DNA of 64,000 nt. Source: Bacteroidota bacterium (GTDB lineage: Bacteria; Bacteroidota; Ignavibacteria; Kapaibacteriales; UBA2268). The notes under the pieces were generated by a model, which did not search any database, was not told the origin of the DNA, and saw only the letters and a list, made by a program, of their open reading frames with translations. The translations under genes were made by a program, and so were the position numbers. The stretch's first letter is position 1; each line of letters opens with the position of its first letter. The stretch covers positions 124,001 to 188,000 of the forward strand of contig SCSM01000013.1 of NCBI GenBank assembly GCA_004322215.1, written 5' to 3'. Shown here piece by piece: positions 1 through 64,000 of the stretch.

Positions 1-180
1 TTTTTAATATATATATTGTAAATTTGTAAGAATTCTTTCATCAATTATTAAAGGCACAAAATTGAACAAAATTATAAAAGAAATCTTTTTAGAAAAAAAA
101 TCATTACTAAAATTCAAAATAAACTCCCAAAATTATTTCATATTGCTGAACTTGAAAGTTCTCGTGCAGGTAAAATCGGG

Positions 181-693
181 ATGGAAGTTGGTAGTCTAAG
201 GGAAAGAATTATTGTTGCTCTATTGATTTATAAATTTGGTGAAAAGAATGTTGAAACAGATATACCAATTACTGAACCCGAAGTAGATGTCAAAGTATTC
301 AATAATCCTGTTTCAATAAAAACTATTACAGGTAAAAATTTTTCAGGAGTTAAATTAATTTGGACTGTAGATGCTGAAAGTGTCTTGTATTTTCGGGAAC
401 ATTATAAGCCGGGTTGTGATATGATATTTGTTCAGATAAATTGGAACGATATGGGTGCATTATATTATATTCCTGTTGAAGTTCAAATTAAGATTTTTAA
501 TAAATTCGGAAAAGATAACTACATTAAACTCCCGAAGGCAGGAACAAATCCAAGAGGTGCAGAAATAACTGCTGATGCGTTGAATGAGCTTGTTAATCAT
601 AAAGGTTCATATAAAATTCCAATTGAATGGAGAAAAGAAATTATAAAATTTAATGCTTTTGAAAGGTGGGTTGAACTTTGGGAACAAGATTGA
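181..693 (+). CDS. ThaI-like type II restriction endonuclease, 5' end unresolved
   Basis: The protein resembles the ThaI family of type II restriction enzymes, which cut CGCG; the assignment is from remembered family character, without a search. A core with D36 and an SIK motif ending at about K47 could be a PD-(D/E)xK-type nuclease centre, followed by a conserved-looking segment containing GTNPRGAE. The first ATG gives 170 residues. The same frame is open back to position 52 and encodes plausible family sequence (LPKLFHIAELESSRAGKIG) directly before this ATG, yet positions 52-180 contain no ATG, GTG or TTG in frame. The gene may therefore start at a rare codon or have lost its original start. 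The 3' end overlaps the adjacent methyltransferase by 16 bp, as expected for a restriction-modification pair. Confidence 0.7.
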   Translation: MEVGSLRERIIVALLIYKFGEKNVETDIPITEPEVDVKVFNNPVSIKTITGKNFSGVKLIWTVDAESVLYFREHYKPGCDMIFVQINWNDMGALYYIPVEVQIKIFNKFGKDNYIKLPKAGTNPRGAEITADALNELVNHKGSYKIPIEWRKEIIKFNAFERWVELWEQD

Positions 694-1610
694 AGGCTCA
701 CAAAAAGGGTACTAAAACAAGTACCTTCGGCACTAATGGAAGAATTAATCATGATTCCTCAACATTCTATAATTCAAAATTATATTCAGGAATTGATAAT
801 AATAAAACTAATGAAATAATAGAAAATACTTTACCTAAAGATTTATTAAACTCCATTATTCTTGGAAATGCAGAAAATTTAAGTTTGATTCCTGATAACT
901 CGATTCATTTGATGATTACATCACCACCATACAATGTTTCAAAAGTTTATGATGAAGATTTGTCTCTTGATGAGTACCTCGGATTATTAAAAAATGTTTT
1001 TTCTGAAACCTATCGTGTCTTAGTTAATGGAGGCAGAGCTTGTATAAATGTTGCCAACATCGGAAGAAAGCCCTATATACCTTTATCCGATTTAATTTCA
1101 AAAATTACGATTGATATTGGTTTCAATATGCGTGGAGAAATTATTTGGAATAAAGGTGCAGGTGCAGGGGTTTCTATGGCATGGGGAAGCTGGCAGTCTG
1201 CCTCTAATCCTGTTCTGAGGGATGTACACGAATACATTTTAATTTTCTCAAAAGGTGATTATCAAAGAAAACAGAATGGCAAAGAAAATACTATAACAAA
1301 AGAACAATTTATGGAATGGTCAAAATCTATTTGGACTATGAATCCTGAATCAGCAAAAAAAGTAAATCACCCAGCCCCATTTCCTGAAGAATTACCTTAT
1401 AGACTAATTCAACTTTATTCATTTAAAAATGATATTATTTTTGACCCCTTTATTGGCAGTGGTACAACAGCAATATCCGCTCTCAAATCTAACAGATTTT
1501 TCATAGGTTACGAAATCAATAAAGAATATAAATCTATTGCAGAAAAAAGAATTAATGCTTATATGAACCAGGGTTTTCTCGAATTTAATAAAAATGAGAA
1601 CTCAGCATAA
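678..1610 (+). CDS. Type II DNA methyltransferase (beta class, probably N4-cytosine)
   Basis: S-adenosylmethionine-dependent DNA methyltransferase, probably protecting the site cut by the upstream ThaI-like enzyme. The catalytic motif TSPPY lies at about residues 81-85 and the SAM-binding motif DPFIGSGTT at about residue 256. This order (motif IV before motif I) is typical of the beta class, and SPPY favours N4-cytosine over N6-adenine methylation. The start shown is TTG at 678, preceded by an AAGGTGGG ribosome-binding-like stretch. TTG at 690, overlapping the upstream stop as TTGA, is the alternative. The next methionine lies inside the catalytic region and is too late. The overlap with the endonuclease gene supports translational coupling. 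Confidence 0.85.
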   Translation: MGTRLKAHKKGTKTSTFGTNGRINHDSSTFYNSKLYSGIDNNKTNEIIENTLPKDLLNSIILGNAENLSLIPDNSIHLMITSPPYNVSKVYDEDLSLDEYLGLLKNVFSETYRVLVNGGRACINVANIGRKPYIPLSDLISKITIDIGFNMRGEIIWNKGAGAGVSMAWGSWQSASNPVLRDVHEYILIFSKGDYQRKQNGKENTITKEQFMEWSKSIWTMNPESAKKVNHPAPFPEELPYRLIQLYSFKNDIIFDPFIGSGTTAISALKSNRFFIGYEINKEYKSIAEKRINAYMNQGFLEFNKNENSA

Positions 1611-1687
1611 AAGCCATTGACAACGAAGGCATGGAAGCCATCGAAGTAGTAAAAATCAAAGTAAATGGTGAGGTGGAAGTAGAGTAA
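1598..1687 (+). pseudogene. C-terminal remnant of an unidentified gene
   Basis: Just after the methyltransferase stop, another frame reads KAIDNEGMEAIEVVKIKV and further acidic residues to a stop at 1685-1687. It looks like the well-formed C-terminus of a lost protein, with more GC and different codon use from the flanking AT-rich genes. The frame is closed by a TGA at 1595-1597, so no complete gene exists. It may be left over from a gene displaced when the defence cassette or the HNH gene arrived. The parent protein is not recognised. Confidence 0.4.
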
Positions 1688-1688
1688 T

Positions 1689-2438
1689 ATGAAAGCTGCT
1701 AATAAAGTTGGTATTTGTGCTTTATGCAAAAATGAATCTTATTTACAAATTTCTCATTTAGTTCCAAAATTTGTTCATAGGATATTGAAGAATAATGATC
1801 AAACAATGATAAAAGTTGATAATATTGGTGAGAGAAAAGTTCAGGATAGCATGAAAGAATATCTACTTTGTAGTAACTGTGAAATGATAATGAATAAATA
1901 TGAGACTTATGTAGCTAATTTCATTCATAAAGGTATCAAAAATCTTAAGGAGCATCAATTTTATTTTATTGCTAATATAAATTATAAGAATTTTAAACTT
2001 TTTTACCTTTCTATATTATGGAAACTTGCTGCTTCAAAAGATAGATATGTTCAATTTGGTAATTTTTATTATCATAAAGATTTAATAGCAAAATTAATTT
2101 TAAATGAAGATCCTGGTGGTCAATTTGAATATAATCTTATTTTGTTAGCCATTAATGATGATATAAATTTATTTGAAAATGATGAAAACAGTTTAAGGGG
2201 TTTTTATGATGTACCAACCCATAGTTATAGTGAAGGTTGGCATTATTATACATTTGTCTTATTAGGTTTTGTATGGGTTGTGTGTATTTCAAATCATCAG
2301 CAATATAATAGATTTAAATATAGATTTTCTTTGAGACCAACAGGTAAATTAATAATACATAAATATTATAATACAAGTGATTTGGTTAAAAAAAGATATC
2401 TATCTAAATTAAAAATTCTTTTAGCAAATGAATTATGA
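1689..2438 (+). CDS. HNH-like zinc-finger protein, putative nuclease
   Basis: A 249-residue protein of a type often seen beside restriction and other defence genes. Two CxxC pairs (C10/C13 and C61/C64) probably bind zinc. The sequence SHLVPKF follows the first pair, with H23 in the position where HNH-like proteins carry a catalytic or structural histidine. The remainder is rich in aromatic and lysine residues and has no recognisable domain or signal peptide. It follows the restriction-modification pair and precedes the HEPN gene by 37 bp, so the two may be co-transcribed. Nuclease activity is inferred from the Cys/His pattern only. A structural zinc-finger role remains possible. Confidence 0.55.
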   Translation: MKAANKVGICALCKNESYLQISHLVPKFVHRILKNNDQTMIKVDNIGERKVQDSMKEYLLCSNCEMIMNKYETYVANFIHKGIKNLKEHQFYFIANINYKNFKLFYLSILWKLAASKDRYVQFGNFYYHKDLIAKLILNEDPGGQFEYNLILLAINDDINLFENDENSLRGFYDVPTHSYSEGWHYYTFVLLGFVWVVCISNHQQYNRFKYRFSLRPTGKLIIHKYYNTSDLVKKRYLSKLKILLANEL

Positions 2439-2475
2439 TATAAATTAAATATTAATTTCAAATAAAGGTATTAAT

Positions 2476-3606
2476 ATGGAAAATGTAGAAGAAAATAAAT
2501 TTACTCTAATTTATACAGGTACTTCATTTAATTTAGATAAATTAGGTGATGAAATGGATAACGCTTTCAAAAATCTGTATTCTGCAATGTTAGGTAATAA
2601 TGTTTTATTAAAAAATGAATTTATTAATGCATCTTTTCGGTTTTTTGATAAAAATAAAAATAATATACGTGCACACAATAGTTATTTTTCTAATTTTACT
2701 CCTCTTTTAATTTATGCTCAGGTAGTTGTCAAGAATAAAATGGATAAACAAGTATGGTCATTAGCTCAAGAATGTGTTGATTTTTGGGATAAAGATAAAG
2801 ATGAAAAAGACAAAGTGCATAAAGGGACATTATATTATTTTTTTTCTGAAGCCTATTTGGATGAATGGGATTTAGATAAATGCTTTTTATTAATACATAA
2901 TGCAATTGATGAGGATATAAGAAGTTCTGGCATTCTTAATCCAATGACACCTGCTTACAGATTTGCTACATTAACATATGATGAGGGTGATAGGTTAAGC
3001 AATTTCACTAATTTTTTAATCCAAATAGTCAAATCATATATTATTATTTTTAATAAAACTTATAATAAAAATTTGAGGTTTGAGAATATTAATAATCTTT
3101 TTTTTAATAAAATTATTTTGAAGGACATTGTTTTTTTATTTAGCTATTTAATTGCTAGAATTTATAATTTAAAGGTTTCTACTAAAAATATTAAAAATGA
3201 TCTAAGCAATTTATTCCAAATTAACTTGTTATTATCAATTGCTGTCATTATTGAAGAAATTTTTGAGATTATAAAGAGTCATAAAGATATCTCTAAATTA
3301 GAAGAAGTATTTAAACTTTGTAAGAAATGTAGTATAATTTTTGATAAAACAAAAGATTTATTTGATAAAAGTTTTGATAAACAAATTGATTCTGCATTGA
3401 AAAATGAATTTATTTATGAAGATAATAAATTATCTCAAATTGAAAAAGATTGGCTAATATATAAAAATGTTAGAAATAAAGTTGCTCATAATGTTTTCAC
3501 TTCAAAAGTAATAGCCGAATATTTTGATGATATATTACAAAGTATGTTTAATGTATTTTTTTGGATTATTGAAAATTTATATTTACCTATTGAAGATGAA
3601 TTATAA
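2476..3606 (+). CDS. HEPN-domain protein, putative defence RNase
   Basis: The C-terminal region carries RNKVAH (R333 to H338), the Rx4H motif of HEPN ribonucleases, inside a predicted helical segment. An upstream segment around residues 114-145, beginning KGTLYYFF, resembles the N-terminal helical part of HEPN proteins found in defence loci, as I remember that pattern. There is no signal peptide. Codon use is extremely AT-rich, like the preceding genes and unlike the core genome. HEPN proteins commonly act as toxins or abortive-infection RNases, and the placement after a restriction-modification pair and an HNH-like gene supports a defence role by association. No matching antitoxin (MNT-type nucleotidyltransferase) is seen nearby. 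Confidence 0.6.
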   Translation: MENVEENKFTLIYTGTSFNLDKLGDEMDNAFKNLYSAMLGNNVLLKNEFINASFRFFDKNKNNIRAHNSYFSNFTPLLIYAQVVVKNKMDKQVWSLAQECVDFWDKDKDEKDKVHKGTLYYFFSEAYLDEWDLDKCFLLIHNAIDEDIRSSGILNPMTPAYRFATLTYDEGDRLSNFTNFLIQIVKSYIIIFNKTYNKNLRFENINNLFFNKIILKDIVFLFSYLIARIYNLKVSTKNIKNDLSNLFQINLLLSIAVIIEEIFEIIKSHKDISKLEEVFKLCKKCSIIFDKTKDLFDKSFDKQIDSALKNEFIYEDNKLSQIEKDWLIYKNVRNKVAHNVFTSKVIAEYFDDILQSMFNVFFWIIENLYLPIEDEL

Positions 3607-3954
3607 TTTTCTTTGAAACCTCTCGGCTCTGCATAAAATAAAATATCAGCGAAATCAGATTAATCAGCTTAATCCAAGTTCCGACAACTTTGCGTCCTTT
3701 GCGTCTTCTTTGTGAACTTTGCGTGAAACCCTTTCCCCTTCATCTAACAGACTAACAAACTAACAGTCTAACGGGCTAATTGTTAATTGTTAATTGTGAA
3801 TTATAAATTTCTACAACCTACAGTCTAAACACCTACAGTCTATCAGTCTATATTTTTAAAACCATTTTAAAATCCTTTTAAAACCGTTTTATTTTTATAT
3901 CATATCTTACTTCTTATTTTCCCTCCAAAAAATTTATTCAAAGGAGAAAAAAAA
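3607..3954. other. Non-coding spacer with degenerate short repeats
   Basis: No gene is supported here. The stretch at about 3689-3727 repeats TTTGCGT-like units (TTTGCGTCCTTTGCGTC and a further TTTGCGTG). Positions 3746-3850 contain repeated CTAACAGTCTAAC and CTACAGTCTA units and a TTAATTGTTAATTG run. Spacers and unit lengths are irregular, so this is not CRISPR. An AAAGGAG ribosome-binding site for the next gene lies at about 3940-3946. The unit types look like decayed intergenic filler between accessory and core sequence. Confidence 0.5.
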
Positions 3955-4677
3955 ATGGATGAGCAACAAACAACTCAGGAATCACCAAAAGAAAATGAAT
4001 TCCCTTGGTCACGGCTGCCCGGCGAATCCGAAAAAGCCTACTTCCTCTTTTGCATGTACATTGACCTCTACCGCCGCCGTTCCTACTCCCAGGTCGCCAA
4101 AATGGCTGGCTATTCCTACCGCACCATAATGCGTATCGCTAAAATCTGGAACTGGAAAGAAAGAGCATTAAAGTACGACAAACACAATTACAAAACACTC
4201 TATCTGGAAACATCAGCAAACATCAGCGATTTAAACTTCAAAAAAATCAACCAGAAAATTTCCCTTTCCGCTTCCTTCCAGGAAGCAATAGACCAGCTCC
4301 AGAACTATCTCACCTACTATGAATTGGCATACAAGCTTCCCGAAGCCAAAGAAAAAATTGTCTATCTCCAAAAGGTTTCCAGAATGCTCGCTTATATGCT
4401 CAAAATGCAGGACTTGTCCGTCTCAGGTATTGTAAAGGATATTGCAGGTCATAATTTCGATATCGTTAGTGTTTTCAAAGACCGGCTCTCATCGGCTTGG
4501 ACACCGAACCGTACGCCGCGTGATTTAAAAGATGTAATATCGCCTCCTCCTCATTCAGACGGCACAAATAATGACAACAAACTTGATGTCGAAGCTCTTA
4601 ACAAATTATTAGATGATGATGTCACTAATTGTGACATCCAAAGTGACAACAATGTGACAAAAGCTGACAAAACGTGA
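3955..4677 (+). CDS. Terminase small subunit-like HTH protein (orphan)
   Basis: A 240-residue protein. Around residues 41-66 a helix-turn-helix reads SQVAKMAGYSYRTIMRIAKI, followed by WNWKERALKYDKH. That W-x-ER-x2-(Y)D signature is common in phage terminase small subunits, which bind the packaging start site and recruit the large subunit. A helical middle region (residues about 85-150) would suit oligomerisation. The tail is low-complexity with repeated VT and D residues and is encoded by phased GTGAC repeats. No large terminase, portal or capsid gene is visible on either side. Codon use is richer in C-ending codons than both neighbours, suggesting transfer. An AAAGGAG site precedes the ATG. 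It could instead be a transposon-type DNA-binding protein. Confidence 0.55.
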   Translation: MDEQQTTQESPKENEFPWSRLPGESEKAYFLFCMYIDLYRRRSYSQVAKMAGYSYRTIMRIAKIWNWKERALKYDKHNYKTLYLETSANISDLNFKKINQKISLSASFQEAIDQLQNYLTYYELAYKLPEAKEKIVYLQKVSRMLAYMLKMQDLSVSGIVKDIAGHNFDIVSVFKDRLSSAWTPNRTPRDLKDVISPPPHSDGTNNDNKLDVEALNKLLDDDVTNCDIQSDNNVTKADKT

Positions 4678-4800
4678 CAAAATTCAATGTAAATTACATA
4701 TTCGCAATGAAGAATAATACTTATAAATCAACATTTATTACTAAATGGTATTTTAAAAATTAAAAAATAGGTGACAAAACGTGACAAAATGTGACATTTT
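4631..4800 (+). repeat. Helically phased GTGAC repeat array (iteron-like)
   Basis: GTGAC (once CTGAC) begins at 4631, 4643, 4654, 4664 and 4674, spacings of 12, 11, 10 and 10 bases. It recurs at 4771, 4781 and 4791 as three exact 10-base units (GTGACAAAAC, GTGACAAAAT, GTGACATTTT). The first group lies inside the 3' end of the terminase-like gene, the second about 95 bases after its stop. Ten-base spacing puts every copy on the same face of the helix, as in protein-binding iterons. Packaging sites of several phages lie in or beside the small terminase gene, so a pac-like site is a reasonable guess. Simple sequence drift is the alternative. Confidence 0.5.
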
Positions 4801-4881
4801 CTATATTACAATTTTATTAAATGGTGTATTAAGTTAATTTATATATACTTAACAGCAATTAGCCATTAGTAATTAGTAATT

Positions 4882-4920
4882 AAAAAAGCCCGCAACCCTT
4901 GAGGTAGTCACGGGCTCTTT
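4882..4920 (-). terminator. Rho-independent terminator of the 708-residue protein gene
   Basis: AGCCCG at 4887-4892 pairs with CGGGCT at 4911-4916. On the minus strand the stem is followed by a run of T (the A-run at 4882-4887). It lies 35 bases after the stop codon of the minus-strand gene. The plus-strand side ends CTTTT and might also stop transcription weakly from the terminase-like gene. Confidence 0.8.
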
Positions 4921-4950
4921 TGCTGAACTTCATTCGCGGCTATCGGTTAC

Positions 4951-7077
4951 TTACGGTTCTAATTTCTCTTCGAGACAGAACCCGTCACTGAATGAAGCCC
5001 ATAGACCTACAGCTTGGCTGTTGACGATTGACCTGTCAACCGCATCAACTCTGATTACATAACCGCATGGTTTCATTTTTGCGGTATTAAGTGTCCAAGG
5101 ATTTCCGGGAGCGATTGCTGTGTTGAACAATCCCGAACTCGGCACAGGTACACCTATTCCAGGAGGATTTATAGACGGCTCGATATAAATTGAATACCTG
5201 CCGAGATAATTGTTTTCGGAACGTGCGACAAATGTCCCGGAAATAATATCTTTTATTTTGAATTTGCCGCAGCTTCCGGCGCCGGATGTAATATCAATAA
5301 ATGCGTGAGGTCCTGTGTTCTCGAGCTGGATGACATGATTGTCAACCCCTGCGAGATTGCCGATTGCGTCGTAAGTCAGAAGCCGTACATGCCATTTCGC
5401 ATTGCCGCTTGTATCCCATTGTGCGAGCAAGCTGATAATGTTCTGATTGAATGGCAAATATGAGAATCGCTTGGTCACGGGATTTGCCTTGTGTGTCGAA
5501 GTAAATCCGAACTGGTCTGTTACTAACAAATCTGTCAGAACAGGTGTCCAAACAAGACCATCTGGGCTTACCTCGACTATATAGCTGTATCCCGGAATAG
5601 GTGCTCCTTGAATTGTTACTCTTCTTGCAAAAGGACACGGTCTTCCGGGTGTAGCGGCATTCCCATCCGGGTCATCCGGGGGAAGGTTGTTTGTTGCAAA
5701 CTTGGCATCCGGTGTTGTAAGCCCGGTTATATTATCTATGAATGAAACAGGAATACCCCCCATGATTGCAATTTTGCCTGCGGCTACTCCTGCTATCGGA
5801 TTTATGTTGATGAGTGTTTCTTCCCTGTTACCCCATGTCGGAACATAATTAGGATTGAATCCCGGAGGCGCAATGTTCCACGATAGTATAGCCCTGATTC
5901 TTACAACAACCGGTCCTTTTTTACAATGTCTCCTGAATTTTTCAAGGTCAACCGGGAGCCGTACGGCATAATAAATTCCTTCGGATGTAATTTGCACAAT
6001 GTCGTAAGTGGTTACATCTGCTGTGCCGAGGAATGTTTCGAAGCTGCCGTTGCCGTCGAAATCAGCCCAGAATGAAACGTATTCCTTGCTTCCTTTTGTG
6101 CAGGGACCACCGGAATAACCGGATGATTTTTTCACCTGGATAACACCCACGAGTGAATCGGGATGATTCGGGTCAAGTCCAATGCACTTTAGTTCTTCAT
6201 AACTAATATCTCCATCGGTTTTTGGAAACAAAAGGTCGCCGATGTTTGGATTAATCTGGATATCGGGTATTAGTTTAGTAAATGCCTCGGCACTGACTGA
6301 GGTTTTACCTGAAATGAAGGACAACATTTCTTTCAACGCAAATCGATGAACAGGCACTCCCTTATCTTTGTACATTACAGCAAGCTGAGAAGCATTATAT
6401 TCCTTCTTTAAAGTCTCGAGGGGTTGCTCGAGGTCCAGGACTTCTTCCAATATAGGCGGAATCTTAACTTTTGCTGCTTCGAAAATAGGAGGCAGAGGTA
6501 TAAATTTGAACGGTTCGACCTGGATCGTAGAATTTCTAACATTACCCCAAACCGGAATCCAGTTCGGCTGATTGGGTGGCGGAGGATTATTCCAGGAAAG
6601 AATAGCTCTCGCCTTAATCAAGGGGTCAAGGATGCAGAATTTTCTTTTTGGATTGATATGGATTGAAGCTGCATATTCCAAACGCTTGCCGCCTTCGGTT
6701 CCTTCAGGTATGTTATACACCTGGAAGCTTGTCATTCCCTGGTCGAACCAGGTAGCACCATTATCATAAGATATGTAGAATCGTACATACTCCGAGGTTC
6801 CCGAACCGCAAATATCGGTACCGTAACCTGTCGGTTGAAGGATATAGACAACTGCCTCGAGCTTTTGCTGCTGAGGATGATAACCCAAACATGCCAAATC
6901 TTCATAATGAGTATTATAAGTAATGGAAATGATAGGTTTGTAAGGACTTTCGGCAAGATTACCGAAATAGTTGGGGTTTCCAATAAGAAGAGATTTGAAG
7001 GAATTCCTTTCTGTTGGAAAAGCGCTTTGTGCTGCGGCTTTGGTCTTTTGCACAGCTTTTTTTAATTCGTCATCCAT
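4951..7077 (-). CDS. Tandem-domain protein of unknown function (708 aa)
   Basis: Not assigned to a named family. Residues about 55-190 and 305-435 are two copies of one module. Each starts near an L-G-(Y/L)-x-P or GLDPNHP segment, passes through a glycine-rich part with conserved cysteine (GYGTDICGSG; GYSGGPCTKGSKEY), and ends RAILSWN-PP, then P-(V/T)-WGN. Both modules look beta-rich. The C-terminal third (about 480-700) is a different, fibronectin-like beta region (SYIVEVSPDGLVWTPV) with several cysteines. There is no signal peptide and no T9SS tail, which is odd for such a beta-sandwich protein and could fit a phage virion, injection-system or cytoplasmic role. GGGAGG lies 6 bases before the ATG. 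It converges on the terminase-like gene. Confidence 0.7.
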   Translation of the reverse strand: MDDELKKAVQKTKAAAQSAFPTERNSFKSLLIGNPNYFGNLAESPYKPIISITYNTHYEDLACLGYHPQQQKLEAVVYILQPTGYGTDICGSGTSEYVRFYISYDNGATWFDQGMTSFQVYNIPEGTEGGKRLEYAASIHINPKRKFCILDPLIKARAILSWNNPPPPNQPNWIPVWGNVRNSTIQVEPFKFIPLPPIFEAAKVKIPPILEEVLDLEQPLETLKKEYNASQLAVMYKDKGVPVHRFALKEMLSFISGKTSVSAEAFTKLIPDIQINPNIGDLLFPKTDGDISYEELKCIGLDPNHPDSLVGVIQVKKSSGYSGGPCTKGSKEYVSFWADFDGNGSFETFLGTADVTTYDIVQITSEGIYYAVRLPVDLEKFRRHCKKGPVVVRIRAILSWNIAPPGFNPNYVPTWGNREETLININPIAGVAAGKIAIMGGIPVSFIDNITGLTTPDAKFATNNLPPDDPDGNAATPGRPCPFARRVTIQGAPIPGYSYIVEVSPDGLVWTPVLTDLLVTDQFGFTSTHKANPVTKRFSYLPFNQNIISLLAQWDTSGNAKWHVRLLTYDAIGNLAGVDNHVIQLENTGPHAFIDITSGAGSCGKFKIKDIISGTFVARSENNYLGRYSIYIEPSINPPGIGVPVPSSGLFNTAIAPGNPWTLNTAKMKPCGYVIRVDAVDRSIVNSQAVGLWASFSDGFCLEEKLEP

Positions 7078-7083
7078 TTTGAC

Positions 7084-7157
7084 CTCCCTTTTTTGGAACT
7101 GGAAAAAAACGAAAAAAAAAGAATCTCAGCCATACAGTTCCAAATGGCTGAGATTCT
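7084..7157 (-). promoter_or_regulatory. Leader hairpin with loop complementary to the RBS-proximal region
   Basis: On the minus strand, upstream of the 708-residue protein gene, arms at 7157-7144 and 7133-7120 form a 14-bp stem (AGAATCTCAGCCAT and its complement). It is followed by an unbroken run of T (A-run 7112-7120), the shape of a Rho-independent terminator. The loop region (7135-7144, plus strand CAGTTCCAAA) is exactly complementary to 7092-7101 (TTTGGAACTG), which lies directly before the GGGAGG ribosome-binding site. A loop-to-leader pseudoknot or switch could couple termination and translation. The pairing is seen; the regulation is inferred. Confidence 0.6.
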
Positions 7158-7488
7158 GACAATTAATTATTGGTATTGCTTTCCTGATTGATTACAGCAG
7201 ATTAATTTGATTAATATATTTATCTTAATTGTCATTGATTATTTATTATTTATAACCCAAAAAATTTTAGACAAAGCTAAAACTTGCTAAAATCTTTGGG
7301 TATAGGTATGAATCTGATTTTCTTGTAGGTGATTGCCTGATAAGTAAATTTATGAATGAATATTTACTTAATATTATCCATGCAATCTCGTCTTATAAAA
7401 ACTTAATACAACCTAAATATGTATTTATTTATGATTAATTTTGTATCACTTAGGTTGCTTATTTTTGTGAATATATTAGGTGTTATAA
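7158..7488. other. Intergenic region with two inverted repeats upstream of the E1 gene
   Basis: No gene is seen. Positions 7255-7301 form a two-part stem: ACCCAAA pairs with TTTGGGT, and ATTTTAG (7264-7270) pairs with CTAAAAT (7287-7293). CAACCTAA (7409-7416) and TTAGGTTG (7450-7457) form a second inverted repeat just before the E1 start, and could be an operator or leader stem. AT content is high, and the promoter of the E1 gene is probably here. An AGGTG element lies about 8 bases before the E1 start. Confidence 0.45.
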
Positions 7489-9675
7489 ATGATTGAAAAA
7501 GTAGCAAATAAAAAGATTAACGGTAAAGCAAAGCAAGTAATAGGTGAAGGAGAACCCATTGGTAAAATTTTGAATCAATACCTCGAACCAAGGCAAGCAA
7601 AAGTTAATTATATGGGAAAAGAAAGGGACATTATCCTGAATTGTCCCTTTGATGGAAGGAATTTCACAAAGGAAACCGTGTTGAAATGGTATGGAGAAAT
7701 CCATCTCGGAAGAAGATTGGATGATAAAGCGGCATTGTATGTGAAAATGGCTAAGGGATGGTCATATCATGCACCATTTGCCGGGCATGACGGAATCCAG
7801 CTTGCAATCGGGAAAATATTCAGGCAGGGAAAGGATTTCCTGTTTCCATATTACAGGGATATGTTGACATGTCTTTCGGCAGGTATGAGCGTCGAGGAAA
7901 TCCTCTTGAACGGATTGAGCAAGGAAGCCGATGTAGCAGGAGGCGGAAGGCATATGAGCAACCACTTCGCAAAGCCATCTATCGGCATTCAAAATGTTTC
8001 GTCTTGTACGGGGAATCATTCTCAGCATGCAACAGGTGTGGCAAGAGCGATAAAAAAATACAAAGATGATGCGATAGCGATTTATTCGAGCGGTGAATCT
8101 GCTTGCTCTGAGGGATATTTCTGGGAGGCGGTTAATGTATCATGCCTCGAAAAATTACCAGTAATATTCGTGATTCAAAATAATAAGTACGGGATTTCTG
8201 TTCCGGTGTGGGAACAGACAGCAAATGCACAAATATCCGATAATTATGCAGGTATGAAAAACCTTATGCTTTTTGAGTGTAACGGAAGATGTCCTTTTAA
8301 TTCTTTCAACACTTTGGTGGAAGCAAGGGAGTATGTCCTGAGCGGCAGGGGACCTGCAATGGTTCATGCCGATTGTGACAGGATGGGACCACATTCTAAC
8401 TCTGACCCCCATCAGCTTTACAGAACAAATGAAGAACTCGATGAAGCTGCAAAAAGAGACCCGATGCTGCAGATGAGATATACCATACTTGACCTTAAAA
8501 TAACAACCGAAAATGAATTAAAAACGATTGAAGAAGAGAATGACAGATTAATCGGGGAATTGGCGGATAAGGTGGAAGCGATGCCAAATGCCGATGGTTC
8601 TTCCTGGAATAAATTTATTTTTCCCGAGCCATACGTAAAAATCGGAGAAAACACAGAACCGGAGAGTGACCCTAATGCATCTATCATAACATATCGAGAG
8701 GGAATTAATCTTGCGATGAAGGAAGAATTCAGAAAAAATCCGAACACTTTTCTATGGGGACAGGATGTTGCTTCCAAGAACAAGCAGGGTGTATTCAATG
8801 TCTGCAAGGGTATGCTCGATGAATTCGGAAACGACAGGATATTCAATTCTCCAATTGCAGAAAACAGCATTGTCGGAACTGCAAACGGATTTTGCAGGTA
8901 CAGGGACGATATCAGGGTGGTAATCGAAGGTGCAGAGTTTGCAGATTACTTCTGGCCCGCAATGGACCAATTCATCGAATGTTCGCATGAATACTGGAGA
9001 AGCAAAGGGCAATACACGCCGAATGTTGTGATTCGACTTGCGAGCGGTGGTTATATACAGGGTGGGTTATATCATTCACAAAATCTCGAAGGAACATTCA
9101 CGACAATTCCCGGGATAAGGGTGGTCAGTCCTGCATTTACGGATGATGCAATGGGGCTTATGCGAAATTCAATCAGGTCGAAAGGAGTAACTATGTTTCT
9201 CGAACCGAAATTTTTGTATAATTACAAACCTGCATCAGCACCGACTCCGTATGCTGATTTTATTGTTCCATTCGGTAAAGCAAGAACGAGGAGACAAGGC
9301 AGAGATGTATCAATAATCAGCTATGGGACTGGAGTTCACTTAAGCATGAATGCTGCAAAGGAATTAGAGAAAGAGGGCATATCGGTTGAAATTCTCGATT
9401 TGAGGTCACTGATACCATGGGATAAGCAGGCAGTAATCGAAGCGGTGAAAAAGACAAATCGTGTTGTGATAGTCCATGAGGATAAGGTTACAGGTGGCTT
9501 TGGAGGCGAGATTTCAGCATTCATAAACTCAGAAGCATTTGCATATCTCGATGCACCCGTTTTAAGAGTCGGCTCAAAAGATTGCCCAGTCGGCTTTGCA
9601 AAAGATTATGAAAATGCTGTATTGCCGAATGCAGAAAGTGTCAAGGAAAGTGTAAGAAAAGTTTACACATATTGA
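7489..9675 (+). CDS. 2-oxoacid dehydrogenase E1, fused alpha and beta subunits
   Basis: Thiamine-diphosphate enzyme that decarboxylates a branched-chain 2-oxoacid (or pyruvate) and passes the acyl group to a lipoyl E2. Residues about 50-360 are the alpha-type half, with the thiamine-binding region running from SSGESACSEG (about residue 200) to QNNKYGIS (about 231). Residues about 400-728 are the beta-type half (transketolase pyrimidine domain and C-terminal domain), ending VRKVYTY. The classical GDG of the thiamine motif is replaced by GES, a variant that, from memory, occurs in other fused E1 proteins. No E2 or E3 gene is adjacent, so the complex must be completed elsewhere. Length fits a fused E1, and substrate specificity cannot be read from sequence alone. 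Confidence 0.88.
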   Translation: MIEKVANKKINGKAKQVIGEGEPIGKILNQYLEPRQAKVNYMGKERDIILNCPFDGRNFTKETVLKWYGEIHLGRRLDDKAALYVKMAKGWSYHAPFAGHDGIQLAIGKIFRQGKDFLFPYYRDMLTCLSAGMSVEEILLNGLSKEADVAGGGRHMSNHFAKPSIGIQNVSSCTGNHSQHATGVARAIKKYKDDAIAIYSSGESACSEGYFWEAVNVSCLEKLPVIFVIQNNKYGISVPVWEQTANAQISDNYAGMKNLMLFECNGRCPFNSFNTLVEAREYVLSGRGPAMVHADCDRMGPHSNSDPHQLYRTNEELDEAAKRDPMLQMRYTILDLKITTENELKTIEEENDRLIGELADKVEAMPNADGSSWNKFIFPEPYVKIGENTEPESDPNASIITYREGINLAMKEEFRKNPNTFLWGQDVASKNKQGVFNVCKGMLDEFGNDRIFNSPIAENSIVGTANGFCRYRDDIRVVIEGAEFADYFWPAMDQFIECSHEYWRSKGQYTPNVVIRLASGGYIQGGLYHSQNLEGTFTTIPGIRVVSPAFTDDAMGLMRNSIRSKGVTMFLEPKFLYNYKPASAPTPYADFIVPFGKARTRRQGRDVSIISYGTGVHLSMNAAKELEKEGISVEILDLRSLIPWDKQAVIEAVKKTNRVVIVHEDKVTGGFGGEISAFINSEAFAYLDAPVLRVGSKDCPVGFAKDYENAVLPNAESVKESVRKVYTY

Positions 9676-9856
9676 AGAAAATTGACACTTTGAAAAGTGT
9701 GTAAAAAACCTGACACTGTGAGGCGGGAAACACAAAGAAAAATTAATTATTTTTAATAAAACAAGAAAAATTAAATTTTTTTCAATTTTTTTTTTAAACA
9801 GTTTTGGAAAATCTACCCTGCGAAACTAATTTTGTGAATTAAAATAAAGGTAAAGT

Positions 9857-9930
9857 GCGCCCGTAGCTCAACTGGACAGAGTGTTGGATTCCGGTTCCAA
9901 AGGCTGGGGGTTCGAATCCCTTCGGGCGTG
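9857..9930 (+). tRNA. tRNA-Arg (CCG)
   Basis: A complete cloverleaf can be drawn. The acceptor GCGCCCG pairs with CGGGCGT (one G-U at the end) and the D arm is GCTC/GAGT. The anticodon stem TTGGA/TCCAA encloses TTCCGGT, giving anticodon CCG. The T arm is GGGGG/CCCTT around TTCGAAT. The discriminator is G, and CCA is not encoded. It reads CGG arginine codons and lies 43 bases upstream of the TPR protein gene. Confidence 0.95.
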
Positions 9931-9973
9931 CGAGTGCTGTTATGAAATTAGTGGTATAATTAATTATAAATTT

Positions 9974-10729
9974 ATGTCTGATAAAAAACTTTATAAAGAA
10001 AACGAAGAAAAGCTTTCGAAGAAGAAGAGCACTAAAACACAGATAGATTCAGAAGATAATAGAGTAGTCAGGTTCCAGAGGTTTATTGAAAATAACAGGA
10101 AACTTGTCGTATCAATTTCAATTGGTATAGTAGCTGTTACAATCCTGTTTTTTATAATCAAATCCTGGGCTGAAAAGAAAAGCGAAGAAAACGTAAAGAT
10201 GGCTTCAGTAGCTCTAAACAGGATACTGGAGTATTACAACAAATCGGATTTTATGAAATCGCTTTACGGAGATTCGACAAAATTAATAAGAGGGCAAAAG
10301 GTAATCGGATTGATAGCAATAATTGACGAATACGGCGGCACTGCACAGGCGGATATAGCAAAGTTATATGCCGGTAATTGTTATCTGGGATTGCAGAAAA
10401 CCCACGAAGCGATTAATTATTTCGATGAAGCGGCGGGTGCCGATTCAAAAATAGTTCAGATGGGAGCAAATGCCGGATTAGGTGCTGCAAACGAAATGGC
10501 AGGAAATTATAAGAAAGCAGCAGAAGAATATGAAAAAGCAGCAGAACTGTCAGATAATGATGATGTAAAGTTCAGATATTTGTATTTTAGCGGTTTATGC
10601 TTCGAGAAAATCGGGGATAAGAAAACAGCAGAGCAAAAATTCAGGCAAATAGTTAATCAATCAATGTATTCCGAATATGCGAACTTTGCTAAAATAGAAT
10701 TGACACGACTTGGCACGATAATTGAATAA
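9974..10729 (+). CDS. Membrane-anchored tetratricopeptide-repeat protein
   Basis: A lysine-rich cytoplasmic N-terminus (residues 1-40) is followed by a membrane helix at about residues 46-65 (LVVSISIGIVAVTILFFIIK). The remainder is periplasmic or exported and has TPR-like helical pairs: YAGNCYLGLQKTHEAINYFDEAA, then GAANEMAGNYKKAAEEYEKA, then SGLCFEKIGDKKTAEQKFRQI. The overall shape resembles YfgM/Tol-Pal-associated TPR proteins common in Bacteroidota, and an envelope scaffold role is likely. The start is the ATG at 9974; the open frame extends upstream into the tRNA, which cannot be coding. No strong Shine-Dalgarno is seen. Confidence 0.8.
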   Translation: MSDKKLYKENEEKLSKKKSTKTQIDSEDNRVVRFQRFIENNRKLVVSISIGIVAVTILFFIIKSWAEKKSEENVKMASVALNRILEYYNKSDFMKSLYGDSTKLIRGQKVIGLIAIIDEYGGTAQADIAKLYAGNCYLGLQKTHEAINYFDEAAGADSKIVQMGANAGLGAANEMAGNYKKAAEEYEKAAELSDNDDVKFRYLYFSGLCFEKIGDKKTAEQKFRQIVNQSMYSEYANFAKIELTRLGTIIE

Positions 10730-10817
10730 CAAGCTGTGTTTATATTAATTATGATTATTAAGAAGATAATGAAAATAAATTTTTTGTACATAATAGTAAT
10801 ATTTTATGGGAGGTAAC

Positions 10818-13800
10818 ATGCATCGTTTGTTTCGTTTAAGCTTACTGGTAGTTTTGCTGGGCATCGTAGGATACTCGGTAGGATTAGCAGATAAACCCCG
10901 AGTTGATCTATCAGGGAGAATAGTCCCTGGTGAGGTCAGGATATTGGTGAAAGATACCACATATACCGTAAATTATGAGTACGATATATTCGGTACACTG
11001 ATAATCGAACCGGGTACAATAATTGAGTTTAATCCTAATAGCCGGATAGTTGTCCAGAAGGAAGGAAGACTCATAGCAGACGGTTTTGCAAGAGCAACAT
11101 ACAATCCGAATCCATTTTCACACAATGGAACTACGATTTTGCCTTACGAAAACGTCGGCACAACCCGAAACCCATACAGTTACATAGGGTATTCGGACCT
11201 CAGATATTTTCTTTACGGATGCTATAATCACAATTTGAACGGAGTTGTACCGACAGATGTCGATGCAACGATTGACGTTTCAACACCGCGTGATTTAACA
11301 GTCAATGTTAACAAATACCGTCACGTATTCGATGTGGTACTTGACACAGCACAACGCAGGATTGTTGACCTTATCGGAGACGGAATCAATTATCCCGAAC
11401 CGGCACCGCCGCAATTCAGAATTCCATTTGAAGATGCAATCATGTTTATTGCTTCAAAACTTGGCTCGGCACCAGCCGATGATTATAATTTACAGAGATA
11501 CCCATGGAGAAGAATAGGTGATTTACCGGTAAACATTGTATCCGAAGTGATTCAGTTTAAGGGTTCACCATTCCAGAACTTCTCCAAAGAATGGGGACAT
11601 ATTGTAATATTACCAGGTGCCAGGACAGCGTTTTTCAGAAATTGCGAATTCAACGGTTTGAGGAAAGATACAACTGTTGACAGACTGCCATATTATGTAG
11701 CATCGCAATTTACTCCTCCGTTAACTCAGCCACAGGTTGATGCACTAAACAGAATAGTCTTAGACAGAAGCAATGGTGCAGGTGGAGCAGTAACGACATT
11801 CTCATCGAGAACATGGCTTATAAACTGTAGATTCACATGCAACATGGCACGCCACAGAGGCGGTGCTTTGCAGATTTTACAATCACCCGAAGGATTTCCG
11901 AGACCGGCAGTGAACCCCGAATATTATCGCCTCGATAAAAACCCGAATTTAACGGACAAGGGCGGTGAATTTTCAGAGATAAATACAAATAATGTAATGC
12001 CCGGCTGGAGTAAAATTCTTGCCATAGATTACATAGACGAAGACCCGGTTAACTACCCGGAACCGATGACAAGTTACGACCGTCAGTATTATGACGATGC
12101 ACGTATTGCATTGTTCCTCGGCAGAATGAGAAATTTAAAATTTGACGATAACTTCGTACAGCTTTCAAATATAAGTGACCAAATGGTTGGTTCACAGAGG
12201 ATTGTCCGCGATGACACAACTATCGTAGCAGACGGAAACCAATATTACGGTAACCTGGCTTTTGGCGGTGCAGTTTATATCAGCGGCGAATCGAGTACAT
12301 TTATCGTAAGTCCGCTCGAAGGAACAGCAACCGGATACAGGACACATCCGTTCGAGGTTGGATTTGGTGTTAACAATTCGATTAACATTCACGGTCCAGG
12401 TCCCGGGTATGCACCGACATTGCAGACATTCCCGCTACATGATACATTGTTATTCTTCCATAACTGGGCAAACAATTACCAGGGAGGCGTAACATCATTA
12501 GGAGCAAGAGGTGGTGCTTTATACGTAGGCAACCATACCTCGATGATAGTAGCAGGTGAATTCATAAACAATTACGCATATACAAAATATTTACAGACAG
12601 ATTCCAACGGCTCGAACCCGGGATATTATGCCCGTGGCGGCGCAATCTTCCAGTCCGATTCAAGAAACAGATTGCAGGTGAGAGGCGGTCCGAACAGAGC
12701 TAACGGAACAAATGCTGACAATCCGACTATATTTTATAATAACTGGGCAGGGACAGGCGGTGCTATCTATGTTGATAGAGCAACTGATATTTCTGACCCG
12801 CTTGAATTCAACAGTGTATTATGGGAAGAACCACAATTTTATTTACATTCACCGATTATTGGTGGTTCCGACCATTATATTTATACAAGAGATTATGGAT
12901 TCAATATAACATTCCGCCAAAACAGGGCTAGGTCCTACGGTGGTGCCATATTTACAAACAGGAACATGTCAATTAACGGCGCCGGCGGTGTTACAAATAA
13001 TACATTAATAGGTTACGGCGGCAGATACCCGGTTGCATTCGACAGCAATCATGCAGGATATGCCGGTGGTGCAATTCATATAAGGATACCCGAAAGAGTA
13101 AATTCACCTGTAACCGAAAGAACAATCCAGATGATTCGTGCAAACTTTACATTTAATAAGGTTGGCGAAAACATAGCCGAAGCATTAAAACCACAGATTC
13201 GTGGTGGTGGTGCATTATATGTAATGAATGCAGACTTAAATTTAGTTAAAGGTTCCGAATTCAGAGGCAACGTAGCTTATAACGGAAACGGCGGTGCCAT
13301 CCATATAGTCAGACCTAACCTTTATAATAAGAGGTTCTTCCTGACAGATTTGGATAATGAAGAGAGAACATCAGTGCCATTTATGCCTGAGTACTATTGG
13401 CCCAATACATCTTATGTATCTGAAAACGGCGTATTGGCTTATATGTCAAGTGCATATCCGCCAGATGCAAGAATGTTGACAAGATTCCATGACAACCAGT
13501 TATTGGTTGATGACCAGATTCTTGCCACACAAAGCGGAAGTGGTACGACACAACTCGGTTTAGGCACACCGTCAACAACAGCTAATTTGTTTGGTGTTGC
13601 ATTCCTGACTGAAGACGAAGGTTATACAGTCGGTGCAGGCGGAACGATAATCAGACTGACAGAAGGCGGCGACCAATGGGAATATATACCATCCGGAACA
13701 GCAAATCAGTTAAACGATATTGATTTCTTAACAAACAATGTCGGTGTTATCGTAGGTGATAACGGTACAGCACTTAGAACAATTAATGGCGGCTTGAACT

Positions 13801-16800
13801 GGTCACCTGTTGCAGTTAATTTACTGCCAGGTTGGTCATTAGCTGGAATTAACTTCTATTCGGTTAAGTTCTCCGGCTCGAGCTCTAACATAGGTTACCT
13901 AGTCGGTGACCATGGATTTATAGCCAAAATAACTGTTGATTTGAGTACTGTAACAATTGACCAGGTAGAATCAGGTACGATTCATAATCTATATGAAGTT
14001 TACTTCAACAGGATACATGAAGGTTATGCAGTCGGCGAAAGAGGACTGATTCTGAAACTTAATGAAGACGATAAATGGGATGGACAGATATCCAATATAT
14101 ATACCGATTTATTCTCGGTTTACTTTACAAATGATTATACCGGCTATGCAGTAGGAGAAAACGGCGTTCTATTGAAAACAACGAATGCCGGCTATAGCTG
14201 GGACAGAATTGAAACAGGAACAACAATTCAGTTGAACAGGGTTTGGTTTACCGGCTTGCATGACGGTTACATTACCGGCAATGACGGCTTGCTTCTGAAG
14301 TCAACAAACGACGGAGCAACATGGTTTGCACTCGACCCGAAAACAACTGAAAATCTGAATGACATATTCTTCAAAACTCCAACGGTCGGTTACACTGTCG
14401 GTGATATGGGCTTCATAGCACGTACATCGAATGCGGGTGCCACCTGGGAGAAGAAGGTATCGAAGGACTTGCAGTATATTGACGTGAGAAGATGGGCACA
14501 GGAATCCGGCTTACCCGAAAACGGAGTTGGACTTGGCGGTGCCATTTACATTCTCGACAGTGCAACGGCAAGCAGGTTCGGAAGATCTGACTCGACATGG
14601 TTCAACAGAGTCAGGATTCTAAACAACTTTGCTTATTCCGGTTCTGCAATTTATTCCGATAACTTTGACATGAAGTTAGTATTCAACAGGTCTTTGATTA
14701 CAAGCAATATGGTTGATGAGAGGAATGACATAGGTATCTTCCAGAATGCAATCACTGGTCCTGTAACAAGAGATTTGGCAACAAATACAACAATTATAGG
14801 TAACTGGGCATCACACGATTTGGCAAGCACTTGCATTTACGGTGAAATTCAGGGACCATCGCCTGCTTTCACATATTCAGAAGCAGCTAACTCGATTTAC
14901 AATAATAAATCAAGATTTTTAGTAAGATTACCCGATGCACCGAATACAAAAGGTATACTTGCCGGAACGACAGGTCTTGGCTTTGGTGGTACCGATACAC
15001 TTTCGGGCAACTACTGGGGCAAAACCGAGGCAAACGTAACATTAATCGTTTATGATTCATGTACGAATTGTCCGGGCAAGAAATACAGAGGCGGACATCA
15101 GGAGACATTCTATCTCGATACGACAGACCTTGTCGGTGGATATAATTACCATAAAACAAAGACATTGGATTACAGGTTCTGGGAAACAAAGAGCGAAAAC
15201 AATACCTTGAGAAATACTTATTTATTCAAAGGTGTACACAGCTACTTGTTTGAAGGACCGTTTGAGTCGGTTTTAAAATGGGATTATCAGCCGATACCAT
15301 TGATTAATGATACAATTAATGAGAATACACCAGCAGATTCGAGTATTCCTGACATCCTGCTGGCAAGCGGAAGAATTTATGATGCTTTCGATAAAGGTTT
15401 GGACGTAAAGACAGCAGATTATTCACACAGGAGAATGAGCCCGATTGAAGATTTTGCAGTCGGTATTCCACCTGAATTAATCAGATATACAGACAATACA
15501 TCACCGTACTTCGGTAAATATGTAAGGTGTATGGTTAGAGACCCGTACATTGCGGACAGTTTGGCAGGAGTTAATGACCCGGCATACCCGATAATTAATA
15601 CATTGCAGACTGAATTCCATCCATTCGTAGGACCGGCTCACGATACATTGTTCTATCATCCGATAGGATACCCGCTGTTCCTCGAAACACAGGCGAATTA
15701 CACAGGTGATATTAACAGAACGAACCATGACCTGAGATTCCTTAACGAATCGGTCTTCTTCGTAATAAATGAAACAACAAATGATTATATAAGAGTTAAC
15801 CTGAGACAGGTTTCGGAAGATGCCTCTCACAGGGAGTTCTTCAGAGGAAGAGTTGAATTAATACCCGACTCATCGAACAGGATTCCGAATACGACAATCC
15901 GCCGTTCACATGAAGGATTGTTAAACTTCGGTTCAAACATCGGCGACCCACATATGCTGAGGGCAGTCGAACATAATCCTTACAATGAGGATAGGGGAAC
16001 ATTGGAAGGCAGAAAATATTTCAACAGGTTTGACCAGCTTGGTGCAGAACCGTTGTTATACAAGAATAGGCCTTCGATGCCTCAATTGAACAACAAATTC
16101 AACGTTAACTATGAAACTTATTTCGCAGGCGAACGTTACAGAGCATTACCGGTCAATGTCGGCGATTCGGTCAGTGTCGTATCCAGAACGATACTCTGGA
16201 GAGACGGTGTTGACACAGCATTGCAAAAGGGCTTTGGCTTCAGGGTAACAAACTCAACAATGCCTGCTGAATTTACAGGTGACATATATCATCTTAAGAC
16301 AGACACAATCGTAAAATATGTGCCTTCGCAGTTCCCATGGAGAAATGCAAACGGTGTATATGATACATTAAAGATAACAAACTTCCTGAACAAGGTATTC
16401 GTTACAGAGGACAGGGAATATCCGAAGCCGGTAGGAACATACAGCCAACCGAATCCGCAATTGGGAATCGGAGCCGATGCAGTAGGACGCGACCACATCA
16501 TTAACATAACAGCTAAGGATTGGAACAATTTCTACGACCCGAGAGCATTCGCAATTCCTGACACCTTTGCTTACCTGAGATATGAGGCATATCCTTCTTA
16601 TCCGAATTCAGGAATACAGCGCTGGTTGAAGTACGAATACGTACCGGCAGGAGCAACTTACGTAACAAATCCGCAGGATGAAGCAAACGGTTACCTGATT
16701 CTTAGAGGCAGACCGACAAATCCTTATGTGGTTCCCGGAGGCGAAGAAGTTTATGTAACCGTACATAACTATCCACCTCATTATAGGACAACGGATTCGT

Positions 16801-19286
16801 TAAAAGGTTTCCCGAGCCACTTTAACCAGGATTATATTGATAAATTCATCTACCTGTTCACACCATACCTGAATGCACCGGTTTATGATGCGGCTGAAAA
16901 TGACCCGCACACAGAAAATGCAAGGTATTTGCAGCAGGATACAATTGATTACGGCAGAAATTTTGTCGGTGAATACAGGTTCAAGGTATTTGTGGTTGAC
17001 AGCCAGCCGAGATTCCTTATGCCTGATGACCCGAACCAGGGATACCCGATTCAGAATCCGCAGTATCCTGAAGAATTCAGGGTAACACTCGATTCCAAGA
17101 ATAATCAGAATACCGAGTTGATTGGAACTTATACAGCTTCGGTATATCCCTGCCGTACAAAGGTTGACGGTAGATTGAAAGCAAATTTGACAAATAAACT
17201 AAGATTTGCAGTTAACTTAAATACAAATGACGAGGAAGAAGACCAGTGGGCAGAAGAAAAGAATTGGGACTTCCGCTTTGGACGTACAGTTTATGGCTTC
17301 CTTAATAAAGCTTATAGGCAGGCAGATGATGAACTGGTTGTTCTTGATACATTGGTAACGAACCCGAATATTTATAATGGTAACACCGTTATCAGACAGG
17401 GAAGACCAATCTGGATGGATGATAAGTTCATATATAAATATGATAGTAATGGAAACAGTGTTATTTCCGATACAGAAAAAGATGAATTCGGCGCTGATTT
17501 CACTACAAAAGGTGAACTTAATATCAGGGTTGATTATGATATGGCAGTTTCATTGCTGACACCGCCTAACAGAACAAATGAAGAAATGGCACTCGATACG
17601 GTATTATCTGTTGTAGTTAACGACGGACACGGCGGAATCAATAAGATTGATTTACCATTGATGGTAAACGTCGAACCGATTATTACAACTGCAACAGTAT
17701 TGCCACCGGCTAAGGAAGATATTGAATATAATCCTCAGCTTATGGATAAGACAAAGATGATTCAGGTTAAAGACCCGAACTTCGGTCAGACACATTACTT
17801 CGAAATTCTTTATCCGAATAGTTATCCTGGCGTTGACAGGATACCACGTGACCCGTGCTTCCCGGATGCAGACCCGACAAACTATTGGGATATAAGCGAC
17901 AAGAAGACAGCACCTGAATGGCTAAAGATAAACAAACAGAGCGGCTTGCTTTACGGAATTCCGGGTGTGAAAGACGCACCAAGGAACGAATCGGTAACAA
18001 TTCTTTGCTGGGATGAAGATGATTTGGTAACAATGCAGACATTCTCAATCTTCGTAGATTCGACAAGGCATCAGCCGAGAATTGAAGCATCGCCGATTGT
18101 GAAATGCGTTGAAAACGGAGGGGATTATCTCGATTCCATTAAAGTCAGAGACCTTGACCTTCTCAGGGGAAGACAAGCGGGTGACCCGACAGAAACACTG
18201 ACATTCGAGATTGAAAGCCCGATACCATCTAACACAGTGCTGGATCCGACAACAATATCAGGAATCCAGGAGAATCCTGACCAGGTTGTCTATATTAGGT
18301 CAACAGGATTCAATGCACCGAGAGACCCGGATGGAAAGGTAACAATTAGAATTAAGGTTACTGACGAAGCAGGTTTGACAGACGAATTAATTTACAGATT
18401 GAGATTCTCTGACAAGACATACTTTGTTTGCCCGGTTAAAGTTGAAAACAATCTCGGAGCATTCCAGTGGCTTGAATTCGGTACAGGCCAGGGTGCAACC
18501 ACAGGAGAAGGATTAGACAGTGACACATTAGGCACTCTCGATGCTAACTACTGCGAGTTTGAATTACCACCGTTGCCGCACGAAGATGTGTTCGATGCAA
18601 GATGGGATATTCCTACAGTTAATGGTATAATAAGAAACATATTCCCAGTAGGAGTAACTAATCCACCGGGACAGATGAGAATTTACAAATGTATATTCAA
18701 TTCCGGAGGTGTAGCAGGTAATACATCCAACTATTACCCGATAAGAGTATCCTGGGATATGAATCGTGTACCGAGTAAGACTGATGCTGTAAAGAATCCT
18801 ACCGGCTCAAGCTGGTACATTAAGGACCTCGGTTCAGACGGAAACGTATTCAGGTATGATATGAATACCGGTATTGGTACTTCAGCTCCAGATATTATAA
18901 TGTCACAAGCAAACGGTATTATTACTTTGACAATAGACAGGAGCAGTATTAAGGAATTCATCATTGTTCACGATTGGACATCAGGAGTTGATGATGGTGA
19001 AACAAACCTTACAACCGGAATTACATCGGTATCGCCGAACCCGATGGCAAGAACAACAGATATCAAGTTCAATATAGCACAGAAATCCAATATCAGGTTG
19101 GAAGTGATAGATGAGCTTGGCAAACTGGTTTCGGTAATTACCGACGGCGATTACGCTCCGGGAAGCTATCATTTCGATTGGGAAGCCCGCGACATAAGCG
19201 GACATGAGTTATCAAGCGGCACATATACATGCAGATTGATAGCAGGTGCAGTAACATCAACCGAGAAGATAGTCATTGTTAAATAA
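10818..19286 (+). CDS. Giant T9SS-secreted beta-helix protein with YCF48-type propeller
   Basis: A 2822-residue surface or secreted protein. A signal peptide (RLFRLSLLVVLLGIVGYSVG) is followed by a parallel beta-helix-like region with about eleven GGA(I/L/V)(Y/F/H) motifs, including GGALYVGN, GGAIFQSD, GGAIYVDR and GGAIHIVR. Residues about 920-1215 hold seven YCF48/BNR-type units (DEGYTVGAGGTI, NVGVIVGDNGTA and similar), predicting a seven-bladed propeller. GGAIY motifs then resume (GGAIYILD). Residues about 1450-2650 are cadherin/Ig-like beta repeats with calcium-type DxD motifs. The C-terminus (from SVSPNPMARTTDIKFNIA) is a T9SS type A sorting domain ending EKIVIVK. The start at 10818 has GGGAGG six bases upstream and is preferred over the in-frame ATG at 10806. 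Confidence 0.85.
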   Translation: MHRLFRLSLLVVLLGIVGYSVGLADKPRVDLSGRIVPGEVRILVKDTTYTVNYEYDIFGTLIIEPGTIIEFNPNSRIVVQKEGRLIADGFARATYNPNPFSHNGTTILPYENVGTTRNPYSYIGYSDLRYFLYGCYNHNLNGVVPTDVDATIDVSTPRDLTVNVNKYRHVFDVVLDTAQRRIVDLIGDGINYPEPAPPQFRIPFEDAIMFIASKLGSAPADDYNLQRYPWRRIGDLPVNIVSEVIQFKGSPFQNFSKEWGHIVILPGARTAFFRNCEFNGLRKDTTVDRLPYYVASQFTPPLTQPQVDALNRIVLDRSNGAGGAVTTFSSRTWLINCRFTCNMARHRGGALQILQSPEGFPRPAVNPEYYRLDKNPNLTDKGGEFSEINTNNVMPGWSKILAIDYIDEDPVNYPEPMTSYDRQYYDDARIALFLGRMRNLKFDDNFVQLSNISDQMVGSQRIVRDDTTIVADGNQYYGNLAFGGAVYISGESSTFIVSPLEGTATGYRTHPFEVGFGVNNSINIHGPGPGYAPTLQTFPLHDTLLFFHNWANNYQGGVTSLGARGGALYVGNHTSMIVAGEFINNYAYTKYLQTDSNGSNPGYYARGGAIFQSDSRNRLQVRGGPNRANGTNADNPTIFYNNWAGTGGAIYVDRATDISDPLEFNSVLWEEPQFYLHSPIIGGSDHYIYTRDYGFNITFRQNRARSYGGAIFTNRNMSINGAGGVTNNTLIGYGGRYPVAFDSNHAGYAGGAIHIRIPERVNSPVTERTIQMIRANFTFNKVGENIAEALKPQIRGGGALYVMNADLNLVKGSEFRGNVAYNGNGGAIHIVRPNLYNKRFFLTDLDNEERTSVPFMPEYYWPNTSYVSENGVLAYMSSAYPPDARMLTRFHDNQLLVDDQILATQSGSGTTQLGLGTPSTTANLFGVAFLTEDEGYTVGAGGTIIRLTEGGDQWEYIPSGTANQLNDIDFLTNNVGVIVGDNGTALRTINGGLNWSPVAVNLLPGWSLAGINFYSVKFSGSSSNIGYLVGDHGFIAKITVDLSTVTIDQVESGTIHNLYEVYFNRIHEGYAVGERGLILKLNEDDKWDGQISNIYTDLFSVYFTNDYTGYAVGENGVLLKTTNAGYSWDRIETGTTIQLNRVWFTGLHDGYITGNDGLLLKSTNDGATWFALDPKTTENLNDIFFKTPTVGYTVGDMGFIARTSNAGATWEKKVSKDLQYIDVRRWAQESGLPENGVGLGGAIYILDSATASRFGRSDSTWFNRVRILNNFAYSGSAIYSDNFDMKLVFNRSLITSNMVDERNDIGIFQNAITGPVTRDLATNTTIIGNWASHDLASTCIYGEIQGPSPAFTYSEAANSIYNNKSRFLVRLPDAPNTKGILAGTTGLGFGGTDTLSGNYWGKTEANVTLIVYDSCTNCPGKKYRGGHQETFYLDTTDLVGGYNYHKTKTLDYRFWETKSENNTLRNTYLFKGVHSYLFEGPFESVLKWDYQPIPLINDTINENTPADSSIPDILLASGRIYDAFDKGLDVKTADYSHRRMSPIEDFAVGIPPELIRYTDNTSPYFGKYVRCMVRDPYIADSLAGVNDPAYPIINTLQTEFHPFVGPAHDTLFYHPIGYPLFLETQANYTGDINRTNHDLRFLNESVFFVINETTNDYIRVNLRQVSEDASHREFFRGRVELIPDSSNRIPNTTIRRSHEGLLNFGSNIGDPHMLRAVEHNPYNEDRGTLEGRKYFNRFDQLGAEPLLYKNRPSMPQLNNKFNVNYETYFAGERYRALPVNVGDSVSVVSRTILWRDGVDTALQKGFGFRVTNSTMPAEFTGDIYHLKTDTIVKYVPSQFPWRNANGVYDTLKITNFLNKVFVTEDREYPKPVGTYSQPNPQLGIGADAVGRDHIINITAKDWNNFYDPRAFAIPDTFAYLRYEAYPSYPNSGIQRWLKYEYVPAGATYVTNPQDEANGYLILRGRPTNPYVVPGGEEVYVTVHNYPPHYRTTDSLKGFPSHFNQDYIDKFIYLFTPYLNAPVYDAAENDPHTENARYLQQDTIDYGRNFVGEYRFKVFVVDSQPRFLMPDDPNQGYPIQNPQYPEEFRVTLDSKNNQNTELIGTYTASVYPCRTKVDGRLKANLTNKLRFAVNLNTNDEEEDQWAEEKNWDFRFGRTVYGFLNKAYRQADDELVVLDTLVTNPNIYNGNTVIRQGRPIWMDDKFIYKYDSNGNSVISDTEKDEFGADFTTKGELNIRVDYDMAVSLLTPPNRTNEEMALDTVLSVVVNDGHGGINKIDLPLMVNVEPIITTATVLPPAKEDIEYNPQLMDKTKMIQVKDPNFGQTHYFEILYPNSYPGVDRIPRDPCFPDADPTNYWDISDKKTAPEWLKINKQSGLLYGIPGVKDAPRNESVTILCWDEDDLVTMQTFSIFVDSTRHQPRIEASPIVKCVENGGDYLDSIKVRDLDLLRGRQAGDPTETLTFEIESPIPSNTVLDPTTISGIQENPDQVVYIRSTGFNAPRDPDGKVTIRIKVTDEAGLTDELIYRLRFSDKTYFVCPVKVENNLGAFQWLEFGTGQGATTGEGLDSDTLGTLDANYCEFELPPLPHEDVFDARWDIPTVNGIIRNIFPVGVTNPPGQMRIYKCIFNSGGVAGNTSNYYPIRVSWDMNRVPSKTDAVKNPTGSSWYIKDLGSDGNVFRYDMNTGIGTSAPDIIMSQANGIITLTIDRSSIKEFIIVHDWTSGVDDGETNLTTGITSVSPNPMARTTDIKFNIAQKSNIRLEVIDELGKLVSVITDGDYAPGSYHFDWEARDISGHELSSGTYTCRLIAGAVTSTEKIVIVK

Positions 19287-19295
19287 TTTTATTCA

Positions 19296-19323
19296 GGCGG
19301 GGTTTCGGCAACGAAACCCTGCC
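19296..19323 (+). promoter_or_regulatory. Perfect intergenic hairpin with GCAA tetraloop
   Basis: GGCGGGGTTTCG pairs with CGAAACCCTGCC (one G-U) around a GCAA loop, a GNRA tetraloop. It lies 9 bases after the giant gene. No T-run follows, so a standard terminator is unlikely. RNA processing, stabilisation of the long upstream transcript or partial attenuation into the next T9SS gene are possible. Confidence 0.6.
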
Positions 19324-19380
19324 GGAATTGAAAGAAGTAATATGAAAATAAATTTTTATAATAAATAAGCGGAGATGAAG

Positions 19381-21486
19381 ATGAAAAGATTTTTCTTAAT
19401 TGCTGTAGGAATGGTACTGCTGATGATAGCAGTAACCGAACAGCCGTTAAAAGCACAAATCTACGGTCAGTATGATACCGTTAAGGTCATACAGCTGAGC
19501 AATCCAATCGGATATGTTCCGCTGTCAGGTGCTTCGCCAATTTCTGCAATAGACTTTATGAAGCCATCGGCTCCTAATCTACCCCCTACCATTGTAGATA
19601 GGGATAACGGTTATAAGAAGGTGCAAATTGGTTTCCCATTTGAGTTTAATGGAGAAGTTTATAACGAAGTGTGGGTTTGCGTGAATGGTTTTCTTACATT
19701 CTCGCAGCCGGTGTATGTTGAATCAACAAATCCGGACGGATTGTTTTTCTTCGGTTCTTCATACCAGATTAACGTGGTTGCCCCATATTGGGGAAATCAT
19801 TTTCTCGTAACGAGACAGGACACTGTCGGTGAAGGAAATAACAGGCATTTACCGGGTGAAATTTCGTATAAGACCGAAGGTACGGCACCCAACAGGGTAT
19901 TTACCGTACAGTGGAAGGACCTTTATATTAATTTACAGACACCATTGTTACCGGGTCAGTTGCCTCCATTGAAAAATGGAATCGGTAACTTCCAGGTTAA
20001 ATTGTATGAGTGTCCCGACCCGTATTCAAGGCAAGGCGATATTGAGTTTTGCTACGGGCAGGTCGAAGGCAATCCTTATACAACAGAAGACCAGGTGATT
20101 ACGAGGGATGCAACAGTCGGAATTAAGGGAGAAAGTAATGTCAGAGGCAGCTTTGCCGATTTTATGAACTCCTTGTATTTTGATGTTGCTGCCACAACAT
20201 CTGATGACAGGTTCTATAATCCTGATTCAGTCAGAATCGGAGTCAAAAAAACAAATGCATGGCAACCCTCAACCGGTAGCGATTACAGGATTCATTACTA
20301 CGCATTGGCACGTCTCCAAAGTGAATTCTGGGGCGACGGTGATGCAGATATGTCAAAGTTACCCGGAAGAAGACACGGGGAATTCGGTGAGAACCAGAGC
20401 AGGTATGTAACATTCAGCGATGCAAGAGTAATCATGCGTTCTGTCGTTACAATGAAACAGCTTGACAGTGTCAGAAAAAGAAGTGCTTATCATGGCGATG
20501 TCAACCATGACGGCAGATATTTTTACAGGGATACAGGTGTGATTAAGAGCAAGGCAAATCCTGCTCTCGATTCATTAGACCCGAACACAGGTGACCCCGT
20601 ACAAGGTACACAGAGAACGGCACTCAGATGGAGAAATGTATTTTACGGCGATAGTCTTGAATATGTTACCATTAAAAATTCGATGGGACTCGATTCAGTC
20701 GTTCCGACCAAAATTAACACTTTGAAAATGGTATTCTACAGTGCCGATGAACTCGATGCATCGTGGATAATACATTATATGGCAGGTCAGATTACCGAAT
20801 TGCCATGGCTGATTGATTCGCTCAACGGACACGGTAAAATCGGATTTGATGAAGAACCTGCAACCAATATCATTGCAGGAATGGCTGAAAGATTAGAACC
20901 TAACAAGTATATATTCCCTGTTTATTTAAATGGAGTAAATAACGGACCATTAGCATTTAGATTTAATGTTAACGGTACAATTACAGGAATATCCATTGAT
21001 AACCAGGATGGTAATATTGTTACGACTGATTTTGAAAACGGGATTGGTGCATTAGCTGGTTCGGGTTCATTTAAACAGGATGTGCCTGTTGCATTTGTAA
21101 CCGTAACAACCGACAAACCCGAGTTAGTTATATCGAATATCAGGTTTAACGGAAATGAGACCGGTAAGCAAACTATCTATCTTTCAGAAGTCGAAGAATC
21201 GGAAAACAATGGCGAGTTACTGCTTCAGAATCAGCCAAACCCATTTGTAAACAGTACTGAAATATTTGTCAATATTGCTGATAAAGGCCAGTATAAACTT
21301 ACTGTATATGATGTTCTCGGAAATAAAGTTAAAACTTTATACAATGGGACAATGGAGAGCGGTCAAAACAGTTACGTATGGAATGGTACAGACGATAGTG
21401 GTAACGCATTGAGAAACGGAGCATACATTTACCGTCTGACAGGACAGAATGTATCGGCTTCGAGAAAATTAATGCTTAACAAATAA
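19381..21486 (+). CDS. T9SS-secreted protein with calcium-binding-like segment
   Basis: A 701-residue secreted protein. The signal peptide (FFLIAVGMVLLMIAVTEQ) ends near LKAQ. An early domain (residues about 60-230: FEFNGEVYNEVWVCVNGFLTF) resembles nidogen-type or similar exported beta domains. Around residue 370, GDVNHDGRYFYRDTG has the spacing of a dockerin or EF-hand calcium loop. The C-terminus, from LLLQNQPNPFVNSTEIFVNI to RKLMLNK, is a T9SS type A sorting domain with the usual YDVLGNKVKTL core. The ATG at 19381 is chosen because GGAG (19371-19374) lies 6 bases upstream; the ATG at 19375 would abut it. It is second in a run of five secreted proteins. Confidence 0.82.
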   Translation: MKRFFLIAVGMVLLMIAVTEQPLKAQIYGQYDTVKVIQLSNPIGYVPLSGASPISAIDFMKPSAPNLPPTIVDRDNGYKKVQIGFPFEFNGEVYNEVWVCVNGFLTFSQPVYVESTNPDGLFFFGSSYQINVVAPYWGNHFLVTRQDTVGEGNNRHLPGEISYKTEGTAPNRVFTVQWKDLYINLQTPLLPGQLPPLKNGIGNFQVKLYECPDPYSRQGDIEFCYGQVEGNPYTTEDQVITRDATVGIKGESNVRGSFADFMNSLYFDVAATTSDDRFYNPDSVRIGVKKTNAWQPSTGSDYRIHYYALARLQSEFWGDGDADMSKLPGRRHGEFGENQSRYVTFSDARVIMRSVVTMKQLDSVRKRSAYHGDVNHDGRYFYRDTGVIKSKANPALDSLDPNTGDPVQGTQRTALRWRNVFYGDSLEYVTIKNSMGLDSVVPTKINTLKMVFYSADELDASWIIHYMAGQITELPWLIDSLNGHGKIGFDEEPATNIIAGMAERLEPNKYIFPVYLNGVNNGPLAFRFNVNGTITGISIDNQDGNIVTTDFENGIGALAGSGSFKQDVPVAFVTVTTDKPELVISNIRFNGNETGKQTIYLSEVEESENNGELLLQNQPNPFVNSTEIFVNIADKGQYKLTVYDVLGNKVKTLYNGTMESGQNSYVWNGTDDSGNALRNGAYIYRLTGQNVSASRKLMLNK

Positions 21487-21488
21487 TT

Positions 21489-22724
21489 GTGAATGTTATT
21501 GAAAAAACGGAAATAGGTTTCTGGTTGCTGCTGCTGATAATCATCGGCAGCAACCGGATGTTAAAAGCCCAGGATACGGCTCATGTTCTTTTAAAATCTC
21601 ATAACACGGTTGATGTGTGTGAAAGTGTGAGCGATAGAGATTACACAATATCAATCGATATCGGCGATGTAAAGCCGACAGATAGTCTGTTCGGATTTGA
21701 TTTTTTCGTCAGGTATAATCCTACGAAAGTCAATGTAAGTGGAGTGGGCTTGACAGTGAATACTCTATCGCAGTTCTTTGACAATGATAATGATACACAT
21801 ATATTCAGAAGCAGTAGCGATTCGGGGCTTATTGAAGGGCATTACGGGACATTTTCAAGCTACCCGGCTTACGGTAGTAACATGCCTTTGATAGCATTTA
21901 CCGGTAAATTCCTGGGAAACTGCCCCGATACAAGTTACTTTCGGCTTGAATCATTGACTTTTACATTAGAATTTAAAAAAATAATGGATGTTTCGGGTAA
22001 ATATGTAGTCGTTAAAGCTGAAATAGCTGATAAGCCCAATAGAAGCATCACTGCGGGATTTGTAAATGATACGGTAATGTTCGGTGAGGAAGATTCGATT
22101 GGTATCGCTACGGCTAAAATAAACGTAACAAATAATAAGCAGCTCGAAAATATTGAGTTCGAAATTGTTACAAATGATTCTGTGGATTTCAGAATCGAGG
22201 ATGTCAGCAGCATGAGCGGAAAATTGCTGATTGACAACAAATTAAAAATCGCAAACGGATATAAGATATATACAACAGCTCTGGAAGATTTTGGCGATGA
22301 TACAATTTTTGCAATTAAAATCAAAGAGCTGAAAAGAACAAAGAATGTTAAAATCGGTGAGCTAATATTAAGACCGGTAAAAGTTAACGATTGTGCTTGT
22401 GTAGTGGATTTGAATGAAGGAATAACTTATATTAAAGGAAATATTGAAAAAGATACGACAAGCACAGGATATGATGAAATTGAAAATAAATCTATAATTG
22501 GTTATTACAATGAAAAAAATGATAAAATAATAATTGAAAGTGAACAAGAAATAAAAGAAGTTCAAATATTCGATATGTTGGGAAATTTGATAAAGAAAAT
22601 AAATTTCAGAGGAATAGATAGAATTGCCGAGATAGAGGCAGACGGAATGAACAGCGGGTTATACCTGCTAACCGTCAGAAACATAAATAGTGAAATTAAA
22701 AAATTTGTTATGATAAAAAATTAA
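21489..22724 (+). CDS. T9SS-secreted cohesin-like protein
   Basis: A 411-residue secreted protein that starts with GTG only two bases after the previous stop, so it is probably translated by coupling. The signal peptide (GFWLLLLIIIGSNRMLKAQ) is followed by a beta-sandwich region (residues about 45-160, YTISIDIGDVKPTDSLFGFDFFVRY). This resembles cohesin-type domains, which bind dockerins. The preceding gene carries a dockerin-like calcium loop, so a non-covalent partnership is conceivable (inference). A second beta region follows. The C-terminal 85 residues (IIIESEQEIKEVQIFDMLGN to KKFVMIKN) are a T9SS-type sorting domain. No independent ribosome-binding site is obvious. Confidence 0.75.
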   Translation: MNVIEKTEIGFWLLLLIIIGSNRMLKAQDTAHVLLKSHNTVDVCESVSDRDYTISIDIGDVKPTDSLFGFDFFVRYNPTKVNVSGVGLTVNTLSQFFDNDNDTHIFRSSSDSGLIEGHYGTFSSYPAYGSNMPLIAFTGKFLGNCPDTSYFRLESLTFTLEFKKIMDVSGKYVVVKAEIADKPNRSITAGFVNDTVMFGEEDSIGIATAKINVTNNKQLENIEFEIVTNDSVDFRIEDVSSMSGKLLIDNKLKIANGYKIYTTALEDFGDDTIFAIKIKELKRTKNVKIGELILRPVKVNDCACVVDLNEGITYIKGNIEKDTTSTGYDEIENKSIIGYYNEKNDKIIIESEQEIKEVQIFDMLGNLIKKINFRGIDRIAEIEADGMNSGLYLLTVRNINSEIKKFVMIKN

Positions 22725-22757
22725 TTTTTAAGTATTCATTTATATTAGGGGGTACTC

Positions 22758-25700
22758 ATGAAGAAGTATTTAGTACAATTACGAGGCTACCGTATTTTTC
22801 TGAGCATGCTATTGCTAATAGGTATTATGATAGTAGATGCAGGAAATGTATGGAGCCAGCAACCGACAAAGCCGAGACCGCCGGTTCTGAGTTTAACCGC
22901 ATCGAGGAACAATTATAGCAGGGATTGGTATCCGGACGGCAGGATATGGGAACCGGTAGGAGAGGAAAACTTACCAAGAGAATTTTTGATGCCGGTCTTC
23001 ATTGAGAACCAGTGGCACCATTATACTGGTCCCGGTTCCAAGGCATTATACGTACCGGAACCCATTTACAGCTTTGACTTCAAGATATTATATGACAGTT
23101 TGGCTGTAACACCGATGGGTATTGTTAAGCATCATCCGTTTCCTGATACAAACGATACCAGGGTGCGACGGGAAGATGCTAACGGAGACGATTATTTTTA
23201 CGAGCCGTACGCTAGTAATTTCAACATTACATGGAGCGTGTTTAAGGCACCATATTACCAGATGAATCTTGACCCGAACGTCGCATCACAGGTCAGGGGC
23301 AGAGGACATGGCATAAGAATAGTCGGAACTTCGATGACACCATTGCCGGAAACAGACCCGATTAATGAACAGTTCGTAGTTCTGTTTTATATAAGATTCA
23401 GAATTAACCAATTCATTAATGCATTTTCGAAAGAAGTCGGATATACACCGATTTATATATCAAGCAGGTATCCTGATGATAACGGGAATATTCAGGCTGA
23501 CTCGATAAACTTTAATAATTGGCCAGTGAATATCGATGCACCTTTCAAAGAGTATAGAAATTATCCGGAGTATCCTTATGTTGCTCTCGATTATCCAGAC
23601 CCCGGTGATGCAAATGTCCTGGGTGGTATGGACAACAGTATTTTATCAAACTGGGTGACAGAAGGTATTCTTCCAGGTATGATTTATTTGAGAATGTTCG
23701 ATAACCTTCCTCAATTCGGTCAACGTCTTGAAAGAGGAGTCGGTTCATCACCTGCAATTAACATGCCGACACCGGAGTACTGGATTATGCAGGACCCGAT
23801 TACCGTTGACTCGGGAAAAGTTGTAAGAGATGCAAACGGTAATAATATCGTAGTCGGTTCACGTCAGTTTGAGCTGTTGAATACAGTCGAAATGACGAGA
23901 ATGAACAATATATATCTTCAAACCGACCAGCCATGGCTGTTAATCAGGATTCATTCACAAAGAGGTAAATTTACACCAAATAAAGACAGTACAAAAGCTT
24001 ATGTAAATTGGCTCGATGAGATCTTGGGTTGTTCAAGTCCCTCTGATTGCTGGCAGGACCAAATGCTGATAAATACTACAGCCGATGCAGATGTATTTGT
24101 CGAATTGAAGTGCGACCCGGACAGGATTGAGGATTCGCCATACGGTAATTTCGGAGGCGAAAAAGCAGGCGTGTATGAAGGGTATTTAACTATATCATCT
24201 TTAGATGCACAAGTAAGTCCGGTTAGAATGAAAGTAACGTTTATTAATTTCAGAGACCCGTTCGAACCACCTCTTTATCAGGAGAACGGATTATATACTG
24301 ACCCGCATGCGGGTATTACTCTCGATATCAAGCAGCAAAATCAAGCTGACCCGAGAAGAACAAGGATTGTGTTCGGTACCGGTCACCGTGCAACTAATGG
24401 AGTAGATTCATTATTCGGTGAAAAAGAAGCAACACATACACTCGGTAATTACAGCAGCAGCTCAGGATTATTCGAAGCCAGGTGGTTTTTACCTGATCCG
24501 ACCGAAAGACAGCTTTATGCTCCTGAAGGTTTTGGTGATTTCTTCCCGAATGACGAAGTTCAGCAGACAGGAGTTATAGTGACAGATTTGAGTTTATCGA
24601 CACCAACTTATGATACAATTCCTAACACTGGTTCGAGAGATATCAGGGATGTTCATGATACATCAGAATCAATAATTTATTTCTGCCGTTATATTAATCA
24701 GTATCCGATAACAATCGAATGGGATACTCAGGAATTTCCCGAGGATGCAATCCTATTCTTAACCGATACTGCAAACGGTTTATTGTTCCCAAGCATTAAT
24801 ATGCGTGAAGCGACCTATCTTGGCGGAACAAGATATTCATATTACATTGACGACCCTGCAGTTTCATCATTTAAAATTGAATATACTCTGCCTAAGATTA
24901 TCGAATATTTAGACCCATACGGAGTACCAATCATAAAGAAGGGTTGGAACTTGTTATCATTACCGGTCAGACCGAGAAATGCAAAATGGTATGTATTTTA
25001 TCCGAATGCGATGAATATTCCTTATAACTTTTTCGGGAATGCTTACCAGCCAAATGAAGACTTAGTACCCGGTAGAGGTTATTTCATAAAATATAGCGAT
25101 AAGATAGATAAAATATTCCACGGTGTTTTGATGAGGAGAATCACGTCAGACAAATTCGATGATGCATTTGCTGATAAGATTACGATTTATCCCGGATGGA
25201 ATACAATAGGTTCATTGTCCTATCCTATGAACGTAAGAAACATTGATTTTGACCAGCATGAGTCTTATCCTGGTGAAGTACCTGATAAAATTTATGTCCG
25301 TAAATTCGGTGTCTGGGGATATGATACAGACAAGGGATACTATGAAGTATCGGTAATGGAACCCGGATTGGGTTACTGGATGAAATCTGACAAGCATGGT
25401 TATCTTAAACTTATCAGCAGCAATGCCAAGGATATTGTTGATGAGAGTAACAGTAAAGTTGACCTGCTTTCGAGAAGTGTAAGAATTGATTTACGCGACA
25501 ACGTGAGACATGAAGGAACATTATACGTAACAGCCGACAAGGGTTCAGACATCAGCCAATATGAGTTACCGCCAATGCCGCCTGTTGAGATGTTCGATGT
25601 CAGATTCGACAACAACATGTATGTGAATAACAATGACGAATCTGTTATAACGTTACAATCGGTAACATATCCATTGTCTATCAATATGGATTATGCCGAT

Positions 25701-26084
25701 GCCAATTACACATTCTACGATGCCGTAACAAATGAAGAATTAGGTTCTATCCGCAGAGGAGAACCCGGCAACGTCGAGGTGTTCGGAACAAGAGGTAACG
25801 CGATAAAGGTTCTGAGAGTTGAAAACTTTGCAGGAGCGGTTTGCAATCCGAATCCTGTCGAAGGAAATTCTGAAATTATATATTTTGTCGGCAGCAGTGA
25901 ATTGGTAAACGTCAAATTGTATGATGCAATCGGCAACGAAGTGATTACACTTGTAAACAACCAGGTGCAATCAGGCAGACAGACAATCGGATTTAACTCT
26001 GCTAATTTGACGAGCGGCAAATATATCTGCAAGATAAATTCAGGCAGCAAAACAGAAGTATTGTCAATTAATGTAGTTAAATAA
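22758..26084 (+). CDS. Large T9SS-secreted protein with GWN repeats
   Basis: A 1108-residue secreted protein. The N-terminus is charged, and a hydrophobic segment (FLSMLLLIGIMIVDAGNVWS) provides the signal peptide. The central region is aromatic and proline-rich and has no recognised domain. Residues about 730-860 contain two related units, KKGWNLLSLPVRP and YPGWNTIGSLSYP, each followed by a PGxGYF or PGLGYW turn. This repeat is frequent in T9SS cargo, from memory. The C-terminus (VCNPNPVEGNSEIIYFVG to LSINVVK) is a type A sorting domain. AGGGGG lies about 6 bases before the ATG. The short gap to the previous gene supports co-expression of the block. Confidence 0.82.
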   Translation: MKKYLVQLRGYRIFLSMLLLIGIMIVDAGNVWSQQPTKPRPPVLSLTASRNNYSRDWYPDGRIWEPVGEENLPREFLMPVFIENQWHHYTGPGSKALYVPEPIYSFDFKILYDSLAVTPMGIVKHHPFPDTNDTRVRREDANGDDYFYEPYASNFNITWSVFKAPYYQMNLDPNVASQVRGRGHGIRIVGTSMTPLPETDPINEQFVVLFYIRFRINQFINAFSKEVGYTPIYISSRYPDDNGNIQADSINFNNWPVNIDAPFKEYRNYPEYPYVALDYPDPGDANVLGGMDNSILSNWVTEGILPGMIYLRMFDNLPQFGQRLERGVGSSPAINMPTPEYWIMQDPITVDSGKVVRDANGNNIVVGSRQFELLNTVEMTRMNNIYLQTDQPWLLIRIHSQRGKFTPNKDSTKAYVNWLDEILGCSSPSDCWQDQMLINTTADADVFVELKCDPDRIEDSPYGNFGGEKAGVYEGYLTISSLDAQVSPVRMKVTFINFRDPFEPPLYQENGLYTDPHAGITLDIKQQNQADPRRTRIVFGTGHRATNGVDSLFGEKEATHTLGNYSSSSGLFEARWFLPDPTERQLYAPEGFGDFFPNDEVQQTGVIVTDLSLSTPTYDTIPNTGSRDIRDVHDTSESIIYFCRYINQYPITIEWDTQEFPEDAILFLTDTANGLLFPSINMREATYLGGTRYSYYIDDPAVSSFKIEYTLPKIIEYLDPYGVPIIKKGWNLLSLPVRPRNAKWYVFYPNAMNIPYNFFGNAYQPNEDLVPGRGYFIKYSDKIDKIFHGVLMRRITSDKFDDAFADKITIYPGWNTIGSLSYPMNVRNIDFDQHESYPGEVPDKIYVRKFGVWGYDTDKGYYEVSVMEPGLGYWMKSDKHGYLKLISSNAKDIVDESNSKVDLLSRSVRIDLRDNVRHEGTLYVTADKGSDISQYELPPMPPVEMFDVRFDNNMYVNNNDESVITLQSVTYPLSINMDYADANYTFYDAVTNEELGSIRRGEPGNVEVFGTRGNAIKVLRVENFAGAVCNPNPVEGNSEIIYFVGSSELVNVKLYDAIGNEVITLVNNQVQSGRQTIGFNSANLTSGKYICKINSGSKTEVLSINVVK

Positions 26085-26119
26085 TAATAGTTATTTAAAA
26101 ACAGAAATTAGTTAATGCA

Positions 26120-26148
26120 GATGGGCGACATTTTATATGTTGCCCATT
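26120..26148 (+). terminator. Probable terminator after the T9SS block
   Basis: GATGGGCGACAT pairs with ATGTTGCCCATT (one G-U) around TTTAT. The downstream TTTGCTTTATG is only weakly T-rich. It lies 35 bases after the 1108-residue protein gene and would separate it from the following smaller secreted-protein gene. Confidence 0.6.
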
Positions 26149-26224
26149 TGCTTTATGTAACGAAAGTAACTTTTGTAAAATAAAAAGCGGATTCAGACAT
26201 CTTAATAAATTATGACTTTATAAA

Positions 26225-27025
26225 ATGTTAAGAATAAATAAAATGATAAAAAAAATACTTATTGTATCAATTTTGTTATTAAACTCATTGATGCTTTTTA
26301 GCTATACGCACATAGAAGTCCCCATAGAATTATCGGATGAATTGGGTTCGAATTATAGATTAGTGTTTGGTGTAGATGAGAAAGCAACAGATACATGGGA
26401 TTCATTATTGGGTGAGTTAAATGCTCCGAGATTTCCTCCACCCAAGAATACATTCCATGCAGCATTCGAGATATTCGATTCGATAAGGACAATGGATTTG
26501 TGTTGGTCCTATAAGGATTTCAGACCGATAATAAATACCCGTCAATATTATGTCCTATATAATGTTAAGGTGTACAGGGGCGATGGGAATTTACTGATTT
26601 TCAAATGGAATACATTACCGAAGGAAATAGATTCTGCAAAAATTACAGACAGGGATGAGCTAATTGTTATTGTAGATATAAATTTGACCGGTTCTAAAAG
26701 AAGTGATACAATAACAAACAAGTATATGAATGAATACTTTATCAAGGTATGGTACAGCAATCCACTCGCTGTTGCCGAAGACGGAGTTGACAATAAAGAT
26801 TTTTTTGTTTACCCGGTACCTACCGATGGAGATAAATTATTTATTAATTCGAATTCGAATGGATTTACTTATAAAATCTATTCTGAAACAGGTATTGAAA
26901 TGATTAGCGGAAAATCGGAAGGCGACGAAACAGAACTGATTATTTCAAAACTGGTAAAAGGGATTTATTTTATTGTATTAAATTCCGGTGACAAACAAGT
27001 AGTTAAGAAATTGGTAAGATTGTAG
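26225..27025 (+). CDS. Small T9SS-secreted protein
   Basis: A 266-residue exported protein. The signal peptide is KKILIVSILLLNSLMLFS. The ATG at 26225 and an in-frame ATG at 26243 are both possible starts, and neither has a clear Shine-Dalgarno. The middle is a beta-rich domain with no recognised family; its N-terminal half (ELGSNYRLVFGVDEKATDTWD) resembles segments of other T9SS cargo. The last 75 residues (FVYPVPTDGDKLFINSN to VVKKLVRL) form a T9SS type A sorting domain. It is fifth and last of the consecutive secreted-protein genes and is preceded by a probable terminator, so it may have its own promoter. Confidence 0.75.
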   Translation: MLRINKMIKKILIVSILLLNSLMLFSYTHIEVPIELSDELGSNYRLVFGVDEKATDTWDSLLGELNAPRFPPPKNTFHAAFEIFDSIRTMDLCWSYKDFRPIINTRQYYVLYNVKVYRGDGNLLIFKWNTLPKEIDSAKITDRDELIVIVDINLTGSKRSDTITNKYMNEYFIKVWYSNPLAVAEDGVDNKDFFVYPVPTDGDKLFINSNSNGFTYKIYSETGIEMISGKSEGDETELIISKLVKGIYFIVLNSGDKQVVKKLVRL

Positions 27026-27062
27026 AACCGGGAAAATTTTTAATAATAACATTGAAAAATAT

Positions 27063-28094
27063 ATGAATCAAGAGATTGTTAGTACAGAAGGGCAAAGTAA
27101 AGAAAGAAATAAGAATACAAGATATGTAAAGAAACCGAATCAGGACAATCAGCAGAGAAGGGACACACCGTTCATATCGGTGGTGGTACCATTGTTGAAC
27201 GAAGAAGAATCGTTGCCTGAATTAGCATTACAGCTTGAAAATGAGTTAAAGAGAGCATCGCATAACCGGTATGAAGTTATTTTTGTCGATGACGGTTCGA
27301 CAGATGATTCATATTCTGTCATAAGGAGTATAAATCAGAGAAACAGGCGATTCAGGGCAATAAGATTTCGCAGGAATTACGGCAAGTCTGCAGCATTATC
27401 AGCCGGTTTTAATGCATCCCAGGGTATGATTATTGTAACTATGGATGCCGATTTGCAGGATGACCCGGCGGAAATTCCAAATCTTATTAAGAAAATCAAG
27501 GAGGGTTATGACCTTGTAAGCGGATGGAAGAAAAAGCGTCGCGACCCTATAACCAAAACGATACCATCGAAATTTTTTAATTTTATTACTTCAATAACAA
27601 GCGGCATTCGACTGCATGATTTTAATTGCGGCTTAAAAGCATATAAAAGAGCTGTAGTAAAGAATTTGCAGGTTTATGGAGAGATGCATAGGTATCTTCC
27701 GGCACTTGCTCATTGGCAGGGATTTAAAGTAACAGAGATACCAGTTACACATCATGCAAGACGCTATGGTAAGACCAAATTCGGCTTTACGAGATTTATT
27801 AAAGGTTTTCTCGATTTGCTGACAGTATTGTTCACGACGAGGTACTTCAAAAGGCCTCTCCACTTTTTCGGAACGATAGGAACAATCATCGGATTGACCG
27901 GATTCGGTATTGATTTGTGGCTGACAATCGAGTGGTTTATGAAGAAGACGGCACTGAGCAACAGACCGCTCGCCTTGCTTGGGGTTGCTCTCATAATAGT
28001 AGGGGTACAGCTTGTTTCTATGGGACTTTTGGGAGAAATGATAACGAAAAATTCACTTGAGAAATCAAATTATCAAATATCAGAACGTTTATAA
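27063..28094 (+). CDS. Family 2 glycosyltransferase (polyprenyl-phosphate type)
   Basis: Resembles DPM1/GtrB/ArnC-type enzymes that load a sugar from a nucleotide donor onto a polyprenyl phosphate. Residues about 37-260 are the GT-A domain: VVVPLLNEEESLPEL at the start, FVDDGSTDDS, then the metal-binding VTMDADLQDDP. Two membrane helices follow (FGTIGTIIGLTGFGIDLWLT and ALLGVALIIVGVQLVSMGLL), as in the GtrB layout. The first about 35 residues are a polar extension. It probably supplies lipid-linked sugar for envelope glycans or for modification of secreted proteins. The next gene begins 16 bases downstream. Confidence 0.85.
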   Translation: MNQEIVSTEGQSKERNKNTRYVKKPNQDNQQRRDTPFISVVVPLLNEEESLPELALQLENELKRASHNRYEVIFVDDGSTDDSYSVIRSINQRNRRFRAIRFRRNYGKSAALSAGFNASQGMIIVTMDADLQDDPAEIPNLIKKIKEGYDLVSGWKKKRRDPITKTIPSKFFNFITSITSGIRLHDFNCGLKAYKRAVVKNLQVYGEMHRYLPALAHWQGFKVTEIPVTHHARRYGKTKFGFTRFIKGFLDLLTVLFTTRYFKRPLHFFGTIGTIIGLTGFGIDLWLTIEWFMKKTALSNRPLALLGVALIIVGVQLVSMGLLGEMITKNSLEKSNYQISERL

Positions 28095-28110
28095 ATTCGG
28101 GATGTTTTAA

Positions 28111-28887
28111 ATGAGCCAAAAAAGAATACATGCTTTTGGTAAATCATTAATAATTTTCTTTTTAATAATTATTTTATTATCAGGGACGGCTTCAGCACAA
28201 TTCGTTAAAGGATTTTCGATTGGCTGGGGATTGAAAACAACAGAAATAGTGGGTAATAACCCGGCAACATTACCTTTTGAAGAAAGTGACCCTAATAAAC
28301 CACCTGCGTTCGGAGGTGGGTTCATAGGTCCGCAGCAGGGAATGGAACTACTTTTTGAATTTCCAATCGGAACAAATAATGATTTTACTTTGCCTCTCGG
28401 TATTGATTATATTTTCTTCCAGGGATTACAACATATTCCCCAAACTTATTATATGATTCAGGATTTAGAGAATGTTGTGGATGTCAAATCGTTATCGCTT
28501 GGACTTAATTATGCACTTGTCAAATATAAAGTAGCTAATGCAAAAATATATGTTGGTTTAGAAGCAAAAACTTCATTTATCGGGAAAAATGAATTTACTA
28601 TTATAACAAATTACCACCAATTGGATTCTGTAGATATATCAAAGTCTTCAGAGAAAGAATCATGTGTTAGACTTGGCGGTTCGATAAAGCTTGGATTAGA
28701 AGGAGAAATCGGTGATAATTGGTTTGTAAATATACATGGCACATTCGGGGTGTTAAATTTAATCGGGAGGAATGATTCGAGAGGTGAACTATTAACACCA
28801 TTAAAAAATTATTTTATCATGGAAGAGATTAGGGAATCATATCTTTATACACTTCAATATTCATTTATTATCCAATACAGATTGTAG
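28111..28887 (+). CDS. Outer-membrane beta-barrel-like protein
   Basis: A 258-residue exported protein with signal peptide SLIIFFLIIILLSGTASAQ and alternating hydrophobic beta strands (for example KSLSLGLNYALVKYKVANAKIYVGLEAKTS, given here in part). The C-terminus ends in an aromatic, strand-like LQYSFIIQYRL, as expected for an outer-membrane barrel. It resembles PorT-like or OMP_b-brl proteins common in Bacteroidota, but no exact family is recognised. It lies between two glycosyltransferase genes, 16 and 4 bases away, and is likely part of an envelope operon. Confidence 0.65.
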   Translation: MSQKRIHAFGKSLIIFFLIIILLSGTASAQFVKGFSIGWGLKTTEIVGNNPATLPFEESDPNKPPAFGGGFIGPQQGMELLFEFPIGTNNDFTLPLGIDYIFFQGLQHIPQTYYMIQDLENVVDVKSLSLGLNYALVKYKVANAKIYVGLEAKTSFIGKNEFTIITNYHQLDSVDISKSSEKESCVRLGGSIKLGLEGEIGDNWFVNIHGTFGVLNLIGRNDSRGELLTPLKNYFIMEEIRESYLYTLQYSFIIQYRL

Positions 28888-28891
28888 ATTA

Positions 28892-29974
28892 ATGAAAACG
28901 AGCGAAATTGTTTATTATCCGGATTGCAGGCATTTTCGCGGAGAAATTCCTTGTAAGCCGCATAAGGAAAGCGGAGTTCATTGCGAAGAATGTCCGCATT
29001 ATGATAAATTGAAAGGAATCATTTTAATTATTAAATTGGGAGCAATTGGGGATGTAATAAGAACAACTCCATTGCTGCATAAAATAAAAAAAGAGCTTCC
29101 GGATTATGCAATATGGTGGTTGACAAACAGCCCTGAAGTATTACCTCAGAACGAAATTGATAAAATATTAAAATTTAACGATGAATCTTTATTGGTTTTA
29201 CAGGCAACGGAATTTGTGAGAATTATAAATCTTGATAAGGATTGCCACGCATGTGCATTACTTAAGAATCTGAAAGCAGAAGAGAAATTCGGTTTTACTT
29301 TAATGAACGGGAAAACCGCACCTGTCAATTCAAGTTCAGAGCATAAGTTCATCACCGGAATCTTCGATGATGTAAACAAAGCTAATTCGAAATCATATCC
29401 TGAAGAAATTTTCGAATTGTGCGGATGGAAATTCCGGGGTGAGGAATACCTGATTAATAAAGGTGAAAGACTCGAATGGACAATAGATAGCGATGGGAGG
29501 AAAATAGTCGGCTTAAACACGGGATGCGGTGGAAGATGGACGACCAGGTTATGGAAAGAGGAAAATTGGCTTTCATTAATTCAGCTTCTCACAGAAAGCG
29601 GTTACTTCCCTTTGTTACTTGGCGGAGAGCAGGAACACGAAAAGAATTTACGTCTTTCATTGGCAACAAATGCACTTTATTTAGGTCATTTTCCACTGAA
29701 TCAATTCATTTCTCTCGTTGACCAATGCGATATTGTTGTAACCGCTGTTACTATGGCTTTGCATATTGCAATCGGCTTGCAAAAACAGGTTATTCTCTTT
29801 AATAATATTTTCAATCCTAAGGAATTTGAATTATACGGAAGGGGAAAAATTATCGAGCCGGATAAGCCATGCACCTGCTTCTTTAGCCCTGAATGTAAAA
29901 ATAAAGAATATTTTTGCATGGATTACCTGCATCCGAAAAAAGTAATTGAAATGATTAAATCAATAAAATTATAA
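28892..29974 (+). CDS. Family 9 glycosyltransferase (heptosyltransferase-like) with Cys-rich N-terminus
   Basis: Resembles ADP-heptose:LPS heptosyltransferases. The GT-B fold is suggested by LIIKLGAIGDVIRTTPLL at about residue 45, GLNTGCGGRWTTRLW and a late VDQCDIVVTAVTMALHIAIG donor-binding region. The first 35 residues hold C11, C20, H23, C30, C33 and H35, a likely zinc site. A Cys-rich tail (CTCFFSPEC and FCMDYLHP) follows the donor domain. It probably adds sugars to LPS core or surface glycan at the cytoplasmic membrane. It begins 4 bases after the barrel gene and precedes the rRNA methyltransferase gene. Confidence 0.8.
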   Translation: MKTSEIVYYPDCRHFRGEIPCKPHKESGVHCEECPHYDKLKGIILIIKLGAIGDVIRTTPLLHKIKKELPDYAIWWLTNSPEVLPQNEIDKILKFNDESLLVLQATEFVRIINLDKDCHACALLKNLKAEEKFGFTLMNGKTAPVNSSSEHKFITGIFDDVNKANSKSYPEEIFELCGWKFRGEEYLINKGERLEWTIDSDGRKIVGLNTGCGGRWTTRLWKEENWLSLIQLLTESGYFPLLLGGEQEHEKNLRLSLATNALYLGHFPLNQFISLVDQCDIVVTAVTMALHIAIGLQKQVILFNNIFNPKEFELYGRGKIIEPDKPCTCFFSPECKNKEYFCMDYLHPKKVIEMIKSIKL

Positions 29975-30006
29975 AAGCAAATCCCGAAAATTAAATAAAA
30001 AAGTTG

Positions 30007-31416
30007 ATGAGAATTAAAGTTGAAAATCATATTGAGCTGATGATTGAATCCATAGGTTTCGAGGGTGTATCAATAGCGAGGAATGAAGGTCTTGTTTATA
30101 TTGTCAAAGGCGGAATACCCGGTGAAAAGGTGTTGGCTGTCGAGAAAAAAAAGAAACGAAGATACACCGAAGCGGTCGTTAAAGAAGTAATAGAGCCGTC
30201 TGAATACAGGACTGTGCCGGCATGCAGGTATTTCGGTGTATGCGGCGGATGTACATGGCAAAACCTTAAGTATGAACAACAGCTTTACTGGAAAAGGCAG
30301 CATGTCATTGATTCATTCAACCGGATTACAAAAACCGAGCCTTCTGAAATTGCAGATACGATTCCTTCGCCGAAAATATATCGTTACAGAAATAAGATGG
30401 AATTCTCATTCGGTTCATCCAGATGGCTGACTGAGGAAGAAATTGAACAAACTGATGACATTTCAGATAAATCATTTGCACTCGGATTGCATGTGCCGGG
30501 AAGATATGATAAGGTTCTCGATATCGAAGAGTGTTACCTGATTGATGAAAAAGCTGTGCATTTACTGAACGAAGCCAGGAACAAGGCATTGGAATTGAGT
30601 ATTCAGCCGTTTAATGAAAAAACACATAAGGGTTTCTTGAAAAATCTTGTTTTCAGGAATGTAAGCTCAGGTGATTCCATGCTGATTATGATAAGCACTG
30701 ACATTAAAGAAGAATCTGAAAAGAAATTTATAGAATGGTTTTTCTATGAATTGAAAAATAAATATTTGATATCATCAGCAGTACATGCAGTTAATAACTC
30801 TGTTAATACAGTTGCAATAGGTGAAATAAAGAGAATAGAAGGCAAAGAATATTTAATTGAGAAAATCGACGGTGTAAAATTTAAAATTTCTCCTTTTTCA
30901 TTTTTCCAGACAAATACTGAACAGTTGCCTGTATTTATGAATGAAATAATCCGGATAGCAGACTTTAAGAAAGATGATATCGTGTGGGATTTGTTTTGCG
31001 GCACGGGTGCAATATCATTGCTCGTTTCGAGAGATGTCAAATCCGTTTTCGGATTTGAATTATCAGAAAATTCAATCGCTGATGCGAAAGAAAATTCGAA
31101 ACTGAATGAAATTGCTAATACCGGGTTTTTCTGTGCAGATTTAAATTCGAAGAATATTAAAGAAATTCTTTTGGGAATTCCCAAATGCGATATAATGATT
31201 ATTGACCCACCACGTGCAGGCATGCACAATAATTTAATCGATACGATTCTCAGAGTCGCACCCGATAAAATTGTTTATGTCAGTTGTAATCCTGCCACCC
31301 AGGCACGTGACTGCGGATTGCTCGCCGAACATTATCAAATCCAGGAAATCCAGCCGGTAGATATGTTCCCTCAAACCTATCATATCGAATCAATAGCTAA
31401 ACTCATTAAAAAATAG
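30007..31416 (+). CDS. rlmD: 23S rRNA (uracil-5-)-methyltransferase, RlmD/TrmA family
   Basis: SAM-dependent enzyme that methylates carbon 5 of a uridine in 23S rRNA. An N-terminal TRAM-type barrel (residues about 1-62) is followed by C73, C79 and C82 in CRYFGVCGGC, with a later Cys in IEECYL; these are the four ligands of the family iron-sulfur cluster. The Rossmann fold starts at VWDLFCGTGAISLLVS. DPPRAG and SCNPAT carry the catalytic Asp and Cys. An in-frame TTG at 30004 is the only alternative start. The RlmC/RlmD/RumA distinction cannot be made by reading alone, so the symbol is tentative. Confidence 0.85.
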   Translation: MRIKVENHIELMIESIGFEGVSIARNEGLVYIVKGGIPGEKVLAVEKKKKRRYTEAVVKEVIEPSEYRTVPACRYFGVCGGCTWQNLKYEQQLYWKRQHVIDSFNRITKTEPSEIADTIPSPKIYRYRNKMEFSFGSSRWLTEEEIEQTDDISDKSFALGLHVPGRYDKVLDIEECYLIDEKAVHLLNEARNKALELSIQPFNEKTHKGFLKNLVFRNVSSGDSMLIMISTDIKEESEKKFIEWFFYELKNKYLISSAVHAVNNSVNTVAIGEIKRIEGKEYLIEKIDGVKFKISPFSFFQTNTEQLPVFMNEIIRIADFKKDDIVWDLFCGTGAISLLVSRDVKSVFGFELSENSIADAKENSKLNEIANTGFFCADLNSKNIKEILLGIPKCDIMIIDPPRAGMHNNLIDTILRVAPDKIVYVSCNPATQARDCGLLAEHYQIQEIQPVDMFPQTYHIESIAKLIKK

Positions 31417-31553
31417 ACTACAACAGCCGGTTACAGACAAACGAAAAATTTTGTAACATCTTATATCCATTGTAATTTGAATTGTTTGTTATTGCTAATA
31501 TTTATTTTAGTGATGTTTAATATTTTTAAGATTTTATTTTTAGAAGGTGCTGC

Positions 31554-32267
31554 ATGAAGTTTAAATTTATCCTTTCCGTTTTATTAATAAGTTTATTTTT
31601 TGTGAATGATATTATGGCTGACCACCGTTCATACATCTGGACGTATGAATACCAAACAACAGACAGCGGGGAAGCGGAAATAGAACAATATACCACATTT
31701 TCTACACCTGAAATTGACAGTTTCAGGACAATGGGTGAGACAGAACTCAATTTCGAGATTGAAGTTGGCATGAACAAACATTTTGATTTTGGGATATACC
31801 AGGTATTCAATCAATTTGCAGGGAAACCACTTGAATATTCGGGCTTCAAATTGCGGGGAAGATATAGGTTTTTTGAAAAAAATGAATTCTTTTTAGACCC
31901 TTTGCTTTATGTTGAATACATTGGAAACCAGACTTTTTCGCAACATGAGTTCGAGGCAAAGTTAATTTTGGCGAAAGATATAGGTAAGTTCAATATGTCA
32001 TTTAATCCGTACTTTGAACTTGCGAACGAGGAAAACCGATGGGAATTCGTACCGAAATACGCAATAGGTTTTTCCTATCATCCTTCTGAATTATTTTCGG
32101 CAGGTTTTGAGCTTAAAGGTGATGACCATGGCAATTATATCGGTCCGACAATTTCACATGGAAATAAGGACAGATGGATTGCTCTCGGTACATTATTTAA
32201 TGTTGGAAAAGTTGACGAAGGTAGTCCCTCGTTTTTGGTCAGGATGATTATTGGAATAGGCATTTAA
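31554..32267 (+). CDS. Outer-membrane beta-barrel protein of unknown function
   Basis: A 237-residue exported protein. The signal peptide is FILSVLLISLFFVNDIMA, followed by HRSYIWTYEYQT. The remainder alternates polar and aromatic residues in strand-length runs (FDFGIYQVFNQFAGKPL; FKLRGRYRFFEKNEFFLDPL). It ends with a hydrophobic strand (FLVRMIIGIGI) typical of barrel closure. The closely spaced strands suggest about 10-12 of them. No substrate can be deduced. AAGGTG precedes the ATG. A MITE-like insertion separates the stop codon from the probable terminator at 32451. Confidence 0.65.
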   Translation: MKFKFILSVLLISLFFVNDIMADHRSYIWTYEYQTTDSGEAEIEQYTTFSTPEIDSFRTMGETELNFEIEVGMNKHFDFGIYQVFNQFAGKPLEYSGFKLRGRYRFFEKNEFFLDPLLYVEYIGNQTFSQHEFEAKLILAKDIGKFNMSFNPYFELANEENRWEFVPKYAIGFSYHPSELFSAGFELKGDDHGNYIGPTISHGNKDRWIALGTLFNVGKVDEGSPSFLVRMIIGIGI

Positions 32268-32281
32268 ATTGATTACTAATT

Positions 32282-32423
32282 CACCTTACGCAAAATACCT
32301 GTAATTGTGAAAAATACAAATTTTCAATTTCAAAACTATTCATAAAATTTATTCATTGAAAATTGTAAAATTGAAAATTAAAAATTATCGAATGGGAAAA
32401 TAATAACTTTTGCGTAAGGTGAG
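32282..32423. mobile_element. MITE-like element with terminal inverted repeats and 9-bp flanking repeats
   Basis: CACCTTACGCAAAA at 32282-32295 is repeated as its exact complement TTTTGCGTAAGGTG at 32408-32421. The flanks carry TTACTAATT at 32273-32281 and 32424-32432, a likely 9-bp target duplication. The 142-bp interior is AT-rich, non-coding and partly self-complementary (TTTTCAATTT near GAAAATTGTAAAATTG). This is the structure of a non-autonomous miniature inverted-repeat element. No transposase with matching ends is in the window. Confidence 0.75.
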
Positions 32424-32450
32424 TTACTAATTGACTTTAATTATATTAAT

Positions 32451-32484
32451 AGGGATAGGTCAGTGACCTGTCCCTGTTTTTTTT
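32451..32484 (+). terminator. Rho-independent terminator
   Basis: AGGGATAGGTCA pairs with TGACCTGTCCCT and is followed by a T-run (32477-32484). It lies just past the MITE-like element and probably once ended transcription of the upstream barrel gene more closely. The minus-strand lipoprotein gene converges on it. Confidence 0.85.
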
Positions 32485-32513
32485 GTATAATGAATGATTA
32501 TATAATCGGGTGA

Positions 32514-32822
32514 TTATTTTGATTTTTCCAATTTCATCAGTTCTCTTTGGGCACGTGTACGGATTGAGTCCATCATAATAATAAATTCCTCCGGGTCTTG
32601 CGTGTAATATCTCCAGTCTTCGAAGAATTGTTCCTCGGAATATTTATTTCTCCTGTAAGTTTTGATAACTTCAGCATTGGCTATGGTAGTATCCTGGTAC
32701 CGTTCCCTTGCCACCAGTATTTCCTTATAGCAGCGCATAAACCTCTCCTTGTCTTTATCGGAATGCGAGCAAGCCATCAAAATAATAAAAATTGAAAATA
32801 AGAATAATAAGTATCTTTTCAT
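32514..32822 (-). CDS. Small lipoprotein of unknown function
   Basis: The methionine at 32822 gives MKRYLLFLFSIFIILMACSHSD, a lipoprotein signal peptide with the lipidated Cys in LMAC. The 33 bases before it are open but would put extra residues before the signal. The mature 85 residues are charged and helical (MRCYKEILVARERYQDTT; IMMDSIRTRAQRELMKL). It resembles short DUF4296-type lipoproteins of Bacteroidota in length and pattern, from memory. The gene ends before the terminator pair at 32451-32484 and lies downstream of the 1545-residue T9SS gene's terminator. Confidence 0.65.
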   Translation of the reverse strand: MKRYLLFLFSIFIILMACSHSDKDKERFMRCYKEILVARERYQDTTIANAEVIKTYRRNKYSEEQFFEDWRYYTQDPEEFIIMMDSIRTRAQRELMKLEKSK

Positions 32823-32950
32823 TATTTGTTCTACCTTAAAATATTGTGTCTGCAAATTTAATGAAAAATGTATATAAGTTATGAAGAATGTAAAATGAAA
32901 ATGTCAAAATTATTCCGTGACAATCGTAATATTTGATTATGTGTGAGGAC

Positions 32951-32985
32951 GAAAAAAAAAGCCGGAGCGGTAAAACCACCCCGGC
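32951..32985 (-). terminator. Rho-independent terminator of the 1545-residue T9SS gene
   Basis: On the minus strand GCCGGGGTGG pairs with CGCTCCGGC around TTTTAC. The stem (32961-32985) is followed by a T-run (A-run at 32952-32960). It lies 22 bases after the stop codon of the T9SS gene. Confidence 0.85.
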
Positions 32986-33007
32986 ATTATTAAAAATATA
33001 CTGCTTA

Positions 33008-36000
33008 TTATTTTACTATAACCATTTGCTTGGTTACTGAATAAGCACCTGATGTCAATGTATAGTAATATACACCTGTCGAGAGTTTCAACTGGTTAGC
33101 ATTAACCTTAACTTCAGTTGTTCCTTCGGTCAAAGTGTTATTAAAGACCACTGCAACTTCCCTGCCGAATAAATCGGTGATGACAATGCGTGCAGTCAGA
33201 GGTTCAGTAGAGTTAATCCTGATAACCGATGTAAGGTTGAAAGGATTAGGACTGTTCTGTTCCAATAACAAGCCTTCTGCCAAACCATCATGTACACCAA
33301 TAATTTGTGTAGTAACCTTAACATTAACTTGTGCTGACACTTCTTCTCCGCAATCGTTGGTAACGACGCAGAAGTATAAGCCTTCATTAGCTTTAACAGC
33401 TGAATCAATGGTATATGTACTGTTAGTTGCGCCTGTTATTTCCGTATCGTCTTTGTGCCACTGGTATGTAATCGGTTCAGAACCTGTTGCTGTAACACTC
33501 AGACTGATTGCTTGTCCTTCGGTTACATCAGCCGGAACCGGTTGTACTGTAATCGTAGGTTTAACGTTTACTGTTACTGTAGCAGCATCTGTTGTCTTCA
33601 TATTTGCTGTTGGCAATGCAGTGATTTCGCATTTGTAATCGCCTGCGAGTGCAGTTGTCAGACCGGTGATTGACAATGTATTTGTCGTTGTACCTGCAAA
33701 GTTGGCATTGTCGCCAATACCTACGCCATTGTGTTTCCATAAATAAGCTAAGCCGGTACCGCCTTCTGTTTCGGAGGCATCTACTGTAAGCTGTACGTCA
33801 GCACCTTCGCATGCTATTACACTCTGCGGCTGTGCATTGATGACAACCTGAGGTTCTTTCAAAAGACTGAACTTCGGTGTCGAGTCGTTATTGCACTCTG
33901 AGAACACTTTAGCATAGAGTTTATAGCTGTAATCATTTTCATCAATGTCCTTGATACCAAGAAGATTGGATGCAGCACCCGAATACTTAGCGTTGTTTGT
34001 AATCTTAGTATAAACGTTGTTCTGGTCAATCTTCCACCATTCGAATCTTGGGCTGAACAGTGGCGGGTCATCGAGAAGACCGAATGCATGTGCTTCGACT
34101 TCGAGCATGACAGAACCGCCTGACTGGGCATATTTGTCAATCGGGCTGCGTGTGATTTCCACCGGTGCAAGTATGTTTACAGTAACAGGATCTGTCCAAA
34201 GTACATCCTGACCGAAGCCGAACACCTGGCACCTGTAAACGCCGCCGTTTGCATAGCCGAGAGGTCCGAAGAACAAGATTGCCTTGTTATAGTTCGGATT
34301 GTCAACGTCAGTCATCGGGACATCGTCTTTCCACCATTGGTAATGAATCGGTACTCCCAGTGTCAGGAATGCCGAAACTCTCAGGTCTGTGTTAGATGCT
34401 CCGAGACATTCGTTCAGGTTTTCCGGCTGTGCAATAATGCTCAGTGTCGGATGCAGGTTGTCTGCTCCTGTGAAGAATCCGCTCGCCGAACGGTCTTCGT
34501 TGTCAATGTCAAAGTTCTCGAATAAACTGTAATAAAAGGGGTCGTCGCCCAATACCGATGGCAGTGTCGGAGGAACATAGGGCCAAACCGGATTCGGCAC
34601 CTGTGCAAACAAAGCATCCGGGTTAATCATGTCTTCCTGGAACATGGCAAGATGCAGATTGTTCGCTGCATAATATGTCCTGCCTGTGAAGTAGGTTTCC
34701 TCGTCATTTGGAGTCGTATAATATCTCCAGTTGAGCATTGTTGCACTCGTATCGAGTACACCGAGTGTATAAACTATCTGTACGTCAGTGTCATACCATC
34801 TGCCGATGAATAGTCCGAGTGACGGAGTAGCTGTATTCCAGAAGTTATTCTGGTTTGCCTGGTAAATCGGGAAATTCTTAACCCTGATTACCTTGCCATA
34901 TCCTTCGTTCTGGAATATGTTCCTGTAAAGCTGAACCATTCCGCCGTCAACCGATGCAACTGCATAATCGTTGTCTATCGTATTTGAATTTACGCTAATT
35001 GTATTGTAATACACACCCAAATCCCATGAATTGACTTCGTTTAAACCGACGAGGTCCTGACCGTCAACCATGTTGATGGCAAACACGCTTGAATAAGCAT
35101 CTGTTGCAGAGAGTCCGTTTAATCCGACCGCTCCGAAACCGGACTGGTTGTAAACGTGAACTATATTCTTTGTTACGGCTACATTTGCCGTGTTATCGAG
35201 CAGGATACCGTTGCCTGCATCCATGTCGAGCATAGTTACCGTATTACCGTTTACCGTAATTCCAAAGCTCGTCGCCGCCAGCGTGGTGCCATCCGATTTC
35301 TTTGCTTTTTCGGGACGTCCCGTATTGGGATTGGTAATATAAATACCGGTTAACGGATTATTAAGTGTATTTACGATTGTAATGTTGTTGTTATCGCCGA
35401 CAACACCGTTGGTAACGTCTATAAGATGTATACCATCTGCGTCTGTCAGGTTATTGAAAGTATTATTCGCTACCTGCAGTGAACTTGTCGTAATATAGAA
35501 ATACGGGTATGTATGAGTAACCTGCAATGCTGCCTGTCCCTGCCCGATTCCAGTGATTCCGGAAAATGTATTGCCTGTTACTACTGTTGAGTTCCATGTA
35601 TGCAATCCGCCAAGAGGTGATGAGCCACCATAGTTGCTGATTGTATTGCCTGTGAAGTTAACAGAACCACAGTCCTGCGTACCGTCATAAGCAAGATAAG
35701 CACCGATATTGCTGGCACCAAGTAAATAATTGCCCTGGAAATCGAGTGTACGGCACATATTGGAAATATTTTCATAAACATTGAATGAACCATAGTAAAT
35801 ATGATTGTTCAGGAACTGAATGTTATCTGCCTGGTCGAGATAGAAGACCGCATGCGATGGATTTGTTATACCTGTTTGTACACCTGTGAAATTGCAGGCG
35901 TCGAAAATAATGTTACTGCAGTTCGACAGGTTGAACATTCTGCCCCATGCGTTAGCCGGTGCCTCGAATACCTGGAAGTTTATATCCTGGAACGTTACAT

Positions 36001-37645
36001 CGCTTGCTCCGGACAGGTCGCCGAGATAAAATCCAGCACCCGGAAGCGTATAATTCAGTGTAACGACTTCACCCGGTGCAGGCCTGATTATTACAGGACT
36101 CCTTGAAGGATTTGAATATGTTCCGAGTGAAAAACTGCCGGTATAAGGAACTCCGAGATTCCTGACTTCAAACGTGACAGGTAATCCCATAGTTCCGTAA
36201 ATACCACCGCCGTTAAGGTAATTGATAGCTGTTTCAAAATCCGGGAAGTTACTCGCCGGACCGCCTACCGAGTATGTTGTACCTTCTGATAATTTAGCGG
36301 CTTTGGAAATAAATGAATAATTGTTCAGCATATCGTAATCAGTTTGCGTTGTAAACGATGCCGATGCCGTTATGTAATAAGGTGCCATAGGCGATTTGGC
36401 AGGGAAACTGCCTGAACCGATTGTAATATCGTTAAAAGTACCGGGATTAATTTTAGGTGTAGTGCCCTGTATCCAGGGTGCCTGATAAGAACCATCGATA
36501 GCGGGATAAATTTCTATACCCCATCCCTGGTCTGCGTCCATGGGCCTTGCGCCTGCATTATAAACCCGGCATACGATAGGTACTGAAGCACCATCGCCAA
36601 TCGGCTGCAATCCGTAAGGATTGGAAATGTCAATATCATAATTAATCGGGGTAAATACCCTTTGGAAATAAGCCGGGTCCGGGTCAGTATATGCACCGCC
36701 GTTTAATGAAGCACCACCCTGAATTGCTATCTGAAGCGGAGACCATGCCGGTGCTGTTATATTATATAATGTCGGATTCGGGAAAGAAACCGTAGTCGAG
36801 GTATTTGGTGCAAGTGTACCTGTCCAGTTTAATACCTGCATTTGAGGGTCAAGAGCCGTATTTGCCGTTGTTAATGTCAGGTCAACCGATGTTAAAGGAA
36901 GTGTCCCGGCATTCCTCAAAACTGCAAAAGTATTATATAGACCTACATGAAACGGTACGGTATAATTATAACCTGCCCTGTAAATTTCTGTTATTTCTGC
37001 GTTAGGAGCAGGTGGAAACCATGTAATTCGGATTTGAGGTCTATCAGTATAATAACTATATCCTTGTGCTGCACCACCACACAAATCCATTCCATCATAC
37101 CACGCTGTTTTTGTGGAACCGAAAGGTACATAATCAAAACGGACAGAGGCGCTATAAGTATAACCAAATACACCTGTACCCAGGCATTGAATTAATAATA
37201 AACTTTGCCCATTATATACAAATGGCGTTGAAAAAGGATGTGCATTCCATCCAACAACAGTTGTATAAGAAGCATTGTTATATAACCATGTGCCCGGGTC
37301 TTCCCAAGTTGTCGATGGGTGATTTGTATAAGAAATATTTTTCATTCCTAACTTGAAAGCAAAAGGACTGGCACCATTATCGGCAGTAGAATAATACTCG
37401 ATTTGCGTTATTATTGCACCTGACGGTATACCTGCTGCAGATAATTCTGCTTGTCGGTAAATGATATCAGATCTTATATCGGAATACCAGTGACCATACG
37501 GGTCTCCGTATACGTCCCAAGGAGAATAAGTATTAGCACCTGCTCCTATGGTCGTAACCGTTGCATTAGAAGATGATGCTCCTGCAAAAAAGATAAGTAA
37601 AGCAAACAATGGTATTGCTATACTCAATTTTGAAAATAACTTCAT
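33008..37645 (-). CDS. Large T9SS-secreted protein with beta-helix and Ig-like domains
   Basis: A 1545-residue secreted protein. The signal peptide is FSKLSIAIPLFALLIFFAGA. A jelly-roll-like N-terminal region (about 30-210) is followed by two CARDB-like segments (about 215-430; FAVLRNAGTLPLTSVDLTL). Residues about 460-950 look like a parallel beta-helix of pectate-lyase type, with repeated N/G turns (NISNMCRTLDFQGNYLLG, FTGNTISNYGG). Residues about 1110-1445 hold four Ig-like modules with the YxC strand (GGVYRCQVFG; AGDYKCEITA; EGLYFCVVTN). The tail (LEQNSPNPFNLTSVIRINS to TKQMVIVK) is a type A sorting domain. GAGGTG lies about 4 bases before the ATG. It is probably a cell-surface adhesin or polysaccharide-binding protein. 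Confidence 0.85.
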   Translation of the reverse strand: MKLFSKLSIAIPLFALLIFFAGASSSNATVTTIGAGANTYSPWDVYGDPYGHWYSDIRSDIIYRQAELSAAGIPSGAIITQIEYYSTADNGASPFAFKLGMKNISYTNHPSTTWEDPGTWLYNNASYTTVVGWNAHPFSTPFVYNGQSLLLIQCLGTGVFGYTYSASVRFDYVPFGSTKTAWYDGMDLCGGAAQGYSYYTDRPQIRITWFPPAPNAEITEIYRAGYNYTVPFHVGLYNTFAVLRNAGTLPLTSVDLTLTTANTALDPQMQVLNWTGTLAPNTSTTVSFPNPTLYNITAPAWSPLQIAIQGGASLNGGAYTDPDPAYFQRVFTPINYDIDISNPYGLQPIGDGASVPIVCRVYNAGARPMDADQGWGIEIYPAIDGSYQAPWIQGTTPKINPGTFNDITIGSGSFPAKSPMAPYYITASASFTTQTDYDMLNNYSFISKAAKLSEGTTYSVGGPASNFPDFETAINYLNGGGIYGTMGLPVTFEVRNLGVPYTGSFSLGTYSNPSRSPVIIRPAPGEVVTLNYTLPGAGFYLGDLSGASDVTFQDINFQVFEAPANAWGRMFNLSNCSNIIFDACNFTGVQTGITNPSHAVFYLDQADNIQFLNNHIYYGSFNVYENISNMCRTLDFQGNYLLGASNIGAYLAYDGTQDCGSVNFTGNTISNYGGSSPLGGLHTWNSTVVTGNTFSGITGIGQGQAALQVTHTYPYFYITTSSLQVANNTFNNLTDADGIHLIDVTNGVVGDNNNITIVNTLNNPLTGIYITNPNTGRPEKAKKSDGTTLAATSFGITVNGNTVTMLDMDAGNGILLDNTANVAVTKNIVHVYNQSGFGAVGLNGLSATDAYSSVFAINMVDGQDLVGLNEVNSWDLGVYYNTISVNSNTIDNDYAVASVDGGMVQLYRNIFQNEGYGKVIRVKNFPIYQANQNNFWNTATPSLGLFIGRWYDTDVQIVYTLGVLDTSATMLNWRYYTTPNDEETYFTGRTYYAANNLHLAMFQEDMINPDALFAQVPNPVWPYVPPTLPSVLGDDPFYYSLFENFDIDNEDRSASGFFTGADNLHPTLSIIAQPENLNECLGASNTDLRVSAFLTLGVPIHYQWWKDDVPMTDVDNPNYNKAILFFGPLGYANGGVYRCQVFGFGQDVLWTDPVTVNILAPVEITRSPIDKYAQSGGSVMLEVEAHAFGLLDDPPLFSPRFEWWKIDQNNVYTKITNNAKYSGAASNLLGIKDIDENDYSYKLYAKVFSECNNDSTPKFSLLKEPQVVINAQPQSVIACEGADVQLTVDASETEGGTGLAYLWKHNGVGIGDNANFAGTTTNTLSITGLTTALAGDYKCEITALPTANMKTTDAATVTVNVKPTITVQPVPADVTEGQAISLSVTATGSEPITYQWHKDDTEITGATNSTYTIDSAVKANEGLYFCVVTNDCGEEVSAQVNVKVTTQIIGVHDGLAEGLLLEQNSPNPFNLTSVIRINSTEPLTARIVITDLFGREVAVVFNNTLTEGTTEVKVNANQLKLSTGVYYYTLTSGAYSVTKQMVIVK

Positions 37646-38153
37646 AAAACACCTCTTAAAAATTTTGAAACATTTTGTTTATTTAACTAAGAACTCTTTA
37701 ATTTCAATTTACTTTGGCTTCCGCCCCTGCTTTTAACAGCATATTTTCTTGTATTTATATATATAATATGTTAAAATAATCCAAATACAAAGATATGCAA
37801 GCAAATATTAAAAAACAATCCTAATAATAAAAAATTACACTTCTTTTCTTCTTTTGTGCCGAAGGAAAAAAGCAAAATACTTCATTTCCGAAATTATATG
37901 TAACAAATCTTATGCCGAACCTCCTATATTGTTAAAAAATACCTCAAAACATAGAACCAGACACAATTACAGCCATTTTTTCGCATACTTTTTGAAAAAA
38001 TGACACTTCACCTTAGTATAAATGACACATGAGAAGCAAAAAGGTCTCAAAAAATTTTCACTTTTTTTTAATTTTTTTTTGCTTTTTGGAGGGTGATTCT
38101 TTATAAGTGTATATATTACAATGGTATGAGTAGAATAAATATTTTTTTATTAA
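37646..38153. other. Intergenic region upstream of the 1545-residue gene
   Basis: No coding frame is supported. It contains the leader and probable promoter of the minus-strand T9SS gene. A TATATATATAA stretch lies at about 37755-37768, and GCAGGGGCGGAAGCC is an isolated GC patch within 90 bases of the start codon (minus sense). Farther out, AATGACAC occurs twice near 37998 and 38021. Long T-runs lie near 38062-38090. Confidence 0.5.
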
Positions 38154-38233
38154 CCTCACACTTCAGTGTGAGGGAGTAGGGACAGCAGACGGTGATGAGT
38201 CGTCTCGTACCTCCCCCATTCTAAAGAATGGGG
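38154..38233. repeat. Two REP-like palindromes at the 3' end of the ABC transporter gene
   Basis: CCTCACAC-TTCA-GTGTGAGG (38154-38173) is a perfect 8-bp stem. CCCCATTCT-AA-AGAATGGGG (38214-38233) is a perfect 9-bp stem that overlaps the last codons and stop of the ABC transporter. A smaller GACG/CGTC pairing lies between them. Neither stem has a T-run on the minus strand. Paired palindromes like this resemble REP or transposon-end clusters (inference). They could also act as a barrier to RNA decay. Confidence 0.5.
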
Positions 38234-40086
38234 TTATTGTATTGTATGTCGTATAATTTTTTATAAATGCCGTTTTGAGAGAGAAGCTGCGAGTGGGTGC
38301 CTCGTTCTGCGATTCTGCCATCGTCAAAGACGAGGATTTCATCGCAGTCAATTATTGTGGCGAGACGGTGTGCGACAATGATTGCAGTTTTGTCCCTTAG
38401 AGAACTGTTGATAGCGTCCTGAACTGTTTTTTCCGATTCGGAATCGAGCGAAGAAGTGGCTTCGTCGAAAACGAGTATTTGCGGATTGCGGATTAATGCA
38501 CGTGCGATTGCAATTCGCTGTTTTTCCCCGCCTGATAGAAGTACGCCTCTGTCACCTGTGATGGTATCGAAACCATTGGGGAGTTTTATAATGAAGTCAT
38601 AAGCATTTGCAATTTTAGATGCCTTGATAATATCGCCCATAGTTGCATTATCATATCCGTACCGGATGTTGTTTGCAATCGTATCGTTGAAGAGCATGGT
38701 TTCCTGCGATACGATTCCGAACAGCGAACGAAATGAATCGAGCTTAATGCTGCGAAGGTTTTTCCCGTCAATTAAAATTTCCCCCGATACAGGGTCATAG
38801 AACCTGATGATTAAATCGAGCATCGTAGATTTTCCACTTCCGCTCGAGCCGACAAAAGCAATCTTTTTGGTTTTGTTCAATTTGAAATTTGCATTTTGAA
38901 TTACAGGAATATCCTGGTAAGCAAAGCTAACATTTTTAATTTCGATTGAATCGTTGAATCCCGTAATTTCATCCGTACCTGTCGGTACAGATGGCTGGCT
39001 GTCCATTACGTCGAACACACGTTCAGCGGCAACGAAGCCACGCTGGAAATTAGAAAAATTATTGAATAAAGTTGCAATCGGCGACATCACAGCGAATAAT
39101 GAAAACAAGAAGAGCATAAGTTCATCTGGTTTCATTCCTTTGGCAGACAGAACTGCAGCACCGCCGATATATAAGACTACACATAAAGCAATTATTATGA
39201 ATATTTCGTTTATTGAAGGAATTAGAGTGATTATTTTCTGAAATTTTATTGCTGAACCGATATATCTCGTCGTTTGTGATTCGAATTTTTCATTGGCAGT
39301 ATCTTCGGCATTGTATGCTTTGACTACACGAATTGCCGATATGGTTTCCTGCAGGATAGAGGTGTAATCAGCCATAGCTGTCTGCATTCGGTTTGCATAT
39401 CTCCTGAGATATTTCGAGCCGTATCTGAGAACGATTAAACTGACAAGTGTCGTACTGAAAGCAACAAAAGTGAGATATGGGGAAATTGACAGTAGCAAAA
39501 TCAAAAATAGCAGCACCTGGGTTGCTTCGCGCAGGCAGTCTGTGAAATTGCTTATCGTCGCAACGTTGATGACATTGACATCGTTTGTGATAATTGAAAT
39601 CAGCGAGCCGCTTTTCCTTTGTGTGAAGAAATCGAGCGAGAGATGAGTCATTTTTTTATATACGGAATCTCTTATAGATTTAGCAACCCCCTCATCAAGA
39701 CGGACTTTTGCGACCGAAGCGAAATACTTGAATATGTTTTTCAGAATAAAAACGATTATTATAAATAAGCACAAATTTATCAGCGTGTTCAAAGGTTCAC
39801 CGGGTGTAAAGACCGATTGCTGAACAAAATGCAGGTAACCGTTTTTCAGATTCTCAAGAAATCCGGTTTCCACTTTGCTTACAATTTCCGGAGAAACATT
39901 TTTCTCGAATAATAATTTAATAAGCGGTTGAATTGCCGTAATCGAGACAGCCGTCAATGCAGAAAAAACCGTGTTGAGAAACAGGACAAGAAAGAATAAA
40001 CCAAGAAATGGCTTTACATAAGATGTAAGCCGTAGTATAATCCTGCCGAATTTTTTTTCCTGTTTTGTTTTATTTGAATTATTCAT
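38221..40086 (-). CDS. msbA: MsbA-type ABC exporter (half-transporter, permease-ATPase)
   Basis: The first about 330 residues are six membrane helices of an ABC exporter, with LTSYVKPFLGLFFLVLFLNTV as helix 1. The ATPase follows with Walker A GSSGSGKST near residue 413, signature LSGGEKQR near 517 and Walker B ILVFDEATSSLD near 535. The family flips lipid A core or other lipids, and similarity to MsbA is general rather than diagnostic, so the symbol is tentative. The protein ends soon after the nucleotide-binding domain (YDIQYNNPIL), with the stop inside a palindrome. The TlpA gene lies 32 bases upstream in the same orientation, so they may share a transcript. Confidence 0.85.
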   Translation of the reverse strand: MNNSNKTKQEKKFGRIILRLTSYVKPFLGLFFLVLFLNTVFSALTAVSITAIQPLIKLLFEKNVSPEIVSKVETGFLENLKNGYLHFVQQSVFTPGEPLNTLINLCLFIIIVFILKNIFKYFASVAKVRLDEGVAKSIRDSVYKKMTHLSLDFFTQRKSGSLISIITNDVNVINVATISNFTDCLREATQVLLFLILLLSISPYLTFVAFSTTLVSLIVLRYGSKYLRRYANRMQTAMADYTSILQETISAIRVVKAYNAEDTANEKFESQTTRYIGSAIKFQKIITLIPSINEIFIIIALCVVLYIGGAAVLSAKGMKPDELMLFLFSLFAVMSPIATLFNNFSNFQRGFVAAERVFDVMDSQPSVPTGTDEITGFNDSIEIKNVSFAYQDIPVIQNANFKLNKTKKIAFVGSSGSGKSTMLDLIIRFYDPVSGEILIDGKNLRSIKLDSFRSLFGIVSQETMLFNDTIANNIRYGYDNATMGDIIKASKIANAYDFIIKLPNGFDTITGDRGVLLSGGEKQRIAIARALIRNPQILVFDEATSSLDSESEKTVQDAINSSLRDKTAIIVAHRLATIIDCDEILVFDDGRIAERGTHSQLLSQNGIYKKLYDIQYNNPIL

Positions 40087-40118
40087 TAGATGAAATATGA
40101 ATGTCCGCTACAGAATAT

Positions 40119-40649
40119 CTATTTATTTTCAGTACCGGTTTTTTCTTTTTCAACCAGTTTTTTTATTTCATCATAGAGGTTATTTTCATCTCCCTGGGCA
40201 TAACCGTTGTGCTGCCAGACAAGCTCGCCCTTTCCATTGTACAGGAATGTGTGGGGAGGATTGTTGACATTCATGGCTCGCTTGAAGTCGCTGTTTTCGT
40301 CGAGCATGACTTCGAATTTCCATTGCCTGCCATTGACAAACGGAGCAACTTTTTTGCTGTTGCGTGAATCGTCAATCGAAATTGCATAAAGTTTAACCCC
40401 GGTTTCTTTTTGCCAGTCTTCATATACTTCGTGTATGTTTTTCAATTCTTCGATGCAGGGTTTGCACCATGTAGCCCAAAAATCTATAACAAAAGGTTTG
40501 CCGTCATTAGAAAATGTATTTGTATTGACCTGAATCCCGCTGAGATTTTTTACGGTAGCCGAGGGTACAGTAGTTTGACTAATGCAATATAATGAAGAAA
40601 TTGTAGTAACAATGACGACAAAAATAATTTTTTTCAAATTTCCTAACAT
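40119..40649 (-). CDS. TlpA/ResA-like thioredoxin, exported
   Basis: A 176-residue exported thioredoxin-fold protein. An N-terminal hydrophobic segment (IIFVVIVTTISSLYCIS) acts as signal or anchor. The active site is WCKPC at about residues 58-62 in FWATWCKPCIEELKNIH, followed by a TlpA-type segment (LYAISIDDSRNSKKVAPFV). The cis-Pro region reads NNPPHTFLYNGKGELV. It probably reduces disulfides in the periplasm, for example in cytochrome c maturation or envelope protein folding. It is immediately upstream of the ABC exporter gene in the transcript sense. Confidence 0.85.
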   Translation of the reverse strand: MLGNLKKIIFVVIVTTISSLYCISQTTVPSATVKNLSGIQVNTNTFSNDGKPFVIDFWATWCKPCIEELKNIHEVYEDWQKETGVKLYAISIDDSRNSKKVAPFVNGRQWKFEVMLDENSDFKRAMNVNNPPHTFLYNGKGELVWQHNGYAQGDENNLYDEIKKLVEKEKTGTENK

Positions 40650-40749
40650 TTTTTCCTCACAATTTTAAGTTTTAATCAAATAATTTTTTTACTAATTTGT
40701 TATTATAACAAAACTAAATAAAAAATATTTTGTTTGCGGAGATAATTTT

Positions 40750-41475
40750 ATGAAATTTATTGTACGAATAGGCATATTAATTTTTCTTATATTTTTTAGC
40801 ATCAATAATCTGATTAGTAAGAGTCTTGGGTTTGTGGAACCACCAATAACCTCGATTAGCGGTAATATTAATGGTGAAATTAAATCGGAAGCTCAGGTTA
40901 AAAATATTTCCGGCAGCACCATAAATATAAAAGCAAAAATGACAATGGTGAATTTATATACCGGGCATATAGCATATTTTTGTTTGGGAACATGTTTTAC
41001 GCCAACCGACAAGGATTTTGTAATGCCGTTTTCCATTGCATTAGAACCGGAAGAAGTAACAATAGGCCAAAAATATTTTGATTTGGTACTTGACCCGAAC
41101 GGAATTGAGGGGCAAAGTATAATAAAGATGACTTTCTTTGTTGATGAGAACCCTTCTGACTCGATAGAATATACAGTAATATTCAATTCGACAACACCTG
41201 TTATTGAATTAAATGAACCTACTTTTGTTTTCGCTGAGCCAACACCGAATCCTGCAACTGATTTTGTAAATTTCAGCTATGAATTGGTTGATGGAATAAA
41301 TTCGGGATTACTCGAAATATATGATAATTTGGGAAATCTCGTTAACACACTGAATTTGAACGGCAAAGAAATTGAGAGATATAATACGGCACTGCTTCCA
41401 AACGGAACATATTATGCTGTGATGAGTACCGGAGACAGGAAAAAAGCTGTCAGGAAATTTGTAGTTTCGCACTGA
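40750..41475 (+). CDS. Small T9SS-secreted protein
   Basis: A 241-residue secreted protein. The signal peptide (FIVRIGILIFLIFFSINN) is followed by a roughly 140-residue beta domain, perhaps fibronectin- or CARDB-like (AQVKNISGSTINIKAKMTMV; YFDLVLDPNGIEG). It contains two cysteines (CLGTC) that could form a disulfide. The tail (FAEPTPNPATDFVNFSYELV to VRKFVVSH) is a T9SS type A sorting domain. A short plausible minus-strand gene overlaps its last 26 bases. It is divergent from the TlpA gene, with a 100-base intergenic region between. Confidence 0.75.
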   Translation: MKFIVRIGILIFLIFFSINNLISKSLGFVEPPITSISGNINGEIKSEAQVKNISGSTINIKAKMTMVNLYTGHIAYFCLGTCFTPTDKDFVMPFSIALEPEEVTIGQKYFDLVLDPNGIEGQSIIKMTFFVDENPSDSIEYTVIFNSTTPVIELNEPTFVFAEPTPNPATDFVNFSYELVDGINSGLLEIYDNLGNLVNTLNLNGKEIERYNTALLPNGTYYAVMSTGDRKKAVRKFVVSH

Positions 41476-41638
41476 AATCCGGCTCATAATGCTTTTTTAG
41501 GGGACGTTTTCTCCCGTAATTAGGGAGCGTATCAATTTTATAAACATATGGAACGGGATTCCTTATACTTCTGCTGACGTCAACAGTCAGCATAGCAAGA
41601 GCGAAAGACAATGTTATTGCTATCAGGTATTTTCTCAT
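41450..41638 (-). CDS. Possible small secreted peptide (62 aa)
   Basis: MRKYLIAITLSFALAMLTV has the shape of a signal peptide, followed by about 40 residues rich in basic and aromatic side chains (VYKIDTLPNYGRKRPLKKHY). It overlaps the preceding T9SS gene tail-to-tail by 26 bases. No strong ribosome-binding site is visible. It could be a genuine small exported peptide or a chance frame, and I cannot distinguish them. Confidence 0.35.
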   Translation of the reverse strand: MRKYLIAITLSFALAMLTVDVSRSIRNPVPYVYKIDTLPNYGRKRPLKKHYEPDFSAKLQIS

Positions 41639-41757
41639 ATCATTTACTATTTACCAATGATTTGACTTATTTGCATTGAAATTATTTTTTTTATTTACCT
41701 ATTGATTAGGTTTTTTTATATTGCATAACATTATATTAATAAAATAAATAATGAACT

Positions 41758-42519
41758 ATGGATATTCCGGAAACACTTCTTCAGCGGCTTGCTAAGGCAA
41801 ATCATGTAGCTGTATTGACAGGAGCAGGCGTATCGGCAGAAAGCGGAATAAAAACATTCCGTGACCCTGATGGATTGTGGGCAGAATTCAACCCGGCTGA
41901 GTTGGCAAGTGTTGACGGGTTTATGTCGAATCCCGAACTTGTCTGGTCATGGTATCAGCACAGGGTAGAAGTCGTAAATAATGCAAAGCCGAACCCGGGG
42001 CATTACGCAATTGCTAAAATGCAGAACTTATTCCCGAAATTTTCTCTGATTACACAGAATGTTGACAGGTTGCACCACCGTGCAGGTTCAGAAAAAGTTA
42101 TCGAACTCCACGGGAACATTGTCGAGAACCATTGCTTCGATTGTAAAGAGCCATTTCACGGTGAGACAAATCTTCCGGATAAGAAATTACCTGTGTGTCC
42201 AAGATGCGGAGGAAGGATAAGACCTTCTGTAGTATGGTTCGGCGAGATGCTGCCTGTAGATGCCCTGGAAGCGGCAGAGGAAGCGGCATACACAAGCGAT
42301 GTTTTTTTCAGCGTGGGGACTTCTGCTGAAGTATATCCTGCTGCAAATCTTCCGGTCGCTGCTAAACGGGCAGGTGCTTATGTGGTGGAAGTGAATCCGA
42401 ATATAACCGTTTTGAGCAGTTATGTGGATGCAAAATTGCCTTTGCCTTCCGGAGAGGCACTTCCAATTTTACTTGAGGAATTCAGGAAATATCAGAAATT
42501 TTATGATGAGCTGCTATGA
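41758..42519 (+). CDS. Sirtuin (NAD-dependent protein deacylase)
   Basis: A 253-residue NAD-dependent deacylase of the CobB/SIRT5 group. GAGVSAESGIKTFRDPDGLW is the NAD-binding motif. H118 in ELHGNI is the likely catalytic histidine. C126, C129, C147 and C150 form the zinc site. Y66 and R69 (YQHR) match the Y-x-x-R motif that lets class III sirtuins remove succinyl and malonyl groups, so desuccinylation is plausible. The downstream acpS gene overlaps by 4 bases (ATGA), indicating translational coupling. Confidence 0.9.
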   Translation: MDIPETLLQRLAKANHVAVLTGAGVSAESGIKTFRDPDGLWAEFNPAELASVDGFMSNPELVWSWYQHRVEVVNNAKPNPGHYAIAKMQNLFPKFSLITQNVDRLHHRAGSEKVIELHGNIVENHCFDCKEPFHGETNLPDKKLPVCPRCGGRIRPSVVWFGEMLPVDALEAAEEAAYTSDVFFSVGTSAEVYPAANLPVAAKRAGAYVVEVNPNITVLSSYVDAKLPLPSGEALPILLEEFRKYQKFYDELL

Positions 42520-42887
42520 TAATTGGAATCGGAACAGATATTATAGAAATAGAAAGAATTGCCCGCTCTGCGGAGAATTATGGGGATAGATTCACAAAAA
42601 GAATTTTCACAGAAACAGAAATCGAGTATTGCGAGCAATTCAAAGAGAAAAAAGCATTGCATTATGCTGCACGGTTTGCTGCAAAGGAGGCATTCAGCAA
42701 GGCAATAGGAACAGGAATCACCGAAGGATTCAAATTTAAGGAAATCGGAATCAGGAATGAGAATAACGGGAAACCATTAGTCGAACTCGACGGCAGTTTG
42801 AAAGAGAAGTGGGGAGATTGCCTTGTTCACGTTTCGTTGTCTCATACTGAAGGAAATGCAGTTGCGTATATTGTATTGGAGAGATAG
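42516..42887 (+). CDS. acpS: Holo-[acyl-carrier-protein] synthase
   Basis: A 123-residue protein that transfers 4'-phosphopantetheine from CoA to acyl carrier protein. IGIGTDIIEIERI is the N-terminal magnesium-binding motif, RFAAKEAFSKAIGTG the CoA and acidic motif, and HVSLSHTEGNAVAYIV the C-terminal strand. Length matches AcpS. It starts inside the sirtuin stop codon (ATGA overlap). Pairing of an acyl-carrier loading enzyme with a deacylase suggests shared expression for acyl-CoA-linked metabolism (inference). Confidence 0.93.
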   Translation: MIIGIGTDIIEIERIARSAENYGDRFTKRIFTETEIEYCEQFKEKKALHYAARFAAKEAFSKAIGTGITEGFKFKEIGIRNENNGKPLVELDGSLKEKWGDCLVHVSLSHTEGNAVAYIVLER

Positions 42888-42916
42888 AAGTTTTTAAAAA
42901 ATATATTAGGAATTAT

Positions 42917-43546
42917 ATGAAAAAAGCATGTATCGTTTTATTATTCGGAATAATAATTTTTAATTACATTCCAGTTAATGCCAAAGGAGCAAATTTCCCT
43001 TATAGCATTGGACCATTTATTACACTGAAAGGTGGGGTTAACGCTGCTGATGTGCCTGATGGAATGAAGAACGGTTTTACAATTAACGGATTGCCGGATT
43101 TTGGAGCATCGGGATTTATACCCTTTGGTGATAAAAGCCAATTCGGATTAGCTGCTGACCTTGCTTATTCAACTTATTCTTATGATTTGAAAGATAATAA
43201 TTCAATTATAATAAAAACAAGTTCTGTTAATTATTTGACATTAGGAACTAATTTATACATTTATGGATTTACAACAGGATTAAATTTTGGTTTACCAATC
43301 GGTGGTACTATTAAATTTCCTTTTACAACGAATGAAAAATCTACCGATGAAATGAATTTGTTTTTAGAATTCAGGATTGGAGGGATGATTCCACTATATT
43401 ATGATGAAATCGGCAGAGTGAATTTAATAATACAACTTGGATATTTTTTAACAGAGCAATTGAAGGATGATTATAGCGGGTCGTATAATAATCACCCTGC
43501 ATCGGGTGCGATTGGTGTGAGCTATTTGTTTAATTTGACAGATTAA
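42917..43546 (+). CDS. Outer-membrane beta-barrel-like protein
   Basis: A 209-residue exported protein. The signal peptide (ACIVLLFGIIIFNYIPVNA) is followed by glycine-rich alternating strands (FGASGFIPFGDKSQFGLAAD; YLTLGTNLYIYGFTTGLNF). It ends in ASGAIGVSYLFNL, as expected for a barrel. It resembles OMP_b-brl or PorT-like proteins in general form only. It begins 29 bases after acpS and precedes the OmpA-PD40 gene by 34 bases, so it may be part of the same transcript. Confidence 0.65.
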   Translation: MKKACIVLLFGIIIFNYIPVNAKGANFPYSIGPFITLKGGVNAADVPDGMKNGFTINGLPDFGASGFIPFGDKSQFGLAADLAYSTYSYDLKDNNSIIIKTSSVNYLTLGTNLYIYGFTTGLNFGLPIGGTIKFPFTTNEKSTDEMNLFLEFRIGGMIPLYYDEIGRVNLIIQLGYFLTEQLKDDYSGSYNNHPASGAIGVSYLFNLTD

Positions 43547-43580
43547 TGAAATGTATTTTTATTATAATTATTGAATTTCT

Positions 43581-45392
43581 ATGAAATCAAAAATCTTTTT
43601 TTCATTGTATCTTTTATTATCATTGCAATTATTCGGATGTGTAACGATGTATTACGAGAGTGATGATTTTTTACGTTACTCAAGTACACCGGAAACACAA
43701 TCAAAATATGAAATGTATATAGAGTCGGGTGCGCCATCGGAAAATGCTTATGTTGTAGTCCAGCGGCTGGCAGAACCATATATAAAAAATAAAGATTGGA
43801 ATGGTGCTATTGCTGTTTTCAAAAAGTACGAACCTCAATTTCCTTTAATGCAGGATAGGTTTGATAAGATTATTGATATACTTGGAAAACCGGAACAAAA
43901 ATTAATAGTAAAAAATTTAGGCAGAGAAGTAAATACTGACGTAGATGAATACTCTCCAATACCGACAGCAGATGGAAAGAAGCTTTACTTCACTGGCTAT
44001 GACAGAACTGATGGAACTGGAGGTGAAGATATTTTTGTCTCGGAAATTGATAACAGAAACAGATGGCAAAGAGCTAAACAATTAAGTAATGTCATCAATT
44101 CTACAACTCATGAGTATTCATCTGCAGTATCCACTGACGGAAACCAATTGATTATTTTTGGGAATTATGCTGGAAGTTACGGGCAGGGAGATTTGTTTTA
44201 TTCAGATAAAACAGCAATTGGTTGGAGTAATGTTAAGCATTTTCCTGAACCAATAAACACAATTAATTTTGAATGTGATGGGAAGCAGACAAGTGATGGG
44301 AAAGCATTAATTTTTGTTTCGGATAGATTAGGTAGTGTAGGAGATTATGTTAAAAAAGGGACTTATTTCCACGGGAGTTATTGGGGAAATACAGATATCT
44401 ATGTTGTTGTAAAAACCAAGGATGGGTGGAGTGAACCAATAAATTTAGGTAGTGTTATTAATACTCCTTATGCGGAAAGAAGTCCTTTCCTGCATCCTGA
44501 CGGAAAAACCTTGTATTTCACTTCTGAAGGACATTATGGATTAGGAAGGCTTGACGTTTTCAAATCTACCAGGTTAAGAGATGACTCCTGGACAGAATGG
44601 AGTGAGCCGGTAAATTTGGGAAAGGAAATTAACGGGACCGGTGAAGACTGGGGATATATTGTGTCCACGCAGGGAGACATTGCATATTTTGCAGCCGATA
44701 ATAAACAGGATGGTATAGGTAAGAGTGATATTTACTCAATAACATTACCCCAGGAAGCGAAGCCGGAAAAAGTTGTAACTGTGCAGGGAAGAGTTTTGGA
44801 TGATAAAGGGAATCCGATTGAAGCTAATATAGTTTGGGAAGATATTGATACTCGTATGCAGGTAGGTACCCTCAAGAGTGAACCCCAGACGGGGAATTAT
44901 TTTATTGTATTGCCCGTTGGAAAAAATTACGGATATTATGCCGAGAAAACAGGTTATTTTCCCATCTCAAAAAATGTGAATCTGAAAGATGAGAAAATTC
45001 CCGAAAAAATAAATGAAGATATAATCCTATATCAAAAAGAAGCACTTATTAATAAAGATGTGAGAATAAATAATTTGTTTTTTGAATATGATAAATTTGA
45101 ACTTTCTCCAAAATCCTATCTTGAGTTAGACAGATTGGTAGATATTTTGAAAGATTTTCCAGATAATAAAGTTGAGATTTCAGGCCATACGGATAATCAA
45201 GGCGGTGATGCTTATAATAATAAGCTCTCACAGCAAAGGGCACAATCTGTTGTGGATTATCTTGTGAGTAAAGGTATGCCGAGCAGTAAATTCATAGCAA
45301 AGGGTTATGGGAAGTCAAATCCAGTTGCCAAAAACGATTCTGATGAAGGCAGAGCATTGAACAGAAGAGTAGAATTTAAGATATTGAAATAA
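43581..45392 (+). CDS. OmpA-family lipoprotein with PD40 beta-propeller
   Basis: A 603-residue outer-membrane or periplasmic lipoprotein. The signal peptide ends FGC (C20). Residues about 40-110 contain TPR-like helices (RLAEPYIKNKDWNGAIAVFK). Residues about 120-390 hold repeated PD40/WD40-like units (PTADGKKLYFTGYD; HPDGKTLYFTSEG; STQGDIAYFAADN). A carboxypeptidase-like regulatory domain follows (about 398-470, VTVQGRVLDDKGNPIEANI). Residues about 490-600 are an OmpA domain with the peptidoglycan-binding motif (SGHTDNQGGDAYNNKLSQQR). This order is typical of Bacteroidota PD40-OmpA proteins, some of which belong to the T9SS (PorE-like). A PorE role is an inference. Confidence 0.85.
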   Translation: MKSKIFFSLYLLLSLQLFGCVTMYYESDDFLRYSSTPETQSKYEMYIESGAPSENAYVVVQRLAEPYIKNKDWNGAIAVFKKYEPQFPLMQDRFDKIIDILGKPEQKLIVKNLGREVNTDVDEYSPIPTADGKKLYFTGYDRTDGTGGEDIFVSEIDNRNRWQRAKQLSNVINSTTHEYSSAVSTDGNQLIIFGNYAGSYGQGDLFYSDKTAIGWSNVKHFPEPINTINFECDGKQTSDGKALIFVSDRLGSVGDYVKKGTYFHGSYWGNTDIYVVVKTKDGWSEPINLGSVINTPYAERSPFLHPDGKTLYFTSEGHYGLGRLDVFKSTRLRDDSWTEWSEPVNLGKEINGTGEDWGYIVSTQGDIAYFAADNKQDGIGKSDIYSITLPQEAKPEKVVTVQGRVLDDKGNPIEANIVWEDIDTRMQVGTLKSEPQTGNYFIVLPVGKNYGYYAEKTGYFPISKNVNLKDEKIPEKINEDIILYQKEALINKDVRINNLFFEYDKFELSPKSYLELDRLVDILKDFPDNKVEISGHTDNQGGDAYNNKLSQQRAQSVVDYLVSKGMPSSKFIAKGYGKSNPVAKNDSDEGRALNRRVEFKILK

Positions 45393-45409
45393 ATACATTC
45401 TGTAAACTT

Positions 45410-45432
45410 AGGGGCACAGGTTTTGTGTCCCT
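45410..45432. terminator. Candidate bidirectional terminator
   Basis: AGGGGCACA (45410-45418) pairs with TGTGTCCCT (45424-45432), with one G-U. It lies between the converging OmpA-PD40 and YjbQ genes. T-runs on either side are weak, so efficiency is uncertain. Confidence 0.45.
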
Positions 45433-45438
45433 ACATAA

Positions 45439-45855
45439 TTATTCACCAATTATTTTAATTAACGCTCTTTTATTTCGTTTGCCATCGTATTCACCGTAGA
45501 AAATTTGCTCCCATGGACCGAAGTCGAGTTTTCCGTTTGTGATTGCAACTGTAACCTCACGTCCCATTAATTGACGTTTCAGATGAGCATCAGCATTGTC
45601 TTCAAATCCGTTGTGACGGTATTGATTATATGGTTTTTCCGGTGCAAGTTTTTCGAGCCATACCTCAAAATCGTTGTGAAGACCTGATTCATCGTCGTTG
45701 ATGAAAACGCTTGCTGTAATGTGCATTGCATTGACAAGCAAGATGCCTTCTTTAATACCGCTTTCACGGACTGCGGTTTCAACATCAGGGGTTATATTAA
45801 TATATGCCCTGCGAGTGGGTGTATTGAAATAAAGTTCTTTGCGATAAGATTTCAT
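45439..45855 (-). CDS. YjbQ/UPF0047 family protein
   Basis: A 138-residue protein of the UPF0047 family, for which a secondary thiamine-phosphate synthase activity has been proposed. Recognisable parts are [40 protein letters not shown] and [18 protein letters not shown]. The conserved histidines and acidic residues fit the family. The length matches. It is convergent with the preceding lipoprotein gene and divergent from pheT. Confidence 0.85.
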
Positions 45856-45967
45856 AATTTCTCCTTTAATTTTAAAATAAATATTTTCCTGTCTTTAAAC
45901 AATTTCATTAATTTGCATAATTACAAATTACTTATATTTTTTCGTATAATTTTAAGTTAAAGGATTT

Positions 45968-48388
45968 ATGTATATCTCTTATAAGTGGTTGCAGGAGTTT
46001 GTCGAATTTGACTATTCGGCTGCTGAATTAGAACATATTTTAACAATGCTTGGTATTGAAGTAGAATCTATTATTGATTATAATAAAAAATACGAGAATT
46101 TTTTCACTGCAAAAGTATTAAATGTTGAGAAGCATCCAAATGCAGATAAACTGACAGTTTGCGAAGTAAGTCTTGGTAATGAAATAAAAGAAGTTGTTTG
46201 CGGAGCACCGAATGTCAAAGAAGGACAAATGGCAGTTCTTGGAATTGTCGGAGCTGTTGTCCCACAAAACGGAATGATTTTGGAAAAAAGAGAAGTGAGA
46301 AAAGTTGTATCAAACGGAATGTTGTGCAGTCAGTATGAATTAGAATTTGGAGATGATAAAAGCGGTATCTGGATTTTATCTAATGATGCACCGGTTGGAA
46401 TTCCACTCGCAAAATATCTGAACATTGATGATGTGGTTTTTGATATTAGTGTTACTCCGAATAGGGCAGATTGTCTTAGTCATCTTGGAATAGCGAGAGA
46501 AATTGCTGCATTTTCTGATAAGAAAGTTAAGATTCCTGGATTAAAATTGAATGAATGTGAAAATAGAACTGATAGTGAAGTAAAAGTTATTATCGAAGAT
46601 GCAGAAAAATGCCCGAGATATACAGCAAGAGTATTAAAAAATCTACTTATGCAGGAATCGCCTGAATGGCTTAAAAGCAGACTGACTATTCTCGGAATGA
46701 GACCTATAAATTCGATTGTTGACGTAACAAACTATATTCTGCTCGAATGTGGACAACCCTTACACGCATTCGATTTAAATAAGCTGAATGATAAATCAAT
46801 TGTAGTGAAAACCGCTGAGAAAGCTGAGAAATTCATAACACTCGACAGCAAAGAGAGAATTCTCGATGACGATATGCTTATGATATGTGATGGAAAGCGT
46901 TCAGTTGCAATCGGTGGTGTGATGGGTGGTGAAAACAGCGAAATAAATAATGATACAAAGGATATTTTGCTTGAGTCTGCTTTTTTCAATCCATCATCAA
47001 TCAGAAGAACAGCAAAGAAGCTTGGGATTCAAAGCGAGGCATCATACAGGTTCGAGAGAGGTGTGGATATTGATAATATAATGTATGCCTCAAACAGGGC
47101 AACACAATTAATATCTGAAATATCAGGCGGAGTAGTTTTAAAAGAAATCATTGATGTTTACCCGCTTACACAGGAATTGAAGAAAATTAAACTGAGATTC
47201 CAAAGAGCAAGAGATATTATCGGTACAGATATACCTGATAATGAAATTGAAGAGATGATAACTTCACTCCAATTCAAAGTCACAAAGAAACAAAAAGATT
47301 ATATAATTTTTGAAGTACCTTCATTCAGAGTGGATATATCGCAGGAAATAGATTTGATTGAGGAAGTGGCGAGGGCATATAATTATGATAATATAAATTC
47401 CCAGATGACTTCTACAATTGATTTCAGTAGAGAGGGTGTTCCGAAGAAACTCGAACAACCTTTCCTTAGAGAAAAACTAATTGATTATTTTGTATTGAAT
47501 GGTTTCAACCAGGTATTGACCCAAAACCAAACTGACCCAAAATCAATGGGATTGATAAGAGAAGAAGCAGTAAAAATTTCCAATCCGCTCGGAGAGGAAC
47601 TTTCTTTGATGAGAACTTCTCTGATTCCTTCGATGTTGAAAACAATCGAAAGAAATACTCGGATAGGAAAAAGTGATTTGCGCTTATTTGAAATCGGAAA
47701 ATCATTTCATAAAGTTGATAAAGAGCATGATACTTTTATTAAAGGAATAAAAGAAAAGGAAACACTTATTGTTGCAATGACAGGGAAGAAAAATCTGAGG
47801 CAATGGTCTGTTCAAGCTGCTGAAACAGATTTTTACGATATTAAGGGTGTGGTTGAAAATTTGAGAGATTATTTTCATTTAGACGGGCTTTATTTATCAG
47901 GTGATACAAATTCAAATAACATTTTTAATGCTAATGCTCTATGTATTAATCTGGATAAGAATCAAATCGGAAGATTGGGAGTAATATCTAATAAATTGCT
48001 TAAGGAATTTGATATTGATTTCCCTGTATTTATTTTGGAAGTTGAACTCGAAGAATTATATAATTTGCCCGGGCACCAATCGAAATACAAACCGGTATCG
48101 CAATTTCCTGTAGTAATGAGAGATGTTGCATTTATAACTGATAAGAATATCGAATCGCTTAAAATTTTAGATGTAATAAAAAAGAATGGCGGAACTTTAT
48201 TAACAGGTTCGGTGGCTTTTGATGTCTTTTCGGGTAAGACTATTTCAGAAGGTAAGAAGAGCATTGCATTTTCACTAAGCTTTTCATCATTCGAAAGAAC
48301 TCTTATTGATGAAGAAGTTGATGATGCTGTTACGATGATTGTGAAAGCAGTAGAGAAGGAATTTGGTGCTGAGTGGAGGAAACAGTGA
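45968..48388 (+). CDS. pheT: Phenylalanine-tRNA ligase beta subunit
   Basis: An 806-residue beta subunit of the heterotetrameric PheRS. The N-terminal tRNA-binding domain (about 40-150: FFTAKVLNVEKHPNADKLTV) is followed by the B3/4 and B5 domains (SVTPNRADCLSHLGIARE; RPINSIVDVTNYILLECGQP), the catalytic-like core, and an anticodon-binding FDX-ACB domain at the end (YKPVSQFPVVMRDVAFI). Full length for the family. pheS is not in the window. A coiled-coil gene follows 103 bases later. Confidence 0.97.
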   Translation: MYISYKWLQEFVEFDYSAAELEHILTMLGIEVESIIDYNKKYENFFTAKVLNVEKHPNADKLTVCEVSLGNEIKEVVCGAPNVKEGQMAVLGIVGAVVPQNGMILEKREVRKVVSNGMLCSQYELEFGDDKSGIWILSNDAPVGIPLAKYLNIDDVVFDISVTPNRADCLSHLGIAREIAAFSDKKVKIPGLKLNECENRTDSEVKVIIEDAEKCPRYTARVLKNLLMQESPEWLKSRLTILGMRPINSIVDVTNYILLECGQPLHAFDLNKLNDKSIVVKTAEKAEKFITLDSKERILDDDMLMICDGKRSVAIGGVMGGENSEINNDTKDILLESAFFNPSSIRRTAKKLGIQSEASYRFERGVDIDNIMYASNRATQLISEISGGVVLKEIIDVYPLTQELKKIKLRFQRARDIIGTDIPDNEIEEMITSLQFKVTKKQKDYIIFEVPSFRVDISQEIDLIEEVARAYNYDNINSQMTSTIDFSREGVPKKLEQPFLREKLIDYFVLNGFNQVLTQNQTDPKSMGLIREEAVKISNPLGEELSLMRTSLIPSMLKTIERNTRIGKSDLRLFEIGKSFHKVDKEHDTFIKGIKEKETLIVAMTGKKNLRQWSVQAAETDFYDIKGVVENLRDYFHLDGLYLSGDTNSNNIFNANALCINLDKNQIGRLGVISNKLLKEFDIDFPVFILEVELEELYNLPGHQSKYKPVSQFPVVMRDVAFITDKNIESLKILDVIKKNGGTLLTGSVAFDVFSGKTISEGKKSIAFSLSFSSFERTLIDEEVDDAVTMIVKAVEKEFGAEWRKQ

Positions 48389-48491
48389 ATAGTGGATTTG
48401 AGGAAATAATCCCACTTTATCCTATTTTGTAAGTGGGGAAAATTAATATGTGAAATAAATTTTATATTATACACTAATATCGGTTTTCATT

Positions 48492-49694
48492 ATGGAAGAG
48501 AACCAAATCAACGGTAATGAATTTGACCTGTTCAACCAGCCGGGTACTGAGCTGAAGAATGCCTTCGAAAAATTGCGTACGAGTGTCGGTCTGCTGATTT
48601 CTGCTCTGAAAGAGACTGAAACCGAAAGTGCATGGCTTAAGAACCGCATGGTCGAGCTCGAAAAAGTTTCTGCAGAAGTCAGGGACAAAAGCAAGCTTGA
48701 AGAACGTATCAGAGAGATGGAAATCAACGAGCAGAACTTTATCTTTGTTCAACAGGAAATTGCCAATAAAAATCATGAACTGAACAACAAAGATGATGAA
48801 ATTCACAAGCTGAAAGACGATGTGTCGCTTCTTGAAAGCAAAATCCTCGAGTTGGAGAATGAAATTACAGCACCACCTGAAACACCTTCTATTTCAATTG
48901 AAGAGATTAATCAATACAAAGAAGCAATTGAATCGCTGAAGAAAGTTGTGGAAGAAAAGGAAATTCAAATCCACGATTTGAATAACCGCAATAATGAGCT
49001 CGTTACGAGAATAAACGACTCGATTAAAAGAGGAGAGAATTTAGAATCGGAACTTAATGCACTCAGGAATTTCAATGAAAAAATTCTCTCTGAATTGAAA
49101 GATGAACAAAGAAACAGGGCTATGCATGAAGCAAAAACTGTATTGATTGACGACCTGAAGGAACAGTTGAACACACTAAGCCGTCAAAACCATGAAAAGG
49201 AAAAAGCACTGGAGGATTTAAGCAATAAGTATGCTGATTTGTTCGAAGAAAATAAATACTTGAAGGATAATTCGGAGAATAAGGATTCTTATTCGGTACA
49301 GTTGGAAGAAATTCAGGAGAAATTGAAAATAGCAAACAATGAGTTAAAATCGAAAAGTGAAAAGCTGAATGAATTAAAGGATAATTTTGACAAGCTGAAC
49401 AAGGACATTGCGAATAAAGAGAATGAAATAGGGAAACTATCGTCGAGAGTGGAAGAATATAAGAATCAGTCATTGGATTTGGAAGAAAAGAATACCGAGC
49501 TTTCGGCTTTCAAAGAAAAATATTTAGAGACCTGCACAGAGATAGCAACATACAAGGCAAACATATTGGTACTCGAAAAGAAAATATCGGAACTTAACGG
49601 TGTGATTAACGAACAAAACGAGGAAAAACTCATTGCCTCCGAAAAAATAAATTTATGCTTGGAAAAAGTAGAGAAAATGATTGGCTCGAATTGA
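48492..49694 (+). CDS. Long coiled-coil protein
   Basis: A 400-residue protein with no signal peptide. Residues about 30-395 are almost continuous heptad-type coiled coil rich in E, K, L and N (for example KLEERIREMEINEQNFIFV; EEIQEKLKIANNELKSKSEK). It resembles coiled-coil proteins found next to zapA in Bacteroidota. A role with cell-division or cytoskeletal ZapA is plausible from position only; long coiled coils are compositionally biased and homology cannot be trusted. Confidence 0.7.
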   Translation: MEENQINGNEFDLFNQPGTELKNAFEKLRTSVGLLISALKETETESAWLKNRMVELEKVSAEVRDKSKLEERIREMEINEQNFIFVQQEIANKNHELNNKDDEIHKLKDDVSLLESKILELENEITAPPETPSISIEEINQYKEAIESLKKVVEEKEIQIHDLNNRNNELVTRINDSIKRGENLESELNALRNFNEKILSELKDEQRNRAMHEAKTVLIDDLKEQLNTLSRQNHEKEKALEDLSNKYADLFEENKYLKDNSENKDSYSVQLEEIQEKLKIANNELKSKSEKLNELKDNFDKLNKDIANKENEIGKLSSRVEEYKNQSLDLEEKNTELSAFKEKYLETCTEIATYKANILVLEKKISELNGVINEQNEEKLIASEKINLCLEKVEKMIGSN

Positions 49695-49872
49695 GAATAT
49701 GTTTTAAAATTATTGAATATTATTAAAACCAAAAAAAATTGTTGCATTGCATTTAATAAAAATGTATGTTTGAGAAGTTAAATTGATGATATTGGAATTT
49801 GGTTCAATAAAAATCATTTTTTAGCTGATAATAAATTATTTTTATAAACGTTAAAATATTACTTTTTGCCAG

Positions 49873-50163
49873 ATGGCACAAAGATTGAGGGTTTTTGTTG
49901 GCGGCAACGCCTACCCGTTGAAGGGAGACAATGAAAGATTAATTCAGTTGGCTGCCGATGAGGTGAACAGCCAACTTGAACAATTAGGAAGAAAACATTT
50001 AGGGGAAACAGAGGTTAGGTTATCGGTACTTGCGGCTTTGAATATTGCGGAAAAGCAATTAAAGCTCCAACAACAACAGGAGATAGACAGGAATTTTGTT
50101 GTAAAGGAAGTTGAGAAAATATCGGAATTGATAAAGGAGAATTTGAGTAACAGGGAAGTTTGA
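49873..50163 (+). CDS. zapA: Cell division protein ZapA
   Basis: A 96-residue protein. The N-terminal FtsZ-binding domain (RLRVFVGGNAYPLKGDNERL, then IQLAADEVNSQLEQL) precedes a C-terminal coiled coil (AALNIAEKQLKLQQQQEID, then EVEKISELIKENLSN), the standard ZapA layout. It binds and bundles FtsZ at midcell. It is followed by 6S RNA and then rny, the usual order in related genomes (known from memory). Confidence 0.88.
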   Translation: MAQRLRVFVGGNAYPLKGDNERLIQLAADEVNSQLEQLGRKHLGETEVRLSVLAALNIAEKQLKLQQQQEIDRNFVVKEVEKISELIKENLSNREV

Positions 50164-50331
50164 TAAGAAGTTAGAAAAGTTGTTGGTGTATTTTTCATAG
50201 TTTTTTTATTAATTATATTAATTAAATTCAATATAGATGTTTATTTATACAGAAACAACACTAAAACATTCTATATACAGTTAAGTGTAAAAAAGCTATA
50301 ATGTTGTTCTTTGAAAGAGATTTTATAATAA

Positions 50332-50546
50332 GCCGCATTGTACTATCGTTAGATTATTTATGAGTGGAAAGAACCGTTAGTAAAACAAAAAGGGGAATCA
50401 GCTCTGACTATCTATTGCAGGCCTCATCCGCATTCGTGCGGAAACTTTTATTGTTCGGTGGAAGCAAGAAATATTCAGGTGGTTACCCACCGTGTATAGT
50501 TGGGTTCTTTACCTCTCTATAACGTTTAAGCGTTAGTGGAATGCGG
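50332..50546 (+). ncRNA. ssrS: 6S RNA
   Basis: GCCGCATT (50332-50339) pairs with AATGCGG (50540-50546), closing a long rod-like RNA of about 215 bases. The centre holds paired arms, including GCAGGCCTCATCCGCATTCGTGC and GGTGGTTACCCACC (second part at 50479-50492). A T-run (50547-50554) follows the closing stem. 6S RNA binds the housekeeping RNA polymerase holoenzyme. The location between zapA and rny matches the known site in this phylum. A promoter-like TTTATAATA lies just upstream. Confidence 0.85.
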
Positions 50547-50699
50547 TTTTTTTTGTTTTGGGGTGTGGGTAAATTAACAACCAAAATCCCTTTGATAATG
50601 TGAAATGAGAAATTTGAGAATAAATTAAATAAAACCTGCCCGATAGCAGGATTAAATTAACTAGTTATGTTTTTAGTATAGATTTAGAGGTATTCAAAA

Positions 50700-52262
50700 A
50701 TGAGCGAGATATTGATAATTATTTTAAGTATTGCCGGCTTGCTCCTTGGTTTTCTTATATCATATATAATATCAAATAAAATAGTTACAGCAAAAATTCA
50801 ATCTGCAGAAAAAAGTGCAGAAAAAGTCATTAAGGAAGCTGAGAAGGAAGCAAGTAATATCAAAAAAGAGAAACTCCTCGAAGTAAAGGAAGAGTGGCAT
50901 AAGAGGAGACAGGAATTTGAAAATGACACACAATCGAAAAGGGCTAAAATCCAGGTTATCGAAAAGCAATTAAAGGCACGTGAAGATTCTATCGAAGGCA
51001 AGATTGAAACTGTAAACAAAAAGGAAAAAGCTCTTCATAATTTTGAGGAAGACATTAAGAAAAGGGAAAATGAGAATAAAACGAAAGAGCAGCAGTTAAA
51101 AGATTTGATTCAAAAGGAAATCCAGCAGCTTGAGGTCATCAGCGGACTGTCACGTGAGGAAGCAAAGAAACATTTACTCGATAATTACATTAATGATGCA
51201 AAGCAGGAAGCTGCGCAGTTAGTTAAGCAGATTAGGGAGGATGCACAGCAACAAGCACAGAGAGAAGCCCAAACTATTATCATTCAGGCGATTCAAAGGT
51301 CTGCATCCGACCACAGTGTAGAAAGCACCGTTTCGGTTGTCAATCTCGACAGCGACGATATGAAAGGAAGAATAATCGGGCGCGAAGGAAGGAACATTAG
51401 GGCTTTCGAATCTGCCACCGGAATCGACCTGATTATTGACGATACACCGGAAGCGGTTGTTATTTCGGGATTTGACCCGTTCAGGCGTGAAGTTGCGAAA
51501 AGAGCACTTGAAAAACTGATGACAGACGGAAGAATTCACCCTGCGAGAATTGAAGAAGTTGTAGAGAAAACCAAGGTTGAAATAGAGAATGAAATCGTTC
51601 AGATTGGTGAAAATGCAGCAATCGAGATGGGTTTGCATAACATACACCGTGAGCTTCTGCGACTCGTTGGAAGGATGAAATACAGGTCGAGTTATGGTCA
51701 AAACCTGCTGAGTCATTCGATTGAAGTTGCACATCTTTGCGGATTAATGGCTAGTGAACTCGGCATTGATGCCACTATGGCAAAAAGAGCCGGTTTACTG
51801 CATGACATTGGAAAATGTATTGACCAAAACACTGAGGGTCCCCATGCTTTATTAGGTATGGAACTGGCTAAGAAATACCGTGAAAATAGTACTATATGCA
51901 ATGCAATCGGCGCACACCACGAAGACATCGAAATGGAAACACCTATAGCAGTGCTCGTTCAGTCGGCAGACAGCATCAGCGGTGCGAGACCCGGGGCGAG
52001 AAGAGAATCGCTCGAGAATTATGTGAAGCGTTTGGAGAAACTCGAAGCACTTGCACAGAACTTCGACGGAGTTGCCAAAACGTTTGCAATACAGGCAGGC
52101 AGGGAAATCAGGGTTATTGTCGAGCCGGAGAAAGTGGACGATGCAACAGCTGACAGCATGGCAGCAGAAATTTCCCGCAAGATCGAAGGTGAGATGGAAT
52201 ATCCCGGTCAAGTGAAAGTAATTGTTATAAGAGAACGCAGAAGCGTTGCACTGGCGAAGTAA
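50700..52262 (+). CDS. rny: Ribonuclease Y
   Basis: A 520-residue membrane-anchored endoribonuclease that starts mRNA decay. The N-terminal membrane helix ([20 protein letters not shown]) is followed by a charged coiled coil (about 30-200), a KH RNA-binding domain ([20 protein letters not shown]) and an HD domain with the metal site HDIGKC. Length is typical. It lies downstream of 6S RNA with an AGAGG element before the ATG. A terminator follows the gene. Confidence 0.96.
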
Positions 52263-52291
52263 AATTTAAAGAAACATATAATTTTAATTTA

Positions 52292-52318
52292 AGGGACACA
52301 GAATTCTGTGTCCTTTTT
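52292..52318 (+). terminator. Rho-independent terminator after rny
   Basis: GGGACACAGA pairs with TCTGTGTCC around AT, forming a perfect palindrome, and is followed by eight or more T. On the minus strand the A-run of the flank gives only a weak signal for the converging phosphatase gene. Confidence 0.9.
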
Positions 52319-52350
52319 TTTGTATATATTAATATTGAATACTTATTATT

Positions 52351-54039
52351 TTATCCTTTAACTTTTGCTACAATCAGCGTAATGTCGTCGAATTGTTCTG
52401 TATGTTTAGAGTGAATGTTTACTTCTGATATTATATTATTCATAATTTTTTGGACGGGTTCGGATATGTTAGCGGACAGAACTAATTTTAATTTTTCTTC
52501 GCCGAATTCCTTGCCTATTTCATTTTGAGCTTCTGTTATGCCATCAGTATAAAATAAAATTATATCATTCTTGTTTAAGGAAATATTTCCTTCGGAATAA
52601 GGGAATGGTTCATCGGAAAAGCCGAGAATTAATCCGCCTTCTCGCAGCTCGATAAATTCCCCTGTTTTTCTTCTAAGGAACGGAGGGTTGTGCCCTGCAT
52701 TAATATAACTAAAAGACTTATTTTCGCAATCGAAAATACCGCAAAAGAAGGTAACAAATTTATCGGCTGTGGTGTTCTGATAAACAACAAGATTAATTCT
52801 GTGAATCAGTTCAATGAGTGATAAATTCAAAGGGGCAAGCGAACGGAGCGATGCCTGAACATTAGCCATCAAAAGTGCTGCGGGCATTCCTTTGCCAGAT
52901 ACATCTGCGATTGCAATTAAAAGCTGTCTATCATTTAATTTGATGAAGTCGTAATAATCACCTCCTACAAGACGGGATGGAATGCTTGTTCCTGCCAAAT
53001 CGCAATTGTATAGCGCAGGGATTTCTTTCGGAAGTAGATTTTTTTGAATTTCGAGGGCAAGTTCGAGTTCGCTTTCGAGCCGTTTCTTTTCGATTTCCTG
53101 TTCGAAGAGACGTTCGTTTTCGAGAGCTGCGATCGATGTGTTTGCCAATGCTTCGATGAATTGGATATTGTCATCTGTGTAACTTTCGCCGTTCATCTTT
53201 TTCCCGATAATGAGCAAACCCCTGACATTACCCTGAATAATCATAGGGGAAATGACCTGAAAAATGATATTTCCTATATATTTATTGCTTTCACTTTCGG
53301 GATTCGAAAGGACAAAAGTATTTTTAATTTCGCCAAAAATCTTTGAATCGTTGATTTCGGGATTATCTTCAAACCTGTTAATGATGGGTTCAAGACAATT
53401 GTTTTCGTCGCATAAATATACAGCAAACCGGTTAACCATCAATTGTCCCATCAGGTGATAGGAAAGCATTTTCAGGATTTGCTCCCTCGAAAGAAAAGTA
53501 GTAAAATCGCTGCTCATTTCGAACATAGTTTTCAGCAATTGGTTTCTATGCTCGAGATTTGTTTTTGCATTGACAAGAGAAATCCTGTCATTGACTACTT
53601 GCATTGCATTACCGGCAATAATAGCGACAAGCTGGGTATAGTATTTTTCTTCATCGGATAATGATTCTTCAAAATACCTGCTGCCGAAACAGAGAACCGC
53701 TAAAGTTTTATTCAGATGTTTAACGGGTATGCAGAATTTAAAACCATTCTCAATTAAAATATTTTCAGGATTTTTATTTATTTCCAATTCTTTAAAATCA
53801 TCAATTTCGAAGTATTCTATTTCATCTAATTCATACCTGCCCTTTGATATGTTGAAGGTGAATCTTGTTTTTTCTTCGTTTGGTATAAGAACAGAAGCAC
53901 GTGATAGTTTGAGTTTCCCCATTAAGCTGAGAAGTACGCTATTAAGTATGAACATAGAATCCTGCGATGTATTGAGCCGGACACTCAATTCGAGCAAAGA
54001 TTCAAGATTAATCAAAACCGGGGTTGTCTGAATCATCAA
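52351..54039 (-). CDS. GAF-domain SpoIIE/RsbU-type serine phosphatase
   Basis: A 562-residue cytoplasmic protein phosphatase. Two GAF-like sensor domains (about residues 20-150 and 170-310; MLSYHLMGQLMVNRFAVYLC) precede a short linker helix (EQEIEKKRLESELELALEIQ), then a PP2C/SpoIIE domain with the metal-binding IAIADVSGKGMPAALLMANV and FYTDGITEAQN. Such enzymes dephosphorylate anti-anti-sigma factors in partner-switching pathways. No kinase or antagonist gene is adjacent. The YVTN propeller lipoprotein gene is 9 bases upstream in transcript order, suggesting co-transcription. Confidence 0.88.
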   Translation of the reverse strand: MMIQTTPVLINLESLLELSVRLNTSQDSMFILNSVLLSLMGKLKLSRASVLIPNEEKTRFTFNISKGRYELDEIEYFEIDDFKELEINKNPENILIENGFKFCIPVKHLNKTLAVLCFGSRYFEESLSDEEKYYTQLVAIIAGNAMQVVNDRISLVNAKTNLEHRNQLLKTMFEMSSDFTTFLSREQILKMLSYHLMGQLMVNRFAVYLCDENNCLEPIINRFEDNPEINDSKIFGEIKNTFVLSNPESESNKYIGNIIFQVISPMIIQGNVRGLLIIGKKMNGESYTDDNIQFIEALANTSIAALENERLFEQEIEKKRLESELELALEIQKNLLPKEIPALYNCDLAGTSIPSRLVGGDYYDFIKLNDRQLLIAIADVSGKGMPAALLMANVQASLRSLAPLNLSLIELIHRINLVVYQNTTADKFVTFFCGIFDCENKSFSYINAGHNPPFLRRKTGEFIELREGGLILGFSDEPFPYSEGNISLNKNDIILFYTDGITEAQNEIGKEFGEEKLKLVLSANISEPVQKIMNNIISEVNIHSKHTEQFDDITLIVAKVKG

Positions 54040-54048
54040 CTTTAATCC

Positions 54049-55089
54049 CTAAAGAGGGAGAATACAACTTATATTGGTAGAAAACGCATAGGCATTTTTT
54101 ACAGTTTCGTCTTCAGGATTAATAACATAAAGTTCGTATCCCGGATTGTTATTCTTTAAGAGAACGAGCTGAGTTCTCATTAAATCGAAATAAGGACTTG
54201 TGAATTTACCCAACACAGAAAGAAATATATTGTTGCCAAAATTTGCATCCATACTGAAAATATTATCCTGGCACAACATATAAGCCATATCAATATCCGA
54301 GATAACTATTCCGGCAGGAATCTGGTCTTTGGCATTATAACTTCCATAACCGATTTCAGTAGTCCGGAAAACTGTGTGGTCCTCAACATTGATAATAGTC
54401 GCTTTTGCAGCAGTTTTTTGACTTGAATCAATTTTTCCTGCTCCGAGAGATATGACAATTGCTTTGCTTCCCTCCGAGTTAATATCAACAAAACTTGGGG
54501 CTGTATGTACAGGTACCTGTGTTACAGTATGATATCTTGAATCAATAACTGATACTGTATTTGATTTTTGATTTGCCACAAATATTTGATTGCCGGAGCT
54601 AGCGATAGCAACAGGATGCACACCAACTTTAATTATCCTTGCAACTTTGAAAACCGAATCCGAAATGTCCACAAGTGAAACAGTAGTGTCGTTACCGTGA
54701 GCAACATAAGCAGCCGTAGCATTAGCGAAGCAAATGTCAGTCGGCTCTCTTCCCGTTGCAGAGAAATCAATCGTGGCGATTCTTTTATAATTAATCTTGT
54801 TTATTACCTCTATTTTATGTTTTGATGGCATAAGGAGATAAATCTTATCTCTGAATTTCACCATTTTTGTTACCTTGCCTGAAAGTTGTTCCCCATTGGC
54901 AGCGAGGAAAACATCATTGCTGGTTACCGTTCCTCCGGGTAGTTCGACAAGTAAAATTGAAGGTGTATCAGAGTCGGTTGCAGCAAGAAAATCAAAAGTT
55001 TCTTTATAATAATCAATAACCTTTTCTTCTTTTCTGCAAGAAACAAGAACGATTGATGCAACGAATAAAAACAGTATTAATTTTTTCAT
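54049..55089 (-). CDS. YVTN beta-propeller lipoprotein
   Basis: A 346-residue lipoprotein. The signal peptide KKLILFLFVASIVLVSC puts the lipidated Cys at C18. The rest contains repeated YVTN-type units (GREPTDICFANATAAYVAHG; GVHPVAIASSGNQIFVANQ; HTAPSFVDINSEGSKAIVIS), as in secreted or surface beta-propellers that bind ligands. The ATG at 55089 is preferred; the frame also opens with GTG at 55098. Its partner and ligand are unknown. It is the gene just before the SpoIIE-type phosphatase on the minus strand. Confidence 0.8.
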   Translation of the reverse strand: MKKLILFLFVASIVLVSCRKEEKVIDYYKETFDFLAATDSDTPSILLVELPGGTVTSNDVFLAANGEQLSGKVTKMVKFRDKIYLLMPSKHKIEVINKINYKRIATIDFSATGREPTDICFANATAAYVAHGNDTTVSLVDISDSVFKVARIIKVGVHPVAIASSGNQIFVANQKSNTVSVIDSRYHTVTQVPVHTAPSFVDINSEGSKAIVISLGAGKIDSSQKTAAKATIINVEDHTVFRTTEIGYGSYNAKDQIPAGIVISDIDMAYMLCQDNIFSMDANFGNNIFLSVLGKFTSPYFDLMRTQLVLLKNNNPGYELYVINPEDETVKNAYAFSTNISCILPL

Positions 55090-55152
55090 GGTTACCACAA
55101 AAATTAGTTTCGATAATGATTGTAACGAATTTAAACAAATTTAATTTTTAAT

Positions 55153-55992
55153 TTATAGTTTCGCAACTGCTTTTTTTATTAAAATTGTCAAAGTCGGTTC
55201 TGTTTTAGAAGCAGTATCAATAATATCATTAATATCTGCCTTCTTTAAAGTTTCAGGATAACACTCGTCTGTTATTATTGATAATCCAAGTACTTCGAGT
55301 CCCATGTGTCTTGCGGCAATCGTTTCAGGAATCGTGCTCATCCCGATTACATCAGCACCTATTACCTGAAGCATTTTGTATTCTGCCCTCGTTTCGAGCA
55401 TTGGTCCTGTCATTGCTGCATATACTCCCTTATGCAATTTAATATTATTTTCCAATGCAATTGTTTCAACAATGGAAATCATTCTTTTCGAGTATGGTTC
55501 GCTCATATCCGGAAATCTTAAGCCGATGCTTGTGTCATTTTTACCGATTAAAGGATTTGTTCCCAAAAGATTTATGTGGTCCTCTATGAGCATTATTTCA
55601 CCCTTTTTCATATTCGGATTTACTGTACCGCAGGCATTTGAAATAATCAGTGATTTAATCCCAAGGAATTTCATCACTCTCACCGGGAAAGTGATTTGTG
55701 TCATTGTGTAACCTTCATAAAAATGGAATCGTCCCTGCATACCTACAACTTTTCTACCTGACAGCATGCCGAAAATAAGTTTTCCACTGTGAAATTCGAC
55801 TGTTGACAGCGGAAAATTAGGAATCTCTTCATAAGGGATTACTGCTTCAGTTTCAATTTCATTTGCCAAACCTCCAAGACCGGTTCCAAGTATTATTCCT
55901 ATTTCAGGAGCCGACTGTGTGTGATTCCTCAAACTTATTACCGTTTCATCAATCAATTCTCTTAAATTACTATTGTCCATTTCCCATCCCAT
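55153..55992 (-). CDS. Purine-nucleoside phosphorylase (PNP, inosine/guanosine type)
   Basis: A 279-residue trimeric-type phosphorylase of purine salvage that splits inosine or guanosine with phosphate. Recognised segments are IGIILGTGLGGLANEIE (phosphate site), MQGRFHFYEGYTM, ISNACGTVNPNMKKGEIMLI, MTGPMLETRAEYKML and GMSTIPETIAARHMGLEVLG. Positions and length fit PNP/PunA. It starts at the MGW, or possibly at the methionine 4 codons later. No transporter or other purine gene is adjacent. Confidence 0.92.
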   Translation of the reverse strand: MGWEMDNSNLRELIDETVISLRNHTQSAPEIGIILGTGLGGLANEIETEAVIPYEEIPNFPLSTVEFHSGKLIFGMLSGRKVVGMQGRFHFYEGYTMTQITFPVRVMKFLGIKSLIISNACGTVNPNMKKGEIMLIEDHINLLGTNPLIGKNDTSIGLRFPDMSEPYSKRMISIVETIALENNIKLHKGVYAAMTGPMLETRAEYKMLQVIGADVIGMSTIPETIAARHMGLEVLGLSIITDECYPETLKKADINDIIDTASKTEPTLTILIKKAVAKL

Positions 55993-56087
55993 TATTTAAT
56001 TTTATGCATTTCTCAAGAAAATCTTATATAATCTCAATTAAAATTTATGAAATTTTGAATATTTTAAATTGAAAATTCTAAATTTTT

Positions 56088-56813
56088 TTAAGAGTAGTCT
56101 CTTTGTCCGAAAATTGCCGTACCGACCCTGATGAAAGTTGAACCTTCCTCAATAGCAGTTTCGAAATCGCCGGTCATTCCCATCGAAAGATTCCTTAATT
56201 GATGAATGCCATAATTATTGTTCAATTCATCCCTGATTGCTCTAAGCATTCTGAATTCCTTTCGAATTTGAATAATATTATCGGTAAAAGAACCAATTGT
56301 CATCAATCCAGTAATATTCAGATTCGGAATTTGAATTGCTTCTTTCGCAAAAGTATAAATATCGTCAGGGTCGCAGCCGGATTTGCTTTCTTCACCTGAA
56401 GTATTGACCTGGAGAAGAATTTCAATAGTACGGTTATACTTTTGTGCCTGGCGGGATATTTCTTCAGCGAGATGAAGCGAATCTACCGAATGGATAATAC
56501 TGACATAAGGAGCGATTAATTTAACTTTGTTAGTTTGGAGATGGCCTATAAAATGCCAATGAATATTTTTTGATTCAATACCAAGAGCATCATTTTTTTC
56601 TTTTAACTCTTGTGCATAGTTCTCACCGAATACTTTTATCCCGGCATCCATACCAGCTTTAATTAGTTCGAGGGGATGGGTTTTTGATACTGCTACAATA
56701 GTTATTTCTTCAGGATTTCTTCCACAACCGGTAGCGGCTTCGAATACTCTTCTTTGAATCTGTTCAAAATTTATTTTTATTTCGTCAGAAGTCAAATTCA
56801 TGCTGTATTTCAA
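56088..56813 (-). CDS. YggS-family PLP-binding protein
   Basis: A 241-residue pyridoxal-phosphate binding protein involved in PLP homeostasis (YggS/PLPHP). K44 in VAVSKTHP is the Schiff-base lysine. Other family motifs are FGENYAQELKEK, HWHFIGHLQTNKVKLI and GMTGDFETAIEEGSTFIRVG. It starts with MKYSMNL, or at the fifth codon. It directly abuts the aminopeptidase stop with no intergenic base, so translation is likely coupled with that gene. Confidence 0.9.
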   Translation of the reverse strand: MKYSMNLTSDEIKINFEQIQRRVFEAATGCGRNPEEITIVAVSKTHPLELIKAGMDAGIKVFGENYAQELKEKNDALGIESKNIHWHFIGHLQTNKVKLIAPYVSIIHSVDSLHLAEEISRQAQKYNRTIEILLQVNTSGEESKSGCDPDDIYTFAKEAIQIPNLNITGLMTIGSFTDNIIQIRKEFRMLRAIRDELNNNYGIHQLRNLSMGMTGDFETAIEEGSTFIRVGTAIFGQRDYS

Positions 56814-58787
56814 TTAATGTTGAACAGAAAATTTTACTGTATCAGTGTCTTTCCCGGAATAAATTACAAGAAAATATACACCTGCGGGCAAATCCGAAAC
56901 ATCAATTAATTTCATTTCATTACTTTTTTCTGTATCAAAATCAAGTTCTTTAACTATATCACATAAATTATTGTATATTTTCAATTTTGCTTTAGTAAAA
57001 ATATTTTTCAGGAGGAGTCGGATATAATTATTTGCAGGATTCGGGTATGCAATAATATTGGATGATATGTCCCTTATGTCATCAACTCCAACTGTTGTAG
57101 TATGAATTTCTGCCAAAGTTCTCAAAGAGGGACCGTTGTTATATGATATTCGTTTAATTCTGATAGCCGGGTCAATGTCAACTGTAGTTACAATACCATT
57201 AATATCAATCATTCTATATTCGACAGAATCATTTACGTATTCTATCTTCATTTCAAGGGGTAAATTATTGTATAAAACATGGAATGTTGTATCAATTTGT
57301 GCTATGTTAATATGTACGGCATTGTAAACTGATGAGCCGGCTTCATGTATTTCCAGGATTGGCCATCCTTCGAAATAAACCCATTGCTGGAAGAACCTTC
57401 TAAGGTCTTTACCGCTGTATTCTTCGCAAATTTTTTGCAGTGTGTCTGAAGTTGAATTTCCTAAGCCAAGCCGGTTAATGTATTCCTTTACTGCACCGAA
57501 GAAAATGCTGTCGCCGAGTTCATATCTCAACATTCCGAGAACTGCTGCACCTTTGTAGTAAATAGTAACAGGATAATTTGAAGATGGTTTGTCTCTTGGG
57601 AAATCATATAATGGAAAAACGCCTTCATCTGCAGCATATATTCCAATATAATTCTGAATAAAATTTTGTTGATGAGTAAGGTAACTATCCCACCCCTTAA
57701 TGTCTTCCAACCAGATAGATTCACAGAATGAAGCAAAGCCCTCATTGAGCCAGGCATCGCGGAAATCGCGGCAAGTAACATAATCACCGAACCACTGATG
57801 TGAAAGTTCATGGGCGCCGACGAGATTCAAAGAATCATTGTCGTTATAATATGAACGAAGTACTCTTATGTCATAGCTAACCATTGTCTCATGTTCCATT
57901 GAACCAAAAGGTGTAATAACATACCCAGCTTTTTCGAAAGGAAATTTACTAAATCTTCTCTCAAAAGCTTTAATTGTTCCAGGTAATAACTTGAATACGA
58001 ATTTTACCTTGCTTGTATCTGCTGGCTTACTGTAAACAACAACAGGTGGAATATCATCAGAAATAATGACAGGCACATAATCAGCCACTGCAAAAGTATA
58101 AAGATATGTAGAGCAGGAGAAATTATGTTCCCATTCATATTCTACAGATATGCTATCTTCAAATTGACTTTTTAGAACACCAATAGATGCAACAAATTTA
58201 CCCTTCGGAACTTTGAATTTTGCATGGAAGATTGCTTTGTCTGATGGATGGTCATAGCATGGCATCCAGTGCTGAGTCGCTGATACATAATTATTATAGA
58301 ATCCTACTCCCATGGAAAACAATATTCCGGATTGCGAAAAAACACCACCCCAGCTTTGTGTACCCGGTTCAGATGTCATAGCGCCATAGTAATAAATTGT
58401 TATAATAACTGTATCTTTTAATATTTGGGATTGATAAGGAATTTCATAATGGTAAGTGGATGAAGTAAACAAACCTGATGCTTCTGGCACAACCTTAATA
58501 CCTTCATAAAAACAAGAATCAATCGCCAGGCTTCTTAAATGAAAAAAGAATTTATTTGTATCGGATTTCTCGAGCCATCTGACTGTGATACTGCATATAC
58601 CGGACATTTCTTTTGAGGGAAATTTTGAGAAATCAGCAGTAACATCGTAATGTAGTACATCAAAGGGTTGTTGGACAAAGCTTGTCGGCGAGGAAATCTG
58701 ATTAGAAAGAATGATATCATCTTTCGCAATCAGTTTTACTGCAAAGAGGATAATAATTACCGAAATAATTAACAAGAACTTCTTCAT
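56814..58787 (-). CDS. M1-family metallopeptidase with T9SS tail
   Basis: A 657-residue exported zinc aminopeptidase. The signal peptide is KKFLLIISVIIILFAVKLIA. The N-terminal beta domain (FDVLHYDVTADFSKFPSKEM) is followed by GSMEHET (the GxMEN-type exopeptidase motif, H for N) and by HELSHQWFGD (H326, E327, H330), with a later zinc-ligand Glu in NEGFASFCE. The C-terminal 90 residues (IAYPNPANNYIRLLLKN to TVKFSVQH) form a T9SS type A sorting domain. Its stop touches the yggS start codon. Confidence 0.9.
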   Translation of the reverse strand: MKKFLLIISVIIILFAVKLIAKDDIILSNQISSPTSFVQQPFDVLHYDVTADFSKFPSKEMSGICSITVRWLEKSDTNKFFFHLRSLAIDSCFYEGIKVVPEASGLFTSSTYHYEIPYQSQILKDTVIITIYYYGAMTSEPGTQSWGGVFSQSGILFSMGVGFYNNYVSATQHWMPCYDHPSDKAIFHAKFKVPKGKFVASIGVLKSQFEDSISVEYEWEHNFSCSTYLYTFAVADYVPVIISDDIPPVVVYSKPADTSKVKFVFKLLPGTIKAFERRFSKFPFEKAGYVITPFGSMEHETMVSYDIRVLRSYYNDNDSLNLVGAHELSHQWFGDYVTCRDFRDAWLNEGFASFCESIWLEDIKGWDSYLTHQQNFIQNYIGIYAADEGVFPLYDFPRDKPSSNYPVTIYYKGAAVLGMLRYELGDSIFFGAVKEYINRLGLGNSTSDTLQKICEEYSGKDLRRFFQQWVYFEGWPILEIHEAGSSVYNAVHINIAQIDTTFHVLYNNLPLEMKIEYVNDSVEYRMIDINGIVTTVDIDPAIRIKRISYNNGPSLRTLAEIHTTTVGVDDIRDISSNIIAYPNPANNYIRLLLKNIFTKAKLKIYNNLCDIVKELDFDTEKSNEMKLIDVSDLPAGVYFLVIYSGKDTDTVKFSVQH

Positions 58788-58896
58788 TTTCTTACCATAA
58801 ATAAAAAGAAAATTTTATTAAATAATATCTAAAATTAGCTATTTTCAGACAATTTTTTTAATTTATTAAATCATTTTTTTTAAACAAGGAATAATT

Positions 58897-59067
58897 ATGG
58901 CAAAAGAAGAGTTATTCACTGCTGGTAAGTTAGCGGAAAAATGGGGTGTTCCCGCAGGTAAAGTTAAGAAGGCAATCGATACACTGAAAATTCAGCCGGA
59001 CCAGAAAAAAGGTGCCTGCAATTATTATAATAACACAACAGCAGGCAAAATAAAGAAAGCTTTGTAA
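58897..59067 (+). CDS. 56-residue HTH-like microprotein
   Basis: MAKEELFTAGKLAEKWGVPA then GKVKKAIDTLKIQPDQKKGA and a short tail ending KIKKAL. LAEKWGVPAGKVKKAI has the spacing of a winged or simple helix-turn-helix. The protein is basic at its C-terminus, consistent with nucleic-acid binding. AAGGA lies 6 bases before the ATG. Length and basic tail fit a widespread but little-described small protein type (from memory). It is downstream of the divergent aminopeptidase gene. Confidence 0.7.
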   Translation: MAKEELFTAGKLAEKWGVPAGKVKKAIDTLKIQPDQKKGACNYYNNTTAGKIKKAL

Positions 59068-59373
59068 TATTTAAAAAATACATTTTAAATACTTTATTAA
59101 TTGATTAGCATATTGAGTAAAAATAGGCGTGTATTTCTTATTGCTAAAATTAATATGAAAATATTATATAACATATCGAGTAACTCAATATCCCTGGAAG
59201 ATAAAACAACGGATAATATTATTTTAAATTCAATCGGAACAATTGGAAAATTCAAATTCACTCTTTTCAATTCATTTAACTTTTCACTAATAAATAAATA
59301 TAAACAAATAAAATAATTGTATGGACAGAGCCATTAAATATTTCTGAAGCTAAAATTCCTGCTAGGTTTATTT
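59068..59373. other. AT-rich spacer without a supported gene
   Basis: No convincing coding frame or RNA. A 71-codon frame starting with TTG at 59101 is low-complexity (I, N, S, K rich) and lacks a ribosome-binding site, so I do not call it. No terminator is obvious after the microprotein gene. Confidence 0.5.
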
Positions 59374-60204
59374 ATGAAAAACATTTTTACAGTTGATTTA
59401 GAGGATTGGTGCTTTATCCCCGAGAATAATCCATTTATAAAAAAAGGAAAGGAGAAAGAATACATTGAAAATCTTTATAGAAATGTCAGAATCATCCTGG
59501 AATTACTGGAAAGCAAAAAAATTAAGGCAACATTTTTTGTATTAGGCAAACTGGCAGAAAATGTTCCTGAAATAGTTAAAGAAGTCAAGATAAGGGGACA
59601 TGAAATTGCCTGCCATGGGTATCAACATAAAAATATTACCGAAATGAAGAAGGATGAATTCAAAAAAGATTTGGAATTGTCATTAAATGCAATTTTCTCT
59701 TCTTGCGGAGTAATCCCAATTGGATTCAGAGCTCCGAATTTTTCTATAAATAAAAATAATATTTGGGCACTAAACATTTTAAAAGAGTTTGGATTTATTT
59801 ATGACTCTTCAATATATCCCGTAAAATATTATTCTGGATTTGGAAGAAAAGAAATTAGCATGAGTGGTTTTGTACATGATTCAGGAATTGTAGAAATACC
59901 TCTTAGTTGTGCAGATTTATTCCATTTTAGATTGCCATGCAGCGGTGGGGCCTATTTTAGGTTCATTCCATTCGACATATTCAAATTTCTCTTGCGAAAA
60001 ATCAACAGTCATAATAGAAATTTTATTTTTTATATTCATCCATGGGAACTGCTTAATTCATTACCTAAAAATGGAATAAATAGTTTATCTAAAATTCGTA
60101 AGTTCTATAATATTAATAAAATTGAGAAAAGACTTAATGCATTAATTGAAGAATTTGAATTTTGTTCTATTGAAGAATATTTAAAAATAAATTTTAATTT
60201 GTAA
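59374..60204 (+). CDS. Polysaccharide deacetylase (NodB family)
   Basis: A 276-residue carbohydrate esterase family 4 enzyme. The metal-binding Asp is in FTVDLEDWCF (residues about 4-13), and the histidine pair is in GHEIACHGYQHKN (H73 and H77 type). GFRAPNFSINKNN is the third motif, and YIHPWELL is the late histidine motif. It resembles PEP-CTERM/XrtA-associated deacetylases used in exopolysaccharide assembly. AT-rich codon use differs from the core genes. It is followed 30 bases later by a sugar transferase gene, making a short surface-polysaccharide cluster. Confidence 0.85.
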   Translation: MKNIFTVDLEDWCFIPENNPFIKKGKEKEYIENLYRNVRIILELLESKKIKATFFVLGKLAENVPEIVKEVKIRGHEIACHGYQHKNITEMKKDEFKKDLELSLNAIFSSCGVIPIGFRAPNFSINKNNIWALNILKEFGFIYDSSIYPVKYYSGFGRKEISMSGFVHDSGIVEIPLSCADLFHFRLPCSGGAYFRFIPFDIFKFLLRKINSHNRNFIFYIHPWELLNSLPKNGINSLSKIRKFYNINKIEKRLNALIEEFEFCSIEEYLKINFNL

Positions 60205-60234
60205 ATTGTTATCATCAGTATCTTATTATTACTT

Positions 60235-60858
60235 ATGGCTGAAACATTTAATCAAATCAGAATTAATGCAGGTATTAGTTACCTAAGATTTCGAAGATAT
60301 TTGGAGCTTATATTTATAATAATAATGTTTCCGGTAATATTAATTCTTTTTTTACTTTTTTCCATTATGGTATTTATTGATTCTGGTAATAGAATAATTT
60401 ACAAGCAAACTAGAATTGGTTTAAACGGGAAACCATTTATAATGTACAAATTCAGAACTATGAGAGCAATCCCGAAGTTTCAAAATAATTATTTTTTACA
60501 TCAAAGGGATAGAGTTACTTCCTTTGGTAAATTTCTCAGGAAACACCGACTCGATGAATTACCACAAATTTGGAATGTATTAAAAGGGGACATGAGTTTG
60601 ATTGGACCTAGGCCCGAAGCAATTGAGTTGTATTACTATTTTCTTAATGCAATACCGGATTATTTAAACAGAACGATGATTACTCCTGGTATCACAGGAT
60701 GGGCTCAAGCTAATTACGCGCATACTTTAACCATTGAAGGAAACAAGGAAAAACTTAAATATGACATTTATTATATAAATCATTTATCAATTAAACTCGA
60801 TTTGATAATAATAATAAAAACGTTGAAAGTTATATTTACCGGTAAAAATTCAGAATAA
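60235..60858 (+). CDS. Undecaprenyl-phosphate sugar-1-phosphate transferase (bacterial sugar transferase)
   Basis: A 207-residue initiating sugar transferase of the WcaJ/PglC group. The N-terminal hydrophobic helix (LELIFIIIMFPVILILFLLF) is followed by the conserved YKQTRIGLNGKPFIMYKFRT, the catalytic region RKHRLDELPQIWNVLKGDMS and the GPRPE and PGITGWAQ motifs. It attaches the first sugar-phosphate to a lipid carrier for exopolysaccharide. It is a short form without the multi-spanning N-terminal domain. It sits beside the polysaccharide deacetylase. Confidence 0.9.
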   Translation: MAETFNQIRINAGISYLRFRRYLELIFIIIMFPVILILFLLFSIMVFIDSGNRIIYKQTRIGLNGKPFIMYKFRTMRAIPKFQNNYFLHQRDRVTSFGKFLRKHRLDELPQIWNVLKGDMSLIGPRPEAIELYYYFLNAIPDYLNRTMITPGITGWAQANYAHTLTIEGNKEKLKYDIYYINHLSIKLDLIIIIKTLKVIFTGKNSE

Positions 60859-60927
60859 TTTTTATATCAAATAAAATCAATAATTCATATTAATATTTAC
60901 CTGAAAAGTTAATTTAAACAATAATTA

Positions 60928-62277
60928 TTATGGTACAATCCTGTAAATCATTCTCGGGAAAGGAATGACTTCGCGAATATGTGAAGCCCCAGTAATCCAT
61001 TTGACTGTACGTTCCACACCGAGTCCGAAACCGCTATGCGGAACAGAGCCGTATTTTCTCAAATCGAGATACCATTGGAACGCTTCGACAGGCAAATCAT
61101 TTTCGATAATTCTTTTATGAAGTGCATCATAATCATCTTCACGCTGGCTGCCTCCGATAAGTTCGCCGGCTTTTTCGGGTCCGAGCATATCCATTGCAAG
61201 TACTACCTTTGAATCCTGAGGGTCACGTTTCATGTAGAACGCCTTTGCTTCAGTAGGATAGCGGTGTATGATACAGGGCTTGTCGAATTGCTCCATTACT
61301 GCTTCTTCCTGTACTGTTCCGAAGTCTTCACCCCAAGGGAATGGCAGAATATCAACATCCTGTCCGTCAACCTTCTTTTTTAATGGAATATTGTTTTTGT
61401 GAAGGTAATCAACAGCTTCTGTATAACTAATTCTGTAGAAGGGTCTTTTTATTTTCTCGAGAAAAGTGATGTCACGTTCCAATAATTCAAGTTCTTTTGT
61501 GCATGTTTTGAGTGAATATTGGACAATGTATTCAACAAGGTCTTCAGCTAAATCCATATCATCGTCGAGGTCGAAGAATGTCATTTCCGGTTCGACCATC
61601 CAGAATTCGGTAAGGTGCTTCCTGGTTTTTGAACGTTCTGCCCTGAAGGTAGGACCGAATGTATAAACCTTTCCGAGTGCCATTGCCGATGCTTCGGCAT
61701 AAAGCTGTCCGGATTGAGAAAGGTATGCTTTCCCCAAATCAAAATATTCAGTTTCGAATAAAGTAGAAGTACCTTCGCATGCATTGGGAGTCAGAAGAGG
61801 AGAATCCATCAGTTTGAATCCGTTACCGTCAAAAAAATCACGGATGGCTTTTATTACGGAAGCCCTTACCCTCATTATTGCATTCTGCCGCGATGAACGA
61901 AGCCAGAGATGGCGGTTATCAATCAGGAATGAATCTCCATGTTCTTTTGGTGTAATAGGGTAATCCTGTGAGAGCTGAATTACCTGCAAATTTGTTACAT
62001 CTATTTCAAATCCACCCGGAGCTCTTTCTTCCGCTTTCACTTTCCCGGTAATCATTATTGAAGATTCCTGCGTCAATCTCTTAGCCGATTCGAAAGTTTC
62101 TTCGTTGACATTTCCTTTGAATACGACACACTGCACAACACCAGTACCATCACGAAGCATTATAAATTGCAATTTTCCCTTGCCGGTTGCATTAAATACC
62201 CAACCGCGTAATGTTATTTCTTCACCGACTACTTTATGCAGTTCTTCAATAGTGATATAGCTTTTATACCTTGACAT
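60928..62277 (-). CDS. asnS: Asparagine-tRNA ligase
   Basis: A 449-residue class II aminoacyl-tRNA synthetase. The N-terminal OB-fold (about 15-105: EITLRGWVFNATGKGKLQFI) is followed by the catalytic core with FGPTFRAERSKTRKHLTEFW and MVEPEMTF (motif 2) and SGFGLGVERTVKWI (motif 3). Full-length for AsnRS; related archaeal-type AspRS is less likely because of the length and motif spacing. The strand is opposite to the neighbouring exopolysaccharide genes. Confidence 0.93.
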   Translation of the reverse strand: MSRYKSYITIEELHKVVGEEITLRGWVFNATGKGKLQFIMLRDGTGVVQCVVFKGNVNEETFESAKRLTQESSIMITGKVKAEERAPGGFEIDVTNLQVIQLSQDYPITPKEHGDSFLIDNRHLWLRSSRQNAIMRVRASVIKAIRDFFDGNGFKLMDSPLLTPNACEGTSTLFETEYFDLGKAYLSQSGQLYAEASAMALGKVYTFGPTFRAERSKTRKHLTEFWMVEPEMTFFDLDDDMDLAEDLVEYIVQYSLKTCTKELELLERDITFLEKIKRPFYRISYTEAVDYLHKNNIPLKKKVDGQDVDILPFPWGEDFGTVQEEAVMEQFDKPCIIHRYPTEAKAFYMKRDPQDSKVVLAMDMLGPEKAGELIGGSQREDDYDALHKRIIENDLPVEAFQWYLDLRKYGSVPHSGFGLGVERTVKWITGASHIREVIPFPRMIYRIVP

Positions 62278-62714
62278 ATTTTTCTAATAATATTAATGTT
62301 ATAAAATTCAAGAATTACAAAATTACCAAAATTGATTTAAATATTAATTTTTCGACAGGATGAGCTTTGAAAAGAGAATTATTGAATATTTTATTTTTTT
62401 TAACTTATTATATATCAATAATTTATCCCCCCCAAAAAAAAATAAAAAATAATAAAAAATAATTTGCTTTTTTATTTTGTAATTATTAAATTAGAAATGT
62501 TCTTTATTAGTGACAATAATTATATAGATACAAAAATCCAGATAAATAAATAATAAATTTTCGGGAAAACTGATTCAGTCAGGATACATGGAGTGTAGTC
62601 AGAAATGACATACCAAAAATAAGAACATAGCAGTTTGTTCAATCCCGAACTCGTTCATTGAAATGATTCATTTATTTTAATAAATAACTGATGTCAAATT
62701 AATCAATGGAGGTC
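62278..62714. other. AT-rich intergenic region with homopolymer runs
   Basis: No gene is supported. It contains the probable asnS promoter on the minus strand. A C7 run followed by an A9 run lies near 62428-62443, and AATAAAAAAT repeats at about 62443-62461. Sequence just before the structured element has a mixed composition that I cannot assign. Confidence 0.5.
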
Positions 62715-62874
62715 TATGCAAATCAAAAATCAATCCTGCATATAGGAGCTTGTCGGTAATACGATTTAATCGTCGAGCATTATAAAATAATCAAGCCAGC
62801 GAGCAGAACCCACTGGCTCTAGCGTATTTCAGCTCACATCCGCTAAGTAGTTTCTCAAATTCAAAACGGATGTG
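62715..62874 (+). ncRNA. Candidate structured RNA, family unassigned
   Basis: Four stems occur in 160 bases. TATGCA (62715-62720) pairs with TGCATA (62737-62742). GCTTG (62747-62751) pairs with CGAGC (62774-62778) around an inner ACGAT/ATCGT hairpin (62761-62773). AGCCAG (62794-62799) pairs with CTGGCT (62813-62818) with loop CGAGCAGAACCCA. CACATCCG (62835-62842) pairs with CGGATGTG (62867-62874). GC content is well above the surrounding region. No T-run follows. The layout could suit a mobile-element RNA, for example a HEARO/omega-type RNA, but no IscB or TnpB is in the window. The strand is uncertain. Confidence 0.5.
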
Positions 62875-62929
62875 TGGGCAAAATTAATGATTTACTAATT
62901 AATTATTGCCAATTATTAAGGAGTTTGAT

Positions 62930-63736
62930 ATGAAACATTTTATTTTAAGTAAGTATTTAAAAATGAATTTTTTCTATTGTATATTCATTACACTTATTGG
63001 ACTTACATTTTTTTTTAATGTTAGTTCTTCATATTCCTTAACATGTTGTTACCATATTACAGTGACTACAGAAATTGTTGATTCATGTTGTGTTAAAATT
63101 GATGTATATAATCCATATTGCAATACTTCACCTGAGACAAGGCCATTAATTCATTTTACACAATATAACTCTAAAACAAGGACTTATGAGGTACAGGAGA
63201 GCGTTCATTGTCCGAAGGAATCAACAGTTACTTATACATTATGTCCAATTAATAATGAAACAGAAGTTAATTACAGAATATTGATAGACGACCCTGAATG
63301 TGCTGGTCCATATGTTGAAGGATATACAATGAGAACTGGAACCGTTGATCTATCATTCTGTTGTGATTGTCCTGAAAACAGAAATGATTGGTTATCTGTG
63401 TTAGTCGAGAAAGACCATTCCTGTCCAAATGCAGGATGTAAAGTAACACTGGATTTGGATATTCCTGATTCAATTACATGTTTCCGGTATTATATAGTTG
63501 ATGATATTTATGGAGTTGATACTCCGGTATTATCAATTGAGAATGACCCGATAAGTGAATATAGTTTCTGTTTGAATGCAGGTCAATCAGGTTATATGAA
63601 TGTAGTATTACTTCAACACCCGGACCAGTATATAATGGATGGATGCATTTTAGAAAAGTTTGTAGAATGTGACACTACAACGAGTGGCGATACTGTCGCT
63701 ATGCCTTGTACACCTGATTGTGAGGATGATGAGTAG
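62930..63736 (+). CDS. Cys-rich exported protein, interrupted by in-frame amber codon
   Basis: A 268-residue first part. The signal peptide or anchor (MNFFYCIFITLIGLTFFFNV) precedes a cysteine-rich mature part (TCCYHITV, VDSCCVKIDVYNPYC, FCCDCPENRN, MPCTPDCEDD), probably disulfide-bonded and extracellular. AAGGAG lies 6 bases before the ATG at 62930. TAG at 63734-63736 ends the frame, but the same frame continues open to the window edge (see next entry). The C-terminal sorting signal is not reached. No T9SS tail or known domain is recognised. Confidence 0.65.
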   Translation: MKHFILSKYLKMNFFYCIFITLIGLTFFFNVSSSYSLTCCYHITVTTEIVDSCCVKIDVYNPYCNTSPETRPLIHFTQYNSKTRTYEVQESVHCPKESTVTYTLCPINNETEVNYRILIDDPECAGPYVEGYTMRTGTVDLSFCCDCPENRNDWLSVLVEKDHSCPNAGCKVTLDLDIPDSITCFRYYIVDDIYGVDTPVLSIENDPISEYSFCLNAGQSGYMNVVLLQHPDQYIMDGCILEKFVECDTTTSGDTVAMPCTPDCEDDE

Positions 63737-64000
63737 CATGAACCACAATGGAGTGATCCAATTTCACTTGGTAATGGATGTACAATCTATGTGCTTTATA
63801 CATTTCGCCTTGCATGTTCACCTCAATTTCAGGATTTACTATTATTGGATATACAATATTCAAATTGTGGCACTATGACAGAAGAACAAATATTCCAGGC
63901 GGCACTTGAAGGATTAATTGATAGTGACCCAATGGGATTTGACCCATTACCAAATCATGAAGGATGTAATGATATGTGGAGAATTGTTGATATAAGTTGC
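63737..64000 (+). pseudogene. Continuation of the Cys-rich protein frame after TAG, truncated by the window end
   Basis: Directly after TAG the same frame reads HEPQWSDPISLGNGCTIYVL and stays open for 88 codons to the last base. It contains cysteines and the same aromatic, acidic composition as the upstream part (FRLACSPQFQDLL; NHEGCNDMWRIV). No ribosome-binding site or well-placed start precedes it. This points to one gene broken by a nonsense mutation or read through at amber, rather than a separate gene. The end lies outside the window. Confidence 0.55.

Follow-up and report, generated by a model that had tools for sequence, protein, structure and literature searches.

The leader of a gene for a 708-aa protein, carried on the minus strand (4951-7077) of the window (the whole 64,000-nucleotide stretch that was analysed), appears to contain a selected H-type pseudoknot that abuts the Shine-Dalgarno (SD) sequence and would control translation initiation of this gene; this is the reading we favour, with moderate confidence. 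Both of its helices are kept in the leader of one close homologue (locus L011), the first covarying and the second conserved without covariation, and on the basis of these two sequences the pseudoknot is probably under selection. The H-type pseudoknot is a known type of RNA control, and this leader is a new example of it, not a new type.

Structure of the leader

A sequence-only reading of the window had described, ahead of the 708-aa gene, a 14-bp stem with a T-run and a loop segment complementary to 7092-7101 over ten bases; the minus-strand sequence confirms the stem and T-run, and the complement is an exact match. The stem, S1, pairs 7144-7157 with 7120-7133 on the minus strand and consists of 13 bp, formed by the 5' arm GAAUCUCAGCCAU (7144-7156) and the 3' arm AUGGCUGAGAUUC (7121-7133), plus one A-U pair that uses the first base of the U-run (7120). 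Its hairpin loop is 10 nt long (7134-7143, minus strand). Downstream, CAGUUCCAAA (7092-7101) is complementary to UUUGGAACUG (7135-7144) at every position. The complementarity therefore stands as first described, but simultaneous pairing of all ten bases does not, as 7144 is itself a base of the stem and cannot be spared while S1 is intact. We take the geometry to allow a second helix, S2, of 6-7 bp beside an intact S1, with GGAACUG inside the hairpin loop (7135-7141) paired to CAGUUCC (7095-7101, the complement extending to 7092), both on the minus strand. Loop 3 of the pseudoknot (7102-7120, minus strand; U9-CG-U7-C) is, taken with S1, also a terminator-like U-run (7103-7120). The SD sequence GGGAGG, read from the sequence, lies at 7083-7088 on the minus strand. 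The complement had been placed immediately before it; in fact 3 nt intervene, and the gap from the seven-pair S2 is 6 nt.

Conservation in a close homologue

The homologous gene lies on a contig of family genome G015 that corresponds to L011 (DAHXMP010000347.1), and is 81% identical to the window's gene in amino acids and 73% in nucleotides. In its leader (L011:2923-3000), AAAUCUGCGGCAU and AUGCUACAGGUUU form the stem and AAUUAUGAACUGC the loop. There follow GCAGUUC at 2973-2979, the counterpart of the 3' strand of S2, and GGGAGG at 2988-2993, with 8 bases between them; S2 is here GAACUGC/GCAGUUC. Thus the loop-to-leader complementarity on which the sequence-only reading had staked its case is found in the one close homologue, together with compensatory changes in the stem. 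Relative to the window, the S1 arms of L011 carry four substitutions in the 5' arm and six in the 3' arm, and 12 of 13 pairs are nevertheless kept, as against 13 of 13 in the window: seven are unchanged, three have changed on both sides, two have become wobbles and one is broken. With the same numbers of substitutions placed at random in these 13-base arms, which were paired by eye, at least 12 pairs are retained with P=0.00036, and a shuffled L011 3' arm retains at least 12 in 0.006% of trials. A column-shuffle covariation control, weak with two rows, was not significant (109 of 500, or 45 of 500 with cells paired); its alignment leaves out the two loop-closing pairs and has the outermost pair gapped in L011. 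This alignment (A3) was taken in preference to A1, A2 and A4, in which MAFFT had misplaced the L011 gap. The six-pair core of S2 is invariant between the two leaders, while loop 3 diverges; as these six pairs do not vary, the support for S2 is conservation and not covariation. The genes upstream differ between the two loci, so that the leader travels with the 708-aa gene.

The homologue also bears on whether the hairpin is simply an intrinsic terminator acting as an attenuator, the loop complement being incidental or serving to stabilise the ended transcript. In the window the resemblance is good: a perfect, GC-containing stem of 14 bp (-20.8 kcal/mol for the S1 hairpin) passes directly into U9. 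L011, however, keeps both S1 and S2 and has UUUUGAAAAAG (2959-2972) in place of the U-run, so that the terminator is not conserved and the pseudoknot is, which goes against the terminator function suggested at first. Moreover, the 3' strand of S2 lies downstream of the point of termination and so could not steer it, and on its own a constitutive terminator some 40 nt ahead of a gene whose SD is strong would make little sense. A terminator is thus an unlikely explanation, and as judged from the two leaders the terminator-like look is particular to the window's genome. (A simple terminator scan of the window does not list this hairpin, owing to its loop limit of 8.)

A second explanation, to which we give about as little weight, would have S1 and S2 as the competing helices of a switch, with S1 dominant in the window and a 14-bp extended S2 in the homologue. 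The folding calculations lean this way: the minimum-energy fold of L011 is the extended S2 (CAUAAUU..GAACUGC), with a pair probability of 0.91 for S2 against 0.085 for S1, and S1 has a probability of 0.99 in the window. The energy model cannot represent a knot, however, and S1 and an S2 of 6-7 bp look geometrically compatible, so that competition is unneeded.

That two AT-rich leaders with residual sequence identity should resemble each other by chance is very improbable. Dinucleotide shuffling of the 150-nt leader, repeated 1000 times, never gave a hairpin with a loop complement near the start codon as good as that of the window, and the whole motif of L011 was equalled in 7 of 1000 (2 of 300 in a separate run), the motif descriptor and the alignment of the arms having been defined after both structures had been seen; to this is added the retention of S1 pairs noted above. 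The folded leader of the window (111 nt) is more stable than all 200 of its shuffles (z -3.79). In favour of chance, there are only two sequences, the overall stability of the L011 leader is not clearly above that of its shuffles (z -1.76, 11 of 200 folding as well), and motifs of a laxer kind (S2 of at least 7, S1 of at least 10) have a density of about one per 10.7 kb of strand, with 12 places, this one included, in the 128 kb of both strands. Two of those 12 places reach the score of this element, and the second (26128/26219) overlaps its own stem. The latter is an intergenic hairpin on the plus strand (ATGGGCGACAT..ATGTTGCCCAT; 26121-26147 and 26219-26228), and the match between its AU-rich top and the sequence around the start codon of the following gene is probably chance.

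Distribution of the gene and of its leader

The 708-aa protein has no family match above cut-off; against Pfam it gives only GEVED, below the cut-off (16 bits against 24.4), and PHROGs and NCBIfam give no match. Its predicted structure is poor (pLDDT 49.6), and solved structures offer no usable match (best E 0.34). Just two of the 54 family genomes have the gene, the window's own and G015. Further homologues, at 39-68% identity, are found in scattered Gammaproteobacteria, in one more Bacteroidetes MAG and in one Chloroflexota MAG. Wider protein searches, which include the window's own genome, found it in 2 of 60 relatives, 3 of 395 genomes of the phylum and 2 of 391 of the class; the three further relatives from the phylum and class searches are distant (35-49%), and the leader of one of them (L019) was among those tested for the arrangement. 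No relatives were found at the cut-offs used in phages, plasmids or viral contigs. The scattered distribution of the family suggests horizontal transfer.

In seven leaders from homologues of lower identity (39-68%) the arrangement is not seen even when the threshold is relaxed, so that the element is a feature of the gene as found in this lineage. Two of these leaders, L013 and L014, are almost identical; for L018 and L019 the start is uncertain or a few bases off (GTG and TGA stand at the positions taken), and the set excludes L020, L085 and the truncated L016. When a covariance model of S1 with its flanking sequence, derived from the window and L011, is run across 123 genomes of the order, only the two known loci reach E<=0.02. 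In the 54 family genomes 30 have some match at E<=1, with only the window locus and that of G015 below 0.03 and the next at 0.038. Across ten loci and the window, the best match besides the two known places (E 0.0031) is the same hairpin on the opposite strand. A search of the 123 order genomes by sequence pattern gave 20 places in 15 genomes, as against 5 for the reversed control. Among the 15 loci examined from these 20 places, only the two known ones reach an S1 score of at least 10. The best of the other 13 scores 9 and lacks a start codon beside its GGAGG; 10 of these 13 fall within a frame that is open over all 100 codons checked. In the window's own genome the 121-base leader has one full match, others being short or weak, and the pattern GAACTG..CAGTTC..GGAGG has one match.

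The sequence-only reading knew no named riboswitch of this form, and indeed at this locus every Rfam family stays below its gathering score, the one gathering match of the window being a tRNA (9857-9930). Relaxed Rfam scans of both leaders give only matches below cut-off to unrelated families.

Promoter and apparent operator

Upstream of the leader, TAGCTTTG (7272-7279, minus strand) matches TAnnTTTG, which we take to be the Bacteroidota -7 consensus. The same box is present in L011; its distance to the start codon is 202 nt in the window and 155 nt in L011. Transcription probably starts near this box, to judge by its sequence, giving a leader from about 7270 down to 7078. These distances bear on a further explanation, in which a dimeric transcription factor would recognise the inverted repeat as DNA and the complementarity of the loop would be a coincidence. 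Inverted repeats near promoters are often such sites. This one, however, is found downstream of the -7 box, by 115 nt in the window and by 69 nt in L011. Its loop complement reappears at the corresponding position in L011, and the L011 repeat has different arm letters as well as the two G-U pairs and the mismatch, which favour an RNA over a DNA palindrome. We regard a DNA site as highly improbable.

A 27-bp operator-like sequence, TCAGGCAATCACCTACAAGAAAATCAG (7314-7340, minus strand), is common to the window, L011 and lipoprotein-like genes near a NarL-type response regulator. Matches at E<=0.01 to a larger block of 91 bases, most of them short, turned up in 14 of the 54 family genomes. The 27-bp motif itself, with up to 3 mismatches, occurs at eight places in 5 of the 54 (reversed control, 0): five are before a lipoprotein-like gene of 186-187 aa, with a lipobox-like start and a match to Pfam LPAM_1 below cut-off, and two are before the 708-aa gene. 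The eighth site (L057; G015:C242:3284-3325) is close to a contig end and precedes an unidentified stretch. Taken across the family genomes, the set of sites is small and very specific. The operator-carrying lipoprotein loci belong to the same genus as the window, plus G015. Four of the five (G000, G002, G003 and G015) have a response regulator gene immediately upstream. The G000 regulator combines Response_reg with a GerE domain of the LuxR type, and the other three are 69-71% identical to it. At the fifth locus (G001) no regulator is found within 973 bases upstream, where there is another ORF. Since its operator is shared with genes beside the regulator, the 708-aa gene would belong to a small regulon of this NarL-type response regulator, which, from the position of the operator, would switch transcription through it. 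The pseudoknot would then add a post-transcriptional layer specific to the 708-aa gene; by inspection, the lipoprotein leaders have no obvious pseudoknot.

The SD sequence and translation

Bacteroidia ribosomes are reported (PMC9976891) to ignore SD sequences. In the window, SD-like 4-mers precede 9 of 29 ORF starts, as against 2.3 in shuffles (none of 2000 shuffles being as high), and GGAGG or AGGAG stands at two of the 29, that of the 708-aa gene included; the 29 putative starts were hand-picked from 42 ORFs of at least 150 aa. This enrichment makes it plausible that GGGAGG is used, and on such motif counts the SD is probably read in this organism.

In the pseudoknot as we propose it, an S1 of 12-14 bp would carry a loop whose pairing with the stretch directly preceding the SD, over 6-7 bp, makes up S2, and loop 3 (11-19 nt) would span S1. 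A knot so placed, bordering the 30S site on its upstream side, may set translation initiation of the 708-aa gene. The U-run would be a variable loop 3, and in this genome alone it may also bring about a degree of premature termination. It had been suggested that the pairing might sequester the ribosome-binding site; however, the pairing stops 6 or 3 nt before GGGAGG, depending on whether seven or ten pairs are counted, and the predicted opening of the SD in the window does not change. In the folding calculation, forcing the knot leaves SD opening at 0.005 both ways in the window, where the SD is predicted to be closed with or without it, and raises it modestly, from 0.026 to 0.081, in L011. 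On these values neither masking nor unmasking is shown.

Comparison with known systems

The preQ1 and SAM-II riboswitches also have a compact pseudoknot next to the SD. They differ in that the present leader has plain long helices and is found before one gene only, and the relaxed scans named neither of them. In plasmid repZ the pairing partner of a hairpin loop lies just before the RBS, the leader peptide RepY precedes the hairpin, and translation of the leader peptide opens a stem that masks the SD. Translation of repZ depends on this pseudoknot upstream of its RBS, according to passages of PMC8383071. The leader described here is like that of repZ in that S2 is immediately 5' of the RBS (6 nt from the SD in the window, 8 nt in L011), and a possible short ORF stands before its hairpin; it differs in belonging to a chromosomal Bacteroidota gene. 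The possible leader ORF of the window is weak: it has 22 codons (7167-7235, minus strand) and ends 10 nt 5' of S1, its counterpart in L011 having 10 codons and ending 4 nt 5' of S1. Shuffling yields such a short ORF in 262 of 2000 cases for the window (13%) and 229 of 2000 for L011 (11%), so that it is a lead only. As regards an antisense RNA against the loop, a feature of the repZ type, no promoter box of the TAnnTTTG kind was found near the hairpin, on the plus strand of the window at 6951-7200 or on the reverse strand of L011:2901-3150.

By analogy with repZ, a permissive or activating role for the pseudoknot is favoured slightly over a repressive one. The fuller analogy, a chromosomal switch in which translation of the short leader ORF would govern the pairing of loop and pre-SD segment, turn on the 708-aa gene and so gate the promoter driven by the NarL-type regulator, seems to us unlikely. 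We know of an activating pre-RBS pseudoknot mechanism only from plasmids, and if the knot described here is activating it would be a chromosomal parallel.

T4 gene 32 offers another comparison. Its autoregulatory pseudoknot, 67 nt upstream of the start codon, nucleates the cooperative binding of gp32, and one related phage retains a related structure while another does not, as described in passages of PMC3014915. Both are pseudoknots in the 5' leader of a single gene, but the present knot abuts the SD rather than lying 67 nt upstream of the start codon. Among the papers listed on pseudoknots, leaders and translation initiation in Bacteroidetes, judged by title and for PMC4833913 also by passages, none describes this element.

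A conserved knot at a strong SD, in an apparent two-component target, offers a compact system, open to mutation, in which to study the influence of structure just upstream of an SD on initiation. Little RNA-level control has to our knowledge been described in these uncultured Bacteroidota. Elsewhere in the window, 10806-19286 encodes a protein of 2826 aa whose C-terminus, as we take it, resembles a type IX secretion sorting domain.
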